This document shows, one piece after another, positions 1-64,000 of a DNA stretch of 64,000 nt; within the stretch, counting starts at the first letter, position 1, and the number at the start of each line of letters is the position of its first letter. Where the stretch lies: contig JAJBVT010000066.1 of assembly GCA_020859685.1 (NCBI GenBank), positions 1 to 64,000 on the forward strand, given 5' to 3'. The notes under the pieces are model-generated. The model was not told where the DNA came from. It did no database searches and was given only the letters and a program-made list of their open reading frames with translations. Origin of the DNA: Rikenellaceae bacterium. Lineage in GTDB: Bacteria > Bacteroidota > Bacteroidia > Bacteroidales > Rikenellaceae. The translations under genes and the position numbers were made by a program.

Positions 1-142
1 CCCCCTAGTCTCGGGGGGTCGGTTCAGGGTAAAACCCCCCTGGCCGCCACCCGGCCCCGGCGGGGCGGCGTAAACTAAAATAAGCAGCGGGAGATTCCCC
101 CCTTTCATTCGGGATGACTTGATATAGATTACAAAGGAGATT

Positions 143-1051
143 CTATATTACGCCTGCGGCGTTGCCTCCTTCAACGGTCGCCGCGTTCGGATTATCATTA
201 TCTACGAAATCCTTTACCAAAATCCATTTGAGGTAGACCTCCTGCGACCATTGGGCGGCATGGGAAAGAAGTTCGACCCCGCCGGAAATAGTCCGTACAC
301 GGTAAACCAAATCCTCGTAACGGCTGACGGCGCCGTCGGGCCAATGGGCCGAAATATCCACCGTGAGCAGGTTCTCTCCCGGATAGTAGGTAAACGGCCG
401 TCCTTCCGGAGTGTTGTTCCCGGTCCGGCTGACGGCACCGTCGATATTCCCGCTGACAATACCGCTATACACCGCCCCACCCTCCTGCGGGCGGACATCG
501 CAAAAATACCATAGAAGTTCCCGTGACGCAAAGTCGGAGGCCGTACCGCTGAACTGTCCGGCGATATGGGCGGCATCAAGGGCGGCTGGAGCGGTAGCTT
601 TAGTGGTAGAATAGCCGTCAGGTACGGCACGAACGGCAGCAGGAACGGTCGGAACGGTGGCATGCGCGGCAGCAGGGAACGGCGGCGCGGGGGATGGCGT
701 GAGCGACGGCAGGACCGGGACCGGCTCCCATACCTCGCCGTCGTACGAAACGAACGCCTTCTCCACCCGGAACGCTCCCTCCAACGGGCAACCGTAATGC
801 TGTCCGACGGGGGAATCCTCCGGTTCTGACGGCCCCATACCGACCGGGGGCCCCGCGGCGGTAGTATTCCGGAAAGGCTGTCCGCTGGCCGGTCCTTCCG
901 GACCACAGCCGCCCGGAGCGACCGGCATTCCGGAGCGCACTACCCCGGGACCCGAGGTATCACCGGAGTTAACTTCATCGACTAAACAATCATTACCGTT
1001 ATCCTCCGGCACGGGGACGGATTCGGGGTACGGAAGCTCGCTCTTCGCCAT
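143..1051 (-). CDS. Hypothetical protein, proline/alanine/glycine-rich
   Basis: I do not recognise this protein (302 residues from the start chosen here). Roughly residues 25-170 are rich in Pro, Ala and Gly and look disordered. The C-terminal ~120 residues look more globular, with aromatic residues and alternating hydrophobic positions. No signal peptide or membrane segment is evident. The frame stays open upstream to 1192, but that part lies inside the structured RNA at 1079-1286, so I put the start at the ATG at 1051, about 28 bases after the RNA ends. Position 1-142, beyond its stop, holds only GC-rich hairpins. Structured RNA copy 1 is likewise followed closely by a gene of unknown function (15024), but the two proteins do not resemble each other. 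Confidence 0.45.
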   Translation of the reverse strand: MAKSELPYPESVPVPEDNGNDCLVDEVNSGDTSGPGVVRSGMPVAPGGCGPEGPASGQPFRNTTAAGPPVGMGPSEPEDSPVGQHYGCPLEGAFRVEKAFVSYDGEVWEPVPVLPSLTPSPAPPFPAAAHATVPTVPAAVRAVPDGYSTTKATAPAALDAAHIAGQFSGTASDFASRELLWYFCDVRPQEGGAVYSGIVSGNIDGAVSRTGNNTPEGRPFTYYPGENLLTVDISAHWPDGAVSRYEDLVYRVRTISGGVELLSHAAQWSQEVYLKWILVKDFVDNDNPNAATVEGGNAAGVI

Positions 1052-1078
1052 CGCGGTTAAGTATTGGCGCCCGGACAC

Positions 1079-1286
1079 AAAAAAGGGGCGCAGGTTCAAC
1101 TTCCGGTCGAGAGGTATGAGCGTACCCTGAAAGAGGAAGTTGTAGCCACGCCCCGGCCAATGCCCGGAACAATCCGGGCATAGCGAGGGCAAGCAACATC
1201 TATACCTCTTCCAGAAACTCCCCCGCCGGGGGGAGGGCTCATTTTCTCAACCGGTATAAAGGTTATTCGCCTTTAAATATATGTCT
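1079..1286 (-). ncRNA. Structured RNA, copy 2 (6S-like candidate)
   Basis: This is a ~208-nt rod-like RNA, homologous to the element at 14796-14999. The arms visible from outside inwards are: CCGGTTGAG (1246-1254) with CTCGACCGG (1103-1111); GAGC-type arms 1237-1242 with 1116-1121; a 7-bp side hairpin with a 4-base loop (1218-1235); CTGGAAGAGG (1205-1214) with CCTCTTTCAG (1127-1136), one G-U pair; and a terminal hairpin ATGCCCGG/CCGGGCAT (1160-1181). A run of six T follows the closing stem at 1084-1079. A TATCTTTG promoter lies just upstream. Size and shape suggest 6S RNA; a Bacteroidales-specific RNA family or a 5' leader is possible. The fold is seen by eye only. Confidence 0.55.
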
Positions 1287-1291
1287 TACCG

Positions 1292-1299
1292 CAAAGATA
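1292..1299 (-). promoter_or_regulatory. -7 element TATCTTTG for the structured RNA copy 2
   Basis: The minus strand reads TATCTTTG, an exact match to the Bacteroidetes TAnnTTTG element, followed by CGG. Copy 1 has TATATTTG followed by CG at the same distance from its RNA. I see no clear -33 TTTG. A start about six bases downstream (~1286) is inferred. Confidence 0.55.
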
Positions 1300-1442
1300 C
1301 CACGTTTTTTTTCTTAACCCCGTAATTCGCACGAAGTCCGCCTTTTACTCCCCACCCTTCTACGGCAAACCGCTTGTGCCCTGCCTTAAACGTCATTAAT
1401 TATAAAAATCGGCAAATATTTGCATTATTTTAGTAGTATGTA

Positions 1443-1474
1443 TTGCATAGTATTAAAAATATTTCATATATTTG
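1443..1474 (+). promoter_or_regulatory. Promoter TTG-N21-TATATTTG upstream of the PspC/PadR locus
   Basis: TTG at 1443-1445 and TATATTTG at 1467-1474 are separated by 21 bases, matching the Bacteroidetes -33/-7 arrangement. The predicted start near 1480 leaves a ~40-base leader before the ATG at 1522. It also argues against the earlier in-frame ATG at 1420, which would lie upstream of the transcript. Confidence 0.6.
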
Positions 1475-1521
1475 CAATACAGAAAGACAACAAAAGAAGA
1501 CAAACAAATAAAACTGGAAAG

Positions 1522-2061
1522 ATGAAAAAGACGCTGAATGTCAATATCGGGAACATGGCGTTCACCATTGACGAAGATGCTTACTACACCCTCAACGGCT
1601 ACTACGAGGATATCCGTTCGAGGCTCTACGAATCGGACAGGCGGGAGATAATGGAGGATATCGAGAACCGCACCGCCGACCTGTTCCGCGAGAACCTCTC
1701 GTTCCCCTCGCAGGTCGTAACGCTCGGCCTGGTGAAACGGGCCATAGCCATAATCGGCAACGCCTCGGACTTCGGGGAGAAGAAGTACGACTATGCCGAT
1801 CAGGGACAGGACGCCGAACCGCACGGGCTGCGCCTCGAGGGCAAACTCTACCGCTCCCGGTACGACAAGATGGTGGGCGGGGTATGCGCCGGGCTGGCCG
1901 AATATTTCGGGATAGACACGGCAATCGTACGTATAATTATGTTTATCGCCCTGTTTCTGGGGAGTCTCGGGTTCTGGGTGTATATCGTGCTCTGGATAAT
2001 CGTTCCGCTCGAACCGATAGATATTTCAGCCGAAAGACGGGGTTACAAATCGAGGAGGTGA
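1522..2061 (+). CDS. PspC domain-containing membrane protein
   Basis: This is a 179-residue inner-membrane protein. The N-terminal ~75 residues are charged and helical, like the small cytoplasmic domain that precedes PspC in many Bacteroidetes proteins. The PspC domain follows at about residues 108-170: the KMVGGVCAGLAEYFGID signature, then a hydrophobic stretch (VRIIMFIALFLGSLGFWVYIVLWIIV). PspC proteins sense or transmit envelope stress in better-studied bacteria; the role here is inferred. The start is the ATG after the TATATTTG promoter. The stop is five bases before the PadR gene, so the two are cotranscribed. A larger relative with the same layout lies two genes downstream. Confidence 0.85.
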   Translation: MKKTLNVNIGNMAFTIDEDAYYTLNGYYEDIRSRLYESDRREIMEDIENRTADLFRENLSFPSQVVTLGLVKRAIAIIGNASDFGEKKYDYADQGQDAEPHGLRLEGKLYRSRYDKMVGGVCAGLAEYFGIDTAIVRIIMFIALFLGSLGFWVYIVLWIIVPLEPIDISAERRGYKSRR

Positions 2062-2066
2062 AGACT

Positions 2067-2396
2067 ATGAGTGCTGAAAATATCAAGGCGCAGATGCGCA
2101 AAGGCATACTGGAGTATTGCATATTGGCGATACTTTCGCGTAACGACGCTTACGCCTCGCAAATAATTTCGGAGCTTAAACAGGCCGAAATGATAGTAGT
2201 CGAGGGAACGCTCTACCCCCTTCTCACACGCCAGAAAAATCAGGGCCTGCTGAGCTACCGCTGGGAGGAGTCTACTCAAGGACCGCCCCGGAAATACTAC
2301 ACCATCACCGCAAAGGGGCGGGAACTGCTCGTGCAGCTCGATATGGCGTGGGACGAGATGGTGCAGCAAATAAAGGCTATACGCTGGTCGGAATGA
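2067..2396 (+). CDS. PadR family transcriptional regulator
   Basis: This 109-residue winged-helix protein matches PadR repressors in length and pattern: KGILEYCILAILSRNDAYAS near the N-terminus (the recognition helix region), the conserved VVEGTLYPLL segment, and a PRKYYTIT wing followed by a C-terminal dimerisation helix. PadR proteins usually repress their own operon and respond to small molecules or envelope stress. The start is the ATG at 2067, preceded by a strong ribosome-binding site (GAGGAGG, inside the end of the previous gene). It sits between two PspC-domain genes, so it is probably the autoregulator of this membrane-stress locus. The frame is open further upstream but overlaps the PspC gene. 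Confidence 0.9.
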   Translation: MSAENIKAQMRKGILEYCILAILSRNDAYASQIISELKQAEMIVVEGTLYPLLTRQKNQGLLSYRWEESTQGPPRKYYTITAKGRELLVQLDMAWDEMVQQIKAIRWSE

Positions 2397-2428
2397 CAGC
2401 AAGAGGTAACCACAATAATCTTACAATT

Positions 2429-3679
2429 ATGAAAGAAACGGTAAAAGCGAGCCTCGCAGGCATAGGTTTCGTACTGGACCGGGACGCGTTCGACGCTCTG
2501 GATTCATACCTCGACACCCTCACGCGCGCCTATGCGGACAACCCCGACCGGGACGAGATAATCGCCGACATAGAGGCCCGCATGGTGGAGATAATCCTCT
2601 CGCACCAGAGCGCCGACACCGTGGTCGGTATAGACACCGTAAACGAGGTGACCGGCCAGCTCGGCACACCCGAGGAGACGGGCGGGGCGGCCACGGGCCA
2701 AACCCGCACCCAAAGCGTGGAGGCTTTCCCGCGCAGGCTCTACCGCGACCTCGACGGCCGTAAACTGGGCGGCGTGTGCAACGGGCTGGCCCGCTATTTC
2801 GATATAGACCCGGCGCTGGTCCGCATATCCACGGCCATCCCGCTGGTGCTCCTTATCATCCTGCCCGCCTCGGGATTCCACGCGCTCAACGCATTTTTAG
2901 GGTCGACGATAGGGGTGATGTTCATACTATACTTTCTGATGTGGATGGCGGTACCGGCCGCCCGCACCCCGCGTCAGCGGCTCGAAATGCAGGGCCGCCG
3001 CATAACGGCCACCGAAATCGAAAAGGAGATGAACTACTCAGCGGCGGCAGGCGACAGCTACCGGCCGCCACAGAGTATTCTGGCAAGGTTTTTCGGGGTT
3101 GTCGGCAGCATCTTCCTGTTCGGGGTAAAGTTCTTCCTTATCATAATCGGAGCCGCGCTCGGTATCGCGGCGTTCGCCATGATTATCGCTATGATAGGAC
3201 TTGCCTTCGGAGCCCCGTGGGCCGTGACGCACGGGTTCGCGGACGGAGACGCGATACTCCGGCTGGGCGAATCGACCATGCCCGTGGCGGTGTTCTCGAT
3301 ACTGGTACTGGCCCTAATAGCCATTCCTATCGTAATGCTCGTATACCAGATGCTCCGGGTAAGTCTCAGCCGCCCCAACAACCCCACCATGATGTGGATA
3401 CTGAGCGGGTGCTGGATACTGCTGGCGGTGTTTACCACGGTAACGATTCTCGAAAACGGCGACATTTTCCGCTCCTGGCGCGGGGTGTCTATCCAGCCGG
3501 TGCGCGGCGAGTGGGGACCCGGGGTTCCGGCCGACAGCGCCGAGGGATGGGATTTGTATGAACTAAATGCACAGGCCCACCGTGAATCGGTCGGGCAGAC
3601 GGACGGAGACAAGGGCGGAACGGAGAGCGGAACGGAGAGCGGGATGGCTCCGGAACGGCCGGATATCAGCCCGGAGTAG
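2429..3679 (+). CDS. PspC domain protein with additional membrane segments
   Basis: This is a 416-residue membrane protein. Residues ~1-75 form a cytoplasmic helical domain resembling that of the 179-residue PspC protein upstream. The PspC domain lies at about residues 101-175 (KLGGVCNGLARYFDIDPAL, then two hydrophobic segments). It is followed by a linker and at least three more membrane helices around residues 225-330. The last ~45 residues are hydrophilic with an EGGTESGTESG-like low-complexity tail. The start chosen is MKETVKASLAG; an in-frame ATG 12 codons earlier is possible. It is cotranscribed with padR (32-base gap). I infer a role in envelope-stress sensing with the neighbouring PadR and LiaF-like proteins. 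Confidence 0.85.
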   Translation: MKETVKASLAGIGFVLDRDAFDALDSYLDTLTRAYADNPDRDEIIADIEARMVEIILSHQSADTVVGIDTVNEVTGQLGTPEETGGAATGQTRTQSVEAFPRRLYRDLDGRKLGGVCNGLARYFDIDPALVRISTAIPLVLLIILPASGFHALNAFLGSTIGVMFILYFLMWMAVPAARTPRQRLEMQGRRITATEIEKEMNYSAAAGDSYRPPQSILARFFGVVGSIFLFGVKFFLIIIGAALGIAAFAMIIAMIGLAFGAPWAVTHGFADGDAILRLGESTMPVAVFSILVLALIAIPIVMLVYQMLRVSLSRPNNPTMMWILSGCWILLAVFTTVTILENGDIFRSWRGVSIQPVRGEWGPGVPADSAEGWDLYELNAQAHRESVGQTDGDKGGTESGTESGMAPERPDISPE

Positions 3680-3851
3680 ACGGAAAGGCCGGTTACCGAG
3701 TAGGTATATATCGGGATGGCATGGAAAATCGTTTCTCCGGAAAGCCGGAGGTAAGGGCGGGAGGATAGCTGGCGGCACCGACGGCAGTACGGAGGGTAAA
3801 GCCGGATAAAACGACAAGGCGGGTATCGTGGCCGGTCGTATCGGAGGGGGG

Positions 3852-3994
3852 CCATCGCAGTTGGACATAGGAGTGATACGCATCGTTGCTAATGTAGCAG
3901 AGTGGGACATAATGGCCGGTAGTTTTATAGGGAACCCATCGCAGTCGGCCGCAGGAGTGATTCGCATCGTTGCTAATGTAGCAGATTGGGACAT
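3852..3994. repeat. Two imperfect 59-bp direct repeats, 84-bp period
   Basis: The segments at 3852-3910 and 3936-3994 are near-identical (shared core CATCGTTGCTAATGTAGCAG). The period is 84 bases, a multiple of three, so frames through it on both strands show a 28-residue periodicity. They occupy the 430-base interval between the PspC gene and the LiaF-like gene (3680-4109), where I see no convincing gene. Confidence 0.75.
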
Positions 3995-4109
3995 TGTTGC
4001 CATTCGTATCGGAAGAAATGTACCGGAGAGGTGTGAGCGCCGGACATACCGTAAGTCGGAGAAAAATACCGGCGATACAGTGAAAAGTTTAACATTTTAA
4101 ATTATATAA

Positions 4110-4463
4110 ATGGAAATCATCGATAATAAAAAACGACCGGACGAAAACCCGGTCCGCCGGGAAAAGAACCTCTATATAGGTGGAGCCATCGTGATATGCG
4201 GATTGGTGTGGCTGATGTATAACTTCGATGTGGTGGGTAGCGTCTTCTTCCACAGGTTCTTCTCGTGGCAAGTGTTCCTGATGGCACTGGGCGGTTACTT
4301 CATAGCATTGCGTAAATGGATTGTGGGCGGAGCCGTGCTGATTACGGGTATGGCGCTTGCCGCAATGGACTGGTACGACCTCTATATACCGGTCAAACAG
4401 GTATTGCTGCCGATGTTGCTGATTGCGGTAGGGGTAGCCGTAATCCTCCAGAATAAATACTGA
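4110..4463 (+). CDS. LiaF/LiaI-like small membrane protein
   Basis: This 117-residue protein has four hydrophobic segments: IGGAIVICGLVWLMYNF, a central WQVFLMALGGYFIAL, VGGAVLITGMALAA and VLLPMLLIAVGVAVIL. The architecture fits the LiaI/LiaF-type transmembrane region (DUF5668-like) that commonly accompanies PspC genes. These proteins act in cell-envelope stress responses in Firmicutes; the function in Bacteroidetes is not established. It lies on the same strand as the PadR/PspC genes but is separated from them by 430 bases of repeat-containing DNA, so it may have its own promoter. I saw no clear TAnnTTTG. Confidence 0.75.
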   Translation: MEIIDNKKRPDENPVRREKNLYIGGAIVICGLVWLMYNFDVVGSVFFHRFFSWQVFLMALGGYFIALRKWIVGGAVLITGMALAAMDWYDLYIPVKQVLLPMLLIAVGVAVILQNKY

Positions 4464-4912
4464 TACGGGGTTATCCGGTTTACGGCGGGCGGTGTCGAAC
4501 GATTACTGCCCGCCGCTGCCGCATTCCCGAATATACGGACCGTAACCCGGCATCCGATTTGCCCGGTAAGGGGGTAAATGTGCCTGAATCCCACGGTTTT
4601 CGAGGTCAGTGCACTGCCGACCGCCTTTTTTCGGTACGGCCGGCCGGAAAGCAGGTTGAACGACCGGGAAGTTAGGTAAAGTCAGGGGAACGGTCTGCCG
4701 GAAGGACGGACAGGCCGGAGATTATTGCGCCCATTGTCGGAAACAGTGGCCCTAAAGCCGGATTTCGACCGGGGACGGTATGAGCCAATACGGGCATCGG
4801 ACTTTGACGGGACGGGCACCGGGACGTACCTCGATGGCTTGCCAAGGAGCGGCTGCGGGGAGAGTTAACGTAGTATTAAAGTGAGTTATTAAAAATTTTT
4901 CAAAATTATTAG

Positions 4913-4920
4913 TAACTTTG
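4913..4920 (+). promoter_or_regulatory. -7 element TAACTTTG for pfkA; rest of 484-base gap empty
   Basis: TAACTTTG is an exact match to TAnnTTTG and lies 28 bases before the pfkA ATG, in an AT-rich patch. A ribosome-binding site AAAGGAGG follows at about 4935-4942. I see no TTTG at the expected -33 spacing. The interval 4464-4947 otherwise holds no gene or repeat that I can support. Confidence 0.6.
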
Positions 4921-4947
4921 CGTCAGGTTAATCAAAGGAGGTTATAT

Positions 4948-5928
4948 ATGCATAACATCAAATGTGTAGGGCTGCTTACATCGGGCGGGGACGCTCCCGC
5001 AATGAATGCGGCTATCAGGGCGGTAACCCGTACCGCCATCTACAATGGCATGGAAGTGAAGGGGATAATGCGGGGATACAAGGGGCTTATCTCGGGTGAG
5101 ATTATACCGTTCCGCACCCAGAACGTTAGTAATATCATACAGCAGGGGGGAACGATTCTCAAAACCGCCCGAAGCCGGGAGTTCGAGACGGTGGAAGGGC
5201 GTAAAATCGCCTACGACAATATGCAGAAAGAGGGCATCGACGCCCTTGTGGTAATAGGCGGCGACGGTTCCCTGACCGGTGCCCGGGTTTTCGCCGCGGA
5301 GTACGACATCCCCATCGTCGGCCTGCCCGGTACGATAGACAACGACCTGTTCGGCACGGACACTACCATCGGGTACGATACCGCGCTCAATACGATTATG
5401 CAGGCGGTGGACAAGATACGCGATACGGCCAGCTCGCACGAGCGGCTCTTCTTCATAGAGGTAATGGGTCGCAACGCCGGATTTCTCGCACTGAACGGGG
5501 CGATTGCCACCGGCTGCGAGGCGGCCATTATCCCGGAAATCGCCACGGAGGTCGACCAGCTGGCCGAGCTTATACAGAACGGTTTTCGCAAGAGCAAAAA
5601 TAGCAGTATCGTGCTGGTCGCCGAAAGCGAAATCACCGGAGGAGCGCTGGGCCTTGCCGACCGGGTGAAGAAGGAGTATCCCGAATATGACGTAAGGGTA
5701 ACCATTCTCGGGCACATCCAGCGGGGAGGTTCGCCGACCGCAAGCGACCGTATACTTGCCAGCCGGATGGGTGAGGCGGCGATAAACGCCCTTCTCGAAG
5801 GGCAGCGCAACGTGATGATAGGAATAGACGACGAGGAGCTGGTGTACGTACCGTTCTCCAAGGCCATCCGCAAGGATAAACCCATTAACCGCGACCTGCT
5901 GAACACCGTAAAGATTCTTTCTATTTGA
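4948..5928 (+). CDS. pfkA: ATP-dependent 6-phosphofructokinase
   Basis: This 326-residue enzyme phosphorylates fructose 6-phosphate to the 1,6-bisphosphate in glycolysis. The start is [20 protein letters not shown] after a strong AAAGGAGG site. Visible motifs are the nucleotide loop [19 protein letters not shown], the catalytic PGTIDND (catalytic Asp), [10 protein letters not shown] and the effector-region [13 protein letters not shown]. Glycine follows Asp in GGDG and glycine precedes Thr in PGTIDND; these are the residues of ATP-dependent rather than pyrophosphate-dependent enzymes. Length equals that of the E. coli enzyme. It is monocistronic: its own promoter is upstream and a strong terminator lies 26 bases after the stop. 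Confidence 0.97.
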
Positions 5929-5953
5929 TATATCCGCTTTCGACGGACTTTGA

Positions 5954-5988
5954 ACGGCTACCCTCATACGCGGGCGGCCGTTTTTTTT
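5954..5988 (+). terminator. Rho-independent terminator of pfkA
   Basis: The arms ACGGCTACCC (from 5954) and GGGCGGCCGT form a 10-position stem with one mismatch and an 8-base loop, followed by eight T. Confidence 0.85.
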
Positions 5989-6048
5989 AGTATCGGCTAT
6001 CACAGGTAATCCAAAAGTTATAACTTTACGGTAACTAACCCGTATGCT

Positions 6049-6933
6049 ATGAAAAAGCTTTTCGTCTGCATTACTTTATCGATGCAGATTTCCGTCGCCT
6101 GTTTAGGACAGAAGTCCCAAGATATCGAGTTGACCCTCACCTACCGGTTCGAAAATACGGGGGCCACCGAAAAGATAAGGTTTATTACGCTGATTCCAGG
6201 AGACGTGGAGAACCGGCAAAGGATCCACAGCTTGACTTTCTCTGCTGAACCGGACACCGTATACAGCATCGGAGAGAACCGGTATGCGGAATTTATTTTG
6301 TTACCGCCCCTGCCCGACCGTATCGATATCCGGGCGGACCTTACCATAACAAGAAGCGACTACAAGACTCTTTCCCGAATCAGGCGGGATGAAGCCTTAC
6401 CGGACGAGGAGACGGAAAGGTACCTTAAAAGCGAATTGTTCATCGAATACGAGCATCCCGATTTCCTCTACTTCGCCGGTTCGCTTAAAGGGACCAACCC
6501 GACAGCCACCGTAAAGAACATATACACTTTTATGAATCCGGACCTGAGACAGGCAGGCAGGCTGCCTGCAACACGGCAGAACGTGATGGTACGGGATAAG
6601 TTAATGGAAAGTTTCAGACAGTATTCCCACCTGATGGTAGCATTATGCCGGGCTAACTCCGTGCCCGCGAGAAATGTTTACGGGCTGACTTCCAATGGGG
6701 ATGACGATCCCAGACGGGAATGGGTGGAAGTCCATTTCGCAGAACACGGATGGGTATCTTTCGACCCGGCGCCCGGCAGCCGTGCTGATTTCCGGAACAT
6801 GGATAACCAGTATATTTACCTTTGTCCTTCCGGCCGGGACGAAGAACCGATGGCAGACTTCTATACATTCAGGTATTGGTATTGGGGCGGACCTCCCGAA
6901 ATAACAGAACAATATATCATAGTGGAAAAATAG
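6049..6933 (+). CDS. Secreted transglutaminase-like protein, catalytic Cys/His apparently lost
   Basis: This is a 294-residue protein with an N-terminal signal peptide (cut around residue 20, or a lipobox-like SVAC). The C-terminal half matches the transglutaminase-like (papain-fold) core: residues 187-212 align with the Cys-helix region ending VPARNVYGL, and residues 223-240 give REWVEVHFAEHGWVSFDP, the His/Asp strand region. The usual catalytic Cys position (GxC before the helix) appears to be Phe189 and the usual His (HAWVEV) is Arg223; the Asp is kept (Asp239). So it is probably non-catalytic. The N-terminal ~130 residues look like a beta-rich domain. The HAD gene starts five bases downstream. 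A weak promoter (TAACTTTA, 6021) precedes it. Confidence 0.75.
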   Translation: MKKLFVCITLSMQISVACLGQKSQDIELTLTYRFENTGATEKIRFITLIPGDVENRQRIHSLTFSAEPDTVYSIGENRYAEFILLPPLPDRIDIRADLTITRSDYKTLSRIRRDEALPDEETERYLKSELFIEYEHPDFLYFAGSLKGTNPTATVKNIYTFMNPDLRQAGRLPATRQNVMVRDKLMESFRQYSHLMVALCRANSVPARNVYGLTSNGDDDPRREWVEVHFAEHGWVSFDPAPGSRADFRNMDNQYIYLCPSGRDEEPMADFYTFRYWYWGGPPEITEQYIIVEK

Positions 6934-6938
6934 CTGAT

Positions 6939-7610
6939 ATGCTTAAAGCAATAATTTTCGACCTCGACGGTACCATCGGTAACACCTTGCCGCTCTGCAT
7001 TGCGGCGTTTCGAGAAGCGATAGAACCCCTCGCCGGAAAGAAACTGACCGACGGGGAGATAATCGCCACGTTCGGGCCGAGCGAGGAAGGTACCATAATG
7101 CAATTAATCCCGGAACACTACCGGCAAGGGGTGGATGACTATATCCGCCACTACGAACGGCTCCACGATATGTGTCCGGAACCGTTCGAGGGAATGCGCC
7201 AAGTAATCGCGAGGTTGAAATCCGGGGGAATGACGGTGGTGATGGTTACGGGCAAGGGTGGCCGGAGTTGCCGCATCACGCTCGAGCGGTACGGCATGAC
7301 GGGCCTGTTCGACCAGGTCGAGACCGGCTCCCCGCACGGCCAGCGCAAAGCCGAAGGTATCCGGGCCGTGCTCGAGCGGTTCGGCCTGAAGCCGACAGAG
7401 GCCGTCTACGTGGGCGACGCCCCGAGTGATATAACCGCCAGCAGGGCGGTAGGAGTGCCGGTAATCGCGGCCGCCTGGGCGGAAACGGCCGACGTACAAA
7501 TTCTGGAGGCGATGAACCCGGATGGGCTGTTTACATCGGTACGGGAATTTGCGGGGTGGGTAAACGAGAAGATTGGTAAGGTACCGGTTTTGCCGATAAC
7601 GGGGAAGTAG
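6939..7610 (+). CDS. HAD family hydrolase (phosphoglycolate phosphatase-like)
   Basis: This 223-residue HAD hydrolase carries motif I FDLDGTIGNT (nucleophile Asp8, acid/base Asp10), motif II VVMVTGKG, a Lys in the SPHGQRKAEG region and motif IV VYVGDAPSDITASRAVGV. A cap-domain helix bundle sits between motifs I and II. This pattern fits Gph/PpaX-type phosphatases acting on small phosphometabolites; the substrate cannot be told. The start ATG at 6939 is five bases after the transglutaminase-like gene, implying translation from the same transcript. Its last codons run into the short repeat copy at 7604-7684. Confidence 0.85.
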   Translation: MLKAIIFDLDGTIGNTLPLCIAAFREAIEPLAGKKLTDGEIIATFGPSEEGTIMQLIPEHYRQGVDDYIRHYERLHDMCPEPFEGMRQVIARLKSGGMTVVMVTGKGGRSCRITLERYGMTGLFDQVETGSPHGQRKAEGIRAVLERFGLKPTEAVYVGDAPSDITASRAVGVPVIAAAWAETADVQILEAMNPDGLFTSVREFAGWVNEKIGKVPVLPITGK

Positions 7611-7684
7611 TAACGGTGCGATATTGCATATCGCTTGTTTATTTTCGGTCGCGACTCGGTATAGCACAAATAAATTCAGCTAAC
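7604..7684. repeat. Short repeat, copy A (hairpin plus conserved tail)
   Basis: After TAAC comes a hairpin GCGATAT-TGC-ATATCGC, then TTGTTTATTTTCGGTCGCGACTCGG-like sequence and ATAGCACAAATAAATT. The same order occurs in copies B (8334-8421) and C (8470-8550), but the hairpin arms differ and stay paired. It overlaps the 3' end of the HAD gene and the end of the membrane-protein gene. Confidence 0.7.
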
Positions 7685-8213
7685 CGATAGCATTCAAATA
7701 TGCCGATATTAAAAGAGCCGATACACATACAATAAAGATCAAATACAGGAAGTGTATCCATTTTTTATTGTATTTATATGGTATCCGAATAAATAAGCAA
7801 AAAAGTATAACATATACGATAGCCTCGAAATAACCGACAATCTGATTTATCACGGGTATCGTAGTATATATAAATCCGTCAAATGACCCCGAAGTGGGTC
7901 CTATCGTGGAAATCAGGCATAGACCGAAAATAAGCACACCTAATTTGTATATTCCATATTTCTCCTCCAAAATAACCTTATGAATGGGGAGCAGAATAAA
8001 CCCCAATAACAGCCCCCTTATTAATTGAAGAACAGGTCCAAGTGAAACTATAGGAGATGAAACAGGACGCATCAAAAGTGATAATTCTTCAGGCTGAAAT
8101 AAATTTTCATAATCGAATATATTATGAGCCAAAATACCGGCAATAAAATAAGCCATAAAATGGGCCGAACTGATAACCCACAAAAATTTGAGGTAATATT
8201 TGTAATTTTTCAT
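7680..8213 (-). CDS. Hypothetical AT-rich integral membrane protein
   Basis: I do not recognise this 177-residue protein. It has about five hydrophobic helices (around residues 9-31, 53-77, 89-107, 119-141 and 153-174) and short polar loops, so it is an inner-membrane protein. Base composition is far more AT-rich than neighbouring genes and the codon use differs accordingly (many ATA, TTA, AAT). It lies between copies of a short dispersed repeat and close to an initiator tRNA gene, which suggests acquisition by transfer. No partner gene is evident and I saw no TAnnTTTG promoter. Confidence 0.65.
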   Translation of the reverse strand: MKNYKYYLKFLWVISSAHFMAYFIAGILAHNIFDYENLFQPEELSLLMRPVSSPIVSLGPVLQLIRGLLLGFILLPIHKVILEEKYGIYKLGVLIFGLCLISTIGPTSGSFDGFIYTTIPVINQIVGYFEAIVYVILFCLFIRIPYKYNKKWIHFLYLIFIVCVSALLISAYLNAIG

Positions 8214-8302
8214 AGTAAAAAATCAATATTACTAAATATAGCAAAAAAACCTGAACATTTATATTTCCTTTTTAGTTATCCTAATTCTATTGAAATAAAA
8301 AA

Positions 8303-8330
8303 AGAGGATACCTTTTTTAAGATATCCTCT
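8303..8330 (-). terminator. Hairpin terminator beside a tRNA 3'-end remnant
   Basis: AGAGGATA (8303-8310) pairs with TATCCTCT (8323-8330). On the minus strand seven T follow. It lies directly after the tRNA-like fragment 8334-8350, as in a complete tRNA gene. Confidence 0.65.
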
Positions 8331-8333
8331 GTG

Positions 8334-8421
8334 GTAGCGGGGGAAGGACTAACTGCGCATTTGCTTAAGCAAATGCTTGTTTTTTGTCTGTCGTCGCTCG
8401 GCATAGCTCAAATAAATTTGC
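8334..8421. repeat. Short repeat, copy B, with 17-bp tRNA-fMet 3'-end match
   Basis: 8334-8350 is identical to 8643-8659, the 3' end of the initiator tRNA gene. On the minus strand it even reads CCCCGCTACCA, i.e. with a CCA end that the intact tRNA gene lacks. It continues with TAAC, a perfect hairpin GCATTTGC-TTAA-GCAAATGC, and the conserved tail (TTGTTTTTTGTCTGTCGTCG, CTCGGCATAGCTCAAATAAA). Confidence 0.7.
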
Positions 8422-8469
8422 TCTGCCCTCCTCCCTGAAATATAGTTACAGAACCTTCTGTTATAAAGA

Positions 8470-8550
8470 GCAGGGGGAGGACTAACTTCGAATTGCAACG
8501 CAATTCTCGTTTATTTTCGTCGCGACTCGGCACCGTCTGCGAGCAGCCGT
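8470..8550. repeat. Short repeat, copy C
   Basis: It begins with a degenerate tRNA-end match (AGGGGGAGGACTAAC), then the hairpin GAATTGC-AAC-GCAATTC, then CGTTTATTTTCGTCGCGACT and CGGCACC. The tail diverges after that. Together with copies A and B it fills most of 8214-8643, where there is no credible gene. Confidence 0.65.
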
Positions 8551-8601
8551 GCTCTCACTGCTCCGAAAAGCCGAACCTACGGTTCGGTCCTTCCCCATAT
8601 T

Positions 8602-8641
8602 AAAAAACAATAGAGGGTCAAAAGACCCTCTATTGTTTTTT
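8602..8641 (-). terminator. Terminator of tRNA-fMet (perfect 18-bp hairpin)
   Basis: AAAAAACAATAGAGGGTC (8602-8619) and its exact reverse complement (8624-8641) enclose an AAAA loop. The T-rich arm lies on both strands, so it can act in both directions. Confidence 0.85.
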
Positions 8642-8643
8642 AG

Positions 8644-8716
8644 TAGCGGGGGAAGGACTCGAACCTTCGACCTTTGGGTTATGAGCCCAACGAGCTGCCA
8701 ACTGCTCCACCCCGCG
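8644..8716 (-). tRNA. tRNA-Met (CAT), initiator type
   Basis: This is a 73-nt cloverleaf on the minus strand. The acceptor is CGCGGGG/CCCCGCT with an unpaired first position (C1-T72), the anticodon stem carries GGG/CCC pairs around loop CTCATAA, and the T arm is GAAGG-TTCGAGT-CCTTC. The 1-72 mismatch and GGG/CCC pairs are initiator hallmarks, and the body closely resembles E. coli tRNA-fMet. CCA is not encoded (CTA follows). A terminator lies immediately downstream. Confidence 0.93.
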
Positions 8717-8888
8717 ATTTTGTGAGTGCAAATATAGCACTTATTATCATAAATGCAAAAACCTGTCCTGTTTTTCTTTTTTATTACAGCCAAATTTAAG
8801 GGTGCACCGAATGAAAAATCATCTTTCAAGAGACGAGTGACGGACGGTCTAAGAGTCCCCATAATCGTATATAACTCAGATTTCATTC

Positions 8889-10700
8889 CTATACGAGGGC
8901 CCCGGCCACCACCTCCGATATATCCCTCACGTCGCCGAAAGAGCGGACGATGGTCTTTTTGCAGAGAGGGCATGAGGTGACGAGCGTGTCGGCTCCGGTG
9001 GCTTTGTAATGGGCGGAGAGGGACGCGGCTATTCGCTGTTGGGCGGCCTCCCCGATTTCGAGGTTAGCGAGGCTGGCTCCGCAGCAGCGGGCATCGGAGC
9101 GGTTCTCGGACGCCTCGACAAGCCGTCCGGCACAGCGTATGACATCCCGCGGCTGTTCGTAAATGCCCGAGCCGCGGCCCAGCTCACAGGGGTCGTGGTA
9201 GGTATAGACAGCGTCCTGCCTGCCGAGTTCAAGCCGCCCCTGCCGTATCAGCCGCAGGATATACTCCGAATGGTGCAGGACCTCGACCGAACCCAAATCA
9301 TAATCCTCCCGGAATACCTTCAGGCAGATTGGACAGGAGGTGACGAGCGTTGTAATCCGGTGGTTCGAGAACAACTGTGAATTATGATCCATCAGACGTC
9401 GGGCGGCTTCGATTTCGCCCGAGAGCTTCAGAGGCCGTCCGCAGCACACCCCGCCCTCGCGGTCGGCCCACCAGACCTGCTCCCCGGCCGCGTCGAATAT
9501 CCGCTCCATCGAGCGCAGTATCTTGGGGGTCAGCAGAGTCATACAGCCTGCGAAGTAGCCTACCCGGCCGCTGCCCGACGAGCGGTCCGAGCCTGCCATA
9601 TAGGCATACCGGTCGTCGGCAGGAAGCGCCGAGAACTTCTCACGGCTGTTGAGCCTCAACGTATTGAGTTCGATCCCCACCGGACACCGCACCTCACACC
9701 GTCCGCACATCAGGCAGTTCGAGGCCACCTCGCCCGACAGGTTATGGTACCGCCGGTCGCGCAGGAAGTAGACCGACTGCACGTTGTCGATACCCGCATC
9801 GGCCTGCAACTGGCACGGATCTATGCACACCCCGCAACGGGAGCAGGACTCTATCTGGAAATGGTCGAAAGCCGAACTTTGTTCCCCGCTCCGCAAACCG
9901 AACCGCCGCAGGAAAATCAGCGGTATCTCGGTGAAAATGTGCATATAGCGCGAGAACGGCATCGAAACGAAGAACACACCCAGCACTATCGAGTAGACCC
10001 ACCACGCTACCACGGAGAATCCGGCCACGAACCCCTCCCCGAACGCCGAGACCATCCACCCTCCGAGGTTCCCCGTCAGGAATGACGGTATCCCCTTCAG
10101 TCCGGCCTGAGCGCTCTCGGCCAGAAGCCTGACGGGAAAAATAAGCCACAGGGCCGAGAGTGCTATCTTGTCGCCCAGCACATGTTTCGTGGTGCGTTTC
10201 ATCCCCAGAGCGCGGGAACGCAGGCGTTTGAACCACGCCAGCGCCACACCCGACAGGACGAACAGCAGCAGCAGGTCCATCAAGTTCGAAATCACCTTTT
10301 CGGCCGTGGCACCGGTCGGCGCCGGGGCGAAATATTTGTAAAACACATGGGCGTGGAGGGGGGCGAATCCTTCGGTAAGGTGGATGGAAGCCTCGACCCA
10401 CCCCACGGCAATCAGTAGGAACCATCCCAGCGCCAGACTCATATGCATATAACCCAGCAGCGGGTCTACGCGGAATATCCGCCGGTGTAATAAAGATTCG
10501 CTCACCACCTCACCCATGGCGCCGAACACCCTGCGGGACAGCAACCCCCGCCCCACTGCCGACTTGTCGGCAGGCGCCAGCCGCGAGAACCACCGCACGT
10601 ATTTATAGACGATAACGGCCAGCAGCACCCACACCCCTATATTGAACGGGATGACGAAGTGGTCATAATATCGGAATATTTCACCCTGCAATATATCCAT
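8889..10700 (-). CDS. HdrD/HdrE-like membrane iron-sulfur protein
   Basis: This 603-residue protein fuses a membrane domain to an Hdr-type catalytic part. About six hydrophobic helices (residues 17-35, 84-104, 137-157, 178-192, 222-246 and nearby) carry several His, like the cytochrome-b/NarI-like HdrE or QmoC domain. Two 4Fe-4S motifs follow (Cys286/289/292/296 and Cys329/332/335/339). Two complete CCG domains come next (C386, C419-C420, C456xxC459; C505, C539-C540, C577xxC580), the noncubane-cluster ligands of HdrB/HdrD. It probably passes electrons between the menaquinone pool and the soluble Hdr-like subunits; the disulfide or other substrate is unknown. It is the last gene of a five-gene minus-strand cluster, nine bases after the small HdrC-like gene. 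Confidence 0.85.
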   Translation of the reverse strand: MDILQGEIFRYYDHFVIPFNIGVWVLLAVIVYKYVRWFSRLAPADKSAVGRGLLSRRVFGAMGEVVSESLLHRRIFRVDPLLGYMHMSLALGWFLLIAVGWVEASIHLTEGFAPLHAHVFYKYFAPAPTGATAEKVISNLMDLLLLFVLSGVALAWFKRLRSRALGMKRTTKHVLGDKIALSALWLIFPVRLLAESAQAGLKGIPSFLTGNLGGWMVSAFGEGFVAGFSVVAWWVYSIVLGVFFVSMPFSRYMHIFTEIPLIFLRRFGLRSGEQSSAFDHFQIESCSRCGVCIDPCQLQADAGIDNVQSVYFLRDRRYHNLSGEVASNCLMCGRCEVRCPVGIELNTLRLNSREKFSALPADDRYAYMAGSDRSSGSGRVGYFAGCMTLLTPKILRSMERIFDAAGEQVWWADREGGVCCGRPLKLSGEIEAARRLMDHNSQLFSNHRITTLVTSCPICLKVFREDYDLGSVEVLHHSEYILRLIRQGRLELGRQDAVYTYHDPCELGRGSGIYEQPRDVIRCAGRLVEASENRSDARCCGASLANLEIGEAAQQRIAASLSAHYKATGADTLVTSCPLCKKTIVRSFGDVRDISEVVAGALV

Positions 10701-10708
10701 CGCCCGGT

Positions 10709-11059
10709 TTAGTATTCGCCCAAGATACGTTTAACCGCCATCACCACCGCCCGGGTGTTGATACCGCGCGGGCACACAAGGCGGCATTTGCCGCAGAGCA
10801 TACATTTGTTCAGTTCGTCGTAGGCCCCTTTGTACTCGCCCCGGCGCACGAGCGTGTGCACCCGGCGGAAGTTGAAATCGGTAAGGTTGCCGGCAGTGCA
10901 GGTCGCCACGCAGCACCCGCAGGCGATGCACGCCTGAAGTTCCGGCAGCTTGCGGAGCAGGCGCGCGGCCGCCTCGTGGTCGTTGGCGTCCATATCCACC
11001 GCCCTCGGCCTGCTGATGCTGTATCCCCAGTTTATCGATCTGTCGATTGCCATTTTCAT
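10709..11059 (-). CDS. HdrC-like 4Fe-4S dicluster protein (small)
   Basis: This 116-residue protein has two 4Fe-4S motifs: Cys44/47/50/54 and Cys86/89/92/96, the second followed by PRGIN. This is the ferredoxin module of HdrC, and of the N-terminal part of QmoC-like proteins. It probably wires the HdrA-like flavoprotein to the membrane HdrD/E-like subunit encoded nine bases downstream. A second, longer HdrC-like protein starts the cluster, so there are two distinct electron-transfer modules. An in-frame Met at codon 3 or 23 could be the real start. Confidence 0.85.
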   Translation of the reverse strand: MKMAIDRSINWGYSISRPRAVDMDANDHEAAARLLRKLPELQACIACGCCVATCTAGNLTDFNFRRVHTLVRRGEYKGAYDELNKCMLCGKCRLVCPRGINTRAVVMAVKRILGEY

Positions 11060-11168
11060 TATCTTTCTCAGGCCGGTTCGCCGTGTTTACCCGCCGGGGC
11101 GGGGTGACAGGACCCGGGCGGGCCGGAACCGACCCGAAGCGGCCGGTGAGTTCCCGAGGTAGGATCGG

Positions 11169-12176
11169 TTACCCCTTCGACCTTATATACTCCGCCGCTT
11201 TCACCGCGGCGGCGGCACCTTCGTTAATGCTCTCGCCCACGTTCTTGGGCGCGGTGACCGTCCCGGCGTAGAAAATTCCCGGGGCTCCGGAGCAGACGTT
11301 GCCGCAGAAACTGTCCGCCGGGTCTGCGAACCTGCTCGGCCGTAGCGAAATACCCGGACACCGGGCAAGCGCCTCGTTGCTCCTTCCGGCCTTCATCCCT
11401 ACGATAAGCACCAGCATATCCACCGTCATTTTCAGCGGGCGGCCGATAAGCGTATCCTCGGCCTTTATCTGCACACGGCGGTCCTGCGTCTCTCCGGCCT
11501 CGGATATCCGGCCCCGGATGAAATGGATATTACACCTCTCCTGAGCCTCGCGGTACATCTCCTCGTAACCCGGACCGAACATCCGTATGTCCATATAGAA
11601 GTTATATACCTCCGCCTCGGGAAACAGCGCCTTCATCTCCATCGCCTGCTTCACGCCCGTTATACAGCAGACGCGCGAGCAGTGGCACTGGTCGACCTTC
11701 TCGTCACGCGACCCGACGCAGTGCAGGAACGCGATGCGACGGGGTGCGGAACCGTCCCGAAGACGGACGCGACCCTCGTTGAACATCCGTTCGATATCAA
11801 CGGTGGTATAGACGTTGCGGTACAGGCCGTAGCCGTACTCCTCCTTGAGTTCGGCGGGGAACACCTCGAAACCGGAGGCCACTATCACAGCGTCGGCCTC
11901 CATCCGGCGACCGTCGGTCAGGGTTACTGAGCCGGGTGCAATCTCCACGGCTTCGGTGCCGGTAAGGATTTCAGCGCCGTCCAGCCTGCCTTTAAGCTCC
12001 GCCAGCACCTCCGCGGCGGGCGTAAGCGAGGGGAACAGTTTGTGCCAGTCGTTGAGCTTACCGCCGATATGGGTCGTTTTCTCCACTATAACCGGCGTAA
12101 GACCCAGCTCCCGCAGGGTGGCGGCAGCCTGCAAACCGGCCACCCCTCCGCCGATTATGATAACTTTTCCCGTCAT
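11169..12176 (-). CDS. HdrA-like FAD oxidoreductase (short form)
   Basis: This is a 335-residue flavoprotein. The FAD-binding Rossmann motif is at residues 7-18 (IIGGGVAGLQAA). The HdrA signature follows at residues 149-175: Cys153, then Cys164-x-Cys166, Cys170-Cys171 (HCVGSRDE, then DQCHCSRVCCITG). A second FAD-binding region near the C-terminus reads IFYAGTVTAPKNVGESINEG. It is about half the length of methanogen HdrA and lacks the extra ferredoxin clusters, so it resembles QmoA-type or minimal HdrA proteins. Its start overlaps the HdrB-like gene by four bases, implying translational coupling. Bifurcation is not implied by the sequence alone. Confidence 0.85.
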   Translation of the reverse strand: MTGKVIIIGGGVAGLQAAATLRELGLTPVIVEKTTHIGGKLNDWHKLFPSLTPAAEVLAELKGRLDGAEILTGTEAVEIAPGSVTLTDGRRMEADAVIVASGFEVFPAELKEEYGYGLYRNVYTTVDIERMFNEGRVRLRDGSAPRRIAFLHCVGSRDEKVDQCHCSRVCCITGVKQAMEMKALFPEAEVYNFYMDIRMFGPGYEEMYREAQERCNIHFIRGRISEAGETQDRRVQIKAEDTLIGRPLKMTVDMLVLIVGMKAGRSNEALARCPGISLRPSRFADPADSFCGNVCSGAPGIFYAGTVTAPKNVGESINEGAAAAVKAAEYIRSKG

Positions 12177-13258
12177 AACGTCCTCATATAGGGCTGTGAA
12201 GTACAGTTCATATTCACCGCTCCCTGGTCGGGTATCCCGAGGTATTTACCGTTGCGCCCCAGATATTTGGCCGCCGGGTCGTACTCTATTCCCAGCTTGT
12301 CGAGCAGCGGTTCCACGGCCACCTGATGCATCTGCATCCCGAGCGCCCACGGGTCGTACCCGAGCACCAGCCCGGCCATCTCCTCGTAGGTCAGCACCGG
12401 GATTCCCCGGCCGTCCTGCCCGTAAATAGCACCCTCCATCTCGGCGATTGTGTACTGCCACTTATCGAGGAACATGGCGCACCCGGGACAGTTGGTAACT
12501 ATGAAGTCGGGCTTGTAGCGCGACATCGATTCCAGTTTTTTCTGTGAATTTGCTATCGAAAACCCGCGGTTGGCCTGCACGAGGTAGTTGCGGAAACCGA
12601 ATCCGCAGCAGTGCCTGCGTTCGGGATAGTCCGTCACCTCGCCGCCCCACGACTCTATCATCCCGGCCAGCACGTATGGGAACTCCGAACCGCCCACCCC
12701 CTTCTTCGGGAACAGCTTGGCATAATGGCACCCGATATGCTCCACCACCCGCAGGGGTTTGCCCGTCACGGAATTTACCAGCTTTATCTTGCCTTGCGCG
12801 GCTATCCGTTCGCGGTGTTTATAAATTACGTCCGAAGTGTGGGCCACATTGCGGGGCTTCGTGAACTCCCGGCCGGTGGCCTTGTAAAGGTATTCGCGCG
12901 TCCGCTCCTCGGTCTCGGGGAACTCGTGCCATGTTTCGAGCATCTCTGTATATATCCCGAACGAAGTGATGCACGATGAGGTGAGGTTTTCGTACCCGGC
13001 CTCGGTCATAAGGGCGAACTGCCTGGCCACCACGGTCATAATCGTCTCCAGCGAGACGATATCGGTATGATAACCTATTCCCGTACAGGAGGTGTGTTTC
13101 AGGTCCTCTCCCACGTCCTTACCCAGATCGCTGCGCAGGATGGACAGGAAAGCCTTTTCCGAACCCGGAAAAAAGTTCTGCCGTATACAGCTGCGGACGT
13201 AGAAATAGTTGTCGTCCGCTATCTCCTTCTGGTACTCCTTCCAACCGGTACCCCTCAT
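12173..13258 (-). CDS. HdrB-like CCG-domain protein, first CCG incomplete
   Basis: This is a 361-residue HdrB/GlpC-type protein. The second CCG domain is complete (Cys177, Cys217-Cys218, Cys257xxCys260) and should bind a noncubane [4Fe-4S] cluster. The first is degenerate: Cys24, then Ser57-Cys58 where CC is usual, then Cys96 followed by ITS instead of xxC. So this subunit probably has one active-site cluster, not two. There is a ~60-residue C-terminal extension compared with typical HdrB. It overlaps the HdrA-like gene by four bases and lies 141 bases after the larger HdrC-like gene. Confidence 0.82.
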   Translation of the reverse strand: MRGTGWKEYQKEIADDNYFYVRSCIRQNFFPGSEKAFLSILRSDLGKDVGEDLKHTSCTGIGYHTDIVSLETIMTVVARQFALMTEAGYENLTSSCITSFGIYTEMLETWHEFPETEERTREYLYKATGREFTKPRNVAHTSDVIYKHRERIAAQGKIKLVNSVTGKPLRVVEHIGCHYAKLFPKKGVGGSEFPYVLAGMIESWGGEVTDYPERRHCCGFGFRNYLVQANRGFSIANSQKKLESMSRYKPDFIVTNCPGCAMFLDKWQYTIAEMEGAIYGQDGRGIPVLTYEEMAGLVLGYDPWALGMQMHQVAVEPLLDKLGIEYDPAAKYLGRNGKYLGIPDQGAVNMNCTSQPYMRTL

Positions 13259-13399
13259 AATAGGTAACTTTTTATCTGTCGGCCGCCCGCATACTTTCCG
13301 GAAGGCCTTTCCAGTGAACCCCGCCGGGTAAAGGGCGTTCGGGAATTATTGCACCCACCGCCGTTTGCCGAATACTACCCGGGCAATATCGTCCGGACA

Positions 13400-14098
13400 C
13401 TAAATCGTGTGCTCACCGCTGTTTGCGGTGTAGACATCCATAAAATAGCTGTCGTCCGCACCGTCGTAGCCCATTTCACGGGCCTTGCGGTCGGAGTGGG
13501 CCTCTATTTTGTCGAAAAATTCCGTTCCCCCGCTCACATCGAATATCCGGCGCAGCTCGGCCATCGTATCCTCGTCCACCTTGCGCAGGGCGCCCTCGCC
13601 GCCCGAGCGGTAGACCGGGGTAAACTGCCCGTATACCTCCTCGTCGTTATCAAGTATCCATTTCCAGACAGGCCCCTGCTCCGGGTGAAGCTCGGCGGCG
13701 ACCAGCTTCGGGTAAATACAGAACCCCTCGCTAATGATACTCCCCCCGATAACCTTCTTGATGGCAAACTGCTGGCGGCCCTTTTCCGACTCCACGAAGA
13801 ACCCCTCGATCTGCGACAGCCTCCGAAGGGCCTGAATCACATACCCTGGCGTATTGCCGCGCGGACATCGCGGGCGGCACGACATACACTCGCCGCAATA
13901 CCAGAGGGCATCGCTGCGCAGTATCTCTTCGATGGCTTCGTCGCTGCGGGACTGTACGATATTGACTATTTGCCGGGGGTCGTAATGATAGAACTCGGCC
14001 GAAGGGCATACACCAGTGCAGACCCCGCAGTTCATGCAGGAGGAGAGACCCTCGCGCATCCTTACGTCCTGCATCAGAATGTCGTAATATTTCCCCAT
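13400..14098 (-). CDS. HdrC-like 4Fe-4S dicluster protein (large)
   Basis: This 232-residue protein is the first gene of the Hdr-like cluster. It has two ferredoxin motifs near the N-terminus (Cys21/24/27/31 and Cys68/71/74/78, the latter ending PRGN) with the HdrC pattern CGVCTGVCPS. The C-terminal ~130 residues form an extra domain not present in short HdrC proteins. In Hdr complexes HdrC links HdrA and HdrB; HdrB follows here, so that role is likely. A TAATTTTG promoter lies 48 bases upstream. Confidence 0.83.
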   Translation of the reverse strand: MGKYYDILMQDVRMREGLSSCMNCGVCTGVCPSAEFYHYDPRQIVNIVQSRSDEAIEEILRSDALWYCGECMSCRPRCPRGNTPGYVIQALRRLSQIEGFFVESEKGRQQFAIKKVIGGSIISEGFCIYPKLVAAELHPEQGPVWKWILDNDEEVYGQFTPVYRSGGEGALRKVDEDTMAELRRIFDVSGGTEFFDKIEAHSDRKAREMGYDGADDSYFMDVYTANSGEHTI

Positions 14099-14145
14099 TT
14101 ATCGAGTTTCCGGCTACCGGGGCATGCAGACACACCCTTAAAATA

Positions 14146-14153
14146 CAAAATTA
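14146..14153 (-). promoter_or_regulatory. -7 element TAATTTTG for the Hdr-like cluster
   Basis: The minus strand reads TAATTTTG, an exact TAnnTTTG match 48 bases before the first gene. No -33 TTTG is visible at standard spacing. Confidence 0.45.
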
Positions 14154-14303
14154 CCCCCGGCCCGACTCACCGCGATAGGTTTTTTGACCCGTTTACCGTA
14201 GGTATTTATGCTTATTTGGGCGGCCGGTAGAATAATAAAGGGCAGTGAGAGCCACTCACCGGTGGTAGGTGGACCTTACTTAATAATTTCGGGTGATAGT
14301 TAC

Positions 14304-14489
14304 CTCTGATTTGCAAAAGTGCGGCCCGCCGGAGGCGAGTGGCGGGCCGCATATAATATATATCATTCTGAGCGGAAGCGAAGAATCTTCTTTAGTATAA
14401 AACCAACGGTAGATCCTTCGTCGTTACACTCCTCAGGATGACATATTACTTATGCCCTTGTCTCACCGCGGCTCCTCAGGATGACATCT
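14304..14489. repeat. Cluster of short dispersed repeats and a hairpin
   Basis: 14304-14342 resembles 22924-22963 (CTCTGATTTGCA and GCGGCCCG cores). A perfect 10-bp inverted repeat spans 14321-14350. 14363-14388 (TCATTCTGAGCGGAAGCGAA and onward) and 14411-14443 (AGATCCTTCG to CTCAGGATGACA), echoed at 14472-14489, belong to the 'ATCCTTCG to CAGGATGACA' family also seen at 27898-28005 and 46917-46950. No gene is credible in 14099-14795. Confidence 0.6.
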
Positions 14490-14568
14490 TTATTCACGGC
14501 AATGTTCCTTTCTTATACACTCCGAAGGAGTGCTCCCGGCGCCTTTTCGAGCGCCTTGACTTTTTTGT

Positions 14569-14689
14569 GATACTTTTTGTGTCAAGACAAAAAGTATCGG
14601 TTTTATTGTTTTTCTACTGGCAGGGCATAGCTTGCGAGCAGCCTCTGCTCCTAATGCGTTCGTAGGTCGTAACAAGACAAAAAGTATCG
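14569..14689. repeat. Inverted and direct repeat (GATACTTTTTGT unit)
   Basis: GATACTTTTTGT (14569-14580) faces its exact complement ACAAAAAGTATC (14587-14598) around a 6-base loop. CAAGACAAAAAGTATCG recurs exactly at 14583-14599 and 14673-14689, 90 bases apart. It looks like a degraded intergenic repeat, with no gene. Confidence 0.6.
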
Positions 14690-14782
14690 TTTTATATCCA
14701 CAAAGATAGACTCCTTGTTATATTACGGCTTCTCGGGATGCTACAAATCAGTCCCCGCCTCCCTTTATTGGAGAATTATTCG

Positions 14783-14790
14783 TATATTTG
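14783..14790 (+). promoter_or_regulatory. -7 element TATATTTG for structured RNA copy 1
   Basis: This is an exact TAnnTTTG match followed by CG, as in copy 2 (TATCTTTGCG). The predicted start is near 14796. No good -33 element is seen at 19-21 bases. Confidence 0.6.
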
Positions 14791-14795
14791 CGTTA

Positions 14796-14999
14796 TAGTA
14801 AAAAGGAACACAGCTTTATACCTGTAACAAAGTGAGCCCTTCCCGCTTCGGGGAGATTTGAAAACGGTATTGGAGTTGTCAGTCCTTGTTATGCCCCGGT
14901 CGCAGCGCCGGGGCATGGCTCGGGCGTGGCGACGACTTTCGTTTTCAGGGTGGCTCACATCCCGGTTGCAGGAGGTCGAAACCATGCCCTTTCTGTTTT
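14796..14999 (+). ncRNA. Structured RNA, copy 1 (6S-like candidate)
   Basis: This ~204-nt RNA has a long nested rod. From outside inwards: AAAGG/CCTTT (14802, 14988); CCTGTAAC (14821-14828) with GTTGCAGG (14965-14972); GTGAGCC (14832-14838) with GGCTCAC (14952-14958); a 5'-side hairpin CTTCCCG-CTT-CGGGGAG (14839-14855); GAAAACG (14860-14866) with CGTTTTC (14940-14946); GTTGTC (14875-14880) with GACGAC (14931-14936); and a terminal hairpin ATGCCCCGG/CCGGGGCAT (14891-14916). The element at 1079-1286 is homologous and keeps each helix through compensatory changes. Size, rod shape and an internal bubble with a side hairpin recall 6S RNA, the RNA-polymerase inhibitor. Other options are a Bacteroidales-specific RNA or a 5' leader. 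Confidence 0.6.
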
Positions 15000-15023
15000 C
15001 GGGAGGGCCGAAAAATTTCACAG

Positions 15024-15455
15024 ATGGAACATTTGAAGGATTTCAATCCGTTTACAGGCCGCCTCCCGGTATTGGGGATTTACCACACGTACACAGGTTG
15101 GGATTGGCAATTGGTAAAGGAATACCGGCCGGGTGAATCGGTGTGGAATTTTTATGACGATTATACTTACATAAACCGTGAAGGCTCCCTCTGGTACAAC
15201 GGCAGTGTCGTGGGTTTTGACCCTAAAAGCCCGGAAAAGGAGGGCCGGTATCTTTATATCCCTGAAATCAGCACTATCAAAATAGTATTTCCCCTGCCGC
15301 CTGTCGAGTATAGCGACCGGGAAATGTGGAACCGGGAAGATTACGAATACCTGCTTCTGGTAAATCTACCCGGAGACGGAACTATAAGGTGCACCGACTG
15401 TAATTCCCGCCGGCCGAATTTATTGTACATCCTCAGAAGGAGTAACCGGCGGTGA
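15024..15455 (+). CDS. Hypothetical protein downstream of structured RNA
   Basis: I do not recognise this 143-residue protein. It is rich in Tyr, Trp and charged residues (for example GIYHTYTGWDWQLVKEYRPG and WNREDYEYLLLVNLPGDG), with no signal peptide or membrane segment, and ends in a basic tail (LRRSNRR). This looks like a folded soluble beta-rich protein. The frame extends upstream through the structured RNA, so the start is placed at the ATG 25 bases after that RNA. A weak hairpin (TTTTCGG/CCGAAAA, 14996-15014) separates them. Confidence 0.5.
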   Translation: MEHLKDFNPFTGRLPVLGIYHTYTGWDWQLVKEYRPGESVWNFYDDYTYINREGSLWYNGSVVGFDPKSPEKEGRYLYIPEISTIKIVFPLPPVEYSDREMWNREDYEYLLLVNLPGDGTIRCTDCNSRRPNLLYILRRSNRR

Positions 15456-15534
15456 CGAGAATGAAGAAAGGAAAATCCGGCTCCCCGGAAATAGCGGGTC
15501 GGTATTTTGCCGGTAAGCGGTCGGCGCAGGAAAC

Positions 15535-15795
15535 CTACGGAACCGGGTCGTAGCCGCTTCCGCCCCAGGGATTGCACCGCACGATACGCCGGGCGGCGAG
15601 CCATGTGCCCTTGAACAGGCCGTATTTACGCAGGGCCTCCACCGCGTAGACCGAGCAGGAGGGTTCGTACCGGCACACCTTCGGCAGCAGCGGTGAAATA
15701 CAGTACTGGTATAACCGCACGAGCAGTATAAGCGGCCACACGGCCACTCGCCTACATTGCCGAGCGAAGCTGCGATATGATTTTGCGGATGGCAT
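15535..15795 (-). CDS. yidD: Membrane protein insertion efficiency factor YidD
   Basis: This 86-residue protein has the YidD hallmark: an amphipathic N-terminal helix ([20 protein letters not shown]), then a conserved [15 protein letters not shown] segment with paired Cys, and a [14 protein letters not shown]-terminus. YidD assists the YidC insertase with inner-membrane protein integration. It follows rnpA and overlaps its 3' end by 44 bases, the classical rnpA-yidD arrangement. Confidence 0.95.
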
Positions 15796-16381
15796 TGTCT
15801 ATCTTGCGGTAATCTTCCACCTCCCGGGAGGAATAAATCAGGGCGACCCTGAGCTGACTGCCGGGGGCAACCGAGCCGGTAAGGCCCTGTTTAGCCTGCC
15901 GGAAAGCCTCGCGCGACCGCCGTTTGAGCAGGTTGCGTTTGTTAGCCCTCTTATGGTAACGCTTGGGCACGGAAAAAAGTACGCGGAAACTGCCGCACTC
16001 CGTGCCTTTCCCGGTTGCCGGTATCCCGGGTATATTCCCTTTATCGGGACCCTCCTCCGGGAATGCGGCTCCATCGGGTGGGAGGGCCATAGCGTTCCCG
16101 GCCGTCTCCGCGTCTCTTAACGTACCGGAGGTTGCACCGTTCGGGTCGTCTGGCGGGACCGTGTAGGATTCTCCTGCACCGGCGGCCCGGCCCTCTCCTG
16201 CAGCCGCCCGGGATTCGGTACGGGCCCCGGTATCCGTGACAGTGGTGAAAGTATACCGGAAAGGGTAAACGAAACCGCCCTTACCGTCGCGGAACAGTTG
16301 CTCGATGGCCTTGGTGCCCGACAGCCGCTGCCGCTTGGGCAGGGTCGCGTCCGGAGCGATATCTTTCGATTCTTTGTCCAA
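15752..16381 (-). CDS. rnpA: Ribonuclease P protein component with ~80-residue insertion
   Basis: RnpA binds the RNase P RNA and helps mature tRNA 5' ends. The core is recognisable: [20 protein letters not shown] at the N-terminus, the strand FRYTFTTV, the strand [10 protein letters not shown], and the RNR-type helix [17 protein letters not shown]. Between the first two strands, residues ~49-130 are a Gly/Ala/Pro/Glu-rich insertion, making the protein 209 residues instead of the usual ~115-135. The frame is intact, so it is a real insertion and not a frameshift. It overlaps yidD and follows hemD. Confidence 0.93.
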
Positions 16382-16442
16382 CGTATCGGTTTATAAAAAA
16401 AGCGGACCAGAATACCCGCTTAATATTCTGTTATAATACAAG

Positions 16443-17390
16443 TCAACTGGCCGACTTCCCGCTCCGCGGGGCTGCCACGGCCGGAGTTTTCAGCCCGGCT
16501 TCTTCCTTTCCCGGGGTGCCTGGCCGGCCATCGGGGACACCCGTCGGTTTGCCATTGACGCTCTTCTGCTTTTTGGGTTTGGATTCCTGCGCCTTGAGAA
16601 ACTCCTCCGACTTGTTGGATGAGACTATCTCCACCGGGGGAACATCCTCGCCCGCGTCCGTACGTTTGATATAAATATCGATAGCCTTGGCCATCGAGGG
16701 GGCCTGCGGGGTGGGCGCGCTGACGTTTACCGTCAGGCCCGCGTCTACCGCGGCCTTTGCCGTGCCGTTGCCGAAAGTTGCGATACGGGGCAAACCAGCC
16801 GTCCCGAACTGCTCGGTAAGGGAAGCGATTTCGGACGGGCTGAAAAACGCGAGCAGGTCGTACTTGTCCAGCTTCAGGTCCGAAAGGTCACAGCTTACGG
16901 TTCTCGAAAGGATCAACTGGTGGAAGTCCAGTTTCAGTTTCTCCATCGTCAGCGGGAGTTCCGGTTTGTGGGGCTCGGAAAGAATAAGCAGCAGCTTCTC
17001 GTTCTTATGCTTGAGTATCAACTCCATGAGATTATTGAACGTACCGTCCGCGAACGATATTTTTCGCTTGCGGTAAACGATATATTTCTGGAGGTAAAGT
17101 GCGACGGCTTCGGTGTTGCAGAGGTATTTCATCGTCTCCGGTACCGTGATGCGGGACTCTTCGCAGATGCGGAAAAAGTGGTCGACCGTGGTCCGGCTCG
17201 TGAATACGATGGCCGTATGGGAGAGAATATCTATCCTTTGGCTCCTGTACTCCTTAAGTGAAACACCTTCGACACGTATAAAGGGGCGGTAATCTATTTC
17301 GGCACCGTACTTTGTGTGAATCTCGTAATAAGGTGACTTTTCGACGATGGCCGGTTTCGGCTGTGACACCAATATTTTCTTGATACTCAA
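16443..17390 (-). CDS. hemD: Uroporphyrinogen-III synthase
   Basis: HemD cyclises hydroxymethylbilane to uroporphyrinogen III in tetrapyrrole synthesis. The 315-residue protein follows the two-domain HemD pattern of Bacteroidetes, with AIVFTSRTTVDHFF in the first domain, then LLLILSEP, YDLLAFFSPSEIASL and RIATFGNGTAKAAVDAGL in the second. Sequence conservation in HemD is low, so gene context helps: in Bacteroidetes it sits next to a DUF4271 gene, as here (15-base gap). Residues ~245-315 form a Lys/Pro/Gly-rich disordered tail that a typical HemD (~250 residues) lacks. Confidence 0.87.
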   Translation of the reverse strand: MSIKKILVSQPKPAIVEKSPYYEIHTKYGAEIDYRPFIRVEGVSLKEYRSQRIDILSHTAIVFTSRTTVDHFFRICEESRITVPETMKYLCNTEAVALYLQKYIVYRKRKISFADGTFNNLMELILKHKNEKLLLILSEPHKPELPLTMEKLKLDFHQLILSRTVSCDLSDLKLDKYDLLAFFSPSEIASLTEQFGTAGLPRIATFGNGTAKAAVDAGLTVNVSAPTPQAPSMAKAIDIYIKRTDAGEDVPPVEIVSSNKSEEFLKAQESKPKKQKSVNGKPTGVPDGRPGTPGKEEAGLKTPAVAAPRSGKSAS

Positions 17391-17405
17391 CTTGATAGGT
17401 TTTTA

Positions 17406-18377
17406 TTACGACAGGCTCCTGACAGAGAGTACGACAAGGAAGCTGACAGGTAAAATTTCGACGGCACAAAGGTACAAAATCCAATATAAAATCGAAATTT
17501 TTTGTCCAATAAAGAGCATATATGTCCTTATAAGAATGAAAATTAACAATCCCGTAACAATCGGCAGGAATACCCAGGAAAGCACCGGCAACGCGGCCTG
17601 CGGAGCAAGCGCGAGAGTAAACATCAGCGGCACGGTAAAGAGGAACACCAATCCGTAACCGAGATTACGCAGAGATATAAGGTCGTCGGTAAAACGGCTG
17701 CCGTACGTGAGCCACCCCGCCGCCCGCAGGATAAAATTTTGGCAGAACCATGCCGCCAGCAGACCGCCCCAAACGACCGGAACGGGCAGCATCTGCGCCC
17801 ACCCGGGCAGCGAAGAATTTACAGCTTCGCCGAAGGCGCTGTCGCAATAGCGGACTATGGTCAGCCCCGAGGCAAGCAGGCCCAGCAGAATAAGCAACCT
17901 CCTGAAAGTTTCGAAAATATAGTTGTGCTCCCCGAGCAGGTTTTCGATATAGAGCGTACCGCGGAACAGCCCGGCGACCGTTGCGGCGTGCGGTCGGAAG
18001 TAGTAAAACAGCAGGCAGAACCCCGCAAATAGCACGACCACCGCCAATGAGTAGGGTACATTACCCGTAAGCACCCATTCGAAGAATGGAGAAGGACCCG
18101 GCTCTTGTGTGGCCAGAGCGGTGGCGGGGCCGAAAATATCGGCGGCCGTCACCGTGTCCGCGGGTACGGCGGCTTCCCGCACAGCCGTAAGACCGTCGGC
18201 AAAGGCTGACAGGGTGTCGGACCCGGCGTTACCCGGTCCGCCGATGGCCGGGCCGGGCCCTGCAGGGTCCATAAACCGTTCCACACCTGACCCGGGACCG
18301 CCTGCCGACAACTCCACACCGCTTGCACCGCCAGAGAGCGGAAGCGTATCGGAAGTGTTATAAGCGTATTGTCTCAT
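17406..18377 (-). CDS. DUF4271 membrane protein
   Basis: This is a 323-residue protein. The first ~100 residues are a Gly/Ala/Pro-rich hydrophilic extension. The rest has about six membrane helices (for example LAVVVLFAGFCLLFYYF, LLILLGLLASGLTIV, GYGLVFLFTVPLMFTLAL and ILYWILYLCAVEILPVSF). The helical part, with RDDLISLRNLGYG-like loop and context between hemD and a sensor kinase, fits the Bacteroidetes DUF4271 family. The function is unknown. I infer only that it is cotranscribed with hemD. Confidence 0.78.
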   Translation of the reverse strand: MRQYAYNTSDTLPLSGGASGVELSAGGPGSGVERFMDPAGPGPAIGGPGNAGSDTLSAFADGLTAVREAAVPADTVTAADIFGPATALATQEPGPSPFFEWVLTGNVPYSLAVVVLFAGFCLLFYYFRPHAATVAGLFRGTLYIENLLGEHNYIFETFRRLLILLGLLASGLTIVRYCDSAFGEAVNSSLPGWAQMLPVPVVWGGLLAAWFCQNFILRAAGWLTYGSRFTDDLISLRNLGYGLVFLFTVPLMFTLALAPQAALPVLSWVFLPIVTGLLIFILIRTYMLFIGQKISILYWILYLCAVEILPVSFLVVLSVRSLS

Positions 18378-18421
18378 AAAATGTGTCCGGGTTTTATTTC
18401 ACGACCGACCGGGTAGTCGCC

Positions 18422-19600
18422 TCAAACGTAAACTTTCTTCAGGGTGATACGGATGGTCGTTCCCTTGCCCACCTCGGAGTCCACCACGAATATTTTCCCC
18501 TTGTGGTAATCCTCGATAATCCGTTTGCTCAGCGACAGTCCCAGCCCCCAGCCGCGGGTCTTGGTGGTGAAGCCCGGCTCGAAAATCCGTTTAAAGTTGG
18601 CCTTGGATATCCCTTTACCCGTGTCGGCGACGTCGATGTAGACCTGGTTCTCGTCGGAGGTTATCTTCACCTCCAAACGGCCTTTGCCCTGAAGGGCGTC
18701 GAGCGAGTTTTTGAGCAGGTTCTCCACAACCCATTCGAACAGGGCGCTGTTTATCATAGCCTGCACCGGCGCGGTGGCGAGGCCGTTGTACTCTATGGTC
18801 ACGTTGCGCGGTACCCGGGTGCGGAAATAGAGGACGCTGTTCCCAACCACCTCGTTGATATTAGCGGGAGAGAGCACCGTCTCGGAACCGATTTTCGAGA
18901 ACCGGTCCACCACCTTCATCAGCCGGGTTAGGTCTTTGCCCATCTCGTCCACAGCCGCCTGGTCCACCGGCTGGCTGCGCAGGTACTCGATCCACCCGAG
19001 AAGCGACGAGGTGGGAGTGCCCAACTGGTGGGCCGTCTCCTTGGCAAGTCCTATCCAGACCCGGTTCTGCTCGTCGTGCTTGGTGGACATGAAGGTTATG
19101 TAACCGAACGTTATAAAAATAAATATGACGAGCAATTGGACCAGCGGAAACCATGTCAGCATCTTCAGCAGGCGGGATTCGCCGTAGAACAGGTAATAGG
19201 TATTGAAACCCCGGTCGGTAATTATAATCTCCTTATTGGTGCGCGACAGTTTGTCGATTGTTTTGCGGAGCAGGTCGGGGTGGTTTATTACCTTTTCGGG
19301 CAGCAGGTCGTACTGCACCACGCGCAGGTTGTCGTCCACGATGACGAACGGAATACCGCTGCGGCCCCCCTCGGGAAGCTGGAAGAACGGATTGAAGATG
19401 GGGTTGTTCATGGTGTTTTCCATGGCGTAGGTCCACATCCGCACCTCGTTCTGCTCCTTCTCCCTCAGCCGGTTGGCCATATAGTTGGTAAACAGCAGCG
19501 AGGTGGTCCCGATAGCCAGCCCGGCGACGATAATGAATATCCTTCGCCGGAAGGTCAGCCTTCCGCCCCTGCCCAATATCGAACCGAGTGTTATCTTCAT
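18422..19600 (-). CDS. Membrane sensor histidine kinase
   Basis: This 392-residue kinase has a first membrane helix at residues ~20-42, an extracytoplasmic sensor region (~43-145), and a second helix at ~150-172 (LVQLLVIFIFITFGYITF). The dimerisation H-box is AKETAHQLGTPTSSLLGW (phosphoacceptor His). The ATPase boxes are N (ENLLKNSLDAL), G1 (DTGKGI), F (FEPGFTTK) and G2 (GWGLGLSLSK). I see no HAMP domain or receiver domain, and no response-regulator gene is adjacent. It starts the block that continues with the DUF4271-like gene and hemD. The signal is unknown. Confidence 0.92.
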   Translation of the reverse strand: MKITLGSILGRGGRLTFRRRIFIIVAGLAIGTTSLLFTNYMANRLREKEQNEVRMWTYAMENTMNNPIFNPFFQLPEGGRSGIPFVIVDDNLRVVQYDLLPEKVINHPDLLRKTIDKLSRTNKEIIITDRGFNTYYLFYGESRLLKMLTWFPLVQLLVIFIFITFGYITFMSTKHDEQNRVWIGLAKETAHQLGTPTSSLLGWIEYLRSQPVDQAAVDEMGKDLTRLMKVVDRFSKIGSETVLSPANINEVVGNSVLYFRTRVPRNVTIEYNGLATAPVQAMINSALFEWVVENLLKNSLDALQGKGRLEVKITSDENQVYIDVADTGKGISKANFKRIFEPGFTTKTRGWGLGLSLSKRIIEDYHKGKIFVVDSEVGKGTTIRITLKKVYV

Positions 19601-19722
19601 CTTATTACGCCGCTGTTGTTTTTACCTCTACACCGCTGCCTCCGGTGGCCTTGACGGAGACCGTAGCAATTATTTCCGGCCCCGGCAACCCGGATAATAC
19701 CGGACTCCGCATGATGGCACCG

Positions 19723-21393
19723 TTACTTCCTCTCCGTATCCCGGCTGGTGAGAATGTTGCGGTAACCTTCGGTGTCGGAGAGGACTTCCACGGCCCGGGC
19801 AACCTCTTCGTCGAAGTTGAGCGAGTGCCGTATAACGCCCTGCTGGTAATACTGCCGGAGGAGGATATCGTCCTCGATAAGTTTTGTAATCTGGTCGCGG
19901 TACAGTAGAAGGTTCCCCTGTTTGTCGTCCTTCATAAGTTCGGTAATCCGCTCTATCTCGTCGCCGATACGGTCGTAATAGAGCTCCCTCTGCGCCCGTT
20001 CCCGCAGGGCCCGCAGGGCCTGGGCGGTCTCCGAACTGTAATCCATCGGCTTGTCCTCCATGAATTCCATAAACCAACGGTAATCCCCGTCCGACAGGCG
20101 GAAATTCTCGGGATCGACAGGGTCGCGGTATTTTTTTACGTAGAGGTCGGCGAAATCGTCGATGTACCCCAGCCCGTAGGCCATCATGGTAAAGCGGCTC
20201 ACATACTCGCCCGGCATCCTTACGTCGGGCATGATACCCCCTCCGTCGTACACCCTGCGCCCGGCCGCCGTGGTATATTCCGTAATAAGCGAATCGGGAA
20301 TATACGACACGCTGCCGTCGTCGTTGCGGCGGGCATAGTCCACGGCCTGTATACAGCGGCCGCTGGGCATATAGTACTTAGCTGTGGTTATTTTAAGATA
20401 GGAGTTGAAACCCACCGGGCGGGTCGCCTGCACGAGGCCCTTACTGTAGGTGCGCTGGCCAACTAATACCGCCCGGTCCAGGTCCTGTAACGCCCCGGAG
20501 ACAATCTCGGCCGCCGAGGCGGACCCTCCGTTCACCAGCACCACGACGGGCAGTTCCGTGTCCACCGGCTCGGTCTCGGTGCGGAACACCGCGTTGGAGT
20601 CCTTCTGCCGCCCGCGCATGCTCACCACCTCCGTATCTCTCGGCACGAACATCGACAGGATTTTGACAGCCTCCTGAAGTATCCCGCCGCCGTTGTTGCG
20701 GTAATCGAGGATAAGACCTTTCAGATTTCCGTCCTTGCGCAGCTCCATAAGGGCGTTACGCATATCGCTGCTGCAATTCTCGGTAAAATCCGAGTGCTGG
20801 ATATATCCTATGCTGTCGTTTACGAATCCGTAGTACGGGATGCCCGATATCGAAATCCGTTCACGGGTTATCTCGAGCTCTTCCGTCTCGCCAGAGTAGA
20901 ACTTTTCCACCGCAAGACTGACCGTGGTGCCCGGGTCGCCCTTGAGCAGGGAGCTGACCGTTTCGGAACCGATACCCTCGGCGCTCCGGCCGTCGATGCG
21001 CAGTATCTTATCGCCTATCGTAAGGCCATTCTTATCCGCCGGGAATCCCTTGTAGGGCTGGGCGATGTGAACCCAATCGCCCTTTTGGCGTATCAGCGCG
21101 CCGATACCGCCGTACTTTCCGGTGGTCAGCACCTCGAACTCCTCCATATCCTCCTCGGGAAGGTATTCGGTGTAGGGGTCCAGCGACGAGGTCATTCCCA
21201 TGGCGGCATCCATAAGGAGAAGATCCTGGTCGGGCTCGTCCACATAGAACAGGTTCAGGTCCCTGTACAAGTCCACGAGTATCTGCATGTTCCTGCCCAT
21301 CCGGAAATCGGAATTACCGGCAGAAACGAGAAGGAGTGCGGCCGCGGCGAACACCGCGGCCATCAATGGGTATTTTAAATTTTTCCGTTTCAT
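19723..21393 (-). CDS. S41 family C-terminal processing peptidase
   Basis: This 556-residue serine protease has an N-terminal signal or anchor (LMAAVFAAAALLLVS), then a PDZ domain (~residues 85-165: GGIGALIRQKGDWVHI, then ADKNGLTIGDKILRIDG). The S41 catalytic domain follows, with LILDYRNNGGG, nucleophile Ser in VLVNGGSASAAEIVSG and Lys in GQRTYSKGLVQ, the CtpA/Tsp Ser-Lys dyad. It is periplasmic and likely trims or degrades secreted or envelope proteins. The start is MKRKNLKYPLM; the frame is open for 44 codons further upstream but those residues look noncoding. A C-terminal ~130-residue helical region is typical of Bacteroidetes members. Confidence 0.92.
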   Translation of the reverse strand: MKRKNLKYPLMAAVFAAAALLLVSAGNSDFRMGRNMQILVDLYRDLNLFYVDEPDQDLLLMDAAMGMTSSLDPYTEYLPEEDMEEFEVLTTGKYGGIGALIRQKGDWVHIAQPYKGFPADKNGLTIGDKILRIDGRSAEGIGSETVSSLLKGDPGTTVSLAVEKFYSGETEELEITRERISISGIPYYGFVNDSIGYIQHSDFTENCSSDMRNALMELRKDGNLKGLILDYRNNGGGILQEAVKILSMFVPRDTEVVSMRGRQKDSNAVFRTETEPVDTELPVVVLVNGGSASAAEIVSGALQDLDRAVLVGQRTYSKGLVQATRPVGFNSYLKITTAKYYMPSGRCIQAVDYARRNDDGSVSYIPDSLITEYTTAAGRRVYDGGGIMPDVRMPGEYVSRFTMMAYGLGYIDDFADLYVKKYRDPVDPENFRLSDGDYRWFMEFMEDKPMDYSSETAQALRALRERAQRELYYDRIGDEIERITELMKDDKQGNLLLYRDQITKLIEDDILLRQYYQQGVIRHSLNFDEEVARAVEVLSDTEGYRNILTSRDTERK

Positions 21394-21407
21394 ATCGTTT
21401 AATCGTA

Positions 21408-21881
21408 TCAATCCTCCGGGTCGAGAGCCATGCTCAGGCGGCCCTGAAGGCGGAAGATATCTTTCTTCATTCCTTCTATATAGAGCCTGTCGCCCCGTCC
21501 GGTAACGGTAACGCCGTCGTCCCACTGCGCGAGCAGACGCCGGGAGAGTCTCCCTGCCCGGAATTCCATACTGGTCTCGTCCTCGCGGGATACCACATAG
21601 CCGTACTGCGCCATAACCTCCTTGATTTTGCGACGGTCGGAGTGAATATTACCCCGGGTGGTCACTTCGCCGAACGACAGACGTGGATACAGTCCCGCAA
21701 GGAAGATAAGGACCCCCAGCAGAAAAACCCCGTTACGCGAAACGAAAATCGCCTCGAAAAGATTGCCGTTCTGCCGTTCGATAAGCCCGAAAAGGGCCAT
21801 CACACCGAACACCACCGCAAGGAGGACCACCATCCTCAATATATAACGAAGCGACCGCAGCAGGTATTTCTTAGTATCCAT
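21408..21881 (-). CDS. Hypothetical two-helix membrane protein
   Basis: I cannot name this 157-residue protein. Two hydrophobic helices (residues ~14-33, RMVVLLAVVFGVMALFGL, and ~51-65, VFLLGVLIFLAGL) are followed by a ~90-residue cytoplasmic or periplasmic domain with YGYVVSREDETSMEFRAG and VTVTGRGDRLYIEGMKKDI. It ends 15 bases before the S41 protease start and is probably cotranscribed with it. Confidence 0.7.
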   Translation of the reverse strand: MDTKKYLLRSLRYILRMVVLLAVVFGVMALFGLIERQNGNLFEAIFVSRNGVFLLGVLIFLAGLYPRLSFGEVTTRGNIHSDRRKIKEVMAQYGYVVSREDETSMEFRAGRLSRRLLAQWDDGVTVTGRGDRLYIEGMKKDIFRLQGRLSMALDPED

Positions 21882-21985
21882 ATTTTAAAGTTTTATCCCT
21901 TCCGCGGCTTCAATGCCGCGACCGGGTATATTTTTCCGCCGTCGGCACTATACCCACGGTCCGTAATGCTATTCCATGCCGGTGC

Positions 21986-22888
21986 TTACCGGTTCTCCGG
22001 CTTCCGGGTCTCGTCCGCTCCGGTGCGGGCGGCCAAGGACTCCACCTCCCGGGCTACTTGCTCCATCAGCCAGCGGGGAGTAGAGGTAGCCCCGCAAATC
22101 CCCACCGAACCGGCCCCCGCGAACCATTCGGCCCGCAGGTCACCGCAATCCTCCACAAGGTAAGTCCGCGGGTTGGCACCGAGGCACACCCCGTACAGCA
22201 CCTTCCCGTTCGAACTCTTCCGGCCGCTTACGAACAGCACCACGTCGAATTGCCTGGCGAACTGCCCGAGGTGCGGCTCGCGGTTGGCGACCTGACGGCA
22301 TATCGTGTCGTGTACGGTCACCGTACCGGGGTCCGCCGCACGGCGTTTGATTTCCCGGCTTATCTGCTCGAACAGCGTGAGGCTTTGCGTGGTCTGCGAC
22401 AGCAGGTAAACGGGCCTCTCGAAATCTATCGCCCCGAGGTCGTCCGGACCCTCCACCACAATCACATCGCCGCCTGCCTGCCCGGCAAGTCCCACCACTT
22501 CCGCGTGGCCCTTCTTGCCGAGTATCACCACCTGCCCTCCGGCCTCGCGCATATCCCGGTAGGCACTGCGCACGATGCCCTGTAACTTGGCGACCACCGG
22601 GCATGTCGCGTCCACTACACGGTAACCTTCCGCCCGCGCCCGGTGGAATACCTCCGGCGGTTCGCCGTGCGCCCTTACCAGCACCGTACTCCCGGCTCCG
22701 AGCCGCCCGAGGCGGTCGTGCCCCACGGTCGCAAGTCCGAGTCCGCCCAGCCGCTGAACTTCCACCTTGTTGTGGACAATATCGCCCAACGAATATACCG
22801 TACCCTGCCGGAGCGCCTCTTCCGCAAGCCCTATGGCCCGCACCACCCCGAAACAGAATCCCGATTTATCGTCTATTTCTACCTTCAA
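21986..22888 (-). CDS. ispH: 4-hydroxy-3-methylbut-2-enyl diphosphate reductase
   Basis: IspH is the last enzyme of the MEP isoprenoid pathway, making IPP and DMAPP. This 300-residue protein has the three cluster cysteines at Cys12 (SGFCFGV), Cys96 (DATCPVV) and Cys197 (DTICRQV), the HGE motif (RAHGEPP), the second-His loop (GKKGHAEVVGL) and the SGRKSSNGKVL and GATSTPRWL substrate segments. The motifs match in order and spacing. Cytidylate kinase lies just upstream on the same strand (165-base gap), a common Bacteroidetes pair. Confidence 0.96.
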   Translation of the reverse strand: MKVEIDDKSGFCFGVVRAIGLAEEALRQGTVYSLGDIVHNKVEVQRLGGLGLATVGHDRLGRLGAGSTVLVRAHGEPPEVFHRARAEGYRVVDATCPVVAKLQGIVRSAYRDMREAGGQVVILGKKGHAEVVGLAGQAGGDVIVVEGPDDLGAIDFERPVYLLSQTTQSLTLFEQISREIKRRAADPGTVTVHDTICRQVANREPHLGQFARQFDVVLFVSGRKSSNGKVLYGVCLGANPRTYLVEDCGDLRAEWFAGAGSVGICGATSTPRWLMEQVAREVESLAARTGADETRKPENR

Positions 22889-22923
22889 TCCGTTATAAGT
22901 TCAGGTAATTATATACATGTTTA

Positions 22924-22963
22924 CTCTGACTTGCAGACGCGCGGCCCGACGGGGGAGAGGTGG
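22924..22963. repeat. Short repeat similar to 14304-14342
   Basis: The CTCTGACTTGCA and GCGGCCCG cores, about 75-80% alike over 40 bases, lie in the ispH-cmk gap. Confidence 0.5.
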
Positions 22964-23053
22964 AGGCTAAATAGGTAGTGCAAAAATTGTAAACAGTTAC
23001 CTATTATTATCCCGTGCCTCATTGCCGGATAATCCAATCCTGCCGCAGAACCG

Positions 23054-23788
23054 CTACCCCTCCCGCGTGGGAATCTTACATTTCCCTTTGATGCCCAAAA
23101 CTTCCAGCCGCTCCATAACCCAGTCCATCTGCTCCGGCAGGGTCATACGGCTGTTGTCCAGCACCACGGCGTCCTCCGCCTTACGCAGTGGCGACACCTC
23201 GCGCGACTGGTCCGCTTCGTCCCGCTGGCGTATATTACACTCAATCTCCTCCAGCGATACGTCCATCCCTTTGGCCCGCAGCTCGTCGTAGCGGCGCCGT
23301 GCCCTGACCGCCGGGTCGGCCGTCAGGAAAATCTTCAGTTCCGCATCGGGGAAGACCACCGTACCGATATCCCGGCCGTCCATCACAATCCCCCGGTTGC
23401 GCCCCATCTCCTGCTGCATGGCCACCAATTTACGTCTTACCGCGGCGATGCCGCTAACCGCACTCACGAAGTTACTCACTTCGATGGTGCGTATTTTGCC
23501 CTCGGCCAGCTCGCCGTTTACATATATGTCGCTCGCGCCGCGCTGGGGGTTGAACCGGAAGCGGATATCGATATCCTCGAGCATCCCGGTAAGTTTCTCC
23601 TCGTCGAGCATTCCACCGGCAATGGCCCCGTGCTGTAAGGCGTAGAGCGTTACGGCACGGTACATCGCGCCCGTATCTATGAAAATATAACCGAGCCGCG
23701 CGGCTATCTCCCGAGCGAAGGTGCTTTTACCCCCGGACGAAAACCCGTCGATGGCAATAATTATCCTTTTTTCAGTGCAGTAATCCAT
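23054..23788 (-). CDS. cmk: Cytidylate kinase
   Basis: Cmk phosphorylates CMP and dCMP in pyrimidine nucleotide supply. The 244-residue protein has the P-loop at residues ~14-23 (DGFSSGGKST), the FIDTGAMYRAVTLYAL substrate region, the large CMP-binding insert, VMDGRDIGTVVFPDA and the Arg-rich lid (AVRARRRYDEL, then RQRDEADQSREVSPL). Its length and motifs match bacterial Cmk. Its 5' end overlaps the LysE-type gene by 17 bases, so they are translationally linked. Confidence 0.96.
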   Translation of the reverse strand: MDYCTEKRIIIAIDGFSSGGKSTFAREIAARLGYIFIDTGAMYRAVTLYALQHGAIAGGMLDEEKLTGMLEDIDIRFRFNPQRGASDIYVNGELAEGKIRTIEVSNFVSAVSGIAAVRRKLVAMQQEMGRNRGIVMDGRDIGTVVFPDAELKIFLTADPAVRARRRYDELRAKGMDVSLEEIECNIRQRDEADQSREVSPLRKAEDAVVLDNSRMTLPEQMDWVMERLEVLGIKGKCKIPTREG

Positions 23789-24422
23789 CCACCGGAGTAT
23801 TTACGAACATTAACAGGACCGTAGCGGCCCCGAGTACGACGATAGCGGTTCCCGTAATACGGTTTATCCACAACAGGTGTCTCGGCCTGAAACGCCCGCG
23901 CAGCAGGCCCACCACCGAGGTCAGCAGCAGCCACCATGCGGCCCCGCCGCAGTACACCCCGCCTATCATCACCATTCCCCGGCCCATACCGAGCGCCTGC
24001 TCGCTGAACCCGAAGGTGGCGAAGAGGGCGATGAATATAAGTATAAAAGCCGGATTGGCAAGCGTAATAAAAAACAGCGATATAAAATCCTGCCAAAGGT
24101 TGCTCCGGCCAGCCCTGTTGCGCCTAATCTGTACCACAGGATTCGACATGAAGATGCTCACTCCCACTATCATGATGCACATCCCGCCCAGGACCTTGAT
24201 AACGGTCATATTGTCCTGTATGAACGAGAGCACGAACGAGAGCGAAAAGAATGCAATCGAGGCGAATATCATATCGGCAGAAGCTGCCCCCAGCCCGGAG
24301 ACGAACCCCGAACGCTGGTTGCGGCTGAGGGTACGCTGTATGCAAAGCACCCCGACAGGTCCCAACGGTATCGACGCCACTAGACCGATGAGTACACCCC
24401 TTATGAACAGCGAAACAACCAC
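23772..24422 (-). CDS. LysE family membrane exporter
   Basis: This 216-residue protein has six membrane helices with the LysE/RhtB pattern: GLVASIPLGPVGVLCIQRTL in helix 1, a GLGAASADMIFASIAFF helix, and the central cytoplasmic loop after an SNPVVQIRRN segment. The family exports amino acids and related metabolites; the substrate is not predictable. It is the first gene of a short operon with cmk. A TAATTTTG element lies 33 bases upstream, divergent from lnt. Confidence 0.85.
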   Translation of the reverse strand: MVVSLFIRGVLIGLVASIPLGPVGVLCIQRTLSRNQRSGFVSGLGAASADMIFASIAFFSLSFVLSFIQDNMTVIKVLGGMCIMIVGVSIFMSNPVVQIRRNRAGRSNLWQDFISLFFITLANPAFILIFIALFATFGFSEQALGMGRGMVMIGGVYCGGAAWWLLLTSVVGLLRGRFRPRHLLWINRITGTAIVVLGAATVLLMFVNTPVDGLLH

Positions 24423-24454
24423 CTCTGTGCAGACCTTAACAATCGTTTAAACGA

Positions 24455-24462
24455 CAAAATTA
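24455..24462 (-). promoter_or_regulatory. -7 element TAATTTTG for the LysE-type gene
   Basis: This is an exact TAnnTTTG match on the minus strand, 33 bases before the start codon, in a divergent region with the lnt promoter. Confidence 0.45.
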
Positions 24463-24474
24463 ATAAATATAATC

Positions 24475-24482
24475 TATCTTTG
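24475..24482 (+). promoter_or_regulatory. -7 element TATCTTTG for lnt
   Basis: This is an exact TAnnTTTG match on the plus strand. It implies a ~135-base leader to the chosen lnt start at 24625. Confidence 0.5.
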
Positions 24483-24624
24483 TCCGCGGCCCCGGGACGG
24501 TGAGTTTAATCCGTGGTGCCGGACCAATGTTTATGAAGGCCGAACCGATTACAGGTTGAGGAGTTACCAATCCGCCGCGGACGACGTTTCAGGGGGAACC
24601 TTCTCCGGCCGTTCAACATTTTTT

Positions 24625-26235
24625 ATGAGTAAATCGATACGTCATACGGATCCACCGACGACATGCAGGTACGGGAGGTTGTCGTTAGCACTCCTATCTG
24701 CCGGGTTATTGATTCTGCCGTGGGTAGGTGTGTCGGGCATATCGTTGCCGGTGGCGTTGGTACCGCTGCTGGCGGTGAGCGAAAGTTACCCGGCGGGTCG
24801 CGGCGGGGTACGGAGTATGATTGGCTGGTCGGCGCTTGTGTTCGGGCTGTGGGCTCTCGTAACCACATGGTGGATCTGGTATGCGGCCCCGATAGGCGCA
24901 ATTATGTCTGTCATAATATCGGTGGTGCTGTGCGGCGGTGTGGTAACCATCTATCACTGGCTAAGCAAACGGGCCCCGCGGTCGCTGGCATATACGTTCC
25001 TTATAAGCGCATGGATATCGGCAGAACTGCTCTATATGAACGGCCAGCTCTCTTTCCCGTGGCTGACGCTGGGAAACGGATTGGCCAACGATATACCGCT
25101 GGTGCAGTGGTACGACACCACCGGGGTATTCGGCGGGTCGCTGTGGGTGCTGCTGATGAACGTGACCTTTTTCGAGGCCTTCCGCAGGCGGTCGAAGGCG
25201 GTGGCGGCCGCGGGGCTTGCGGTGCTCGCGGTACCGGTAATAATTTCGCTTATAATATATACTACATATAAAGAGACCGGCAGGCCCGTAACGGTTACGG
25301 CCGTACAGCCGAATATCGAACCCTACCGCGAGCGCTATATACTCAGCCAGCAGGAGCAGAACAATATTATGCTGTCGCTGGCAACCGGGGCGCTACAGGA
25401 TGCACGGTTCGTAATATTCCCCGAGACCTCCATACCGGAAACCATATCGGAGAACGACCTCGAGGCGGACCCGACCGTCCGGGCGTTCCGCCGTTTTATA
25501 GAGGAGCGTTACCCCTCCACGGTTTTCGTGGTAGGCGCCTCGACCCGTTATTTCTATATGCCGGGCGATAAGGTGTCGGAGACGGCCCGTTATATGGCCG
25601 GACGCGACCGGTTTTACGACAATTTCAATACGGCACTCGCGCTCTCCGCCGGACAGCCCGCCGGTATCTACCACAAGGCCAAGCTGGTAGTCGGGGCAGA
25701 AGCGACCCCCTACCATAAGTACCTCAGAAACGTGACGCTGTTCAATATCGATCTGGGCGGGGTGAGCGGCCAATTGGGATACGGCCCGGAGCGTGACGTA
25801 TTCACCGCCGCGGACGGCACCCGGGCCGGACCGGCCATCTGTTGGGAGGGGGTTTTCGGCGAATACTACGGCGGATTCGTCCGTAAGGGCGCGGATATAA
25901 TGCTTATAATCAGCAACGACGCATGGTGGAGTGATACGCAGGGACACCGGCAGTTATTCCGCCTTGCCCGCCTCAGGGCGGTAGAGACCCGCCGGGCAAT
26001 AGCCCGCAGCGCCAACACCGGTGTATCGGGTTTTATCGACCAGAGGGGCAGGGTACTCGAGAAGGTGGGCTGGGACGTGCGGACCGCCGTCACGACCCAA
26101 ATCGTCACCAACGACCGGATAACTTTCTACACCCGTTACGGAGATTATGTGGCGCGGATATCCGTATTGGTTTTCGGCCTGTGTATACTATACTATATGG
26201 CCTATCGAGTGCGCAAATGTAACCTGTTGACGTAA
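24625..26235 (+). CDS. lnt: Apolipoprotein N-acyltransferase
   Basis: Lnt adds the third acyl chain to the N-terminal Cys of lipoproteins in the inner membrane. The 536-residue protein has about seven N-terminal helices, then a nitrilase-type periplasmic domain. The catalytic residues are visible: Glu267 (VIFPETSIPE), Lys351 (YHKAKLV) and Cys406 (AICWEGVFGEY), with a SNDAWWSDTQGHRQ segment as in E. coli. A final membrane helix anchors the C-terminus. The start MSKSIRHT was chosen; an in-frame ATG 23 codons earlier is possible. It fits the many lipoproteins seen in this window. Confidence 0.93.
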   Translation: MSKSIRHTDPPTTCRYGRLSLALLSAGLLILPWVGVSGISLPVALVPLLAVSESYPAGRGGVRSMIGWSALVFGLWALVTTWWIWYAAPIGAIMSVIISVVLCGGVVTIYHWLSKRAPRSLAYTFLISAWISAELLYMNGQLSFPWLTLGNGLANDIPLVQWYDTTGVFGGSLWVLLMNVTFFEAFRRRSKAVAAAGLAVLAVPVIISLIIYTTYKETGRPVTVTAVQPNIEPYRERYILSQQEQNNIMLSLATGALQDARFVIFPETSIPETISENDLEADPTVRAFRRFIEERYPSTVFVVGASTRYFYMPGDKVSETARYMAGRDRFYDNFNTALALSAGQPAGIYHKAKLVVGAEATPYHKYLRNVTLFNIDLGGVSGQLGYGPERDVFTAADGTRAGPAICWEGVFGEYYGGFVRKGADIMLIISNDAWWSDTQGHRQLFRLARLRAVETRRAIARSANTGVSGFIDQRGRVLEKVGWDVRTAVTTQIVTNDRITFYTRYGDYVARISVLVFGLCILYYMAYRVRKCNLLT

Positions 26236-26283
26236 ACCGGGCCAAGCCCGTTTTGCATCGTATTTGCCGTGCTATCAATCTGA

Positions 26284-27822
26284 ATGGACTACAAGGAGAC
26301 ACTCGAAACGCTTTACAATATGCTGCCCGATTTCCAGAAGGTCGGCGCGGACGCATATAAACCGGGGCTGGAACGTATAACCGACTTTTCGGCCGCTCTG
26401 GGCAACCCCCATCTCAAATACAGGATAATCCATGTCGCCGGCACCAACGGCAAAGGCTCGGTGTCGCATATGCTGGCTTCGGTGCTGACCGCCGCGGGTT
26501 ACCGAACGGGGCTCTATACCTCGCCCCACCTGCGGGATTTCCGGGAGCGAATCCGCATCGACGGGGAAATGATACCCGAGCGGGCAGTTACGGACTTTAC
26601 GGGCAAGTGGATGGAAGAGATGAGACGCTTCGGGTTGTCGTTCTTCGAAGCCACCGCGGCGATGGCTTTCGACTATTTTGCAAGCGGGGAGGTAGATTTC
26701 GCCGTTATCGAAACGGGGTTGGGCGGGAGGCTGGATGCAACCAATATCGTTACCCCCTTGCTAAGTATCATAACCAATATCGGGCTGGACCATACCGACC
26801 TGCTGGGCGGTACGGCCGCCGATATCGCCGGGGAAAAGGCGGGAATCATCAAACCCGGTGTCCCGGTAGTAATCGGGGAGAAGCAGGAAGAGACGGAAAG
26901 AGTTTTCCGCGACACAGCACTGCTTGGCGGCAGTCCCATAATTTTCGCGGAAGAACAGTACCATTACCTGGGCCGGGAAAGGACCGGGGTGAGGCGGAAT
27001 GGTGCCGGAGAAGCGGCGACACCATTGGAGTATGCAGGAATAACGGAAAAGTCCGCCGATACAGGTGCGGGACGGGCGGCCGGAACTAAGGGCATGGACT
27101 CCGGAGGGGAGGCAAAATCTTTACGGTGGGGTGCAAAAAATGCTGAGGAATCGCATCCGGTTTCCGCACGGGCGTACGGGTCGGAGGGCAAGTCAGCAAA
27201 ACTTTGGAACGGGGCGGAATGGGAATGCGAGACAGTTAATTACCGGATTCAAGACCTGCGGGACGGCTCGGTAGGGATATATCCGTGCGACCTTACGGGT
27301 ATATACCAGAGGCGCAATATCGTTACGGTGCTCTCGGCCGTTGATATTCTCCGTCGAAAATACGGTGTTGAACTGCCTGCCGAGGCCGTAACCCGGGGAT
27401 TGGCCACGGCCGCCCTGTCGACGGGATTGGAGGGAAGGTGGCAGGTGCTCGGACGTTCGCCGCTGGTGGTGTGCGATACGGGCCACAACGCACACGGGAT
27501 ATCGCAGGTGGTGGACCAGATTCGTGGCGAGCGGTTCGCGCGGCTCTACATGGTGATAGGGTTCGTCCGCGATAAGGACCTTTCGTCTATCCTTCCGCTG
27601 CTGCCCAAAGATGCCTATTATATCTTTACCAACCCGTCTATCCGCCGGGCGCTGCCTGCGGGGGAACTTGCCGCTCTTGCGGCCGCCCACGGGCTGGGCG
27701 GAAGGGTGTGCCCCACGGTTCCCGAAGCCGTGGAGCGGGCGTTATCACTGGCCGGAAAGGACGACATGGTATTTATCGGCGGCAGCACGTTTGTGGTCGC
27801 GGATCTATTGGATACCGTTTAG
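26284..27822 (+). CDS. folC: Folylpolyglutamate/dihydrofolate synthase with ~85-residue insertion
   Basis: FolC ligates glutamate to dihydropteroate or folates. The N-terminal Mur-ligase-type ATPase is clear: the P-loop VAGTNGKGSVSHML (residues ~51-64), SPHLRDFRERIRI, ETGLGGRLDATN and NIGLDHTDLLGG. The C-terminal domain has CDTGHNAHGI and GGSTFVVADLL. Residues ~228-315 form an insertion rich in Gly, Ala, Glu and Lys in the middle of the enzyme, so length is 512 instead of ~430. The insertion lies just before the conserved VNYRIQDLRDGSVGI segment. It follows lnt by 48 bases. Confidence 0.93.
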   Translation: MDYKETLETLYNMLPDFQKVGADAYKPGLERITDFSAALGNPHLKYRIIHVAGTNGKGSVSHMLASVLTAAGYRTGLYTSPHLRDFRERIRIDGEMIPERAVTDFTGKWMEEMRRFGLSFFEATAAMAFDYFASGEVDFAVIETGLGGRLDATNIVTPLLSIITNIGLDHTDLLGGTAADIAGEKAGIIKPGVPVVIGEKQEETERVFRDTALLGGSPIIFAEEQYHYLGRERTGVRRNGAGEAATPLEYAGITEKSADTGAGRAAGTKGMDSGGEAKSLRWGAKNAEESHPVSARAYGSEGKSAKLWNGAEWECETVNYRIQDLRDGSVGIYPCDLTGIYQRRNIVTVLSAVDILRRKYGVELPAEAVTRGLATAALSTGLEGRWQVLGRSPLVVCDTGHNAHGISQVVDQIRGERFARLYMVIGFVRDKDLSSILPLLPKDAYYIFTNPSIRRALPAGELAALAAAHGLGGRVCPTVPEAVERALSLAGKDDMVFIGGSTFVVADLLDTV

Positions 27823-27897
27823 GTTTTTGTACGGATTGGAGGTCCATCACAACACCTCCGACATGCGTGTGCCCCGCCATAGACGGGGTCCGGGCCG

Positions 27898-28005
27898 GAG
27901 ATCCTTCGCTTTCGTTCATGGATGACATTTTCATCAAAGGGGTACGGTCGGTGGCTGGCTTACGGCCCGCCGTGGGGAGATCCTTCACTGTCGTTCAGGA
28001 TGACA
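27898..28005. repeat. Two short dispersed repeats (ATCCTTCG to GGATGACA)
   Basis: GAGATCCTTCGCTTTCGTTC (27898) and GAGATCCTTCACTGTCGTTC (27977) each end in GGATGACA (27927, 28005). The sequence resembles 14411-14443. They fill most of the 335-base folC-ruvB interval 27823-28157, which holds no gene. Confidence 0.65.
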
Positions 28006-28115
28006 TTAATATATTACAGGTCATTGTGTACCAGTGGAAGATTGTTTATTTTAGTTCAAAGGACACCCTTATTTCTGCTTCACCGTAAATGCTTCTCCCT
28101 ATGACATTTCTTCAA

Positions 28116-28149
28116 TTGCCTTAACCGAACGATTATATTTATATCTTTG
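28116..28149 (+). promoter_or_regulatory. Promoter TTG-N23-TATCTTTG for ruvB
   Basis: TTG at 28116-28118, then TATCTTTG at 28142-28149. The ATG at 28158 is only eight bases after the element, so the transcript would be nearly leaderless. The 23-base spacing is slightly long. Confidence 0.5.
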
Positions 28150-28157
28150 CAACCGGA

Positions 28158-29177
28158 ATGGAGCAGAACGGCACCAATATACGTAATCTCGGCAGCGACC
28201 TCGAGTTTGAAAACCGCATTAGGCCGCAGGAGCTCGATAATTTTAGCGGGCAGGAGAAGATTGTCGACAACCTGCGGGTGTTTATCAGTGCGGCCCTGAT
28301 GCGGGGAGAGTCGCTCGACCATGTGCTGCTCCACGGCCCTCCGGGTCTCGGGAAAACCACGCTCGCCAATATTATCAGCAACGAGATGGGAACGTCGCTG
28401 AAGGTATCGTCCGGCCCGGTGCTGGACAAGCCGGGCGACCTGGCCGGGCTGCTGACCAACCTCGATGCCGGGGACGTACTGTTTATCGACGAGATTCACC
28501 GCCTCAGCCCGATAGTCGAGGAGTACCTCTACTCGGCGATGGAGGATTACAAAATCGACATCGTACTCGACAAGGGGCCCTCGGCCCGTTCCATCCAGAT
28601 AGAACTCAACCCGTTTACCCTTATCGGCGCCACTACCCGCAGCGGCCTGCTCACCAGCCCGCTCAGGGCAAGGTTCGGTATCACGTGTCACCTCGAATAC
28701 TACGACTCCGGGGTGCTGGCCGGTATTATCGAACGGTCGGCCGGAATCCTCGGAATAGGAATAGACAAGGACGCGACCCTCGAAATATCGATGCGCAGCC
28801 GGGGTACGCCCCGTATCGCGAACGCCCTGCTGAGACGGGTACGCGATTTCGCGATGGTAAAGGGCGAAGGCCGTATCGACCTGCATATCACCAAGGTGGC
28901 CCTTACGGCCCTCAATATCGACGCACGGGGCCTCGACCAGATGGACAACCGGATACTGCGGACCATAATCGAGAAGTTCTCCGGCGGCCCGGTGGGGCTA
29001 AACACCATCGCCACGGCCGTGGGTGAGGACAGCGGCACAATCGAGGAGGTTTACGAACCGTTCCTGATTAAGGAGGGTTTCCTGAAACGGACGCCCCGCG
29101 GGCGTGAAGCCACACAACTGGCCTACACCCACCTCGGTTACACCCCCCCGATACGCGAAGGCCAACTGTTCGAATAA
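28158..29177 (+). CDS. ruvB: Holliday junction helicase subunit RuvB
   Basis: RuvB is the hexameric AAA+ motor that drives branch migration with RuvA. The 339-residue protein has the N-terminal [18 protein letters not shown], Walker [10 protein letters not shown] (residues 60-68), Walker [10 protein letters not shown], sensor [10 protein letters not shown], the arginine finger in the PLRARFGI segment and a C-terminal winged helix ([16 protein letters not shown]). Length and motifs match the family. The proposed promoter leaves a very short leader, and the ATG is the only sensible start. Confidence 0.97.
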
Positions 29178-29400
29178 CTCTGAGAGCCCTCCCCTATCCC
29201 CGGGAGGACCTTTACTAACCTGACAAACCCACAAATTTCTGCCGTCCGGACCCGGATTACCGGTTCCTTTATGGCCGTAACTTCCCACGGACAAAGGGCC
29301 GGGATATTGCATAGGTAATATCCGGAAGAGTATCGGTGAACGGCATGGAGTTTTTCCCCGCCGCAGACCTTCCCGGCAACTGAAGTAGATACTTAATTTT

Positions 29401-29408
29401 TAACTTTG
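29401..29408 (+). promoter_or_regulatory. -7 element TAACTTTG for mgsA
   Basis: This is an exact TAnnTTTG match 18 bases before the mgsA ATG. The 249-base gap before it (29178-29426) holds nothing else I can support. Confidence 0.55.
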
Positions 29409-29426
29409 CATTAAACCACCGGAAAT

Positions 29427-29912
29427 ATGAAAAACATAAAACTGAAAGAAAACAAACTTACCGTGGCCCTCGTGGCGCACGACAATATGAAACACGAACT
29501 GGCCGAGTGGGTTGGTTGGAATTGGGAGGCCCTGTTCCGTTGCAGCCTTATCTGCACCGGAACCACGGGACGGATGGTCGAAAAGACCCTTACTGAGCGG
29601 CGCATCGAGTTCGACGAGCAGAGCGCAGACATCACGCTTCTCAAATCCGGACCGCTCGGCGGGGACCAACAGCTGGGCGCACGGATTGCCGAGGGTAAGA
29701 TAAACGCCCTTATTTTTTTCTGGGACCCGATGCAGGCGCAGCCGCACGACGTGGACGTAAAGGCACTGCTCCGTATCGCCACGCTCTACAACGTACCCAC
29801 CGCCATCAACCGTTCATCGGCCGACTTTCTGATTTCGTCTCCACTGTTCAGCGCGGATTATAAACCCGAGGTGAAAGACTACAAGGACTACGTCGAAAGG
29901 GCGCTGAAATAG
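29427..29912 (+). CDS. mgsA: Methylglyoxal synthase
   Basis: MgsA converts dihydroxyacetone phosphate to methylglyoxal, a bypass of lower glycolysis when phosphate is short. The 161-residue protein contains VALVAHDNMKHEL (catalytic-region His), the phosphate loop CTGTTGRM, the catalytic SGPLGGDQQ (Asp), and DPMQAQPHDVDVKALLRIA (the HDVD segment). The match to the family is close, including length. I infer monocistronic expression from TAACTTTG just upstream. Confidence 0.95.
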   Translation: MKNIKLKENKLTVALVAHDNMKHELAEWVGWNWEALFRCSLICTGTTGRMVEKTLTERRIEFDEQSADITLLKSGPLGGDQQLGARIAEGKINALIFFWDPMQAQPHDVDVKALLRIATLYNVPTAINRSSADFLISSPLFSADYKPEVKDYKDYVERALK

Positions 29913-29972
29913 CAGATACCCCGAGAAACGGGCAGGTTACGCCAAATGGGTGCGGGACCCGGCCCGGATAAC

Positions 29973-30857
29973 TCAAAGTCCGAACACCCTGTCGCTCTCC
30001 GACGGAACGTCCAGCCCGTTACGGTACTCCACCGGGGTCTGCCCTGTGCGGGTCTTGAACCATTTATAAAAAAAATTGCCGTTGCTGAACCCCAGCTCGA
30101 AAGCTATGTTCTTAACCGGCATATCGGTAAACCGCAGCCTGGTCTTAGCCTCCATCAGCAGGAATTTATCGATAATCTCCGTGGCCCTCTTGCCGCTGTT
30201 CTTCTTCACTATGTTGCAGAAATGCTGCACCGTAATTCCTATTCTTTCGGCGTAAAAAGTGATACGGTGTTCCCGGTTGTAAAACTGGTGCAGCAACAGT
30301 ATGAACTGGGTGTAAATCTCCTTGTCACGGCCTTTGCCGTTCTCTCCGGCAGGCTGGCTTACCGGGTAGAGGTGCGACACCTGCTGCATTATGAGCGTCA
30401 GGACGGCCTTATGTGTCTCGGTATTGCGCACCACACCCTTGGATTCCTGGCACCGTATCAATATATCGAATATGTCGGAAAACAGCGTGAATTGCTCGTC
30501 GCTAAGCCGCAGCACCGGATTTCGTGATATGGCCGGTATAAATTCAAGCGCTGTTCCGGTCATATTCACCTTGTCGAGAAAGGCGGACGAGAATACGGCG
30601 AAACTGAACCTAAAATCGGGCGATAGATGGTGTATCTGTATGAAACTATCCGGCACCAGAAATACGAAATCGCCCTTACGGAGCGTATACTCAGAGAAGT
30701 TGACCGTGGCCCGGAACGTACCGCCGGTACACATGAAGAAGATTGCCGACCTGATTTTGCACGGGAACCGGGTGTAGTATCTTAAAAGGCTGTACTCAAG
30801 GTCCTTACCCGGCATAAAGTCCGCTGGGATATCAAGTGCGGGAAGCATGGTATTCAT
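29973..30857 (-). CDS. AraC family transcriptional regulator
   Basis: This 294-residue regulator has an N-terminal ~160-residue sensing domain of the Bacteroidetes AraC type and two C-terminal helix-turn-helices (residues ~205-285), with FYAERIGITVQHFCNIVKKN and NIAFELGFSNGNFFYKWFKT, then TPVEYRNG. AraC proteins bind DNA as dimers and usually activate a nearby operon on ligand binding. It is divergent from the lipoprotein/TonB-receptor pair at 31146-35264 (288-base gap), so that pair is the obvious candidate target. The ligand is unknown. Confidence 0.88.
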   Translation of the reverse strand: MNTMLPALDIPADFMPGKDLEYSLLRYYTRFPCKIRSAIFFMCTGGTFRATVNFSEYTLRKGDFVFLVPDSFIQIHHLSPDFRFSFAVFSSAFLDKVNMTGTALEFIPAISRNPVLRLSDEQFTLFSDIFDILIRCQESKGVVRNTETHKAVLTLIMQQVSHLYPVSQPAGENGKGRDKEIYTQFILLLHQFYNREHRITFYAERIGITVQHFCNIVKKNSGKRATEIIDKFLLMEAKTRLRFTDMPVKNIAFELGFSNGNFFYKWFKTRTGQTPVEYRNGLDVPSESDRVFGL

Positions 30858-31084
30858 CTCCGTATAAATTTGGTTAGCGCATCTGTTGGCAGGCCGGAAA
30901 GCCTTAATATATTATCTGTTACATCGGTCGGGCCGCGGTAGTCCGTCTTTCAATTATGAACAACAAAATTTCCATAATCCGACCGGTGGTATAAATACTA
31001 ACGGAGTTAATGAGCGCAAGTTACTATTTTTTGCCGGATAGCGGTATATTTTCAGTTTGGAGAGTCGAATCCTAAACGGGGAAC

Positions 31085-31115
31085 TTGAAATATCGGATAT
31101 AATGTCTCACTTTTG
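31085..31115 (+). promoter_or_regulatory. Promoter TTG-N20-CACTTTTG for the TonB-receptor operon
   Basis: TTG at 31085-31087 and CACTTTTG at 31108-31115 (one mismatch to TAnnTTTG), 20 bases apart, lie 30 bases before the lipoprotein start. It is in the divergent region shared with the AraC gene. Confidence 0.45.
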
Positions 31116-31145
31116 TACTGTCGAAAACTAACAGACTTATATCTT

Positions 31146-32432
31146 ATGAAGAAAACTTTGACACGGCAGTTGGTTTGCCTCCTTATGGCAATACCTTTCC
31201 TTACGGGCTGCGACGACAAAGCGCCTTACTACGGTGAAGGCATCGAATCTGAATTCAATAGAATCTATTCCGGAAAATCTGCCAGGGACCACGTATCGGG
31301 CTCCCTCATACTTACTTACAGCGACAACGAACTTGCGGGCAAGGACGTATATTTCGAACTGATGTCCGAAACCACGGCACGCATCAAATTCTACGCGATA
31401 TTCCCGGGCGAGTCCGTAACCTCGGTGGACGGATTCACGGTCACAAAGACCGGCACCGGTTACTCGATTGTCGGCAGCGGCACCACCTCCGGAGGGACCA
31501 CCTTCTCCTGTACGGGCAGCGTCGGCGTAACGGACGGCGACTACGCCATGACGCTCGCCCTTAAAGATGTGGCTATTCCTGCTAACCTTCTTTCCCGCAA
31601 GGGGACCTTCACCATGATGGATTACGTCAGCCATACCATTACAAACAACGGGCAGGTTGAGGTTCACAACGATCTCCTCCTGATGTACAAGTGGAAGGTC
31701 GACATGGAATATGAAACCGCAAACGGAGTAGAGATTGTAAGAGAGGACCTGTTCGCTCCCACGGGAATGGACGCGCTCCTGCATGCCGTCCTCAACAATC
31801 TGCTGTACGTCCTGCTGACCGACGTAACTTTCCATACCGACGGGAATATAACCGCCACGTACAGTCCCATGCCGGACAATTTAAATTTTCTGGGACTGTT
31901 GACCGGTTTTGAGGACTCGGACAGGGGACCAAAAACCCAGTCACCTAAAAACCTTATAACATACTACGTAGACGGGGAAAACGCTTATATCAGGCCTGAA
32001 CTTGTCTCCATCCTGGACCTGGTAATGTCGAATCAGTCTGCCGGTACCCGGAGCGAAGATGATGATAACGACGATAGCGGCTCCGGCTTCGACCTGTCGA
32101 TGATTTTCGACCTGCTGGACGTTTATCCCACACTAACCCGCTGGTTCAACGAGGGTATCCGTTTCAATCTTATCGAGCGGGATCCGGACCAGCCTGTTCT
32201 CGATTACACCGAGACCGCAGGCGGGATGCTATACTATTTTGCAGGGAATTATGCTTTATATCTCGACGCAGAAGAGCTGAAACCTCTTCTGGATATCGTA
32301 CCGGTAATTTTGGATATGCTGAATTTGGATCTGTCGTTCGAACTGATGCCGGGCTTAGCCATCGACTTCAATGAATACATCGACAGGATGACATACACCT
32401 CGGACCTGAATCTGGGCCTTTACCTCGACTAA
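31146..32432 (+). CDS. Lipoprotein paired with a TonB-dependent receptor (DUF4925-like)
   Basis: This 428-residue lipoprotein has a type II signal peptide ending CLLMAIPFLTGC (lipobox TGC). It begins with a beta-rich repeat pattern (GKDVYFELMSETTARIKFYA) and has a later Asp-rich stretch (SEDDDNDDSGSG, residues ~308-319) followed by helical/hydrophobic segments. It resembles Bacteroidetes DUF4925-type lipoproteins (from memory, unverified). It lies 18 bases before the TonB receptor, so it is probably the surface- or periplasm-facing partner of that transporter. The start is the second ATG of the frame (31146), which gives a proper signal peptide. Confidence 0.72.
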   Translation: MKKTLTRQLVCLLMAIPFLTGCDDKAPYYGEGIESEFNRIYSGKSARDHVSGSLILTYSDNELAGKDVYFELMSETTARIKFYAIFPGESVTSVDGFTVTKTGTGYSIVGSGTTSGGTTFSCTGSVGVTDGDYAMTLALKDVAIPANLLSRKGTFTMMDYVSHTITNNGQVEVHNDLLLMYKWKVDMEYETANGVEIVREDLFAPTGMDALLHAVLNNLLYVLLTDVTFHTDGNITATYSPMPDNLNFLGLLTGFEDSDRGPKTQSPKNLITYYVDGENAYIRPELVSILDLVMSNQSAGTRSEDDDNDDSGSGFDLSMIFDLLDVYPTLTRWFNEGIRFNLIERDPDQPVLDYTETAGGMLYYFAGNYALYLDAEELKPLLDIVPVILDMLNLDLSFELMPGLAIDFNEYIDRMTYTSDLNLGLYLD

Positions 32433-32450
32433 AACCGAACTTAAAAGACT

Positions 32451-35264
32451 ATGAAAAAAATATTACTGATTATAGCTTTGGCAGTGGTACCGGCGGTATC
32501 GCTGTGGGCGCAGAGCGTGCAGGGGTATGTCTACGACGAGACGTCCCGGGAGCCGCTCATAGGGGCGACCGTAATATACCTCAACAGGGGAGAAACGACC
32601 GGGGTATCGACCGACCAGAACGGTTTTTACAAGATCGATGTGCCCGACGGAGGTGCCAACCTCGTCTTCTCCTACATTGGTTACGAGGACCAGACGGTAC
32701 CGGTCGTAGTAGGTGCACGGGAAACCATTACCCGCGATATCTATATGAAGGCCGAGGTGCAGCTGCTGCAAAGCGTGGTGGTCAGCGCCGGACGCTTCGA
32801 ACAGAAACTGAGCGAACTAACCGTGTCTATGGATGTACTCCGGAAGGAAGACGTATCGCGGCAGATTCCCACCAACCTTGCCGACGTACTGAACAAACTG
32901 CCGAGTGTGGATGTAAACGACAACCAGCCCTCCATCCGCGGTGGTGCGGGGTGGACCTACGGTATCGGTTCCCGTGCGCTCGTACTGGTGGACGGGATGT
33001 CGGTGCTCGGTGCGGCCAACGGCGCCATAAGCTGGAATATAATACCGATGGAGAACGTAGAACAGGTGGAGGTCATCAAAGGCGCCTCGTCGGTGCTATA
33101 CGGTTCCTCGGCCCTCAACGGGCTTATAAACGTACGTACGGGTCGTCCCGGGCTGGTTCCGAAGACCAATATCAAATACTACGCGGGAATCTACGGCAAC
33201 CCTGCCAACGACGAGTATATCTGGTGGGACAAATCACTGTGGAAAGAGGGTAAGCACGAGGTGAAACCGTTCCTGCGCAGCTCTGTATTCTCCGGAGTCC
33301 GGAACCCGATGTACGAAGGTATCGACGTTTCGCACGCGAGACGTATCGGTAACTTCGACGTGACTCTGGGCCTTAACTTCCTCAACGACGAGGGGTACCG
33401 CGACCAGGGTTACCGCAAGCGCTTTCACCTGGGCGGTAACGTTACTTACCACCAGCCGAGCGTAGATATCGTAAACTACGGGGTCAATTACAATTTTATG
33501 ACCGATAAATACGGGGACTTCCTCGTATGGCGTTCCGGTGCCGAGCCGCTCCAGGCTTCGGCCGTAACGACCATGGGCCGGGAGGGTAACACCTTCAACA
33601 TAGACCCGTTCTTCAACTATATAAACACACGCAACAACACCGCCCACCGTTTCAAAGGCCGCTTCCAGTATGAGAGCGACAATATAGTTTCCGGTTCGCA
33701 GAAATCACTGACGGATATTCTCGCAAATATGGGCACCGACTATCAGGGTGTCATTGACCTTGTCGACACCTTCACCGGCGACGGGGATATTCTGGGCTGG
33801 CTGATGCCCGCACTACCGGGACTGGCGGAGGGCAACCTCAACAGTATCCTCGGTTGGGGTCTTGACGAACTCAACAAGGTGTTCCCCACCGCCACGACGG
33901 CCGACTATATCGACCTTATCGGGTTCCTGATGAGCAACGGCCTGCCGCTCGGCGATTCTTCGGAACTCGTGCCCTGGCTGGTGAACGCGCTCGACCCGAA
34001 AGAGGAGAAGACAGTGGTGAGCAAGAACTACACCTTCTACGCCGACTACCAGTTTAACAAGAAAATCGGGAACGCGCAGATTACGGCCGGTACCACTTAC
34101 CACCACGTAACCAACAATTCCGAAGTAACGGGTAATCACCAGAGCGACAATATTTCGCTCTTCTTCCAGTACGACCACCGTTTCTGGGACCGTCTGAGCC
34201 TGTCGCTCGGTATGCGTGCCGAATACTACCGCGTGGACGACCACAAGAAGGAGGCCAAGACAAAAATGTTCGGTACCGAACTCCCGTTCAAGCCCGTTTT
34301 CCGCGGAGGTCTCAACTACCAGCTTGCCGAGTACACCTTCCTGAGGGGTTCCGTGGGGCAGGGTTACCGTTACCCGTCGCTCACCGAGAAGTATGCCCGG
34401 AAGGATATCGGGGGTGCAGGTGTGTTCCCGAACAAGGAGCTCAAGGCGGAGACTTCGATCAATGCCGAAATCGGACTCGTACAGGGTTACAAAATCGGCC
34501 CGTTCCAGGGTTTCGTGGATATCGCCGGGTTCTACACCTACTACAAGAATATGATAGAATTCCGGCTGGGATTCTTCGAGGACTACGGGGATTATAATAT
34601 GCTCAACAGCATGGACCAGTTAATCGGTGCGCTTGCGGGCGGTAATCCGCTCGGACTGGGAGCAAATTTCTATAATATCGACAGGGCGCGTATTTGGGGT
34701 ATCGATATATCGACCAACGGTACGTACAATATCGCTCCGGGTATGAAGTTTCTTTACAATGTAGGTTATGTCTATATCGAGCCGACCGATCCGGATTACA
34801 AGAAAAAGAACGCCATCGAAGATACCTACACCGACCCTCTCCAGATGAAGGAGAAATCCAACACTTCTAAGTACCTTAAATACCGCCAGAAACACACATT
34901 CAAAGGCAGTATCGACTACGAGTGGAACCGTATCACAATCGGCACCAACTTCTCATGGAAGAGCCGCACGCTGGCTACGGACTACATTTTCCTCGACGAA
35001 CGGCCCCACGAGTATTACGAGGTGATGGACTTCGTACGCGACGTGCTGTTCGGTGTGGGAAGCGACGGCGAGACCTTCGCCGAGTACTGGAAACGGACCA
35101 ACACCGATTACTGGCTGTGGGACCTCCGCTTCGGAGTGAAGGCTTCGGACAAACTCAGGTTTCAGGTGTCGGTCAATAACCTGCTGAATAAAGAATACTC
35201 GATCCGTCCGATGGCCCTCGGTCCTCCCCGCACCTATGTGTTCACAATCGGTTATACTTTCTGA
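32451..35264 (+). CDS. TonB-dependent receptor with CarboxypepD_reg domain and a long extra loop
   Basis: This is a 937-residue outer-membrane transporter. The signal peptide ends at WAQ. Residues ~22-95 are a CarboxypepD_reg-like beta-sandwich (VQGYVYDETSREPLIGATV), followed by a plug domain with SIRGGAGWTYGIGSRALVLV, VEVIKGASSVLYGSSALNG and GLINVRTG, and a 22-strand barrel ending in YVFTIGYTF. Residues ~417-520 form a ~105-residue loop, rich in Leu, Gly and Asp, inserted between two barrel strands. The substrate is not evident; the neighbouring lipoprotein and AraC regulator suggest one dedicated uptake system. A strong terminator follows. Confidence 0.9.
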   Translation: MKKILLIIALAVVPAVSLWAQSVQGYVYDETSREPLIGATVIYLNRGETTGVSTDQNGFYKIDVPDGGANLVFSYIGYEDQTVPVVVGARETITRDIYMKAEVQLLQSVVVSAGRFEQKLSELTVSMDVLRKEDVSRQIPTNLADVLNKLPSVDVNDNQPSIRGGAGWTYGIGSRALVLVDGMSVLGAANGAISWNIIPMENVEQVEVIKGASSVLYGSSALNGLINVRTGRPGLVPKTNIKYYAGIYGNPANDEYIWWDKSLWKEGKHEVKPFLRSSVFSGVRNPMYEGIDVSHARRIGNFDVTLGLNFLNDEGYRDQGYRKRFHLGGNVTYHQPSVDIVNYGVNYNFMTDKYGDFLVWRSGAEPLQASAVTTMGREGNTFNIDPFFNYINTRNNTAHRFKGRFQYESDNIVSGSQKSLTDILANMGTDYQGVIDLVDTFTGDGDILGWLMPALPGLAEGNLNSILGWGLDELNKVFPTATTADYIDLIGFLMSNGLPLGDSSELVPWLVNALDPKEEKTVVSKNYTFYADYQFNKKIGNAQITAGTTYHHVTNNSEVTGNHQSDNISLFFQYDHRFWDRLSLSLGMRAEYYRVDDHKKEAKTKMFGTELPFKPVFRGGLNYQLAEYTFLRGSVGQGYRYPSLTEKYARKDIGGAGVFPNKELKAETSINAEIGLVQGYKIGPFQGFVDIAGFYTYYKNMIEFRLGFFEDYGDYNMLNSMDQLIGALAGGNPLGLGANFYNIDRARIWGIDISTNGTYNIAPGMKFLYNVGYVYIEPTDPDYKKKNAIEDTYTDPLQMKEKSNTSKYLKYRQKHTFKGSIDYEWNRITIGTNFSWKSRTLATDYIFLDERPHEYYEVMDFVRDVLFGVGSDGETFAEYWKRTNTDYWLWDLRFGVKASDKLRFQVSVNNLLNKEYSIRPMALGPPRTYVFTIGYTF

Positions 35265-35283
35265 TAATTACCGGAAATTTCGA

Positions 35284-35313
35284 GAAAGCCCGCTCCGGCG
35301 GGCTTTCTTATTT
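35284..35313 (+). terminator. Terminator of the TonB-receptor operon
   Basis: GAAAGCCCGC (35284-35293) pairs with GCGGGCTTTC (35298-35307), loop TCCG, then TTATTTT. Confidence 0.9.
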
Positions 35314-35422
35314 TACAGTAAATACCAGGTAACGGGGAAAACCGGTAGTTCCGTTAAAAAATCGGTTTTTATGGATTACCCAGTAATAAAATATGGTAAT
35401 CCCTGCGGGGTCGCGAGATATA

Positions 35423-35453
35423 TTTGAAACAACGGCCCGGATGACTATCTTTG
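35423..35453 (+). promoter_or_regulatory. Promoter TTTG-N19-TATCTTTG
   Basis: TTTG at 35423-35426 and TATCTTTG at 35446-35453 are 19 bases apart, a textbook Bacteroidetes promoter. It lies 22 bases before the ABM gene. Confidence 0.7.
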
Positions 35454-35475
35454 AGGAATATTTTAAATTACAGCG

Positions 35476-35760
35476 ATGATTACCGTAATAGCCAAAGCCG
35501 TACTCAAAGAGGGGACGAAAGAGCAGTTTAAAGAGGTTACCCGTAATCTTGTGGACGGCAGCCGTAAGGAGACAGGAAACATTTCGTACGACCTGTACGA
35601 GGATATGGACGACAGTTCCGTTATGTGCTTTATAGAGGTGTGGAGGGATGAAGCTGCGATTGAGGCCCATAACGCTTCGGGCCATTTCAGGGATGGTATA
35701 GCGGCTATAAAACCGCTTACCACGAACCTGACCGTATCGCGGTTCGGGAAAGTGTATTAA
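35476..35760 (+). CDS. Antibiotic biosynthesis monooxygenase (ABM) domain protein
   Basis: This 94-residue protein fits the ABM/YgiN ferredoxin-like fold: MITVIAKAVLKEGTKEQFKE, NISYDLYEDMDDSSVMCFIEVW and the AIEAHNASGHF helix. YgiN-type members are quinol monooxygenases or have unknown roles; many are stress-linked, and enzymatic activity is not certain. It has its own strong promoter. Its stop overlaps the stop of the convergent SPOR-like gene (tail-to-tail overlap of four bases). Confidence 0.85.
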   Translation: MITVIAKAVLKEGTKEQFKEVTRNLVDGSRKETGNISYDLYEDMDDSSVMCFIEVWRDEAAIEAHNASGHFRDGIAAIKPLTTNLTVSRFGKVY

Positions 35761-36287
35761 AGCGCAGTTTCGCCGACCTGCACGTCGGTCGGTTCCGGCT
35801 CGTCGACCCCGGCCGTACCGTAGCGCAGGAACGTTTCGAGTGAGATGTTTTCCGGCTCGGGTATCAGAAACGCCTTCGGGAATGTATCTTTTATGCGGCC
35901 CCATAGAATTATGGCTTCCTCCTTGGTGAGGCAGTAACCGGCCGTTACACGGAAATAGGGCACATCGTACTTGAGGTCGACCGGTATCTCGGGATATATT
36001 TCGCGAAACCGATTGAGAGTGGCGTACGCATTGGAACGGGCGTTCTGCGAATTGTCGAAGAAAATCCTTACCCGGTAGGCGCTGATGGTGGAATTGCGGC
36101 GGGTGGACCCTGCCATCCTAAGTATCGAGGCCGATTCGCCGCTCTCAGTAACCGTTACCCTCGACCCACCAGGGCCGTCCGGGGCGGCAAGTTTGTTCAG
36201 AAGGAGACTATTGTCCTGCGCAGGGGCGGTTACGGAAATTGCCGTGAGGAGGCAATATATGGATATCAAACGGAAACAACTGTTCAT
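35757..36287 (-). CDS. Secreted SPOR-like domain protein
   Basis: This 176-residue protein has a signal peptide (cut after PAQ). Residues ~70-145 (YRVRIFFDNSQNARSNAYAT, then YFRVTAGYCLTKEEAIILW) match the SPOR-type fold of Bacteroidetes proteins: a strand, helix, strand, helix with a conserved pair of strands. SPOR domains bind glycan strands stripped of peptides; here no further domain accompanies it. A TATATTTG element lies at 36319-36326, inside the end of the neighbouring gene. Confidence 0.75.
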   Translation of the reverse strand: MNSCFRLISIYCLLTAISVTAPAQDNSLLLNKLAAPDGPGGSRVTVTESGESASILRMAGSTRRNSTISAYRVRIFFDNSQNARSNAYATLNRFREIYPEIPVDLKYDVPYFRVTAGYCLTKEEAIILWGRIKDTFPKAFLIPEPENISLETFLRYGTAGVDEPEPTDVQVGETAL

Positions 36288-36310
36288 ACAAGGGCGATTG
36301 GGGATAGATA

Positions 36311-36763
36311 TTATCGGTCAAATATACTGATTAATCGGGAAAGGGGCGTATCTTCGAACGCAAAATCAATCTTGGCCGCCCCGGCCTTAACCCGGGTTTC
36401 ACCCGAGATAAATATCCGGTCCGTATTTATGGTCCCGCCCGAGAGCAGTGGTGCCGCCGCCAGCGGGTTGGTTATCCTCATCCGGATAGGCAGTGTTACG
36501 GAAGTGACCGACCGCTTGCGTATATCCACCGGACCGGTAAGAATCAGTTCTGCTATCCGGCCTGCCGAAGTACTAACGGTAAACCTGCCGCTCCGGATCT
36601 TTATGTTTTTACCCGATTTGTTCTGCACGCTCAAAGTAACCACCGGAGTGGAGAGCGATTCGAAGCGAAGGTCTTCCACCTCGAGTATCCGTATATCCCC
36701 TTCCCGGATGCACGAAGACAGCAGTGCGGAGAAGAAGAACAGTATTAAAAAATATTTACGCAT
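36311..36763 (-). CDS. Lipoprotein, LEA-like beta-sandwich
   Basis: This 150-residue lipoprotein has a type II signal peptide (LLSSC, Cys18). The rest is one beta-sandwich domain with VVTLSVQNKSGKNIKIRSGR and LPIRMRITNPLAAAPLLSGG, resembling LEA-type-2 (WHy-like) lipoproteins of Bacteroidetes. The function is unknown; its position upstream of the SPOR-like gene suggests an envelope role. The 3' end contains the SPOR gene's promoter. Confidence 0.65.
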   Translation of the reverse strand: MRKYFLILFFFSALLSSCIREGDIRILEVEDLRFESLSTPVVTLSVQNKSGKNIKIRSGRFTVSTSAGRIAELILTGPVDIRKRSVTSVTLPIRMRITNPLAAAPLLSGGTINTDRIFISGETRVKAGAAKIDFAFEDTPLSRLISIFDR

Positions 36764-36829
36764 AAACTTTATTTTTTTGGCCGTGTAGTATCGGCCGGTT
36801 ACCCGGGGTCCGGTCCGATACCGGCCGTT

Positions 36830-37558
36830 TCAATTACTGTCGGTTTTAGTTCCCGTATAGAGGCAGGCCACCCCGTTTGTAAGCCTTCTGCATTTGCAGT
36901 CGGTGAACCCAGTTCCTTCCATAAGGCGTAGAAACTCCTCCGGTGCAGGAAACTCGTCCACCGAGGAGGGCAGGTAGCGGTAGGCGCTTCCGTCGCGGGA
37001 TACAAGGCCCCCTACAAGCGGGAGCACCCGGTGGAAATACCATTTGTACACCGCCCCGAACAGCCGGTTGCGCGGAACGGAAAACTCCAATATGTAGATC
37101 CTGCCCCCGTCGCCAAGCACCCTTGCCATCTCGGCCAACCCGGCCGGGATATCGTGGAAGTTGCGTACACCGAATGCCGCCGTCACAGCGTCGAACCCGC
37201 CGTCGGCGAACGGCATCGCCTCCGCCTCCCCGGCTATAAACCGTATCCGGTCCCCGCCATCCAAGGCCGCCACCTTACGCCGCGCCACCTCGAGCATCCC
37301 CTCCGACAGGTCCAGCCCGGTGACGGCCGACCCGGCACACCGGCGGGCTATCAACAGGGCAAGGTCTCCTGTCCCGGTGGCAACATCGAGGACGGCCTTG
37401 CGTCCGTCCGCCCGCAGGGTACGTACGAGCCTACGACGCCAGCCCCGGTCGATTCCGAGCGACAGCAGGTGGTTCAGCAGGTCGTACCGCGGCGCGATGC
37501 CGTCGAACATCCGGCGCACCTGTTCCCGTTTCGGTTCCGTGGTATTATATGGCTCCAT
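36830..37558 (-). CDS. ubiE: Demethylmenaquinone methyltransferase
   Basis: This 242-residue SAM-dependent methyltransferase completes menaquinone synthesis. It begins REQVRRMFDGIAPRYDLLNHLLSLGID, the UbiE/MenG signature, with SAM-binding motif I VLDVATGTGDLALL, then AEAMPFADGGFDAVTAAFGVRN and the C-terminal GRIYILEFSVPRN. It is likely the only quinone methylase visible here. The Hdr-like membrane subunit and other respiratory proteins would use menaquinone. It lies 12 bases after the LolE-type permease gene. Confidence 0.95.
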   Translation of the reverse strand: MEPYNTTEPKREQVRRMFDGIAPRYDLLNHLLSLGIDRGWRRRLVRTLRADGRKAVLDVATGTGDLALLIARRCAGSAVTGLDLSEGMLEVARRKVAALDGGDRIRFIAGEAEAMPFADGGFDAVTAAFGVRNFHDIPAGLAEMARVLGDGGRIYILEFSVPRNRLFGAVYKWYFHRVLPLVGGLVSRDGSAYRYLPSSVDEFPAPEEFLRLMEGTGFTDCKCRRLTNGVACLYTGTKTDSN

Positions 37559-37570
37559 ATCCTGATTAAC

Positions 37571-38830
37571 TTACCTGTCCTGCTGTAACCGAAGGGTGGC
37601 ATCCGGGCTGATGCGCGATATTATGGTGGTCGGTACCGCAAGCAGGGCCACCAGCACCGCAAAAGTACCGGCGTTCAGCGCCAGCCACCACCCGAATCCC
37701 AAGTCCACCGGCACCTCCGACAGGAAGTAGCCCGCCCGGTCGAGCTTTAACAATCCTGTGTACCGCTGTAACAGGCAGATACCGATACCGGCCACGTTGC
37801 CCCACAAGAAACCTTTGCCGAGGATGTACCCGGAGCGGATAAGGAATATCCGACCCAGCGAGCCATTATTCATCCCGAGGGATTTTAGCACTCCGATCAT
37901 ACCGGTGCGTTCGAGCAGGATGATAAGCATCGCCGATATCATGTTCAGCAGGGAGACCATCAGCATTATAACGATAATTACGGCCGCGTTCACGTTGTGG
38001 GCCTTCAGCCAGTCGAACAGGTTGGGATATCGCTCGGTAATGTCGAGCGCCATCAGCACCTCACCTTCCGGTTTCTGTACCTCGAATACGGCATCGTATA
38101 CCTCCTCGTAAAACCGTTCACGGTTACCGCCCGAAGAGTTAACCTCATATCCCGTCACCTGGTTGCCTTCCCAGCCGTTAAGCCGCTGCACGTTGCGGAT
38201 ATCGGTGACCACCGTGACCATATCCAGCTCTTCGAACCCCGTGTCATACAGGCCCGAGATTTTGAACAGGTCCCTTCGCGGCGGCCCGTCCGGCCGGATA
38301 AAGAGCATTTCGAGCCTCTCGCCCACCCCGGCGCCCAGCACCGATGCAAGCGGGACGGACAGGATAACATCCTTCGTGCGGTTCTCTCCTCCGACCTGCG
38401 GAAGCTCACCCTCGGTAAGTGCGTCGGCGAAGAACGTCCAGTCGTAATCCCCGCCCGCACCTTTCAGTACGATGCCCTGCATCCGGTCATTCGACCGGAC
38501 GATGCCGCCCTTTATCGCATACGGCTGTACGGTGGATGTGTTGGGAATGGCCCGCAGGGCCGCTTCGAGCTGTGGGTTGAGCGAAATGGGGGTGGTCTCG
38601 AACGAGGTGTTCCCGTCGAGGTTAACCACCTGCACTTGCGCCCCGAACCCGGTCACCTTGGCGGTGAGTTCCTTTTTAAAGCCCGAAATAACAGCCAGCG
38701 CGATTATCATTACCGCCGTACCGATAGCTACGGTTGCGGTGGCAATACCTACCATGATATTGCTCCGGCTCCGTCCGCCGCGACCCGATATGCGGCGAGC
38801 TATAAAAAATTCGGTATTCAGTTTCAGCAT
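37571..38830 (-). CDS. LolC/LolE-type ABC transporter permease
   Basis: This 419-residue protein has four membrane helices in the FtsX/MacB layout: one at the N-terminus (residues ~25-50, IMVGIATATVAIGTAVMIIALAV), a large extracytoplasmic domain (~60-265), and three helices near the C-terminus (~280-395). The start LNTEFFIARRISGRGGRSRS fits LolE-type permeases that release lipoproteins from the inner membrane. No LolD ATPase gene is adjacent. It is divergent from the SDR gene (271-base gap; weak TTACTTTG at 38895-38902). Confidence 0.88.
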   Translation of the reverse strand: MLKLNTEFFIARRISGRGGRSRSNIMVGIATATVAIGTAVMIIALAVISGFKKELTAKVTGFGAQVQVVNLDGNTSFETTPISLNPQLEAALRAIPNTSTVQPYAIKGGIVRSNDRMQGIVLKGAGGDYDWTFFADALTEGELPQVGGENRTKDVILSVPLASVLGAGVGERLEMLFIRPDGPPRRDLFKISGLYDTGFEELDMVTVVTDIRNVQRLNGWEGNQVTGYEVNSSGGNRERFYEEVYDAVFEVQKPEGEVLMALDITERYPNLFDWLKAHNVNAAVIIVIMLMVSLLNMISAMLIILLERTGMIGVLKSLGMNNGSLGRIFLIRSGYILGKGFLWGNVAGIGICLLQRYTGLLKLDRAGYFLSEVPVDLGFGWWLALNAGTFAVLVALLAVPTTIISRISPDATLRLQQDR

Positions 38831-39101
38831 ATTCCGGTAGCGGTTTTTTGCACTCTCCGTGCCACAGGCGCAGGGTTCGCGCCGCGGGCGCCTGCAAAGT
38901 AATACAAAATTTGTGAATACCCGGTATTTGTCCTATTTTTAACATCGGTTTGGAATACCCGCGGGCCTACGGCGCTTGTACCGGATTATAGACCGGCGGT
39001 GCAGTCTCGGCATCGTCTCCGCAGGGGCCGGAAGAGTTGCGGCGGCTTGCGGAAAAGAGTTTAAATATGCCGCTTCCGGGTACGGGAACAGATTAAACGG
39101 T

Positions 39102-39887
39102 ATGATTATGGTACGGACAGTAATGGTAACGGGGGCCACCTCCGGCATAGGCGAAGCGACCGCAAGGGCTTTCGCCGCAGAGGGTGCGAACCTGATAATA
39201 ACGGGAAGGCGCTGGGACAGGCTAAAAGCGCTCAAGAAAGAACTCGAAGCCGACCACGGCGTGGAGGTTCTCGCTCTGGCGTTCGACGTCAGAGACCGGA
39301 AGCAGTGCGAGTCGGCGGTAGACTCCATTTCGGGCGACCTGGCTACGGTGGATGTACTGGTGAATAACGCAGGCCTTGCCGCGGGTCTCGACCATTTTGA
39401 AGAGGGCGAGGTGAACGACTGGGAGATGATGATAGATACGAACGTCAAAGGTCTGCTGTATATCACCCGCCGGATAGTGCCGCGGATGGTTGCGGCCGGT
39501 GGGGGACATGTGGTCAATATCGGCTCCATAGCCGGTACCCAGCCCTACGAGAAAGGTGCGGTATACTGCGCCTCGAAGCACGCCGTGCACGCTCTCAGCC
39601 AGGGAATGCGGATAGATCTGCTGGGTAAGGGTGTGAAGGTTACGGAGGTACGTCCCGGAATGGTGGAGACGGAATTTTCGCTGGTACGCTTCCACGGCGA
39701 CGAGCAACGGGCCGACGCCGTTTATCAGGGAGTGACACCGCTTACCGGCGAGGATGTGGCGGAGGCTGTGCTTTGGGCCGTCATGCAGCCGCCCCACGTT
39801 AATATAGACGAGATAGTACTTACTCCCGTCGCGCAGGCTAATGCGTACTACACGTTCCGACAAAAGGAACAACCGGACGCAAAATAA
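39102..39887 (+). CDS. SDR family NAD(P)-dependent oxidoreductase (YdfG-like)
   Basis: This 261-residue short-chain dehydrogenase has the NADP-binding TGATSGIGEATARAFA, NNAG (LVNNAGLAAGL), catalytic Ser in NIGSIAG, and Tyr-x3-Lys in AVYCASKHAVHAL. The RPGMVETEFSLVRFHG segment and length match YdfG-type 3-hydroxy acid/serine dehydrogenases. The start is MIMVRTVMVTGA; MVRTVM two codons later is equally possible. The natural substrate is not established here. Confidence 0.9.
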   Translation: MIMVRTVMVTGATSGIGEATARAFAAEGANLIITGRRWDRLKALKKELEADHGVEVLALAFDVRDRKQCESAVDSISGDLATVDVLVNNAGLAAGLDHFEEGEVNDWEMMIDTNVKGLLYITRRIVPRMVAAGGGHVVNIGSIAGTQPYEKGAVYCASKHAVHALSQGMRIDLLGKGVKVTEVRPGMVETEFSLVRFHGDEQRADAVYQGVTPLTGEDVAEAVLWAVMQPPHVNIDEIVLTPVAQANAYYTFRQKEQPDAK

Positions 39888-40018
39888 CCGCTACGCCTCC
39901 GTCGTTTCCACTTCAGGAATCGGAAGGTAAGCGCGGGAAGCCGGGCAGTAGGCGCGGCCGTAGCGCATCACGGGCCGGAAAAATATTGATTAACTGAAAT
40001 AAACGAAAGGAGAAGATT

Positions 40019-40711
40019 ATGTATCCGATACTGGGAATCAACGCCGCATGGTGGCTGATAATTATAATCGGTGTGGCGGGCCTCATCGTGCAGGCCAAAT
40101 TGCAGTCGGTATTCAGCAAATACTCGAAGGTCCCATTCCCCGGCGGCCTTACGGGCAGGGATATCGCCGAGCGCATGCTGCGCGACAACGGCATCAATAA
40201 CGTCAAAGTCGTCGCGACCGCCGGACAGCTTACCGACAATTTCAATCCAACCAATATGACCATAAACCTCAGCGAAGGGGTCTACAACAGCAGTTCCGTC
40301 GCCGCAGCGGCGGTGGCCGCCCATGAATGCGGCCACGCGGTGCAGCACGCGCAGGGATACTCACCCATAAAACTGCGCTCGGCGCTGGTCCCGGTCATAA
40401 GTTTTACGTCCCGGTTCGCGATATGGGTCATCATTGCGGGTATCCTTGTGATTAATACCTTCCCCGCCCTGTTCTGGGTGGGCATACTTATGATAGCCGC
40501 TTCGGCACTCTTCTCGATTGTGACCCTTCCGGTCGAATATAACGCTTCGCACCGCGCCATGGAGTGGCTCCGTGCCAGCCGCACCCTCAACGACCAGCAG
40601 CTCGGCGAGGCACGCATTGCCCTCAACTGGGCGGCCCGCACCTATCTGGTCGCCGCGCTGAGCGCCATCGCGACGCTTCTGTACTATATTTCCTTCGCCC
40701 GACGCAATTAA
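40019..40711 (+). CDS. YugP-type zinc metallopeptidase
   Basis: This 230-residue membrane protein has an N-terminal helix, then the zinc-binding motif HECGH (in AVAAHECGHAVQHAQGYSP), and at least two more helices (FAIWVIIAGILVINTF, VGILMIAASALFSIV) before a glutamate-containing YNASHRAMEWLRAS segment. This is the neutral zinc metallopeptidase (YugP) pattern. The substrate is unknown. A ribosome-binding site (AAAGGAG) is seven bases upstream of the ATG. Confidence 0.88.
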   Translation: MYPILGINAAWWLIIIIGVAGLIVQAKLQSVFSKYSKVPFPGGLTGRDIAERMLRDNGINNVKVVATAGQLTDNFNPTNMTINLSEGVYNSSSVAAAAVAAHECGHAVQHAQGYSPIKLRSALVPVISFTSRFAIWVIIAGILVINTFPALFWVGILMIAASALFSIVTLPVEYNASHRAMEWLRASRTLNDQQLGEARIALNWAARTYLVAALSAIATLLYYISFARRN

Positions 40712-40775
40712 TCCTGGCCCGGATGTGAGGACATCTGAAAAGAAATTTTCCATCTTTGTGGAAAATTTTCTTTTT

Positions 40776-41228
40776 ATGCGGGTAGTTGTTCAGAGGGTAC
40801 GTTCAGCGTCAGTGGAGATAGACGGGAAGGAGTTCTCACGTATCGGACCGGGGATACTGGTTTTGCTCGGTGTTGAGCACGGCGACACGGACGAGGATGC
40901 CGCATGGCTGGTGAGGAAACTGGCGGCCTTGAGGATATTCGACGATGCTGACGGTGTTATGAATATCAACATTGGTGACGCCGACGGGCAGGCGATGGTC
41001 GTCAGCCAGTTTACCCTGCACGCCTCCACCCGTAAGGGCAACCGCCCCTCTTATATCCGTGCGGCGGCGGAGCCGCTGTCACGCCCCATGTACGAGAAGT
41101 TTGTCGCTATGCTTCAGGAGGCCATAGCCCGTCCCGTCGCCACCGGCCGGTTCGGCGCGGATATGCAGGTGGCTCTCGTAAACGACGGACCGGTTTCGAT
41201 TATAATAGATTCGAAATTACGGGAATAG
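40776..41228 (+). CDS. dtd: D-aminoacyl-tRNA deacylase
   Basis: Dtd removes D-amino acids mischarged onto tRNA. This 150-residue protein has the start MRVVVQRVRSASVEI, the SQFTLHASTRKGNRPSY motif and the NDGPVSIIIDS C-terminal Gly-cisPro motif. A CATCTTTG element (one mismatch to TAnnTTTG) lies at 40751-40758, so the longer frame start at 40725 is unlikely. In Bacteroidetes it is often followed by a MazG-like gene; here a reversed membrane-protein gene sits between them and overlaps dtd by 12 bases. Confidence 0.96.
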   Translation: MRVVVQRVRSASVEIDGKEFSRIGPGILVLLGVEHGDTDEDAAWLVRKLAALRIFDDADGVMNINIGDADGQAMVVSQFTLHASTRKGNRPSYIRAAAEPLSRPMYEKFVAMLQEAIARPVATGRFGADMQVALVNDGPVSIIIDSKLRE

Positions 41229-42083
41229 GTAAATTACATCCCGGGTCGAGTCGTCCAGCGTGTCGAAGAACCGGACTATCCGTTTATCTATAAATTCGAT
41301 TGCCGACTGGGCATTAAGAGCCGCTTCGTAAGCCGTGTAATCATTGTCGGTAACGAACTTCTTCAAGTTCTCCGCAATCTTTATCTTAAGGGGCATTTGC
41401 TCCCGGTACATACCCACGAACTCCAAGGTTCCCTTGCGGTCGTTTACCCCGGCCAGTACGGCAATCTCACCCAGCAGTACCTCCACCCTCTCCCAATGGG
41501 CCTGATATTGCCCTATCATATTGTAACGGTCCTGTACCGGTCGGTACTGGGGACTTTCAAAGTCGGCCATAATCCGCTCGGCCGTCTCTTCGAGCCGGGC
41601 CACCTCTTCGAATTTTACTCTGATAATTTTGTCTTCGGGTGTATTATACGGATTGCGGTCGAAAAGATAGATTGCTCCGAATAAACCGCCCAATACCAGA
41701 GCGGCCGTCGATAGCCCCACCAGAGTGGCTCTCAATTTGGAGAACAGGCCATATCCGAGCGCCTTCCGTTCTTCTACCGCCGTTTCGAAATGTTTTTTTG
41801 CAACGGTGGTATATATGACAGCTACCAGCGTATTTATAACGGTCGAGCCTATCGCCGATATAGAATCACCTGCCGCTATTCCGAACATTATAAGCCCTGT
41901 AAATAGCAAAATGGACAGAATTAACCATTTATTACCCTTGCCGCGGTCGCCCAGAGCGATAAAGTTCCGGCGCAAAAGCAGTCCGCCCGCCACCGGCGAA
42001 CCCAAAAAAACGGCAAGGCCCACCGCACCGGAATCATAGATTTTAACGGGTTTCAATTCGGGTGGAGCGAAAGTATCCGACAT
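41217..42083 (-). CDS. Hypothetical membrane protein
   Basis: I do not recognise this 288-residue protein. It has about four hydrophobic segments (residues ~22-38, 52-70, 75-92 and 118-142), with a basic YTTVAKKHFETAVEERKAL linker, then a ~140-residue helical C-terminal domain rich in Glu, Arg and Lys. A Lys/Arg distribution suggests a cytoplasmic C-terminus. Its gene runs opposite to dtd and MazG and interrupts their usual adjacency. The 3' ends of this gene and dtd overlap. Confidence 0.65.
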   Translation of the reverse strand: MSDTFAPPELKPVKIYDSGAVGLAVFLGSPVAGGLLLRRNFIALGDRGKGNKWLILSILLFTGLIMFGIAAGDSISAIGSTVINTLVAVIYTTVAKKHFETAVEERKALGYGLFSKLRATLVGLSTAALVLGGLFGAIYLFDRNPYNTPEDKIIRVKFEEVARLEETAERIMADFESPQYRPVQDRYNMIGQYQAHWERVEVLLGEIAVLAGVNDRKGTLEFVGMYREQMPLKIKIAENLKKFVTDNDYTAYEAALNAQSAIEFIDKRIVRFFDTLDDSTRDVIYLFP

Positions 42084-42681
42084 AATATTACGGGGTTAGA
42101 ATGTCCAAATATAAATTATTTTCGTAGCTTCCGCAACGGTCCGGTATTATCCCGCGGGGGGTCGTTCCCGGCCCGTGGAGAAAGGGACTAATCAGTTCCC
42201 GCATTACATCTGCGCAGAGCGATTATTGAAACAGGGCGTTACTCCAAAGGGATAATAATGTTCCGGAGAATTTTAATATCCTGTAAGGACCATTACATAT
42301 GGTCTCCCGTATTATTGACCGACAGCAGGATGGCGAACTTGTCGTAATTTCGGGCCGGGGCGCAGTGTAGTTCCGAGCAGAACCTATCCACCGCAATATT
42401 CCCGTTCACCGTCCTGTTATCCCGGCATCCCACAGTTACCATAGAGATAACAGATACATACGACACCGTGAGTAAAATTTCAATACCAGCTTTCCATATA
42501 TTGTACTTAATGTTGCGGGGAATATCGGGTTTTTTCCGACGATTCCGCAAACAGTGAAATCGAAAAGCCTACGCCTAATCCGACCGGGACCCGCCCTCTT
42601 TGCAAGCCGTCTCGGCGAAAGAAATGTTTTACCGGGCAAAATAGTATATTTGCACAACGTAATCTAAAGGGGACGGGAGCA
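42084..42681. other. 598-base gap: possible short lipoprotein frame, MazG promoter
   Basis: On the minus strand, 42293-42550 encodes 85 residues with a hydrophobic stretch and lipobox-like TVGC, but length, composition and lack of a promoter leave it doubtful. On the plus strand TATATTTG (42645-42652) is an exact -7 match, 30 bases before the MazG-like gene. Nothing else is evident. Confidence 0.45.
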
Positions 42682-42975
42682 ATGACAATAAAAGAAGCAC
42701 AGGAGCTGGTAGGGGCATGGAACGAAAGGAACGCGGTTTACAACAGCGAACTCACATCCATGGCCCTGATTGCCGAGAAGGCGGGCGAACTTGCGAGCGC
42801 AATAGCCCGTAAACAGAGCGAACCCACCAAGCACCACCACGACGCCCCCAATCCGCCCCTTTCGGAAGAGGCCTCGGCCCTGTTCTGGGAACTGCTCTCG
42901 CTCTGCTCCCACTCCGGCATCGACCTTACCGAAGCTCTCGCCGAAAATCTGAACCGGCGGGAGAGCGCCGGATAA
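42682..42975 (+). CDS. MazG-like protein, active site degraded
   Basis: This 97-residue protein has the four-helix all-alpha NTP pyrophosphohydrolase layout (MTIKEAQELVGAW, SMALIAEKAGELASAIARK, EEASALFWELLSLC, GIDLTEALAENLNRR) typical of short MazG-like proteins found near dtd in Bacteroidetes. The metal-binding EExxE appears as EKAGE and the later ExxD as EEASA, so at least two acidic ligands are missing. It is probably a non-catalytic or altered-function relative. An exact TATATTTG promoter precedes it. Confidence 0.72.
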   Translation: MTIKEAQELVGAWNERNAVYNSELTSMALIAEKAGELASAIARKQSEPTKHHHDAPNPPLSEEASALFWELLSLCSHSGIDLTEALAENLNRRESAG

Positions 42976-43012
42976 CTACCTCTCCCGGCCGGGTGTCGCC
43001 CGTAACCTGTTT

Positions 43013-43789
43013 TCAATCGTTCAGAAGTTTACCCATCAGTGCGTTTACCGCTTCGGGAATAGACGGTTCACTGCCGAGCAGGCGTATAAATTCGCTCCCG
43101 ATTATCGCCCCGTTAGCATTTGCACAGGCGGCCAGAAGGGTTCGGCGGTTCGAAATACCGAACCCTATCAGTCGCGGGTTACGCAGTCCCATACCGTTTA
43201 TCTTACGGAAATATCCGAGCGTTTCTTTGCTGAAACTGTCCTTCGCCCCGGTGGTGGACGCCGTGCTGACCATATAGATAAATCCGGAGGTATTATCGTC
43301 GATAAGACGTATGCGCTCTTCGGAGGTTTCGGGCGTGATAAGCATAATGAATTTGAGGCCGTATTCTTCCCCGAGGTCCTTATAATCCCGCATATAGTCG
43401 GCAAAGGGCAGGTCGGGAATTATCACCCCGTCGATGCCGCACTCGAAACAGTCGCGGCAGAATCGTTCCGGGCCGTACTGCATAATGGGATTAAGGTAGC
43501 CCATCATTACCAGCGGAATATCCACCTGTGTGCGGATATTTTCCAGCTCGGAGAATAGTTTTTTAAGCGACATGCCGTTGTTTAGCGCGACCGTACTACT
43601 CTGCTGAATCACCGGGCCATCGGCCATCGGGTCGGAGAACGGGATGCCCACTTCAATCATATCCGCGCCCTGGCCTGCCAGTTCCCGGATAACGGGTACG
43701 GTATCCTCCGCATGTGGATATCCTGCGGTGAAATAAACCGATATTATACCTTGCTGTTTGGTTGCGAAAAGTTTATCTATTCTGTTCAT
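43013..43789 (-). CDS. trpA: Tryptophan synthase alpha chain
   Basis: TrpA cleaves indole-3-glycerol phosphate to indole, passed to TrpB through a tunnel. The 258-residue protein has the catalytic Glu in MIEVGIPFSDPMADGPVIQ, the Asp in IPDLPFADY, the phosphate-binding ASTTGAK and the GFGISN segment. It is the last gene of the trpBEGDCFA operon and overlaps trpF by four bases. No terminator stood out right after it. Confidence 0.96.
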   Translation of the reverse strand: MNRIDKLFATKQQGIISVYFTAGYPHAEDTVPVIRELAGQGADMIEVGIPFSDPMADGPVIQQSSTVALNNGMSLKKLFSELENIRTQVDIPLVMMGYLNPIMQYGPERFCRDCFECGIDGVIIPDLPFADYMRDYKDLGEEYGLKFIMLITPETSEERIRLIDDNTSGFIYMVSTASTTGAKDSFSKETLGYFRKINGMGLRNPRLIGFGISNRRTLLAACANANGAIIGSEFIRLLGSEPSIPEAVNALMGKLLND

Positions 43790-44427
43790 ATCTTAATCCT
43801 AACTGTTTCTATAAATTCACTAAGTCTACTTATATCCTTGATGCCGGGAGAGGTTTCGAAACGGCTGTTCAGGTCGAACCCGGCGCAGCCGGGGTACCGG
43901 CCCGTATCGATACCGGCCTCCTCCGGCCCTATTCCCCCGCTCAGCAGGAAAGGGGTGGGCCCGGTATAGCTTTCGAGGACCGAATGGTCGAACTTAAGCC
44001 CCGAACCGCCTTTGAGCGGAGTTTTGGTATCGAAAAGAAGCAGTTCGCAAACGCCCTCGTACCGCCATGCCGTGGTAAGGTCTTCCCGGGAAGAGATGCC
44101 GAACGCCTTAAACACCTCGAGGCCCCGGTCGCGAAGCGTTCCGCATAGTTCCGGAGCTTCGCCGCCGTGAAGTTGTACGGCGTCCAGCCCGTATTCTTCT
44201 GCTTTCCGCAGAACGGCATCCATCGGTTCGTCCACAAATACCCCGACCTTACGGATGGTCTCCGGCAACCCCCGGACCGCCGCCGGGGCGAGCCCGAAAG
44301 CGTTGCGCGGCGAGGGACGGTAGAAGATAAACCCCATCATATCCGGGGTGAGCGCCGCCACTTCCCGCATATTGTCCGCATCGGCCATCCCGCACACTTT
44401 TAACACCGGAGTTCCCATCGCCGTCAT
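43786..44427 (-). CDS. trpF: Phosphoribosylanthranilate isomerase
   Basis: TrpF catalyses an Amadori rearrangement in tryptophan synthesis. The 213-residue TIM barrel has the catalytic Cys in LKVCGMADADN, GFIFYRPSPRN, the AVQLHGGEAPELC segment, and the phosphate-binding LLSGGIGPE with catalytic Asp nearby (LLFDTKT). It overlaps trpC and trpA by four bases at each end, consistent with translational coupling. Confidence 0.95.
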   Translation of the reverse strand: MTAMGTPVLKVCGMADADNMREVAALTPDMMGFIFYRPSPRNAFGLAPAAVRGLPETIRKVGVFVDEPMDAVLRKAEEYGLDAVQLHGGEAPELCGTLRDRGLEVFKAFGISSREDLTTAWRYEGVCELLLFDTKTPLKGGSGLKFDHSVLESYTGPTPFLLSGGIGPEEAGIDTGRYPGCAGFDLNSRFETSPGIKDISRLSEFIETVRIKI

Positions 44428-45212
44428 TTTTCGAGCACCTCGCCGAGGAATGTACGCAAAGCCCCGGCCGGGTCGCCGTGCTTCATAAAGTTCTCGCCCA
44501 TCAGAAAGCCCCGGTACCCGTGCCGGGCCAGCTTCCTTACCGTGGCCGGGTCGGATATTCCGCTCTCGGATATCAGCAGTTTACCGGCAGGCAGAAGTTC
44601 CGCCATCCTCACGGACACTGCCGTATCGGTAACGAAGGTGGTCAGGTCACGGTTATTAATGCCCACAACGTCCACATCGTCGCATACATGGTCCAACTCG
44701 TGAGGGCCGTGCAGTTCCAGCAGGACTTCGAGACCCAGCGCTTTGGCGAATGCCGCCAGGTCGGCGGTCCGCTCCACTGTGAGGTTCGCGGCAATCAACA
44801 GTATTGCGTCCGCACCCGCGGTACGGGCCTCGCAAATCTGGTAGGGGTCGATAATAAAATCCTTCCGCAGAAGGGGGAGAGCCGCGACTCCCCGCGCGGT
44901 GCGCAGGTCGGCGAGAGAACCGCCGAAATAGTCCCCGTCGGTGAGCACCGACACGGCCGCCGCTCCGGCGGCCTCGTATCCGGCAACTACTTCTTCCACA
45001 GACGCGGCGCTGTTTATATCGCCTTTTGAAGGCGAACGGCGCTTAAACTCGGCTATTATCCCGCCCGGAGTCCGTGCGATGGAGCCGGAGAACGATACCG
45101 TCGGCCGTTTTACGGCCTGCGCATCGGCGTATATGTCCGTGAAGGGCCGGGCGGCCTTAGCCGCCGCCACTTCCGTCTGTTTGGTCTCGATTATGTGTTC
45201 GAGTATATTCAT
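44424..45212 (-). CDS. trpC: Indole-3-glycerol phosphate synthase
   Basis: TrpC closes the indole ring. The 262-residue protein has IIAEFKRRSPSKGDI, the LLRKDFIIDPYQICEA catalytic Lys segment, AILLIAANL, VVGINNRDLTTF and SESGISDPATV. It is a stand-alone enzyme, not the TrpC-TrpF fusion of enteric bacteria. It is cotranscribed with trpD (102-base gap) and overlaps trpF. Confidence 0.96.
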   Translation of the reverse strand: MNILEHIIETKQTEVAAAKAARPFTDIYADAQAVKRPTVSFSGSIARTPGGIIAEFKRRSPSKGDINSAASVEEVVAGYEAAGAAAVSVLTDGDYFGGSLADLRTARGVAALPLLRKDFIIDPYQICEARTAGADAILLIAANLTVERTADLAAFAKALGLEVLLELHGPHELDHVCDDVDVVGINNRDLTTFVTDTAVSVRMAELLPAGKLLISESGISDPATVRKLARHGYRGFLMGENFMKHGDPAGALRTFLGEVLEK

Positions 45213-45314
45213 CGGGTAAACATTTTATTTTTACAATTTCGGGTCGGCCGAATTTCCGGAACCACAGCCGGGCCGTACAAATCGGGGCGCAGGATATATC
45301 GGTTGCCCCCGTAT

Positions 45315-46313
45315 CTAACCCGCGTTAAGTTCCACGAACCGGGCGAATGCCCCGGCGGCACGGCCGGAATGAATGGATTCCCGCGCCATACCTATACAAT
45401 CGGCAATGGACAGCGACGGCTCGAAATTCCGTATGGCGAATGCCGCGTTCACCACGACGGCGTTCTCCTGCGCCGGAGTCGCCACACCGTTCAGCACACT
45501 GTCGAATATCCCCGCCGCTTCGCGGACGGTATCCCCGCCGTGAAGTTCCTCCTGTCCGGCCCGGGGGAACCCGAGTTCCTCCGGGGTGAGGATACTCTCG
45601 CCGTCGTTGTCGAAGCATTTGAATTCGCTCGTGAGCGATATCTCGTCGTAACCGTCGAGCGAATTTACGATGGTAAACCGTGTGTCGCCCTGTTGGTACA
45701 TATAGTTGTAGAGCCGGGCCAGTTTCAGGTTGTACACCCCCAGCAGTTGCCGCCGGGGAATGGCCGGGTTTACCAGCGGGCCCAGCATGTTGAAGAACGT
45801 GCGCACCCCCAACGCTTTGCGCACCGGGCCTACGGCCTTCAGCGCAGGATTAAAGAACTGAGCGTGGAGGTAGGCTATATTGCACTCGTCCAGCGACCGT
45901 CGCAACCGGTCCGTGTCGGTCGTAAACTTTACGCCGTGGTGCTCGATAACGTTCGAGGCCCCGCTCACCGAAGTCGCGCCGTAATTGCCGTGCTTCACCA
46001 CCTTATACCCGGCCCCGGCTACGGTGAAACAGGCCGCAGTAGAGATATTGAATGTGTTCTTATTGTCGCCGCCCGTGCCAACTATATCTATCGCATCGTA
46101 ATCTCCGAGGTCCACCGGTACGCGCATTTCCAGCAGTGCGTCGCGGAACCCCGACAGCTCGTCGAGAGTGATGCTCCTCATCAGGAAGACGGTTATGAAA
46201 GCCGCTATCTGGCTGTCGTTGAACTCTCCCCGGGCCATCCGGATAAGCACGTCACGGGCCTCGGCGCGGTCCAGTTCGGTGTGCTCGAAGAGCCTGTAAA
46301 GTATATTTTTCAT
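45315..46313 (-). CDS. trpD: Anthranilate phosphoribosyltransferase
   Basis: TrpD transfers phosphoribose to anthranilate. The 332-residue protein starts at MKNILYRLFEHTEL, with the PRPP-binding VGTGGDNKNTFNIST, KHGNYGATSVSGASNVIEHH and the DGYDEISL segment. The frame continues upstream for 17 more codons, but that stretch lies in the trpG end and lacks conserved residues. It is not fused to TrpG here. Confidence 0.95.
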   Translation of the reverse strand: MKNILYRLFEHTELDRAEARDVLIRMARGEFNDSQIAAFITVFLMRSITLDELSGFRDALLEMRVPVDLGDYDAIDIVGTGGDNKNTFNISTAACFTVAGAGYKVVKHGNYGATSVSGASNVIEHHGVKFTTDTDRLRRSLDECNIAYLHAQFFNPALKAVGPVRKALGVRTFFNMLGPLVNPAIPRRQLLGVYNLKLARLYNYMYQQGDTRFTIVNSLDGYDEISLTSEFKCFDNDGESILTPEELGFPRAGQEELHGGDTVREAAGIFDSVLNGVATPAQENAVVVNAAFAIRNFEPSLSIADCIGMARESIHSGRAAGAFARFVELNAG

Positions 46314-46324
46314 ACGGAGTCGGT

Positions 46325-46894
46325 TTACAGTTCGAGCCAGTTTTTGAGAATTGCGTTTCCGCACGGGGTCAGTACCGATTCCGGGTGGAACTGCACCCCC
46401 CGAACATCGTAACGGCGGTGGCGCAGGGCCATAATATTTCCTGTGGCGTCTTCGGCTGTTATTTCCAGTTCTCCGTCCGGGAACCCTTCACGGTCCACAA
46501 TCCAAGAGTGGTAACGCCCGGCGACGAAAGTTTCGTCGACACCGGCAAAAACAGGGTCCGGAGCGGTAACCTTTATTTCGGTCCCTACCCCGTGGTACAC
46601 GTCAGGCAGGTTGAGCAGCCGCGCCCCGAACACCTCCCCGATGGCCTGCTCCCCGAGGCACACCCCGAAAATGCTCTTTGAAGGTGCGTACTCATTTATA
46701 AGCGCGCATAATATACCGCTCTCGGACGGAATACCGGGGCCGGGCGATAGCAATATCTTGTCATATGCCGCTGCATCTTCGACAGCGATTTTATCGTTCC
46801 TCGCCACTGTAATATTTCCCGCTCCGGCCTCGCGGAGCGAGTGGACAAGGTTATAAGTGAACGAGTCGTAGTTATCCAATACCAGTATTTTCAT
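46325..46894 (-). CDS. trpG: Anthranilate synthase glutamine amidotransferase component
   Basis: TrpG supplies ammonia from glutamine to TrpE. The 189-residue protein starts MKILVLDNYDSFTYNLVHSL (MNNMKIL three codons earlier is possible), with the oxyanion LSPGPGIPSE, nucleophile Cys in FGVCLGEQAI, and the HPES catalytic His/Glu. It follows trpE by 173 bases containing one dispersed repeat and lies 11 bases before trpD. Confidence 0.96.
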   Translation of the reverse strand: MKILVLDNYDSFTYNLVHSLREAGAGNITVARNDKIAVEDAAAYDKILLSPGPGIPSESGILCALINEYAPSKSIFGVCLGEQAIGEVFGARLLNLPDVYHGVGTEIKVTAPDPVFAGVDETFVAGRYHSWIVDREGFPDGELEITAEDATGNIMALRHRRYDVRGVQFHPESVLTPCGNAILKNWLEL

Positions 46895-46916
46895 GTTATT
46901 CATTTTACATTTATAA

Positions 46917-46950
46917 GTCATCCCGAGGAGCCGGTGGCGACGAAGGACCT
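46917..46950. repeat. Dispersed repeat within the trp operon
   Basis: GTCATCCCGAGGAGCCGGTG (46917) leads into GACGAAGGACCT (46950), an inverted relative of the ATCCTTCG to GGATGACA repeats. It sits in the trpE-trpG gap, the largest inside the operon. Confidence 0.5.
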
Positions 46951-47067
46951 ACCATTTTAATAATTTAATTGGTATGGAAAGTGAAATAATGCAGATTCTT
47001 CAATTCGTTAAGAATAACATTGTCTCTTCATATAGTGATAGCGGTAAACCTCCGTTCTCGGTATATT

Positions 47068-48468
47068 TTAATTTTTTATTTCCCCGGCTATTTCAATAGC
47101 CTTTCGCAGCGCGCCCAGCTTATTGTTCACCTCTTTTAGTTCGTTTTCCGGGACCGATTTTGAAACGATGCCCGCCCCAGCCTGGAAATAGAGGGTATTG
47201 TTGCGGCTGACAAATGTCCGGATAGTGATGGCCTGGTTAAGGTTGCCGTCGAACCCGATACGGCCGATACAACCGCCGTACACCCCCCGCGGATGCGCCT
47301 CTATTTCGTCTATCAGCTGCATGGCCCGTACCTTCGGGGCGCCCGAAAGGGTCCCGGCCGGGAATGTGTCGGCGAATAGGCTGATACGGTTCACTTCGGG
47401 CGCTATATCACCCTGTACGCGCGACACCATATGGATAACGTGTGAGTAGAACTGTATCTCCTTGTATGATACCACCCGGACATTGGACGCGTTGCGGCTC
47501 AGGTCGTTGCGGGCGAGGTCCACCAGCATTACGTGCTCGGCATTCTCCTTGGGGTCGGCTATCAGCCGCTCAGCCAGAAGGCGGTCCTTCTCGTCGTCTC
47601 CGGTACGGTAAATGGTCCCCGCGATAGGGTCGATTGTCGCTTTGCCGCCCTCGACTTTTACATGTGTTTCGGGCGAGGAACCGAAAATGCGGAACGATCC
47701 GAAATCGAAATAGAACAGGTACGGCGAAGGATTCACCGACCTCAGGGCGCGATAGACCATAAAGTCGTCGCCCATATACTGCTGTTCGAACCGGCGCGAG
47801 AGCACTATCTGGAACACGTCTCCGCGCATACAGTGCGCGATACCTTTCTCGACCATCTTCATATAATCCCCGTCGGTAATCGGGGATGAAACCCCGCTGC
47901 GAACGGAGAAGCCGTAGGTCGGAAAATTACGGCTCTCGATTACCGAAAGCAGTTCGTCCAGCCCGCTCGGGCATCCCCCGGTCAGATTCTCCGTTACGGT
48001 CATCTCGTTGCGCAGGTGGTTGACCGCCACCACGTAACGGTACAGGATATAGGTAATTTCGGGTATCCCGGTCAACTCCTCGTCGGTCCCTGTAATTTCG
48101 ACATCTTCGAAATAATTTACCGCATCGTAAGAGGTGTAGCCGAACAGTCCGTTTGAAGCGGCCGTATCGCCCGTCACACAAAACGACGAAACGAAATCGT
48201 TCAGCGCGTCCTGCACCGTGCGGCCGTTCACGGCGGTAACATTAATCGTCCCGTCCGGGTACTGCTCGGTTATTTTCCCGCCGCGCACCGAGAACCGGGC
48301 GAGCGGTTCGATGCCGATGTACGAGTAGCTGTTCTCCGACGAGTGGTAGTCGGAACTCTCGAGCAGGGCCGACTGCGGGTACATATCGCGCACTTTGAGG
48401 TATATGCCCACCGGGGTCTGAAGGTCGGCCAGCAGGCGGCGGGAGTTGACCGTTATTTTTGTTTTCAT
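47068..48468 (-). CDS. trpE: Anthranilate synthase component I
   Basis: TrpE makes anthranilate from chorismate. The 466-residue protein has the feedback-site LLESSDYHSSENSYSYIG near the N-terminus, and the chorismate-binding domain with SRRFEQQYMGDDF, RIFGSSPETHVKVEGG, PIAGTIYRTG, ELIADPKENAEHVMLVDLAR-like segment and the RAMQLIDEIEAHPRG helix. The LLESS motif suggests retained tryptophan feedback inhibition. It is the second gene of the operon, after trpB. Confidence 0.96.
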   Translation of the reverse strand: MKTKITVNSRRLLADLQTPVGIYLKVRDMYPQSALLESSDYHSSENSYSYIGIEPLARFSVRGGKITEQYPDGTINVTAVNGRTVQDALNDFVSSFCVTGDTAASNGLFGYTSYDAVNYFEDVEITGTDEELTGIPEITYILYRYVVAVNHLRNEMTVTENLTGGCPSGLDELLSVIESRNFPTYGFSVRSGVSSPITDGDYMKMVEKGIAHCMRGDVFQIVLSRRFEQQYMGDDFMVYRALRSVNPSPYLFYFDFGSFRIFGSSPETHVKVEGGKATIDPIAGTIYRTGDDEKDRLLAERLIADPKENAEHVMLVDLARNDLSRNASNVRVVSYKEIQFYSHVIHMVSRVQGDIAPEVNRISLFADTFPAGTLSGAPKVRAMQLIDEIEAHPRGVYGGCIGRIGFDGNLNQAITIRTFVSRNNTLYFQAGAGIVSKSVPENELKEVNNKLGALRKAIEIAGEIKN

Positions 48469-48570
48469 TATCTTCTCATTTTTGTTAATTCGAAAGGCGC
48501 TCTTTTTACCGGCCTCCGTAAAGCGGCCCGCTTTTAAGCGGAACGTTCCACCACGGCCGTCCCGTAAAGT

Positions 48571-49770
48571 TTACGAACCCGACTGCCGGGTTTTATTAAA
48601 ATACTCCACGAACGTCTCCATATCCTTATCGCCACGGCCGGATAGGGTAAGCACCACCACTTCTTCCGGGTGGAACTCCATCTTACCGAGCGCGCCGAGC
48701 GCATGGGCCGACTCGATTGCGGGGATAATACCTTCGAGACGAGTCAGTTCCATCGCCGCATCGAGAGCCTCTTCGTCCGTTACCGCCACGACCCGGGTTC
48801 TGCCCGTAACCGCAAGGTTGGCGTGCATCGGCCCGATACCGGGATAGTCCAGTCCGGCCGAGACCGAGTAAGGCTCGGTAATCTGCCCGTCCTCATCCTG
48901 CATCACGAACGTGCGGCTGCCGTGGATTATACCCCGCTTGCCGAGGTGGATAGTGGCGGCCGTTTCGCCCGAATCGACACCCAGTCCGGCCGCCTCGCTT
49001 GCCACCAGTTTTACCCGCATATCGTCCAGATAGTGGTAAAATGTCCCCGCGCAGTTGCTTCCACCGCCAACACAGGCCATCAGGTAGTCGGGATATTCCC
49101 GTCCTTCCTGCCGCATAAGCTGCTTCTTTATCTCGGCGCTTATCACCGACTGGAACCGAGCCACCATATCCGGATACGGGTGCGGGCCCACCGTGGAACC
49201 GATTATGTAGTGCGTGTCGGACGGGTTGCAGCACCAGTCGCGTATAGCTTCGTTGGTGGCATCCTTCAGGGTCTTGTTTCCGCTGGTGACAGGCCGAACC
49301 TCGGCCCCGAGCATCTCCATCTTCTGGACGTTCAGCCTCTGCCGGGCGATATCCGTCTCGCCCATATAGACTATGCACTCCATCCCTTTCAGGGCGCATA
49401 CCGTTGCCGTGGCCACGCCGTGCTGGCCAGCACCCGTCTCGGCGATAATGCGGGATTTGCCCATCCTGCGGGCCAGAAGTATTTGGCCTATGGTGTTGTT
49501 GATCTTGTGGGCGCCCGTGTGGTTAAGGTCCTCGCGTTTGAGGTAGATGTGCGCGCCGTATTTAACGGACAGTCGCGAGGCGTAGTAGAGCGGCGTCGGG
49601 CGGCCGACGTAGTCCCGCAGCAGGTTATCGAACTCGGCCCGGAACTCGGGGTCCGCCATAATCTCGAGGTACCGTTCACGGAGGTTCTTAACATTACCGT
49701 AGAGTATCTCCGGAATGTACGCTCCCCCGAACTCCCCGTAATACCCCTCGCTGTTTACATTGTAATCCAT
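48571..49770 (-). CDS. trpB: Tryptophan synthase beta chain
   Basis: TrpB condenses indole and serine using PLP. The 399-residue protein has [12 protein letters not shown], the PLP lysine Lys89 in [24 protein letters not shown], the phosphate-binding [10 protein letters not shown] and catalytic-region [11 protein letters not shown]. It heads the operon, an order typical of Bacteroidetes (trpBEGDCFA), and is preceded by the leader peptide and attenuator. Confidence 0.97.
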
Positions 49771-49828
49771 GATTATATCAGTTTGTTATTCTTTATCTAC
49801 GACCCACCCGGACGAATCCCGAAAGGGA

Positions 49829-49864
49829 CAAAAATTAAGGGCTGTCGTGAATCCGACAGCCCTT
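49829..49864 (-). terminator. trp attenuator terminator
   Basis: On the minus strand, AAGGGCTGTCG (49864-49854) and CGACAGCCCTT (49847-49837) form an 11-bp stem with a six-base loop, followed by AATTTTTG. The loop and upper arm (ATTCACGAC, 49852-49844) can instead pair with GTCGTGAAT (49914-49906), which overlaps the trpL stop, forming an antiterminator. Confidence 0.88.
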
Positions 49865-49907
49865 TTATGTTGTTTCGCTTCCTCAAGCTAACATACGGCG
49901 TTACCAT

Positions 49908-49967
49908 TCACGACTCCCGGAGCTGTGAACGCCACCACCATGCGTTATTTGAGAACAATTTTTTCAT
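49908..49967 (-). CDS. trpL: trp leader peptide with three consecutive Trp codons
   Basis: This minus-strand frame encodes 19 residues, MKKLFSNNAWWWRSQLRES, with three TGG codons in a row at positions 10-12. Just after them GGCGTT can pair with AACGCC (strand 1:2); the stop region GTCGTGAAT can pair with the terminator's upper arm (strand 2:3). Ribosome stalling at the Trp codons when charged tRNA-Trp is scarce would cover strand 1 and favour the antiterminator, allowing trpB onward to be read. The leader lies ~36 bases after the predicted transcript start. Confidence 0.88.
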   Translation of the reverse strand: MKKLFSNNAWWWRSQLRES

Positions 49968-50009
49968 TGTTTAACCGTTTCCGCCCGTACCGGCACGTAC
50001 TTTCGAATG

Positions 50010-50039
50010 CAAATATAAATAAATTTTCAGTAAAGCAAA
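50010..50039 (-). promoter_or_regulatory. trp operon promoter TTTG-N18-TATATTTG
   Basis: The minus strand reads TTTG (50039-50036), 18 bases, TATATTTG (50017-50010). The transcript would begin around 50003, upstream of trpL. Confidence 0.65.
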
Positions 50040-50159
50040 TATTATTCCCGGCTTTACCGGGTTATACCGGCAATAACCAACGAAATAATTAGCTAAAGTT
50101 AAATAATTTACATATATTTAACCGACCCTGAGGAAATCATCATACATAACTTTACGAAT

Positions 50160-50621
50160 ATGAAAACCCACGATTTAAAACTTGGCGCGGTTCTGTTTTT
50201 ATCGGTTTACACTTTCCTGTCATGCAAATCGGACGAGAAGGTTGAGACATGGACGGCTACCGGAACAATTATCGGCAGCTACTCCAACGGCTTCGGTTCT
50301 CTACTTCTTCATGTCGACGAGGATTACCCGATAGGTAAAATACTCGAATGTGACCGGGCGGGTAACCCAGATTCACACGGAGTCAACGGTACCGGACTGA
50401 CTATGCCCGAAGCCGGTACTTATAATAACATGATTCAGGTGCAGGCCCATATGGATAAGACTTTTTATGAGATAGCGGACAAAAATCTGTACTTCACTTA
50501 CAGGGAATATAATGAAGAGAAAGACCGTGAGTTGTTTACAATCGATTCAGGAGTTGCCTTTTGGCTTTATGCAAATCCCGATGTTCCGAAATATGTTATA
50601 ACATCTTATAAAATTCTGTAA
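50160..50621 (+). CDS. Hypothetical lipoprotein
   Basis: This 153-residue lipoprotein has a type II signal peptide (VYTFLSC, Cys22). The mature part is beta-rich with LEC, YYIEN-free turns and segments such as GSYSNGFGSLLLHVDEDYPI and IADKNLYFTYREYNEEKDRE. I do not recognise it. A TAACTTTA element (one mismatch) is at 50147-50154. It is divergent from the trp leader region and lies 61 bases before the next unknown secreted protein. Confidence 0.6.
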   Translation: MKTHDLKLGAVLFLSVYTFLSCKSDEKVETWTATGTIIGSYSNGFGSLLLHVDEDYPIGKILECDRAGNPDSHGVNGTGLTMPEAGTYNNMIQVQAHMDKTFYEIADKNLYFTYREYNEEKDRELFTIDSGVAFWLYANPDVPKYVITSYKIL

Positions 50622-50682
50622 GCTATACCCGGACGGTATTTTAACCCGGAAATCCTTACTTTGTGCCGTATAACGACAAACT

Positions 50683-52158
50683 ATGAAATTTACGGTTTTA
50701 CTCATATTCGCAATTTCACTGTGTCCTTCAACCGACGCGCAGGGGGACGGGGAACCGCAATTCCCCGAGCCGGGGACGTATATAGAGAACGTCGTGAACG
50801 GCTGGCATGTCCGCTTCGAGTCCATTCCCGTGGACCTCTGGTATGAAGAGATTCGGGCATATACCGACACTACGGAAAGAACATACCTCACCAGCACCGA
50901 AATATTCCGGACGGAGGGCCGCCGGACGGTGTCCGACCCGGAGGAAATTAACCGTCTTCTTCCCGGCGGGGCACATGTGGTAATGTCACGCAGTGTGTAT
51001 TCCGAGACGGAAACTCTCGACCGGTTCGTTACGGCGGGCGGGATGAATGTAGTGCCGGATATCGACGCCCTTTTTATGCCCGTATATTTCCCGGACGATG
51101 GCATTATGGGGTTCCATAGCTATTTCGACACCGATAAGAAAGAAATAATGATGCCGGTAGATATAGTAACGGGGGAGGACGCTTTCTTTGACCGGGATAT
51201 CATGCCTCTGGGCGGCAGTCTGCGGGTAGTGCGAAAATATTATCAATACCGATGGTATGAGAATGTTTTCGTCCAGTATCTCGACGAGAGTACCGGAGTA
51301 TACCGGGATATCGGCCCGGTACAGGACCTGGCGCTTTACGGGGAGCGTCAATATCTCGGTTTGACCACCTTTTACAGTACGGGAAGCGACATTCTCTATA
51401 CGACCGGAGAATACGAGGGATATTACAGGGTGACACTGGAACCGGCTTCGGGTCCCCAGCCAGACAAACCGGCCATCTCGATAAAACGACCGGTCTTCCC
51501 TCCACCCTACGAAACGGAGGTACGTGACCCTTTGGAGATAGATTACGGGATGACCGACCGTATACTGGACGTGCAAGGATACCGGGTCCGTTACCGGCGA
51601 ATCCCCCGGGTAGATTTCGAACGTCTGCGCGAGTATTACGGCCCGCATCAGGTATGGACCGGTTGGGGTATCACCGGACTGGATTCCATAAGGGCCTACC
51701 TTCCCGAGTATGATATTCGTTCCTACGGCTATAAAGACCTGATTTACGATATCCGCCGAGGAAATGAAATGCGTATTTTCCTACCCGGTGACTGCTATCC
51801 CGGCTATACCTATTATCCGGACGAGGAGATGTTGACCTTCATGGGTCCGGCCGATACGGAAGAAGGAATAAATATCCGCACCGGTAAGCGTGAAGGCCAT
51901 ATCCCTACCTCTACATACTATTCACCCGGAAAGGATTACCGCATTGCCGGAGTTTATAACTCGCAGGACTCCTACAATTACCGGTTCGAGCGGCGTAACG
52001 AGTCCGGCGACGGATATATACATATGTTCTATCTCTGGAACATAATCTTCGATGAAGGCATAAGTTTTTTCTGGATAGGAAACACCTGCTATTTCATCGA
52101 CCCTTACGGCGACGGGTACGGGATGTCCTACTGCTCGGTAACGCTGCCGCCGCCATAA
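50683..52158 (+). CDS. Secreted protein with internal duplication
   Basis: I do not recognise this 491-residue protein. It has a signal peptide (cut near TDAQ). It contains two related halves: residues ~33-165 and ~305-405 share a helix-turn pattern (GWHVRFESIPVDLWYEEIRAY versus GYRVRYRRIPRVDFERLREYY) and a beta-strand block (VYFPDDGIMGFHSYF versus IFLPGDCYPGYTYYP). A TTACTTTG element (one mismatch) lies at 50656-50663. It is probably a periplasmic or surface protein of two tandem domains. Confidence 0.6.
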   Translation: MKFTVLLIFAISLCPSTDAQGDGEPQFPEPGTYIENVVNGWHVRFESIPVDLWYEEIRAYTDTTERTYLTSTEIFRTEGRRTVSDPEEINRLLPGGAHVVMSRSVYSETETLDRFVTAGGMNVVPDIDALFMPVYFPDDGIMGFHSYFDTDKKEIMMPVDIVTGEDAFFDRDIMPLGGSLRVVRKYYQYRWYENVFVQYLDESTGVYRDIGPVQDLALYGERQYLGLTTFYSTGSDILYTTGEYEGYYRVTLEPASGPQPDKPAISIKRPVFPPPYETEVRDPLEIDYGMTDRILDVQGYRVRYRRIPRVDFERLREYYGPHQVWTGWGITGLDSIRAYLPEYDIRSYGYKDLIYDIRRGNEMRIFLPGDCYPGYTYYPDEEMLTFMGPADTEEGINIRTGKREGHIPTSTYYSPGKDYRIAGVYNSQDSYNYRFERRNESGDGYIHMFYLWNIIFDEGISFFWIGNTCYFIDPYGDGYGMSYCSVTLPPP

Positions 52159-52324
52159 CATTGAATTGGGGCTTCCGGGAGCGGAGGGATACATTCGGGG
52201 TAAATCGCGATAATAAGCGCTTTTTTGAGCACTCGGAAACGGGAAATGCTGCGCAAAACGGGCCGTACTTTTTTAAACATACGTTAATAATGCCGCGGGA
52301 AGGTGAAAATCCGGGCTATGTTCT

Positions 52325-52332
52325 TATTTTTG
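52325..52332 (+). promoter_or_regulatory. -7 element TATTTTTG for the first GT39 gene
   Basis: This is an exact TAnnTTTG match 45 bases before the ATG. I see nothing else in 52159-52377. Confidence 0.45.
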
Positions 52333-52377
52333 TATGTTTTTCCAGCCCGCAGCGGCTTTTACATCTAAATAACCCCG

Positions 52378-53946
52378 ATGCGACCAAGACACCTTGCCTA
52401 CCTTCTCCTGCTTCTCCCCGTCTTTATTTTGCGGGACTATACTCCGTCCAATGAACTCAAGTATCTGAGCATAGTCGACGACGCATTGCGGAATAACTCG
52501 TGGTTCGCATTCTATAACCACGGCGAAGCATACGCCGATAAACCTCCGCTGTTCTTCTGGCTGATGATGTGTGCGCGGCTGCTCACCGGAAAGCATCTGT
52601 TATGGCTGTACGGGCTGTTCTCGCTGCTGCCTGCTGTCGGAATAATGGCCGTTATGGACCGCTGGTTCGACCGGGAAAAAACCGGGCACGACCCGCTGGT
52701 CTCCAACCTGATGCTGGGCACCAGCGTGATGTTCCTCGGAGCGGCGGCCGTGGTCAGGATGGATATGCTGATGTGCCTGTTTATCGTGCTCTCGCTCCAC
52801 ACATTCTTTAAACTCTATAATGGGTCCTCACGGCCGTGCGACCGGTGGCTATTGCCGCTGTGGATCTTTCTCGCCGTGTTCTCCAAAGGCCCCGTGGGCT
52901 TTTTCGTACCGGTGCTGACCATCGTAGCGTTCCTCTCGGTAAAACGAGAAATACGCTCCGTCGGCCGCTACCTCGGCTGGCAGCAGTGGACCGTTATACT
53001 GGGACTGAGTGCCGTATGGTTCCTGTTTGTCTATACCGACGGAGGGAGGGAGTACCTCGACAACCTCTTGGTCAGACAGACCGTGGGCCGGGGCGTGGAC
53101 TCATTCCACCACAAGGAACCGGTGTGGTACTACCTCGCCAACCTGCCGTGGATGCTCGCCCCGTGGACCGTGCTCTACATCGCAGCGTTCTGGTTCGGGC
53201 TGAAACGCAGGCTGTTGAAAGGAGACCTGCAAACGCTCTGTCTCTGCGCGATACTGGTAACCTTCGGGATGCTGACCGCGTTCAGCTCGAAGCTGCAAAT
53301 ATATTTGCTGCCGGTCTTCCCTTTCGTTGCCTATCTCGCCTCGGCATACATCTACCGATTGCAGGGCAACATCTGGGTCCGCATCGGGGCGGCCCTGCCC
53401 GCTGTGTTATTGGTATTGGCCTTTCCCGTATCGCTTTTCGCGGACCGTTACGTAACATACGAATTCGACAATTACCTGCCGTTTTATATTGCTTTTTTCA
53501 TACTGTCGGCAGGAGCCGTTTTTTCGCTTTGGCTGATAATCCGTAAGGCCACAGCCCGCGGGATAGCCGTGCTCGGGTTCTCCATCCTCCTGACCCTCGC
53601 CGTCGCCTCCTTCGGACTGCCGCAGATCAATCCGTACATCGGCTACGAACGATTGGCAGCGGAGGCGCGGCAAACCGCCGAACGGGAAAATATCTCGGAG
53701 TTCGCCTTTTTCCGCTACTACAAACTCCGGAATATGGATGTCTACCTGGGAAACGACCTTTGGAGGATAGATTCCCCGGCGGAACTCGACTCCCTGAACC
53801 GTCTCCCCGGACGTGTACTGATGTTCATGCAGGACGTGCAGTTCAGGCGGCGGCCCGAACTTGTAGAAATATTGAAAGATACTCCACCGGCCGGAACGGT
53901 CGGAGGGTACAGCTGGTATATTCTGGGTACACGGGTACAGTATTGA
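52378..53946 (+). CDS. GT39/ArnT-like membrane glycosyltransferase (1)
   Basis: This 522-residue protein has about 12 membrane helices. The first periplasmic loop has the signature NELKYLSIVDD, then YADKPPLFFWLMM, as in ArnT/PMT enzymes that transfer a sugar from a polyprenyl phosphate donor on the outer face of the inner membrane. The C-terminal ~90 residues form a soluble domain. A second, different member follows at 54134, and a GT2 and LABNT protein come next, so a shared lipid or glycan modification is likely. Confidence 0.85.
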   Translation: MRPRHLAYLLLLLPVFILRDYTPSNELKYLSIVDDALRNNSWFAFYNHGEAYADKPPLFFWLMMCARLLTGKHLLWLYGLFSLLPAVGIMAVMDRWFDREKTGHDPLVSNLMLGTSVMFLGAAAVVRMDMLMCLFIVLSLHTFFKLYNGSSRPCDRWLLPLWIFLAVFSKGPVGFFVPVLTIVAFLSVKREIRSVGRYLGWQQWTVILGLSAVWFLFVYTDGGREYLDNLLVRQTVGRGVDSFHHKEPVWYYLANLPWMLAPWTVLYIAAFWFGLKRRLLKGDLQTLCLCAILVTFGMLTAFSSKLQIYLLPVFPFVAYLASAYIYRLQGNIWVRIGAALPAVLLVLAFPVSLFADRYVTYEFDNYLPFYIAFFILSAGAVFSLWLIIRKATARGIAVLGFSILLTLAVASFGLPQINPYIGYERLAAEARQTAERENISEFAFFRYYKLRNMDVYLGNDLWRIDSPAELDSLNRLPGRVLMFMQDVQFRRRPELVEILKDTPPAGTVGGYSWYILGTRVQY

Positions 53947-54133
53947 TAGAAATTTTTACCGCATACTTTATTTTAAAATTGCCGGACCCGCCACGACCGG
54001 CCCCCCGGACGAGGCGGAATCCTTAAAAACCCGGTATTATACGGATAAGAAAATTGCGAAAGGGGGACAAGACCGCGGAAAATAACTATCTTGAAAAGGA
54101 TTACCGGAAGACCTTATTTACAACACAATCGAT

Positions 54134-55798
54134 ATGAGAGACAACAGTTCACTGCCCGGCATATTCCTGATATTACTGGTGTCGTTCTTCGCCTTCTTCG
54201 TGAACAACCGTATCGTTCCGGCAGACCTGATGGAGTCGCGCAACCTGGCTACCGCGCAGGAGATGGTTCGCACGGGGAATTATCTGGTTCCCACAATGAA
54301 CGGCGAACTGCGTCTGGAAAAGCCTCCCCTCCCCACATGGATAGCCGCAGGTATCGAGCATATCGTGCCGGGAAACCTCTCCGCCCAGCGGTGCGGTTCC
54401 GCGTTCGCGGCCACGATGATGGCGCTCTTCCTCTACCTGCTTGTGGCCCGGCTTACGGCCAGCCGCAATATCGCGGTAACGGCAGCGCTTATTTTCGCGA
54501 CATGTTTCAATCCGGTGATGATGGGCCGGACGGTATCCTGGGATATTTATTGTCACAGTTTTATGATGGGGGCAATTTATTTCCTCGTGAGAGGCTTCTC
54601 GTCACGATGCCGCGGAACGGGATGGATGTTACTGTCGGGGATTTTCATGGGGCTGTCGTTCCTCAGCAAAGGGCCGGTATCGTTCTTTGCCCTGCTGCTC
54701 CCTTTCCTGATAGCCTACGCTATGGTGCTCCGCCCCGATATTAAGGGAAAAGGGTTACCGGTGCTCATACTCCTGATTACGGCCCTTATCAGTTCGCTGT
54801 GGTGGCACGGCTATCTGTTTCTGGCCCATCCCGGGACAATGGCCGAAGTGGCGGGAAAAGAGTCTTCCGCTTGGATATCATATAACGTACGTCCGTTCTG
54901 GTATTACTGGCAGTTTCCGGCCGAAGCGGGTATCTGGGCCCTGTTTTGGGTGACGTCGATAGTCTGTTTTTTCACCAGACGCAAACCCGGTCGCCAGCGG
55001 AGAATATACGCGTTCTCCATCATCTGGCTTTTGATGTCGCTGCTGCTCCTTTCGCTGATACCCGAGAAAAAAACGCGGTATCTTTTGCCGGTCCTTGTTC
55101 CCGGAGCGATAAATATTGCCCTGTATTTGTGGAATATTGCCCGTAATCCACAAGGCCGTGCAAACCGGTTCCTATTCCGGGCTAACGCCTGGGTGATAGC
55201 GCTTATCCTCGCAGCCCTGCCGGTAGTTATCTATATGCAATTTGTCCGCAGCGGGATGATGCCCGTATTACTGTTTGCCGTAATTGCCGTGGTGTACTCC
55301 CTGCTCGCTGTTATTATAGTAACCGCGCTATACAGGCGCAGAGGGCGTATCGGAATAAAAACCGTATTTGCCTCCGTGGTGATATCGATGATGGCTCTCG
55401 AAGCGCTGTGCCTTCCGGCCGTGGGCAGTGTGTTTATCAACGAAGACCGACACAGTATACGCCTGCTTCGGGATAATCCGGTCGCCGAAGGGTTGCCTTT
55501 CTACCATGAGGCGGGCAAGCCGGTCAGAATGGAACTGGTCTACGAAGCGAACAGCCTTATCCGGCCGTTGGACCTTACAGACAGCACTTTTGTGGACCGG
55601 TTGCCTTTTGTACTTATCAGTGCCGAACCGGCATCCTCACTGCTGGAAGGAAGAGGCCTCCGGATAGTGCATATAGATACGTACGACAATAACTGGCGTA
55701 AGAAAAACCACAAACGCCATAACCCCGAACTTGTGCGGCACGCTGCCGTAGTGAGCCTCCCCGAAGAGGTGGATACGGCCGGCGAAGGAGAAGAATAA
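54134..55798 (+). CDS. GT39/ArnT-like membrane glycosyltransferase (2)
   Basis: This 554-residue protein has about 12 helices. The early loop has DLMESRNLATAQEMVRTGNY, then LRLEKPPLPTWIAA, the GT39 pattern, and a later GLSFLSKGPVSFF segment. It is clearly distinct from the first GT39-type protein (different loops and lengths). A hydrophilic Arg/His/Asn-rich C-terminal tail closes it. The donor and acceptor are not known; lipid A or a surface glycan is plausible. Confidence 0.85.
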   Translation: MRDNSSLPGIFLILLVSFFAFFVNNRIVPADLMESRNLATAQEMVRTGNYLVPTMNGELRLEKPPLPTWIAAGIEHIVPGNLSAQRCGSAFAATMMALFLYLLVARLTASRNIAVTAALIFATCFNPVMMGRTVSWDIYCHSFMMGAIYFLVRGFSSRCRGTGWMLLSGIFMGLSFLSKGPVSFFALLLPFLIAYAMVLRPDIKGKGLPVLILLITALISSLWWHGYLFLAHPGTMAEVAGKESSAWISYNVRPFWYYWQFPAEAGIWALFWVTSIVCFFTRRKPGRQRRIYAFSIIWLLMSLLLLSLIPEKKTRYLLPVLVPGAINIALYLWNIARNPQGRANRFLFRANAWVIALILAALPVVIYMQFVRSGMMPVLLFAVIAVVYSLLAVIIVTALYRRRGRIGIKTVFASVVISMMALEALCLPAVGSVFINEDRHSIRLLRDNPVAEGLPFYHEAGKPVRMELVYEANSLIRPLDLTDSTFVDRLPFVLISAEPASSLLEGRGLRIVHIDTYDNNWRKKNHKRHNPELVRHAAVVSLPEEVDTAGEGEE

Positions 55799-56031
55799 GC
55801 ACCCTCGAGACAAATTCCGGCAAAACACTGTAACGGAACTTTTTTACTCCCGAACTGCACACGGCTAAAATTTCAGGTCGTAGGGGAACTCCACCTGATT
55901 TGAATATGCGACCCGGGTTTTGTAGTAACCCGGACACGTGTAAAATCATAATATTTCGGGCTTTTTTACGGCACACCGGTTTACCGCTAAACATTTGCCG
56001 TTAAAAATTTAAATATTTGGCATGTCTTTTA

Positions 56032-56039
56032 TACTTTTG
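56032..56039 (+). promoter_or_regulatory. -7 element TACTTTTG for the GT2 gene
   Basis: This is an exact TAnnTTTG match 47 bases before the ATG. The gap 55799-56085 otherwise holds only a CCGGGTT/AACCCGG inverted repeat (55913-55933). Confidence 0.45.
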
Positions 56040-56085
56040 TCAGTTCGCACGGCAACAAAGCATACCGAACCGTATAACCATCTCC

Positions 56086-56817
56086 ATGAATAGTACCGCT
56101 CAATACGAATTTACGGTTATCGTCCCGGTTTACGACGAGAAGGACAATATAGAACGGCTCGAAAAAGAACTGGGTAAATTCCTGCGCGAGGCCCCGGTAA
56201 AGAGTTGCGTGCTGTTCGTCGACGACGGTTCGAAAGACGGAAGCGGAGATCTGTTACGCGGTGTGTGCGGCCGCAACCCCGATATGTTCTGCATCCGGCT
56301 TGGCCGGAACAGGGGCTTGAGCGCGGCAATGAAGGCCGGTATAGACCATACTTATTCGGAGTATCTGGGATATATAGACGCCGATCTACAGACCGACCCG
56401 GAGGATTTCGCCCTGCTGCTCGAACATGCCGCGGACTATCCGCTGGTAATGGGAATCCGGACCGGGCGTAAGGACAGCTTTGTAAAGAACGCTTCGTCCA
56501 AGATCGCAAACGGCTTCCGCCGGATGATGACCGGGGACGGTGTAACCGATACCGGCTGCCCGTTGAAAGTCATGCGTGCCTCGTACGCCAAACGCATCCC
56601 GTTCTTCACGGGTATGCACCGATTCCTTCCGGCGCTTATCCTACTTCAGGACGGTGGAAAGGTTAAAGAGATACCGGTGAGACACTACCCGCGCACAGCG
56701 GGGCAGTCGAAGTACCACCTCTGGAACCGCCTTGCCGGTCCGTTTAAGGACTGCTTCGCCTACCGGTGGATGAAGAAACGCTACATTAACTACACCGTCA
56801 GCGAGTCGGATCTATGA
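56086..56817 (+). CDS. GT2 glycosyltransferase (polyprenyl-phosphate sugar synthase-like)
   Basis: This 243-residue cytoplasmic GT2 enzyme has FTVIVPVYDEKDNIERL, FVDDGSKDGS (Asp pair), GLSAAMKAGIDH, YIDADLQTDPEDF (DxD-type metal site), and TDTGCPLKVMRAS. It is a DPM1/ArnC-like enzyme that would make a polyprenyl-phosphate sugar for the GT39 transferases. The start is MNSTAQYEF. It overlaps the LABNT gene by four bases, so the two are translationally coupled. Confidence 0.88.
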   Translation: MNSTAQYEFTVIVPVYDEKDNIERLEKELGKFLREAPVKSCVLFVDDGSKDGSGDLLRGVCGRNPDMFCIRLGRNRGLSAAMKAGIDHTYSEYLGYIDADLQTDPEDFALLLEHAADYPLVMGIRTGRKDSFVKNASSKIANGFRRMMTGDGVTDTGCPLKVMRASYAKRIPFFTGMHRFLPALILLQDGGKVKEIPVRHYPRTAGQSKYHLWNRLAGPFKDCFAYRWMKKRYINYTVSESDL

Positions 56818-57446
56818 GTTCCGGAATAGAGTATGCGGTGGGCGCCGTCGCGCAGTTACTATTCTCGGCGCGGGTGCTGGTACAGTGGATAGCCTCTGAG
56901 AAGGCACACCGCATAATTTCACCGGTAATTTTCTGGCAGCTAAGCATGATGGCCTCCTTCCTGCTTTGCATCTACGGCTGGCTGAGGTTCGACTTCGCCA
57001 TCGTGGCCGGGCAACTCGTACTGTATTACATCTATATCTGGAACCTTAACATAAAAGGAGTGTGGAAGACGATGCCAAGGTTTTTACGTATCGCATTCCT
57101 CTATATACCACTCGCCGCCGCACTTTGGTGCCTTATCGATTGGGACCATACCTTCGAGCATCTGTTCATGCAGGACGATATACCCGCGTGGCTTATCGTG
57201 TTCGGACTGGTCGGCCAGTCTATTTTCACCTTCCGGTTTATCTACCAATGGCTCTACTCGCGTTCCCGGGGTGAATCGCTTTTACCAGTAACGTTCTGGG
57301 TGATAAGCCTAACCGGGTCCGTACTTATAATCACCTACGCCGTAATCCGGGTTGACTATATCTATATCGTCGGACAGGGGGCGGGGCTGATAGCCTACAT
57401 CCGCAACATCATGATAGGCGTCCGGCAGCGAACCGGTATCAACTGA
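56814..57446 (+). CDS. Lipid-A-disaccharide synthase N-terminal (LABNT) domain protein
   Basis: This 210-residue membrane protein has six helices in two LABNT-type repeats: VAQLLFSARVLVQWIASEKA in the first, GLVGQSIFTFRFIYQWLYS in the second. Each has the conserved Arg-x3-QW pattern. The domain accompanies lipid A and polyprenyl-sugar modification genes and is thought to handle lipid-linked sugars. It ends before a terminator hairpin. Confidence 0.85.
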   Translation: MSSGIEYAVGAVAQLLFSARVLVQWIASEKAHRIISPVIFWQLSMMASFLLCIYGWLRFDFAIVAGQLVLYYIYIWNLNIKGVWKTMPRFLRIAFLYIPLAAALWCLIDWDHTFEHLFMQDDIPAWLIVFGLVGQSIFTFRFIYQWLYSRSRGESLLPVTFWVISLTGSVLIITYAVIRVDYIYIVGQGAGLIAYIRNIMIGVRQRTGIN

Positions 57447-57447
57447 A

Positions 57448-57473
57448 ACGGGCGGCTGTGAGTTGCCGCCCGT
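57448..57473. terminator. Hairpin between convergent genes
   Basis: ACGGGCGGC (57448-57456) pairs with GCCGCCCGT (57465-57473), no T run. It sits between the LABNT gene and the convergent secreted-protein gene. Confidence 0.55.
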
Positions 57474-57492
57474 ATCCCCGTTAACGAAATAT

Positions 57493-58248
57493 TCAATCCC
57501 TGCTGTCGAATTTCAGCATAATCTTCCCGCTCTCGGGATATATACTGAACGCCGGCGGGGTATCCTCCTGATTGAGTGCGACCGTTCCCTGCACTATATC
57601 CACGCTGTACTGGTTACGCCCCGAAATTGCGGATATCCGCTGCGGAATTATCACGGTGAACGGAAGGTCCTCGCTCTTTTCGCGGGCCGCTATCAGTGAC
57701 AGGAACCAGTTATCGGTCGGCTGGCCGGTCGATGGGTCGTATCCTTCTATGGTCATGGAATTTTCGTCCATATACATTCGGAAACTGCGATATCCGTACA
57801 GGTCGTCCCATTCGAGTGAGGCGGAACTGTTTCCCGCGTCGATTTTCGGGCCCTTGCATTTAACCGTATGGAGCCCCACACCGGGAATCGATTCCATAAA
57901 ATATATACCCGCCTGACGCTGGGGGGAACTCCACTGCTGGCCGTCCATCACGGCGTAACCCTCGGCACCCTGGTTATCGGCCGTACGTACGGCAGGCAAC
58001 GCCCTTCCTTGGAACATCCGCAGTTCGCTGAACCGCACTCCGGCATCCTGCCACGCCATATCGGCAAGGTAATAACGGCTGTCGAACCGGACGGCCGGAC
58101 GCAGTCCTGCCATCGTATCCACGCCGCACCTAACCGTCGCCGACCCGTCGCCCTGTTCGTTACCGCGGGCGGCCGAGGCCGGATTTCCCATACACAAGGC
58201 CAGCATCGCCGCAATTGCGGAAGTACCGGCCATTAACCTGCTTAACAT
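57493..58248 (-). CDS. Hypothetical secreted protein
   Basis: This 251-residue protein has a signal peptide (IAAMLALCMGNPASA). The rest is beta-rich (for example FRMYMDENSMTIEGYDPSTG, FTVIIPQRISAISG and KIMLKFDSRD). I do not recognise it. The start is MLSRLMAGTS; a longer start adds 13 residues before the signal peptide. A small gene, 58269-58469, ends 20 bases upstream on the same strand. Confidence 0.6.
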   Translation of the reverse strand: MLSRLMAGTSAIAAMLALCMGNPASAARGNEQGDGSATVRCGVDTMAGLRPAVRFDSRYYLADMAWQDAGVRFSELRMFQGRALPAVRTADNQGAEGYAVMDGQQWSSPQRQAGIYFMESIPGVGLHTVKCKGPKIDAGNSSASLEWDDLYGYRSFRMYMDENSMTIEGYDPSTGQPTDNWFLSLIAAREKSEDLPFTVIIPQRISAISGRNQYSVDIVQGTVALNQEDTPPAFSIYPESGKIMLKFDSRD

Positions 58249-58268
58249 AATCGCTTGTTTTATTATCG

Positions 58269-58469
58269 TTAGTAAAAATATTCCCATTCCTTTGTTTCTT
58301 TATTTCCCGGCACCGCTTCTCCCGGACCGTCACTGCGGCCGGTGGACGACACGGTAAAAACCGGCCGGTCCCAGCCGTCGGAAGGTATGTAAGGGGCCAC
58401 GGGACCGGTATGGGTCCTGCGGAATGAATATCCGGAAATAGCCGTGGAAGTGGTATCGAATTGTTTCAT
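58269..58469 (-). CDS. Small hypothetical protein
   Basis: This frame encodes 66 residues (start MKQFDTTSTAISGYS), mostly polar and aromatic with no membrane segment, ending KEWEYFY. An exact TAnnTTTG element (TAACTTTG, 58488-58495) lies 18 bases before its ATG, which is the main reason to accept it. It is probably cotranscribed with the secreted-protein gene downstream. A spurious open frame is still possible. Confidence 0.4.
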   Translation of the reverse strand: MKQFDTTSTAISGYSFRRTHTGPVAPYIPSDGWDRPVFTVSSTGRSDGPGEAVPGNKETKEWEYFY

Positions 58470-58487
58470 AGTATAGCTGGGATGCCG

Positions 58488-58495
58488 CAAAGTTA
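58488..58495 (-). promoter_or_regulatory. -7 element TAACTTTG for the 58.3-kb genes
   Basis: This is an exact TAnnTTTG match on the minus strand, 18 bases before the small-protein start. No -33 TTTG is visible. Confidence 0.5.
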
Positions 58496-58613
58496 TCCCT
58501 AAAATCCGGCCCTCTCCTACGGGATATGTCAGTTTATACCCGGGCCATACGGATTAAGCCGGTACGGTTGCGGGCCACCGCGTAGGCCTTGCAAAAAACA
58601 ATCCAAACGCAAA

Positions 58614-58642
58614 GAGGGCCGCCCCCGACGGGGACGGCCCTC
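58614..58642 (-). terminator. Terminator of the esterase gene
   Basis: GAGGGCCG (58614-58621) pairs with CGGCCCTC (58635-58642), with CCCC/GGGG continuing the stem. On the minus strand it is followed by TTTGCGTTTG. Confidence 0.7.
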
Positions 58643-58677
58643 CGGCCCGGACTACCCGGGTCGTATTTGGTGACGGA

Positions 58678-59967
58678 TTACCTTCCTATGGCCTTCAACA
58701 GGAATTCCCATGACTTGGCGTTCTGCTCGGGATACTGCCAGTGACCCAGCTCCTCGGCAACCACTATCTCCTTGGGCGCCGGTATCATATTCAGCGCGGC
58801 GCAAACCGATGTGGGCGGGCAGGTCATATCGTTGTAACCGAACACGTAGATACCCGGGGCCTTGACGCGCCTTGCGAAATTTACCACGTCGTAGTACGCG
58901 AGGGTCTCGAGCATGGCGGGCGAAGCGTTGTCGTTCTCGTCACGGAACATGTGGGGCCAGCCTCCGGCACGGTCGTAGTGGTGCCCCGCCATATCCGCCA
59001 GGGCCGGGTAATTGGCCGCAAGGGCGGTAATGCGGTCGTCGAGACCCGCCGTAACTATCGAAAGAGCACCTCCCTGGCTTCCGCCCCGCACTATTACGTT
59101 CTCCCCATCGAACTCGGGAAGTGAAGTCAGGTAGTCGATACCGCGGATACAACCGAGGTAAACCCTCTTGAAATAGTAGTTTTCTTTATCCTCGATTTTA
59201 ATACGCATATAGTTCGAGAGCGCACCGCGCGACAGATCGGCATATACATGGGTCGGCAGGTTCACCGGGATACCGTGGATACCCATTTGCAACACGATAA
59301 ATCCCTGTTCGGCGGTGTTCAGGTCGCCGTAATAGGGACGGATACCCGCGCCGGGAACCTGAAGCATCACGGGATATTTCCCTTCCGCCTTCGGTTTGGT
59401 TAGGATGCCGTACACCCGCGCGTTGTATGGAAGCTGGAGGCTTACCTGATAGACGTCGACCGTGGCGGTGCACTGGTCAGGCAGTAGCGTTACTATGGGA
59501 GCGACGGATACCTCGGCAAGCTGCGCTTTGGCCCTGTTCCAAAACTCATCGAAGTCGGCCGGGTCCTGCACGGTGGGCTGGATATCCTGAGAATCGACCC
59601 CTGCGGTGGCCATACCCTCATACTCCACACCGTCGTAGGTCGTCCATACGCGGCAACGAAGAAAACCGGGTTTATCCAGCGTACCTCCGTCGATAGTACC
59701 TGTGCCGTTGCGCAGGGTAAGCGTTCCGGAACTACGGGCGGGCAGCATGTCCTCCGATATTTCGTACCGTATATCCACATTCTCTAACGGACTGTTGTTC
59801 TTTATTACCGATACGTCGAATTTGATTTTCTCCCCCTGCGCATAGTGCCAGTCGGGGTTTTCGGCCGCGACCTGAACGCGGATATACCTCTGCGGCGGTT
59901 GGGAATGGAGGCTTACTGCGACGGCCAGCATCAGGAGCATGGCCATAAATGTTCTGAAGGTTTTCAT
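58678..59967 (-). CDS. Secreted acetyl xylan esterase-like protein (CE7/AXE1)
   Basis: This 429-residue protein has a signal peptide (ending SLHSQ), an N-terminal ~120-residue beta-rich domain, and a CE7 alpha/beta-hydrolase fold: nucleophile Ser in [10 protein letters not shown], Asp in [12 protein letters not shown] and His in [13 protein letters not shown]7 esterases remove acetyl groups from xylan-type glycans and other small acetylated sugars. The N-terminal domain could bind glycan. It is monocistronic and divergent from gadB. Confidence 0.88.
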
Positions 59968-60280
59968 TTTAATATCTGGGTTTAGAAGTTTACGGGTTGC
60001 AAACGATAAATGTAAAATTGCAAAAGAATTTCGGGTCGGCCAAAATTTATGCGGATTTTCCCTGTTAATACGCCGGGATACGGGAAGATACTATCGAGGT
60101 AGCTACCATTGGCAAATAAACATAGGAAAGATTCTTCGCACCGCCGGAATGATAAATCATATCCCCGGCAAAAAATCGAAATCACCCTCCTATATTTTGG
60201 CATACCTATTGGATAACCGCACGTTAACCGCACCGGCTCCGGTCGGTACCGCCCCGGATCAATCTCTAAAAATATCAGAT

Positions 60281-61669
60281 ATGGCAATTCATTTTATCAG
60301 GGACAAAAAGCAGAGCGTTTACGACCCCTACTCGCAGGATGCGGCCGTGAAGCCCATCCCAAAGTACCGGCTCCCCGAGACGGGCAGCGACCCGGAAGTG
60401 GTTACGGACCTTATTCTGGACGAACTCCTGCTCGACGGCAATGCGAAACAGAACCTGGCCACATTCTGCCAGACCGACGTGGACCGGTATATCCATAAGA
60501 TTATGGACCGGAGTATCGACAAAAATATGATCGACAAGGATGAATACCCCCAGACCGCAGAAATCGAGATGCGCTGCGTGGCTATCCTTGCCGACCTGTG
60601 GCACTCGCCCGAGAGCGAGACCACCATCGGTTGTTCGACCACCGGCTCCAGCGAAGCGGCTATGCTCGGAGGCCTCGCCCTCAAATGGCAGTGGCGCAAA
60701 AAACGGCAGGACGAAGGCAAGCCCACGGACAAACCCAATATTATAACCGGACCCGTGCAGATATGCTGGCACAAATTCGCCCGCTATTTCGACGTGGAGA
60801 TACGCGAGATACCGATGGAGCACGGCCGCCTGCTCATGACTCCGGAGGAGGTCCTCAAACGTGTCGACGAGAACACAATCGGCGTCGTGCCGACGTTCGG
60901 GGTGACGTTTACCTGCCAGTACGAAGACGTGAAGGCGGTGGCCGACGCGCTCGATAAGTTACAGGCCGAGAAGGGGCTCGACATACCTATCCATGTGGAT
61001 GCCGCCAGCGGCGGGTTTATCGCCCCGTTCTGCCAGCCGGAAATCGTGTGGGACTTCCGCATCCCGAGGGTAAAATCCATCAACGCCTCCGGCCATAAAT
61101 ACGGACTATCTCCCCTCGGAGTAGGCTGGGTGGTATGGCGCACCGAGCACGACCTGCCCGAAGAGCTGATTTTCCGGGTGAACTACCTCGGCGGAGATAT
61201 GCCCACTTTCGCCCTCAACTTTTCCCGCCCGGGCGGTCAGATTATAGCGCAGTATTATAACTTGCTCCGCCACGGGTTCGAAGGTTACCGCCGTATCCAG
61301 CAGGCATGTCTCGACCACGGAGCGTATATCGCACAGGAAGTCGAAAAACTCGGAATGTTCGAACTGCTGTATGACGGTAAGGGCGCCCTTCCCGGTGCGG
61401 CGTGGATGCTCAAAGAGGGAGCCGACCCGGGTTTCAACCTCTACGACTTGTCGGACAGGATGCGCTCGCGCGGATGGCAAATTGCCTCCTATTCGTTACC
61501 GGCCAATGCGCAGGATATGGTGGTACAGCGGGTTCTGATTCGCCACGGTTTCAGCCACGACATGGCCGAACTTATGATAACCGACCTTAAACGGTGCATC
61601 GAATACTTCGCCCAAAATCCCGTCCGCCATAATCTTGCGGAGCAGGAAGCCGGGGGATATCACCACTAA
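60281..61669 (+). CDS. gadB: Glutamate decarboxylase
   Basis: This 462-residue PLP enzyme converts glutamate to GABA and CO2, consuming a proton. The PLP lysine is Lys273 in [17 protein letters not shown], with the [30 protein letters not shown] and NFSRPGGQ segments. The start is [13 protein letters not shown]; the frame is open 114 codons further upstream but that part looks noncoding. No gadC antiporter, glutaminase or channel gene lies next to it, unlike the acid-resistance loci of Bacteroides. The 313-base divergent region 59968-60280 shows no clear promoter. Confidence 0.96.
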
Positions 61670-61714
61670 ACGGAAATGGTATGACAGTCTATTGAGAATG
61701 CCACTGCAAAATTC

Positions 61715-61745
61715 AAAAGCCGGAACAGAAGTCCCGGCTTTTTTG
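61715..61745 (+). terminator. Terminator of gadB
   Basis: AAAAGCCGG (61715-61723) pairs with CCGGCTTTT (61734-61742), then TTTGATTTT. The remaining interval to 61945 shows nothing further. Confidence 0.85.
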
Positions 61746-61945
61746 ATTTTATGGGGTTCCTCTGATTAGTAGACCGAATACATTACTGAATAATTGGCAG
61801 TAGACCTGCCATGAAGGTTCCGTACCTAAAATTAAAAATCCGGGGCGACCGTCGGGCCCCGGAAGCAGTAGGAAGACTATGCGGAAGAGGGTTTAAGAGC
61901 CCGCCGCATTATCCATCCAGTTCATCACACCGGACGGGACATACT

Positions 61946-62440
61946 TTAGTCCGTCTTGCGTAAAATATAGTGTTCGGCAAGGTCGCCCTCAATTCGGTTA
62001 CCTTCGAGGTCAAGCTGCCGGAGCATACCCTCGCCCACGAAATAACGGTATACTCTACCGTCACCCCCGTCGAGTCTAATCCGTGTACCGTCGTCGTCCC
62101 ACCGGTAAGCGCCTGACGATTCGAATACCCGACCGTCGCCCTTCCCGAGATAACGGGTAGACATCCGGTAGTTTCCGTCCCCGCCGAGCGTAACCGTCGT
62201 TTCTATTCCCTCGCAGTCGGCGCATGGCAGTACGCCCCGGTAGGTACCGATATAATCGAGGGAATTTGCGGCCGTATGGCCGTCCCCGGTCTTATAAATA
62301 TCGTACTCGTGAACCTCGGTTACATCCCGCTCCAGAAGTTGGTCTTCAGTGGGGGGTAGATCGGAGGTGTCCGCCCTCCGGTTACTCAGGCAGCCCGCTA
62401 GAGTAGCCGCGGCCGCAACAACTATTATTATCTTATTCAT
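61946..62440 (-). CDS. NlpE-like lipoprotein
   Basis: This 164-residue lipoprotein has a type II signal peptide (TLAGC, Cys17). The C-terminal ~95 residues match the NlpE N-terminal domain: YIGTYRGVLPCADCEGIETT with the CxxC pair, GGDGNYRMSTRYLGKGDGR and GAYRWDDDGTRIRLDGG. NlpE-type proteins are outer-membrane stress or copper-response sensors. It overlaps the HxlR regulator gene by eight bases and follows it in the same transcript. Confidence 0.85.
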   Translation of the reverse strand: MNKIIIVVAAAATLAGCLSNRRADTSDLPPTEDQLLERDVTEVHEYDIYKTGDGHTAANSLDYIGTYRGVLPCADCEGIETTVTLGGDGNYRMSTRYLGKGDGRVFESSGAYRWDDDGTRIRLDGGDGRVYRYFVGEGMLRQLDLEGNRIEGDLAEHYILRKTD

Positions 62441-62828
62441 CCCGTTGCTTTATTATACCCGACGCAATAACCGCTCCGCAATCCCCCGGCATGTTTTCCA
62501 GGGCCCAGCCCACCAGACCGTTTACATGCGGCATAAGGCTTTCGCCTTTCGGTGTGAGACAGTATTCAACCCGCGGCGGCACTTCACTGAATACCTCGCG
62601 GCTTACCAGTCCGTCCGTTTCGAGCGAGCGCAAGGTAACCGATAGCATCCGGTGCGAAATGTCGCCGATGGTGCGGTGAATCGCACTGAACCTCAATCTG
62701 CCGTTGGCATACAGGGTCGAAAGCACCAGCAAAGACCATTTATCGCCGAACCGGTCGAGCACGTTCCTCACCGGGCAAATCCCGGAACCACCGGGAGGTA
62801 GAAAAAAGCGGAAATTTTCTCCTTCCAT
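62433..62828 (-). CDS. HxlR family transcriptional regulator
   Basis: This 131-residue winged-helix protein has the HxlR pattern: GICPVRNVLDRFGDKWSLLV with Cys18, then LRFSAIHRTIGDISHRMLSVTL (recognition helix) and VEYCLTPKGESL wing. HxlR proteins with an N-terminal Cys often sense reactive electrophiles or quinones by oxidation. It is divergent from a DJ-1-type gene, and the intergenic region carries overlapping promoters with a GTAA-N5-TTAC dyad, so autoregulation and control of that gene are likely. Confidence 0.88.
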   Translation of the reverse strand: MEGENFRFFLPPGGSGICPVRNVLDRFGDKWSLLVLSTLYANGRLRFSAIHRTIGDISHRMLSVTLRSLETDGLVSREVFSEVPPRVEYCLTPKGESLMPHVNGLVGWALENMPGDCGAVIASGIIKQRDE

Positions 62829-62888
62829 AAACCTCTGTTTTACAGCGATAGTTACATCGCTGTTAGTATATTATCCGCAGGTGCGTTC

Positions 62889-62955
62889 TTGTGGGGTTCG
62901 CAAATAGTACTTATGTTTGCTATACAAAAGTAACAAACTTACCTAAAGTAACAAT
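62889..62955. promoter_or_regulatory. Divergent promoters and HxlR operator candidate
   Basis: Plus strand: TTG (62889-62891), 20 bases, TATGTTTG (62912-62919) toward the DJ-1-like gene. Minus strand: ATTG (62955-62952), 19 bases, TACTTTTG (62932-62925) toward hxlR. A dyad GTAA-CAAAC-TTAC (62930-62942) overlaps the minus -7 element, with a further AAAGTAAC at 62945-62952. Confidence 0.65.
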
Positions 62956-62979
62956 ATCGTTAACCTCAAATTCAAAGTC

Positions 62980-63510
62980 ATGGCAAAGAAAGCAGCGGTT
63001 TTAGCATTGAACCCGGTAAACGGCTCCGGGCTGTTCCAGTACCTCGAAGCGTTTTATGAGAACGGTATCGGTTACCGTGTGTTCGCGGTTGCCGAAACGA
63101 CCGATATATCGACCAACTCCGGCATCGCCCTGAAGGCGGACGACACGGTCGCCAATCTCGTGGGCAAAGAGAACGATTACGACGCGCTGGTATTCGCATG
63201 CGGCGACGCAATTCCGGTATTCAGTAATAATGCCGACAAACAGTACAACCGGGATATGCTCTCCGTTATAGGTGCATTCGCCAAAGCAAGTAAAATCATG
63301 GTCGGTCACTGCGCCGCGGCGCTGATGTACGAGATGGCCGGGGTCTCGGAGGGCCGTAAGCTGGCTGTGCACCCGCTTGCCAAAGGAGCCATCTCCAAAG
63401 GTGAGGCTACCGACACACCGGCGGAAGTGGACGGCAACTTCTACACCGCCCGGACCGAGAATTCAATACCTGCCATAATAGGTCAGGTGGTGGAGGCACT
63501 CAAAGATTAA
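62980..63510 (+). CDS. DJ-1/PfpI family protein
   Basis: This 176-residue protein has the DJ-1/PfpI fold: N-terminal KAAVLALNPVNGSGLFQYLE, NDYDALVFACGDAIPVFSN, the nucleophile elbow IMVGHCAAALMYEMAG (Cys111), and a final TARTENSIPAIIGQVVEAL helix. Members are glyoxalases, chaperones or amidases; several respond to electrophile or oxidative stress. The divergent HxlR regulator fits a role in electrophile defence. A bidirectional terminator separates it from the lipocalin gene. Confidence 0.85.
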   Translation: MAKKAAVLALNPVNGSGLFQYLEAFYENGIGYRVFAVAETTDISTNSGIALKADDTVANLVGKENDYDALVFACGDAIPVFSNNADKQYNRDMLSVIGAFAKASKIMVGHCAAALMYEMAGVSEGRKLAVHPLAKGAISKGEATDTPAEVDGNFYTARTENSIPAIIGQVVEALKD

Positions 63511-63535
63511 GACCGAATCTTCGAGTTACACACAA

Positions 63536-63569
63536 AATAATGCCCGCGCTGAACTGCGCGGGCATTATT
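63536..63569. terminator. Bidirectional terminator between convergent genes
   Basis: AATAATGCCCGCGC (63536-63549) pairs with GCGCGGGCATTATT (63556-63569), six-base loop, with A/T ends giving U-rich tails on both strands. Confidence 0.85.
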
Positions 63570-63599
63570 ATTCGAAACCGGCCGGGCCGAAAGGTTACA

Positions 63600-64000
63600 T
63601 TACTGCTGGGTCCATACAAGGTCGTGGATATCGTAACCCAGCTTGCAGGCCAGCTTAAGGTACTTTTTACGTACGTCGTCGGGCATGAATTTCTCCCGCG
63701 AAAGCAGCCACAGGTAATCCCTGTTCTCACCGGCTATCAGCGCGAACCGGTAATCCGGGTCTATACTTATAACATTGTAGCCTGAATAGAACGGACCGAA
63801 GAATGAGACCTTCATCTTACCTTCATGGGTATCGTCAACAAATTTAGCCTTGCCTTCGGCCTCTTCCCACTCTCCTTTTTCGGTATTGTAGCCGCGGTTG
63901 ACCACCTTTACCGAACCGTCTTCGTTAAGGGTGTACTCGGCCGTAACATAATCCAGTTTCTTTTCATACTTGTAGTCGAAGCGGGCGATTTCATACCACT
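63600..64000 (-). CDS. Lipocalin family protein (Blc-like), truncated by the window
   Basis: This partial minus-strand gene lacks its 5' end, which lies beyond the window. The visible ~133 residues begin WYEIARFDYKYEKKLDYVTA, the lipocalin first-strand signature (WYEIAR), and continue with YTLNEDGSVKVVNRGYN, AKFVDDTHEGKMKVSFFGPF, YNVISIDPDYRFALIAGENR and YLWLLSREKFM. This matches bacterial lipocalins such as Blc, outer-membrane lipoproteins that bind fatty acids or lysophospholipids. Any lipobox would lie beyond 64000. Confidence 0.9.
   Translation of the reverse strand, partial: WYEIARFDYKYEKKLDYVTAEYTLNEDGSVKVVNRGYNTEKGEWEEAEGKAKFVDDTHEGKMKVSFFGPFYSGYNVISIDPDYRFALIAGENRDYLWLLSREKFMPDDVRKKYLKLACKLGYDIHDLVWTQQ

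Follow-up and report, generated by a model that had tools for sequence, protein, structure and literature searches.

A Bacteroid-trp leader before trpB with a predicted antiterminator that captures the terminator loop and 3′ arm

Comparison of leader sequences and modelling of their folds lead us to propose, with a probability of about 0.8, that trpB-A in the window (the whole 64,000-nucleotide stretch of Rikenellaceae DNA analysed here) is preceded by a ribosome-mediated transcription attenuator of the Bacteroid-trp type, in which leader strand 2 would act as antiterminator by capturing the loop and 3′ arm of the terminator (2:4 pairing). With ample Trp-tRNA, the ribosome would read through the Trp codons, end at the UGA within strand 2 and cover that strand, so that the 3:4 terminator forms and trpB-A is left untranscribed; in a leader without a ribosome, strands 1 and 2 would pair and the terminator would form as well. 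When Trp-tRNA is short, we infer that a ribosome delayed at one of the later Trp codons would cover strand 1 and free strand 2, which could then pair with the loop of the emerging terminator and with the start of its 3′ arm; 3:4 would not be closed in time, and read-through would follow. The initial annotation of this region had interpreted it as a trp attenuator of enterobacterial logic, a view that is partly supported, being right in outline and wrong on the wiring, and the family is one already known.

The leader and its operon

The whole element occupies 49830–50039 of the minus strand and consists of a promoter, a 19-codon leader and an 11-bp terminator with its U-tract, followed by trpB-E-G-D-C-F-A. 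These parts had been listed in the initial annotation (promoter, 19-codon WWW leader, antiterminator, 11-bp terminator, T run, and trpB thereafter), and all are present, on the minus strand; the comparison of related leaders that it had suggested finds the leader, the antiterminator pairing, the terminator and the promoter retained in relatives. In the promoter, a −33 element, TTTG (50039–50036), is separated by 18 nt from a −7 element, TATATTTG (TAnnTTTG; 50017–50010). The arrangement TTTG-N17-22-TAnnTTTG occurs upstream of 57 of 76 leaders, where shuffles lead one to expect 0.07, and TAnnTTTG alone occurs in 73 of the 76 (3.9 expected); judged by these motifs, the promoter of the trp leader is of the Bacteroidota type. 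The intergenic region is common to the trp leader and a divergent ORF (50160–50621, plus strand) with a lipoprotein-like N-terminus.

The leader ORF (49908–49967, minus strand, like all features that follow) runs through 19 codons from the ATG at 49967 to the TGA ending at 49908 and encodes MKKLFSNNAWWWRSQLRES. A WW or WWW leader stands in the same position in nearly all trpB-upstream regions examined, and the three regulatory Trp codons, TGGTGGTGG (49940–49932), are conserved columns in A1, a MAFFT alignment of 60 Bacteroidales leaders built without structure. Strand 1, CGTTCACAGCTC (49920–49931), appears in the MFE fold and as a consensus helix with changes on both sides; its pairing with strand 2 would block the antiterminator, and stalling of a ribosome over the last Trp codons would hide strand 1 from that partner. 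The 1:2 pairing originally annotated, GGCGTT/AACGCC, is found in only two of 56 WWW leaders. The conserved strand 1 is instead the TTCAC..AGCTC segment directly after the Trp codons, with GAGT.CGTGAA as its partner, and this 1:2 helix was recovered independently by RNAalifold.

Strand 2, GTCGTGAAT (49914–49906), is the 5′ half of the putative antiterminator and includes the leader stop codon (TGA, 49910–49908); the 3′ half, ATTCACGAC (49844–49852), combines the loop of the terminator with the 4 nt that open its 3′ arm. The intrinsic terminator itself (strands 3 and 4; 49864–49837) is read from sequence and fold as AAGGGCTGTCG-GATTCA-CGACAGCCCTT, with an 11-bp stem and a 6-nt loop, and is followed by the U-tract AATTTTT (49830–49836). 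In A1, 10 of its 11 pairs have compensatory changes, 99.4% of cells are paired and 90 cells are changed on both sides. The leader RNA folds with z = −5.3 relative to dinucleotide shuffles, none of 200 being as good.

About 60 nt separate the terminator and U-tract from trpB (48571–49770), the first structural gene (NCBIfam TIGR00263, 582 bits). Downstream lie trpE (47068–48468), for which the best NCBIfam match, TIGR00564 at 421 bits, is below the equivalog cut-off and the assignment draws on operon context; trpG (46325–46921; TIGR00566, above cut-off); trpD (45315–46364; TIGR01245, above cut-off), an ORF counted from its first GTG whose true start is probably an inner ATG; trpC (44424–45212; NF001377, above cut-off); trpF (43786–44427), whose best matches are phosphoribosylanthranilate isomerase models, below their equivalog cut-offs; and trpA (43013–43789; TIGR00262, above cut-off). 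The nearest relatives in a TrpB tree are Rikenellaceae, with a best identity of 92%. The placement ‘ahead of trpB instead of trpE’, to which attention had been drawn, is correct here but reflects the operon order of Bacteroidales: the leader is followed by trpB in those Bacteroidales whose operon has this order, by trpE in family f15 (another order) and in many families of that order, and by trpD in family f12. The regulator is conserved while the gene order of the operon differs.

Related arrangements were seen elsewhere. Tandem trp leaders, both of them equipped with Trp codons and a terminator, precede a single trp operon as a double attenuator, with two strong matches each in L266, L267 and L273 and a weaker second match in L269 and L272. 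WW or WWW leaders with terminators also lie upstream of a TrpB-like gene (L281, L282, L287 and L291), which in L281 and L282 matches NCBIfam TIGR01415/NF009057; this suggests that the second TrpB type is tryptophan-regulated. Upstream of ilvD (L109, L111, L116, L117, L122 and L123) there are candidate leader-like ORFs rich in Ile, Val and Leu, with a hairpin and T-run.

The partner of strand 2 in the terminator hairpin

In the E. coli trp leader, strand 2 pairs with strand 3, the terminator 5′ arm, giving helices 1:2, 2:3 and 3:4, and in textbook attenuators the 5′ arm is sequestered before the 3′ arm is made. The window leader resembles E. coli trpL in its tandem Trp codons, its three mutually exclusive helices and the position of its terminator before the first trp gene; the trpL antiterminator, however, pairs with the 5′ arm (CGGGC/GCCCG), whereas that of the window, within which the stop codon of the leader lies, would pair with the loop and 3′ arm. 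The enterobacterial logic first invoked for the window is thus borne out for the short leader peptide with tandem Trp codons and for the 3:4 intrinsic terminator before the structural genes, and fails for the wiring, a 2:3 antiterminator that sequesters the 5′ arm being replaced by one that takes the loop and 3′ arm.

The 2:4 pairing is GTCGTGAAT with ATTCACGAC in the window and its nearest relatives, and typical counterparts are GTCGTGAG/CTCACGAC in Dysgonomonas, GTCGTAAG/CTTACGAC in Bacteroides and Phocaeicola, and GTCGTAAG/CTTGCGGC in Parabacteroides. In nearly all Bacteroidales leaders the distance from the final Trp codon to the start of the strand 2 duplex is 16–23 nt, with or without the stop codon in that duplex. 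Because the stop codon is inside strand 2 in most leaders, a compensatory relation is seen in which the stop UGA goes with UCA in the loop and UAA with UUA. Where the frame runs past strand 2 (L004, L006 and L086, among others), the motif persists without serving as a stop codon, and its retention points to RNA pairing and not coding. The 2:4 helix is paired in 86.9% of cells in A1, compared with at most 54% in slid registers, and both sides are changed in 32 cells, where shuffles give 13.6 ± 2.7. One strand 2 column forms GC with the terminator loop in 38 of the 60 leaders, AU in 20 and GU in two, and with strand 1 the same column gives CG in 22, UA in 19 and UG in 17; it covaries with both, as a three-way switch requires.

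We rejected the reading of this covariation as many independent events within the first 60 leaders: on the TrpB tree, the UGA/UAA change together with that in the loop amounts to only one or two events, and independent support for 2:4 therefore rests on a wider set. For this, genomes of the phylum, class and order were searched with a covariance model, R1, that contains 1:2 and 3:4 without 2:4; most matches of the phylum search above about E = 1e-5 were dropped as plain terminators without a leader. Among 105 leader matches, the seven core 2:4 pairs are formed in 88% of cells, compared with 82% when partner strands are randomly reassigned between sequences, a gap that is small because of strong sequence conservation; none of 500 shuffles was as high. 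Pairs that are replaced yet complementary come from several families and include TCGGGAG/CTCCCGA, CGGGAG/CTCCCG, ACCGTGAGT/ACTCACGGT, GTTGCCGCT/AGCGGCGAC and CGCTGTGA/TCACAGCG.

Strand 2 and the terminator loop might instead pair together with the lower stem, as a pseudoknot, the tertiary complex then regulating by pausing or weakened termination and the two helices not being exclusive alternatives. Such coexistence is possible in principle, as strand 2 leaves seven base pairs in the stem uncontested (AAGGGCT/AGCCCTT). Since strands 2 and 3 both contain GTCG and compete for one CGAC, however, the two pairings seem to be exclusive, and we regard a pseudoknot as unlikely.

The choice between terminator arms was followed by an unbiased scan, in which each post-Trp segment was allowed its best duplex anywhere in the terminator hairpin. 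The 3′ arm/loop was preferred in 131 of 149 trp leaders of the window's type in total, although significance per leader is limited (63 of the 149 at p ≤ 0.05, 60 of these with the 3′ arm/loop). The preference was seen in 67 of 71 named Bacteroidales leaders, in 22 of 23 leaders before trpE in family f15, and in 42 of 55 leaders from diverse families of the same order as f15, a set with many weaker matches in which complementarity is individually significant in 16. The 5′ arm was preferred in 11 of 13 hisG leaders from the window's genome and its relatives, in all five f12 trp leaders and in E. coli trpL, so the scan recovers the classical wiring where it is present.

Textbook wiring in the window, with strand 2 sequestering strand 3, would draw on the same parts list and has precedent in E. 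coli trpL, in the f12 trp leaders and in the hisG leaders of these genomes; ACAGCTC in the window can indeed pair with GGGCTGT. This pairing is gone already in L002, at 92% TrpB identity, however, and a significant 2:3 duplex occurs in none of 74 Bacteroidales and 27 f15 trp leaders. Moreover, conservation and covariation are seen in the loop, which would otherwise be free to vary, and no conserved partner exists for the 5′ arm. We therefore consider 5′-arm capture here very improbable, and think it likely that 2:4 capture is shared beyond the window: trp leaders of Bacteroidales and of at least one other order of the class would share the 1:2, 2:4, 3:4 wiring, with a stop-bearing strand 2 that captures the terminator loop and 3′ arm and with co-evolution of stop and loop, whereas 5′-arm wiring would be found in the his leaders of the same genomes and in some trp leaders elsewhere in the class.

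The hisG leaders of the same order are similar in layout to the window leader, with a His run, a stop codon that adjoins the antiterminator strand and a terminator before hisG. The hisG leader of the window's genome, L097, shows classical 5′-arm capture (GGGGGTAAGTC/GACTTGCCCTT), whereas the trp leader of that genome is predicted to be wired 2:4; both wirings would thus coexist in one genome. L097 (G000:C56) and L092–L107, from this genome and its relatives, have HHHH leader peptides and are classical 5′-arm attenuators upstream of hisG. Classical 5′-arm trp leaders were seen elsewhere in the class in L148 (family f14) and in L162, L163 and L167 (family f12), and the wiring has presumably switched during evolution.

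Predicted switching of the leader RNA

We folded growing transcripts with ribosome footprints masked; footprint sizes were assumed, and only nested pairs were allowed, without pseudoknots. For the window, with 4–6 nt of the 3′ arm out, the mean probability of 2:4 rises to 0.92 when the ribosome is stalled at the second Trp codon and to 0.87 at the third, and it is 0 when the leader is free of ribosomes or when one stands at the stop codon. Stalling at the first Trp codon gives only about 0.46, and the switch depends on the two codons that follow. In a set of 34 trp leaders, the probability with a stalled ribosome was at least 0.86 in 33, and with the ribosome at the stop it was near 0 in nearly all.

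The full-length RNA at equilibrium always prefers the terminator. Antitermination must therefore be kinetic in this model, and we infer that 2:4 would hold while the polymerase passes the U-tract. The same preference at full length is found in most classical leaders tested, E. coli trpL included, so this kinetic demand is no special weakness of 2:4. The notion that 2:4 alone is thermodynamically transient was rejected, as the masked-fold model gives the same behaviour for most classical his, f12 and E. coli leaders.

Control of the terminator without leader translation, by a Trp-binding protein, T-box or riboswitch with an incidental leader ORF, is known in other phyla (TRAP, T-box) but is hardly credible here, given that an Rfam scan found no T-box or riboswitch match in the window, that few features are as well conserved as the tandem Trp codons, which stand at a fixed distance from strand 2, and that His runs replace the Trp codons before hisG.

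Relation to the Bacteroid-trp family

An Rfam scan of the window at default threshold returned no trp leader and only a tRNA at the gathering threshold; a relaxed scan matched the leader to Bacteroid-trp, RF01692, at 37.6 bits. The gathering cut-off is 49, and the default scan misses the window copy because its score lies below this. Members above the cut-off include L016 (81 bits), L059 (54.8), L022 and L039 (52.4 each) and the f15 leaders (72.7–80.1); they align end to end with the window copy. Because one alignment joins the window copy with these above-cut-off copies, the window element is, on sequence evidence, homologous to RF01692. Like that family, it lies upstream of trp genes in Bacteroidota and combines a tandem-Trp leader ORF with a conserved long hairpin. 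The Rfam model, however, stops within the terminator 5′ arm, which leaves it unable to represent the 2:4 antiterminator pairing.

Bacteroid-trp is listed as a probable cis-regulatory RNA by Weinberg et al. (2010; PMC2864571), the main text of which lists the motif only, and has been noted ahead of the Flavobacterium psychrophilum trp operon (PMC6414381). A flavobacterial transcriptome study gave clues for leader-peptide attenuation before amino-acid operons (PMC9723704). With the family already catalogued and these clues in the literature, attenuation at a trp leader is expected and not new. That ribosome stalling at the Trp codons would control the terminator, as the initial annotation proposed, is strongly supported by conservation and covariation and matches RF01692. 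What the present comparison appears to add is the 2:4 wiring with its embedded stop codon, the covariation, and the contrast with the classical his leaders of the same genome. Our literature search found no relevant 3′-arm/loop antiterminator in leader-peptide attenuators, although the 2010 supplementary alignment of Bacteroid-trp may already mark the pairing.

For Bacteroid-trp, a known RNA family, we found no mechanism described, and the 2:4 wiring would supply one. In such wiring the competing strand targets the loop and 3′ arm, the segments that are made last, and the decision must therefore fall in the brief interval in which the polymerase reaches the U-tract. The kinetics of attenuation would thereby become testable through loop mutations that spare the terminator stem, and searches for 5′-arm antiterminators only will miss or misread leaders wired in this way.
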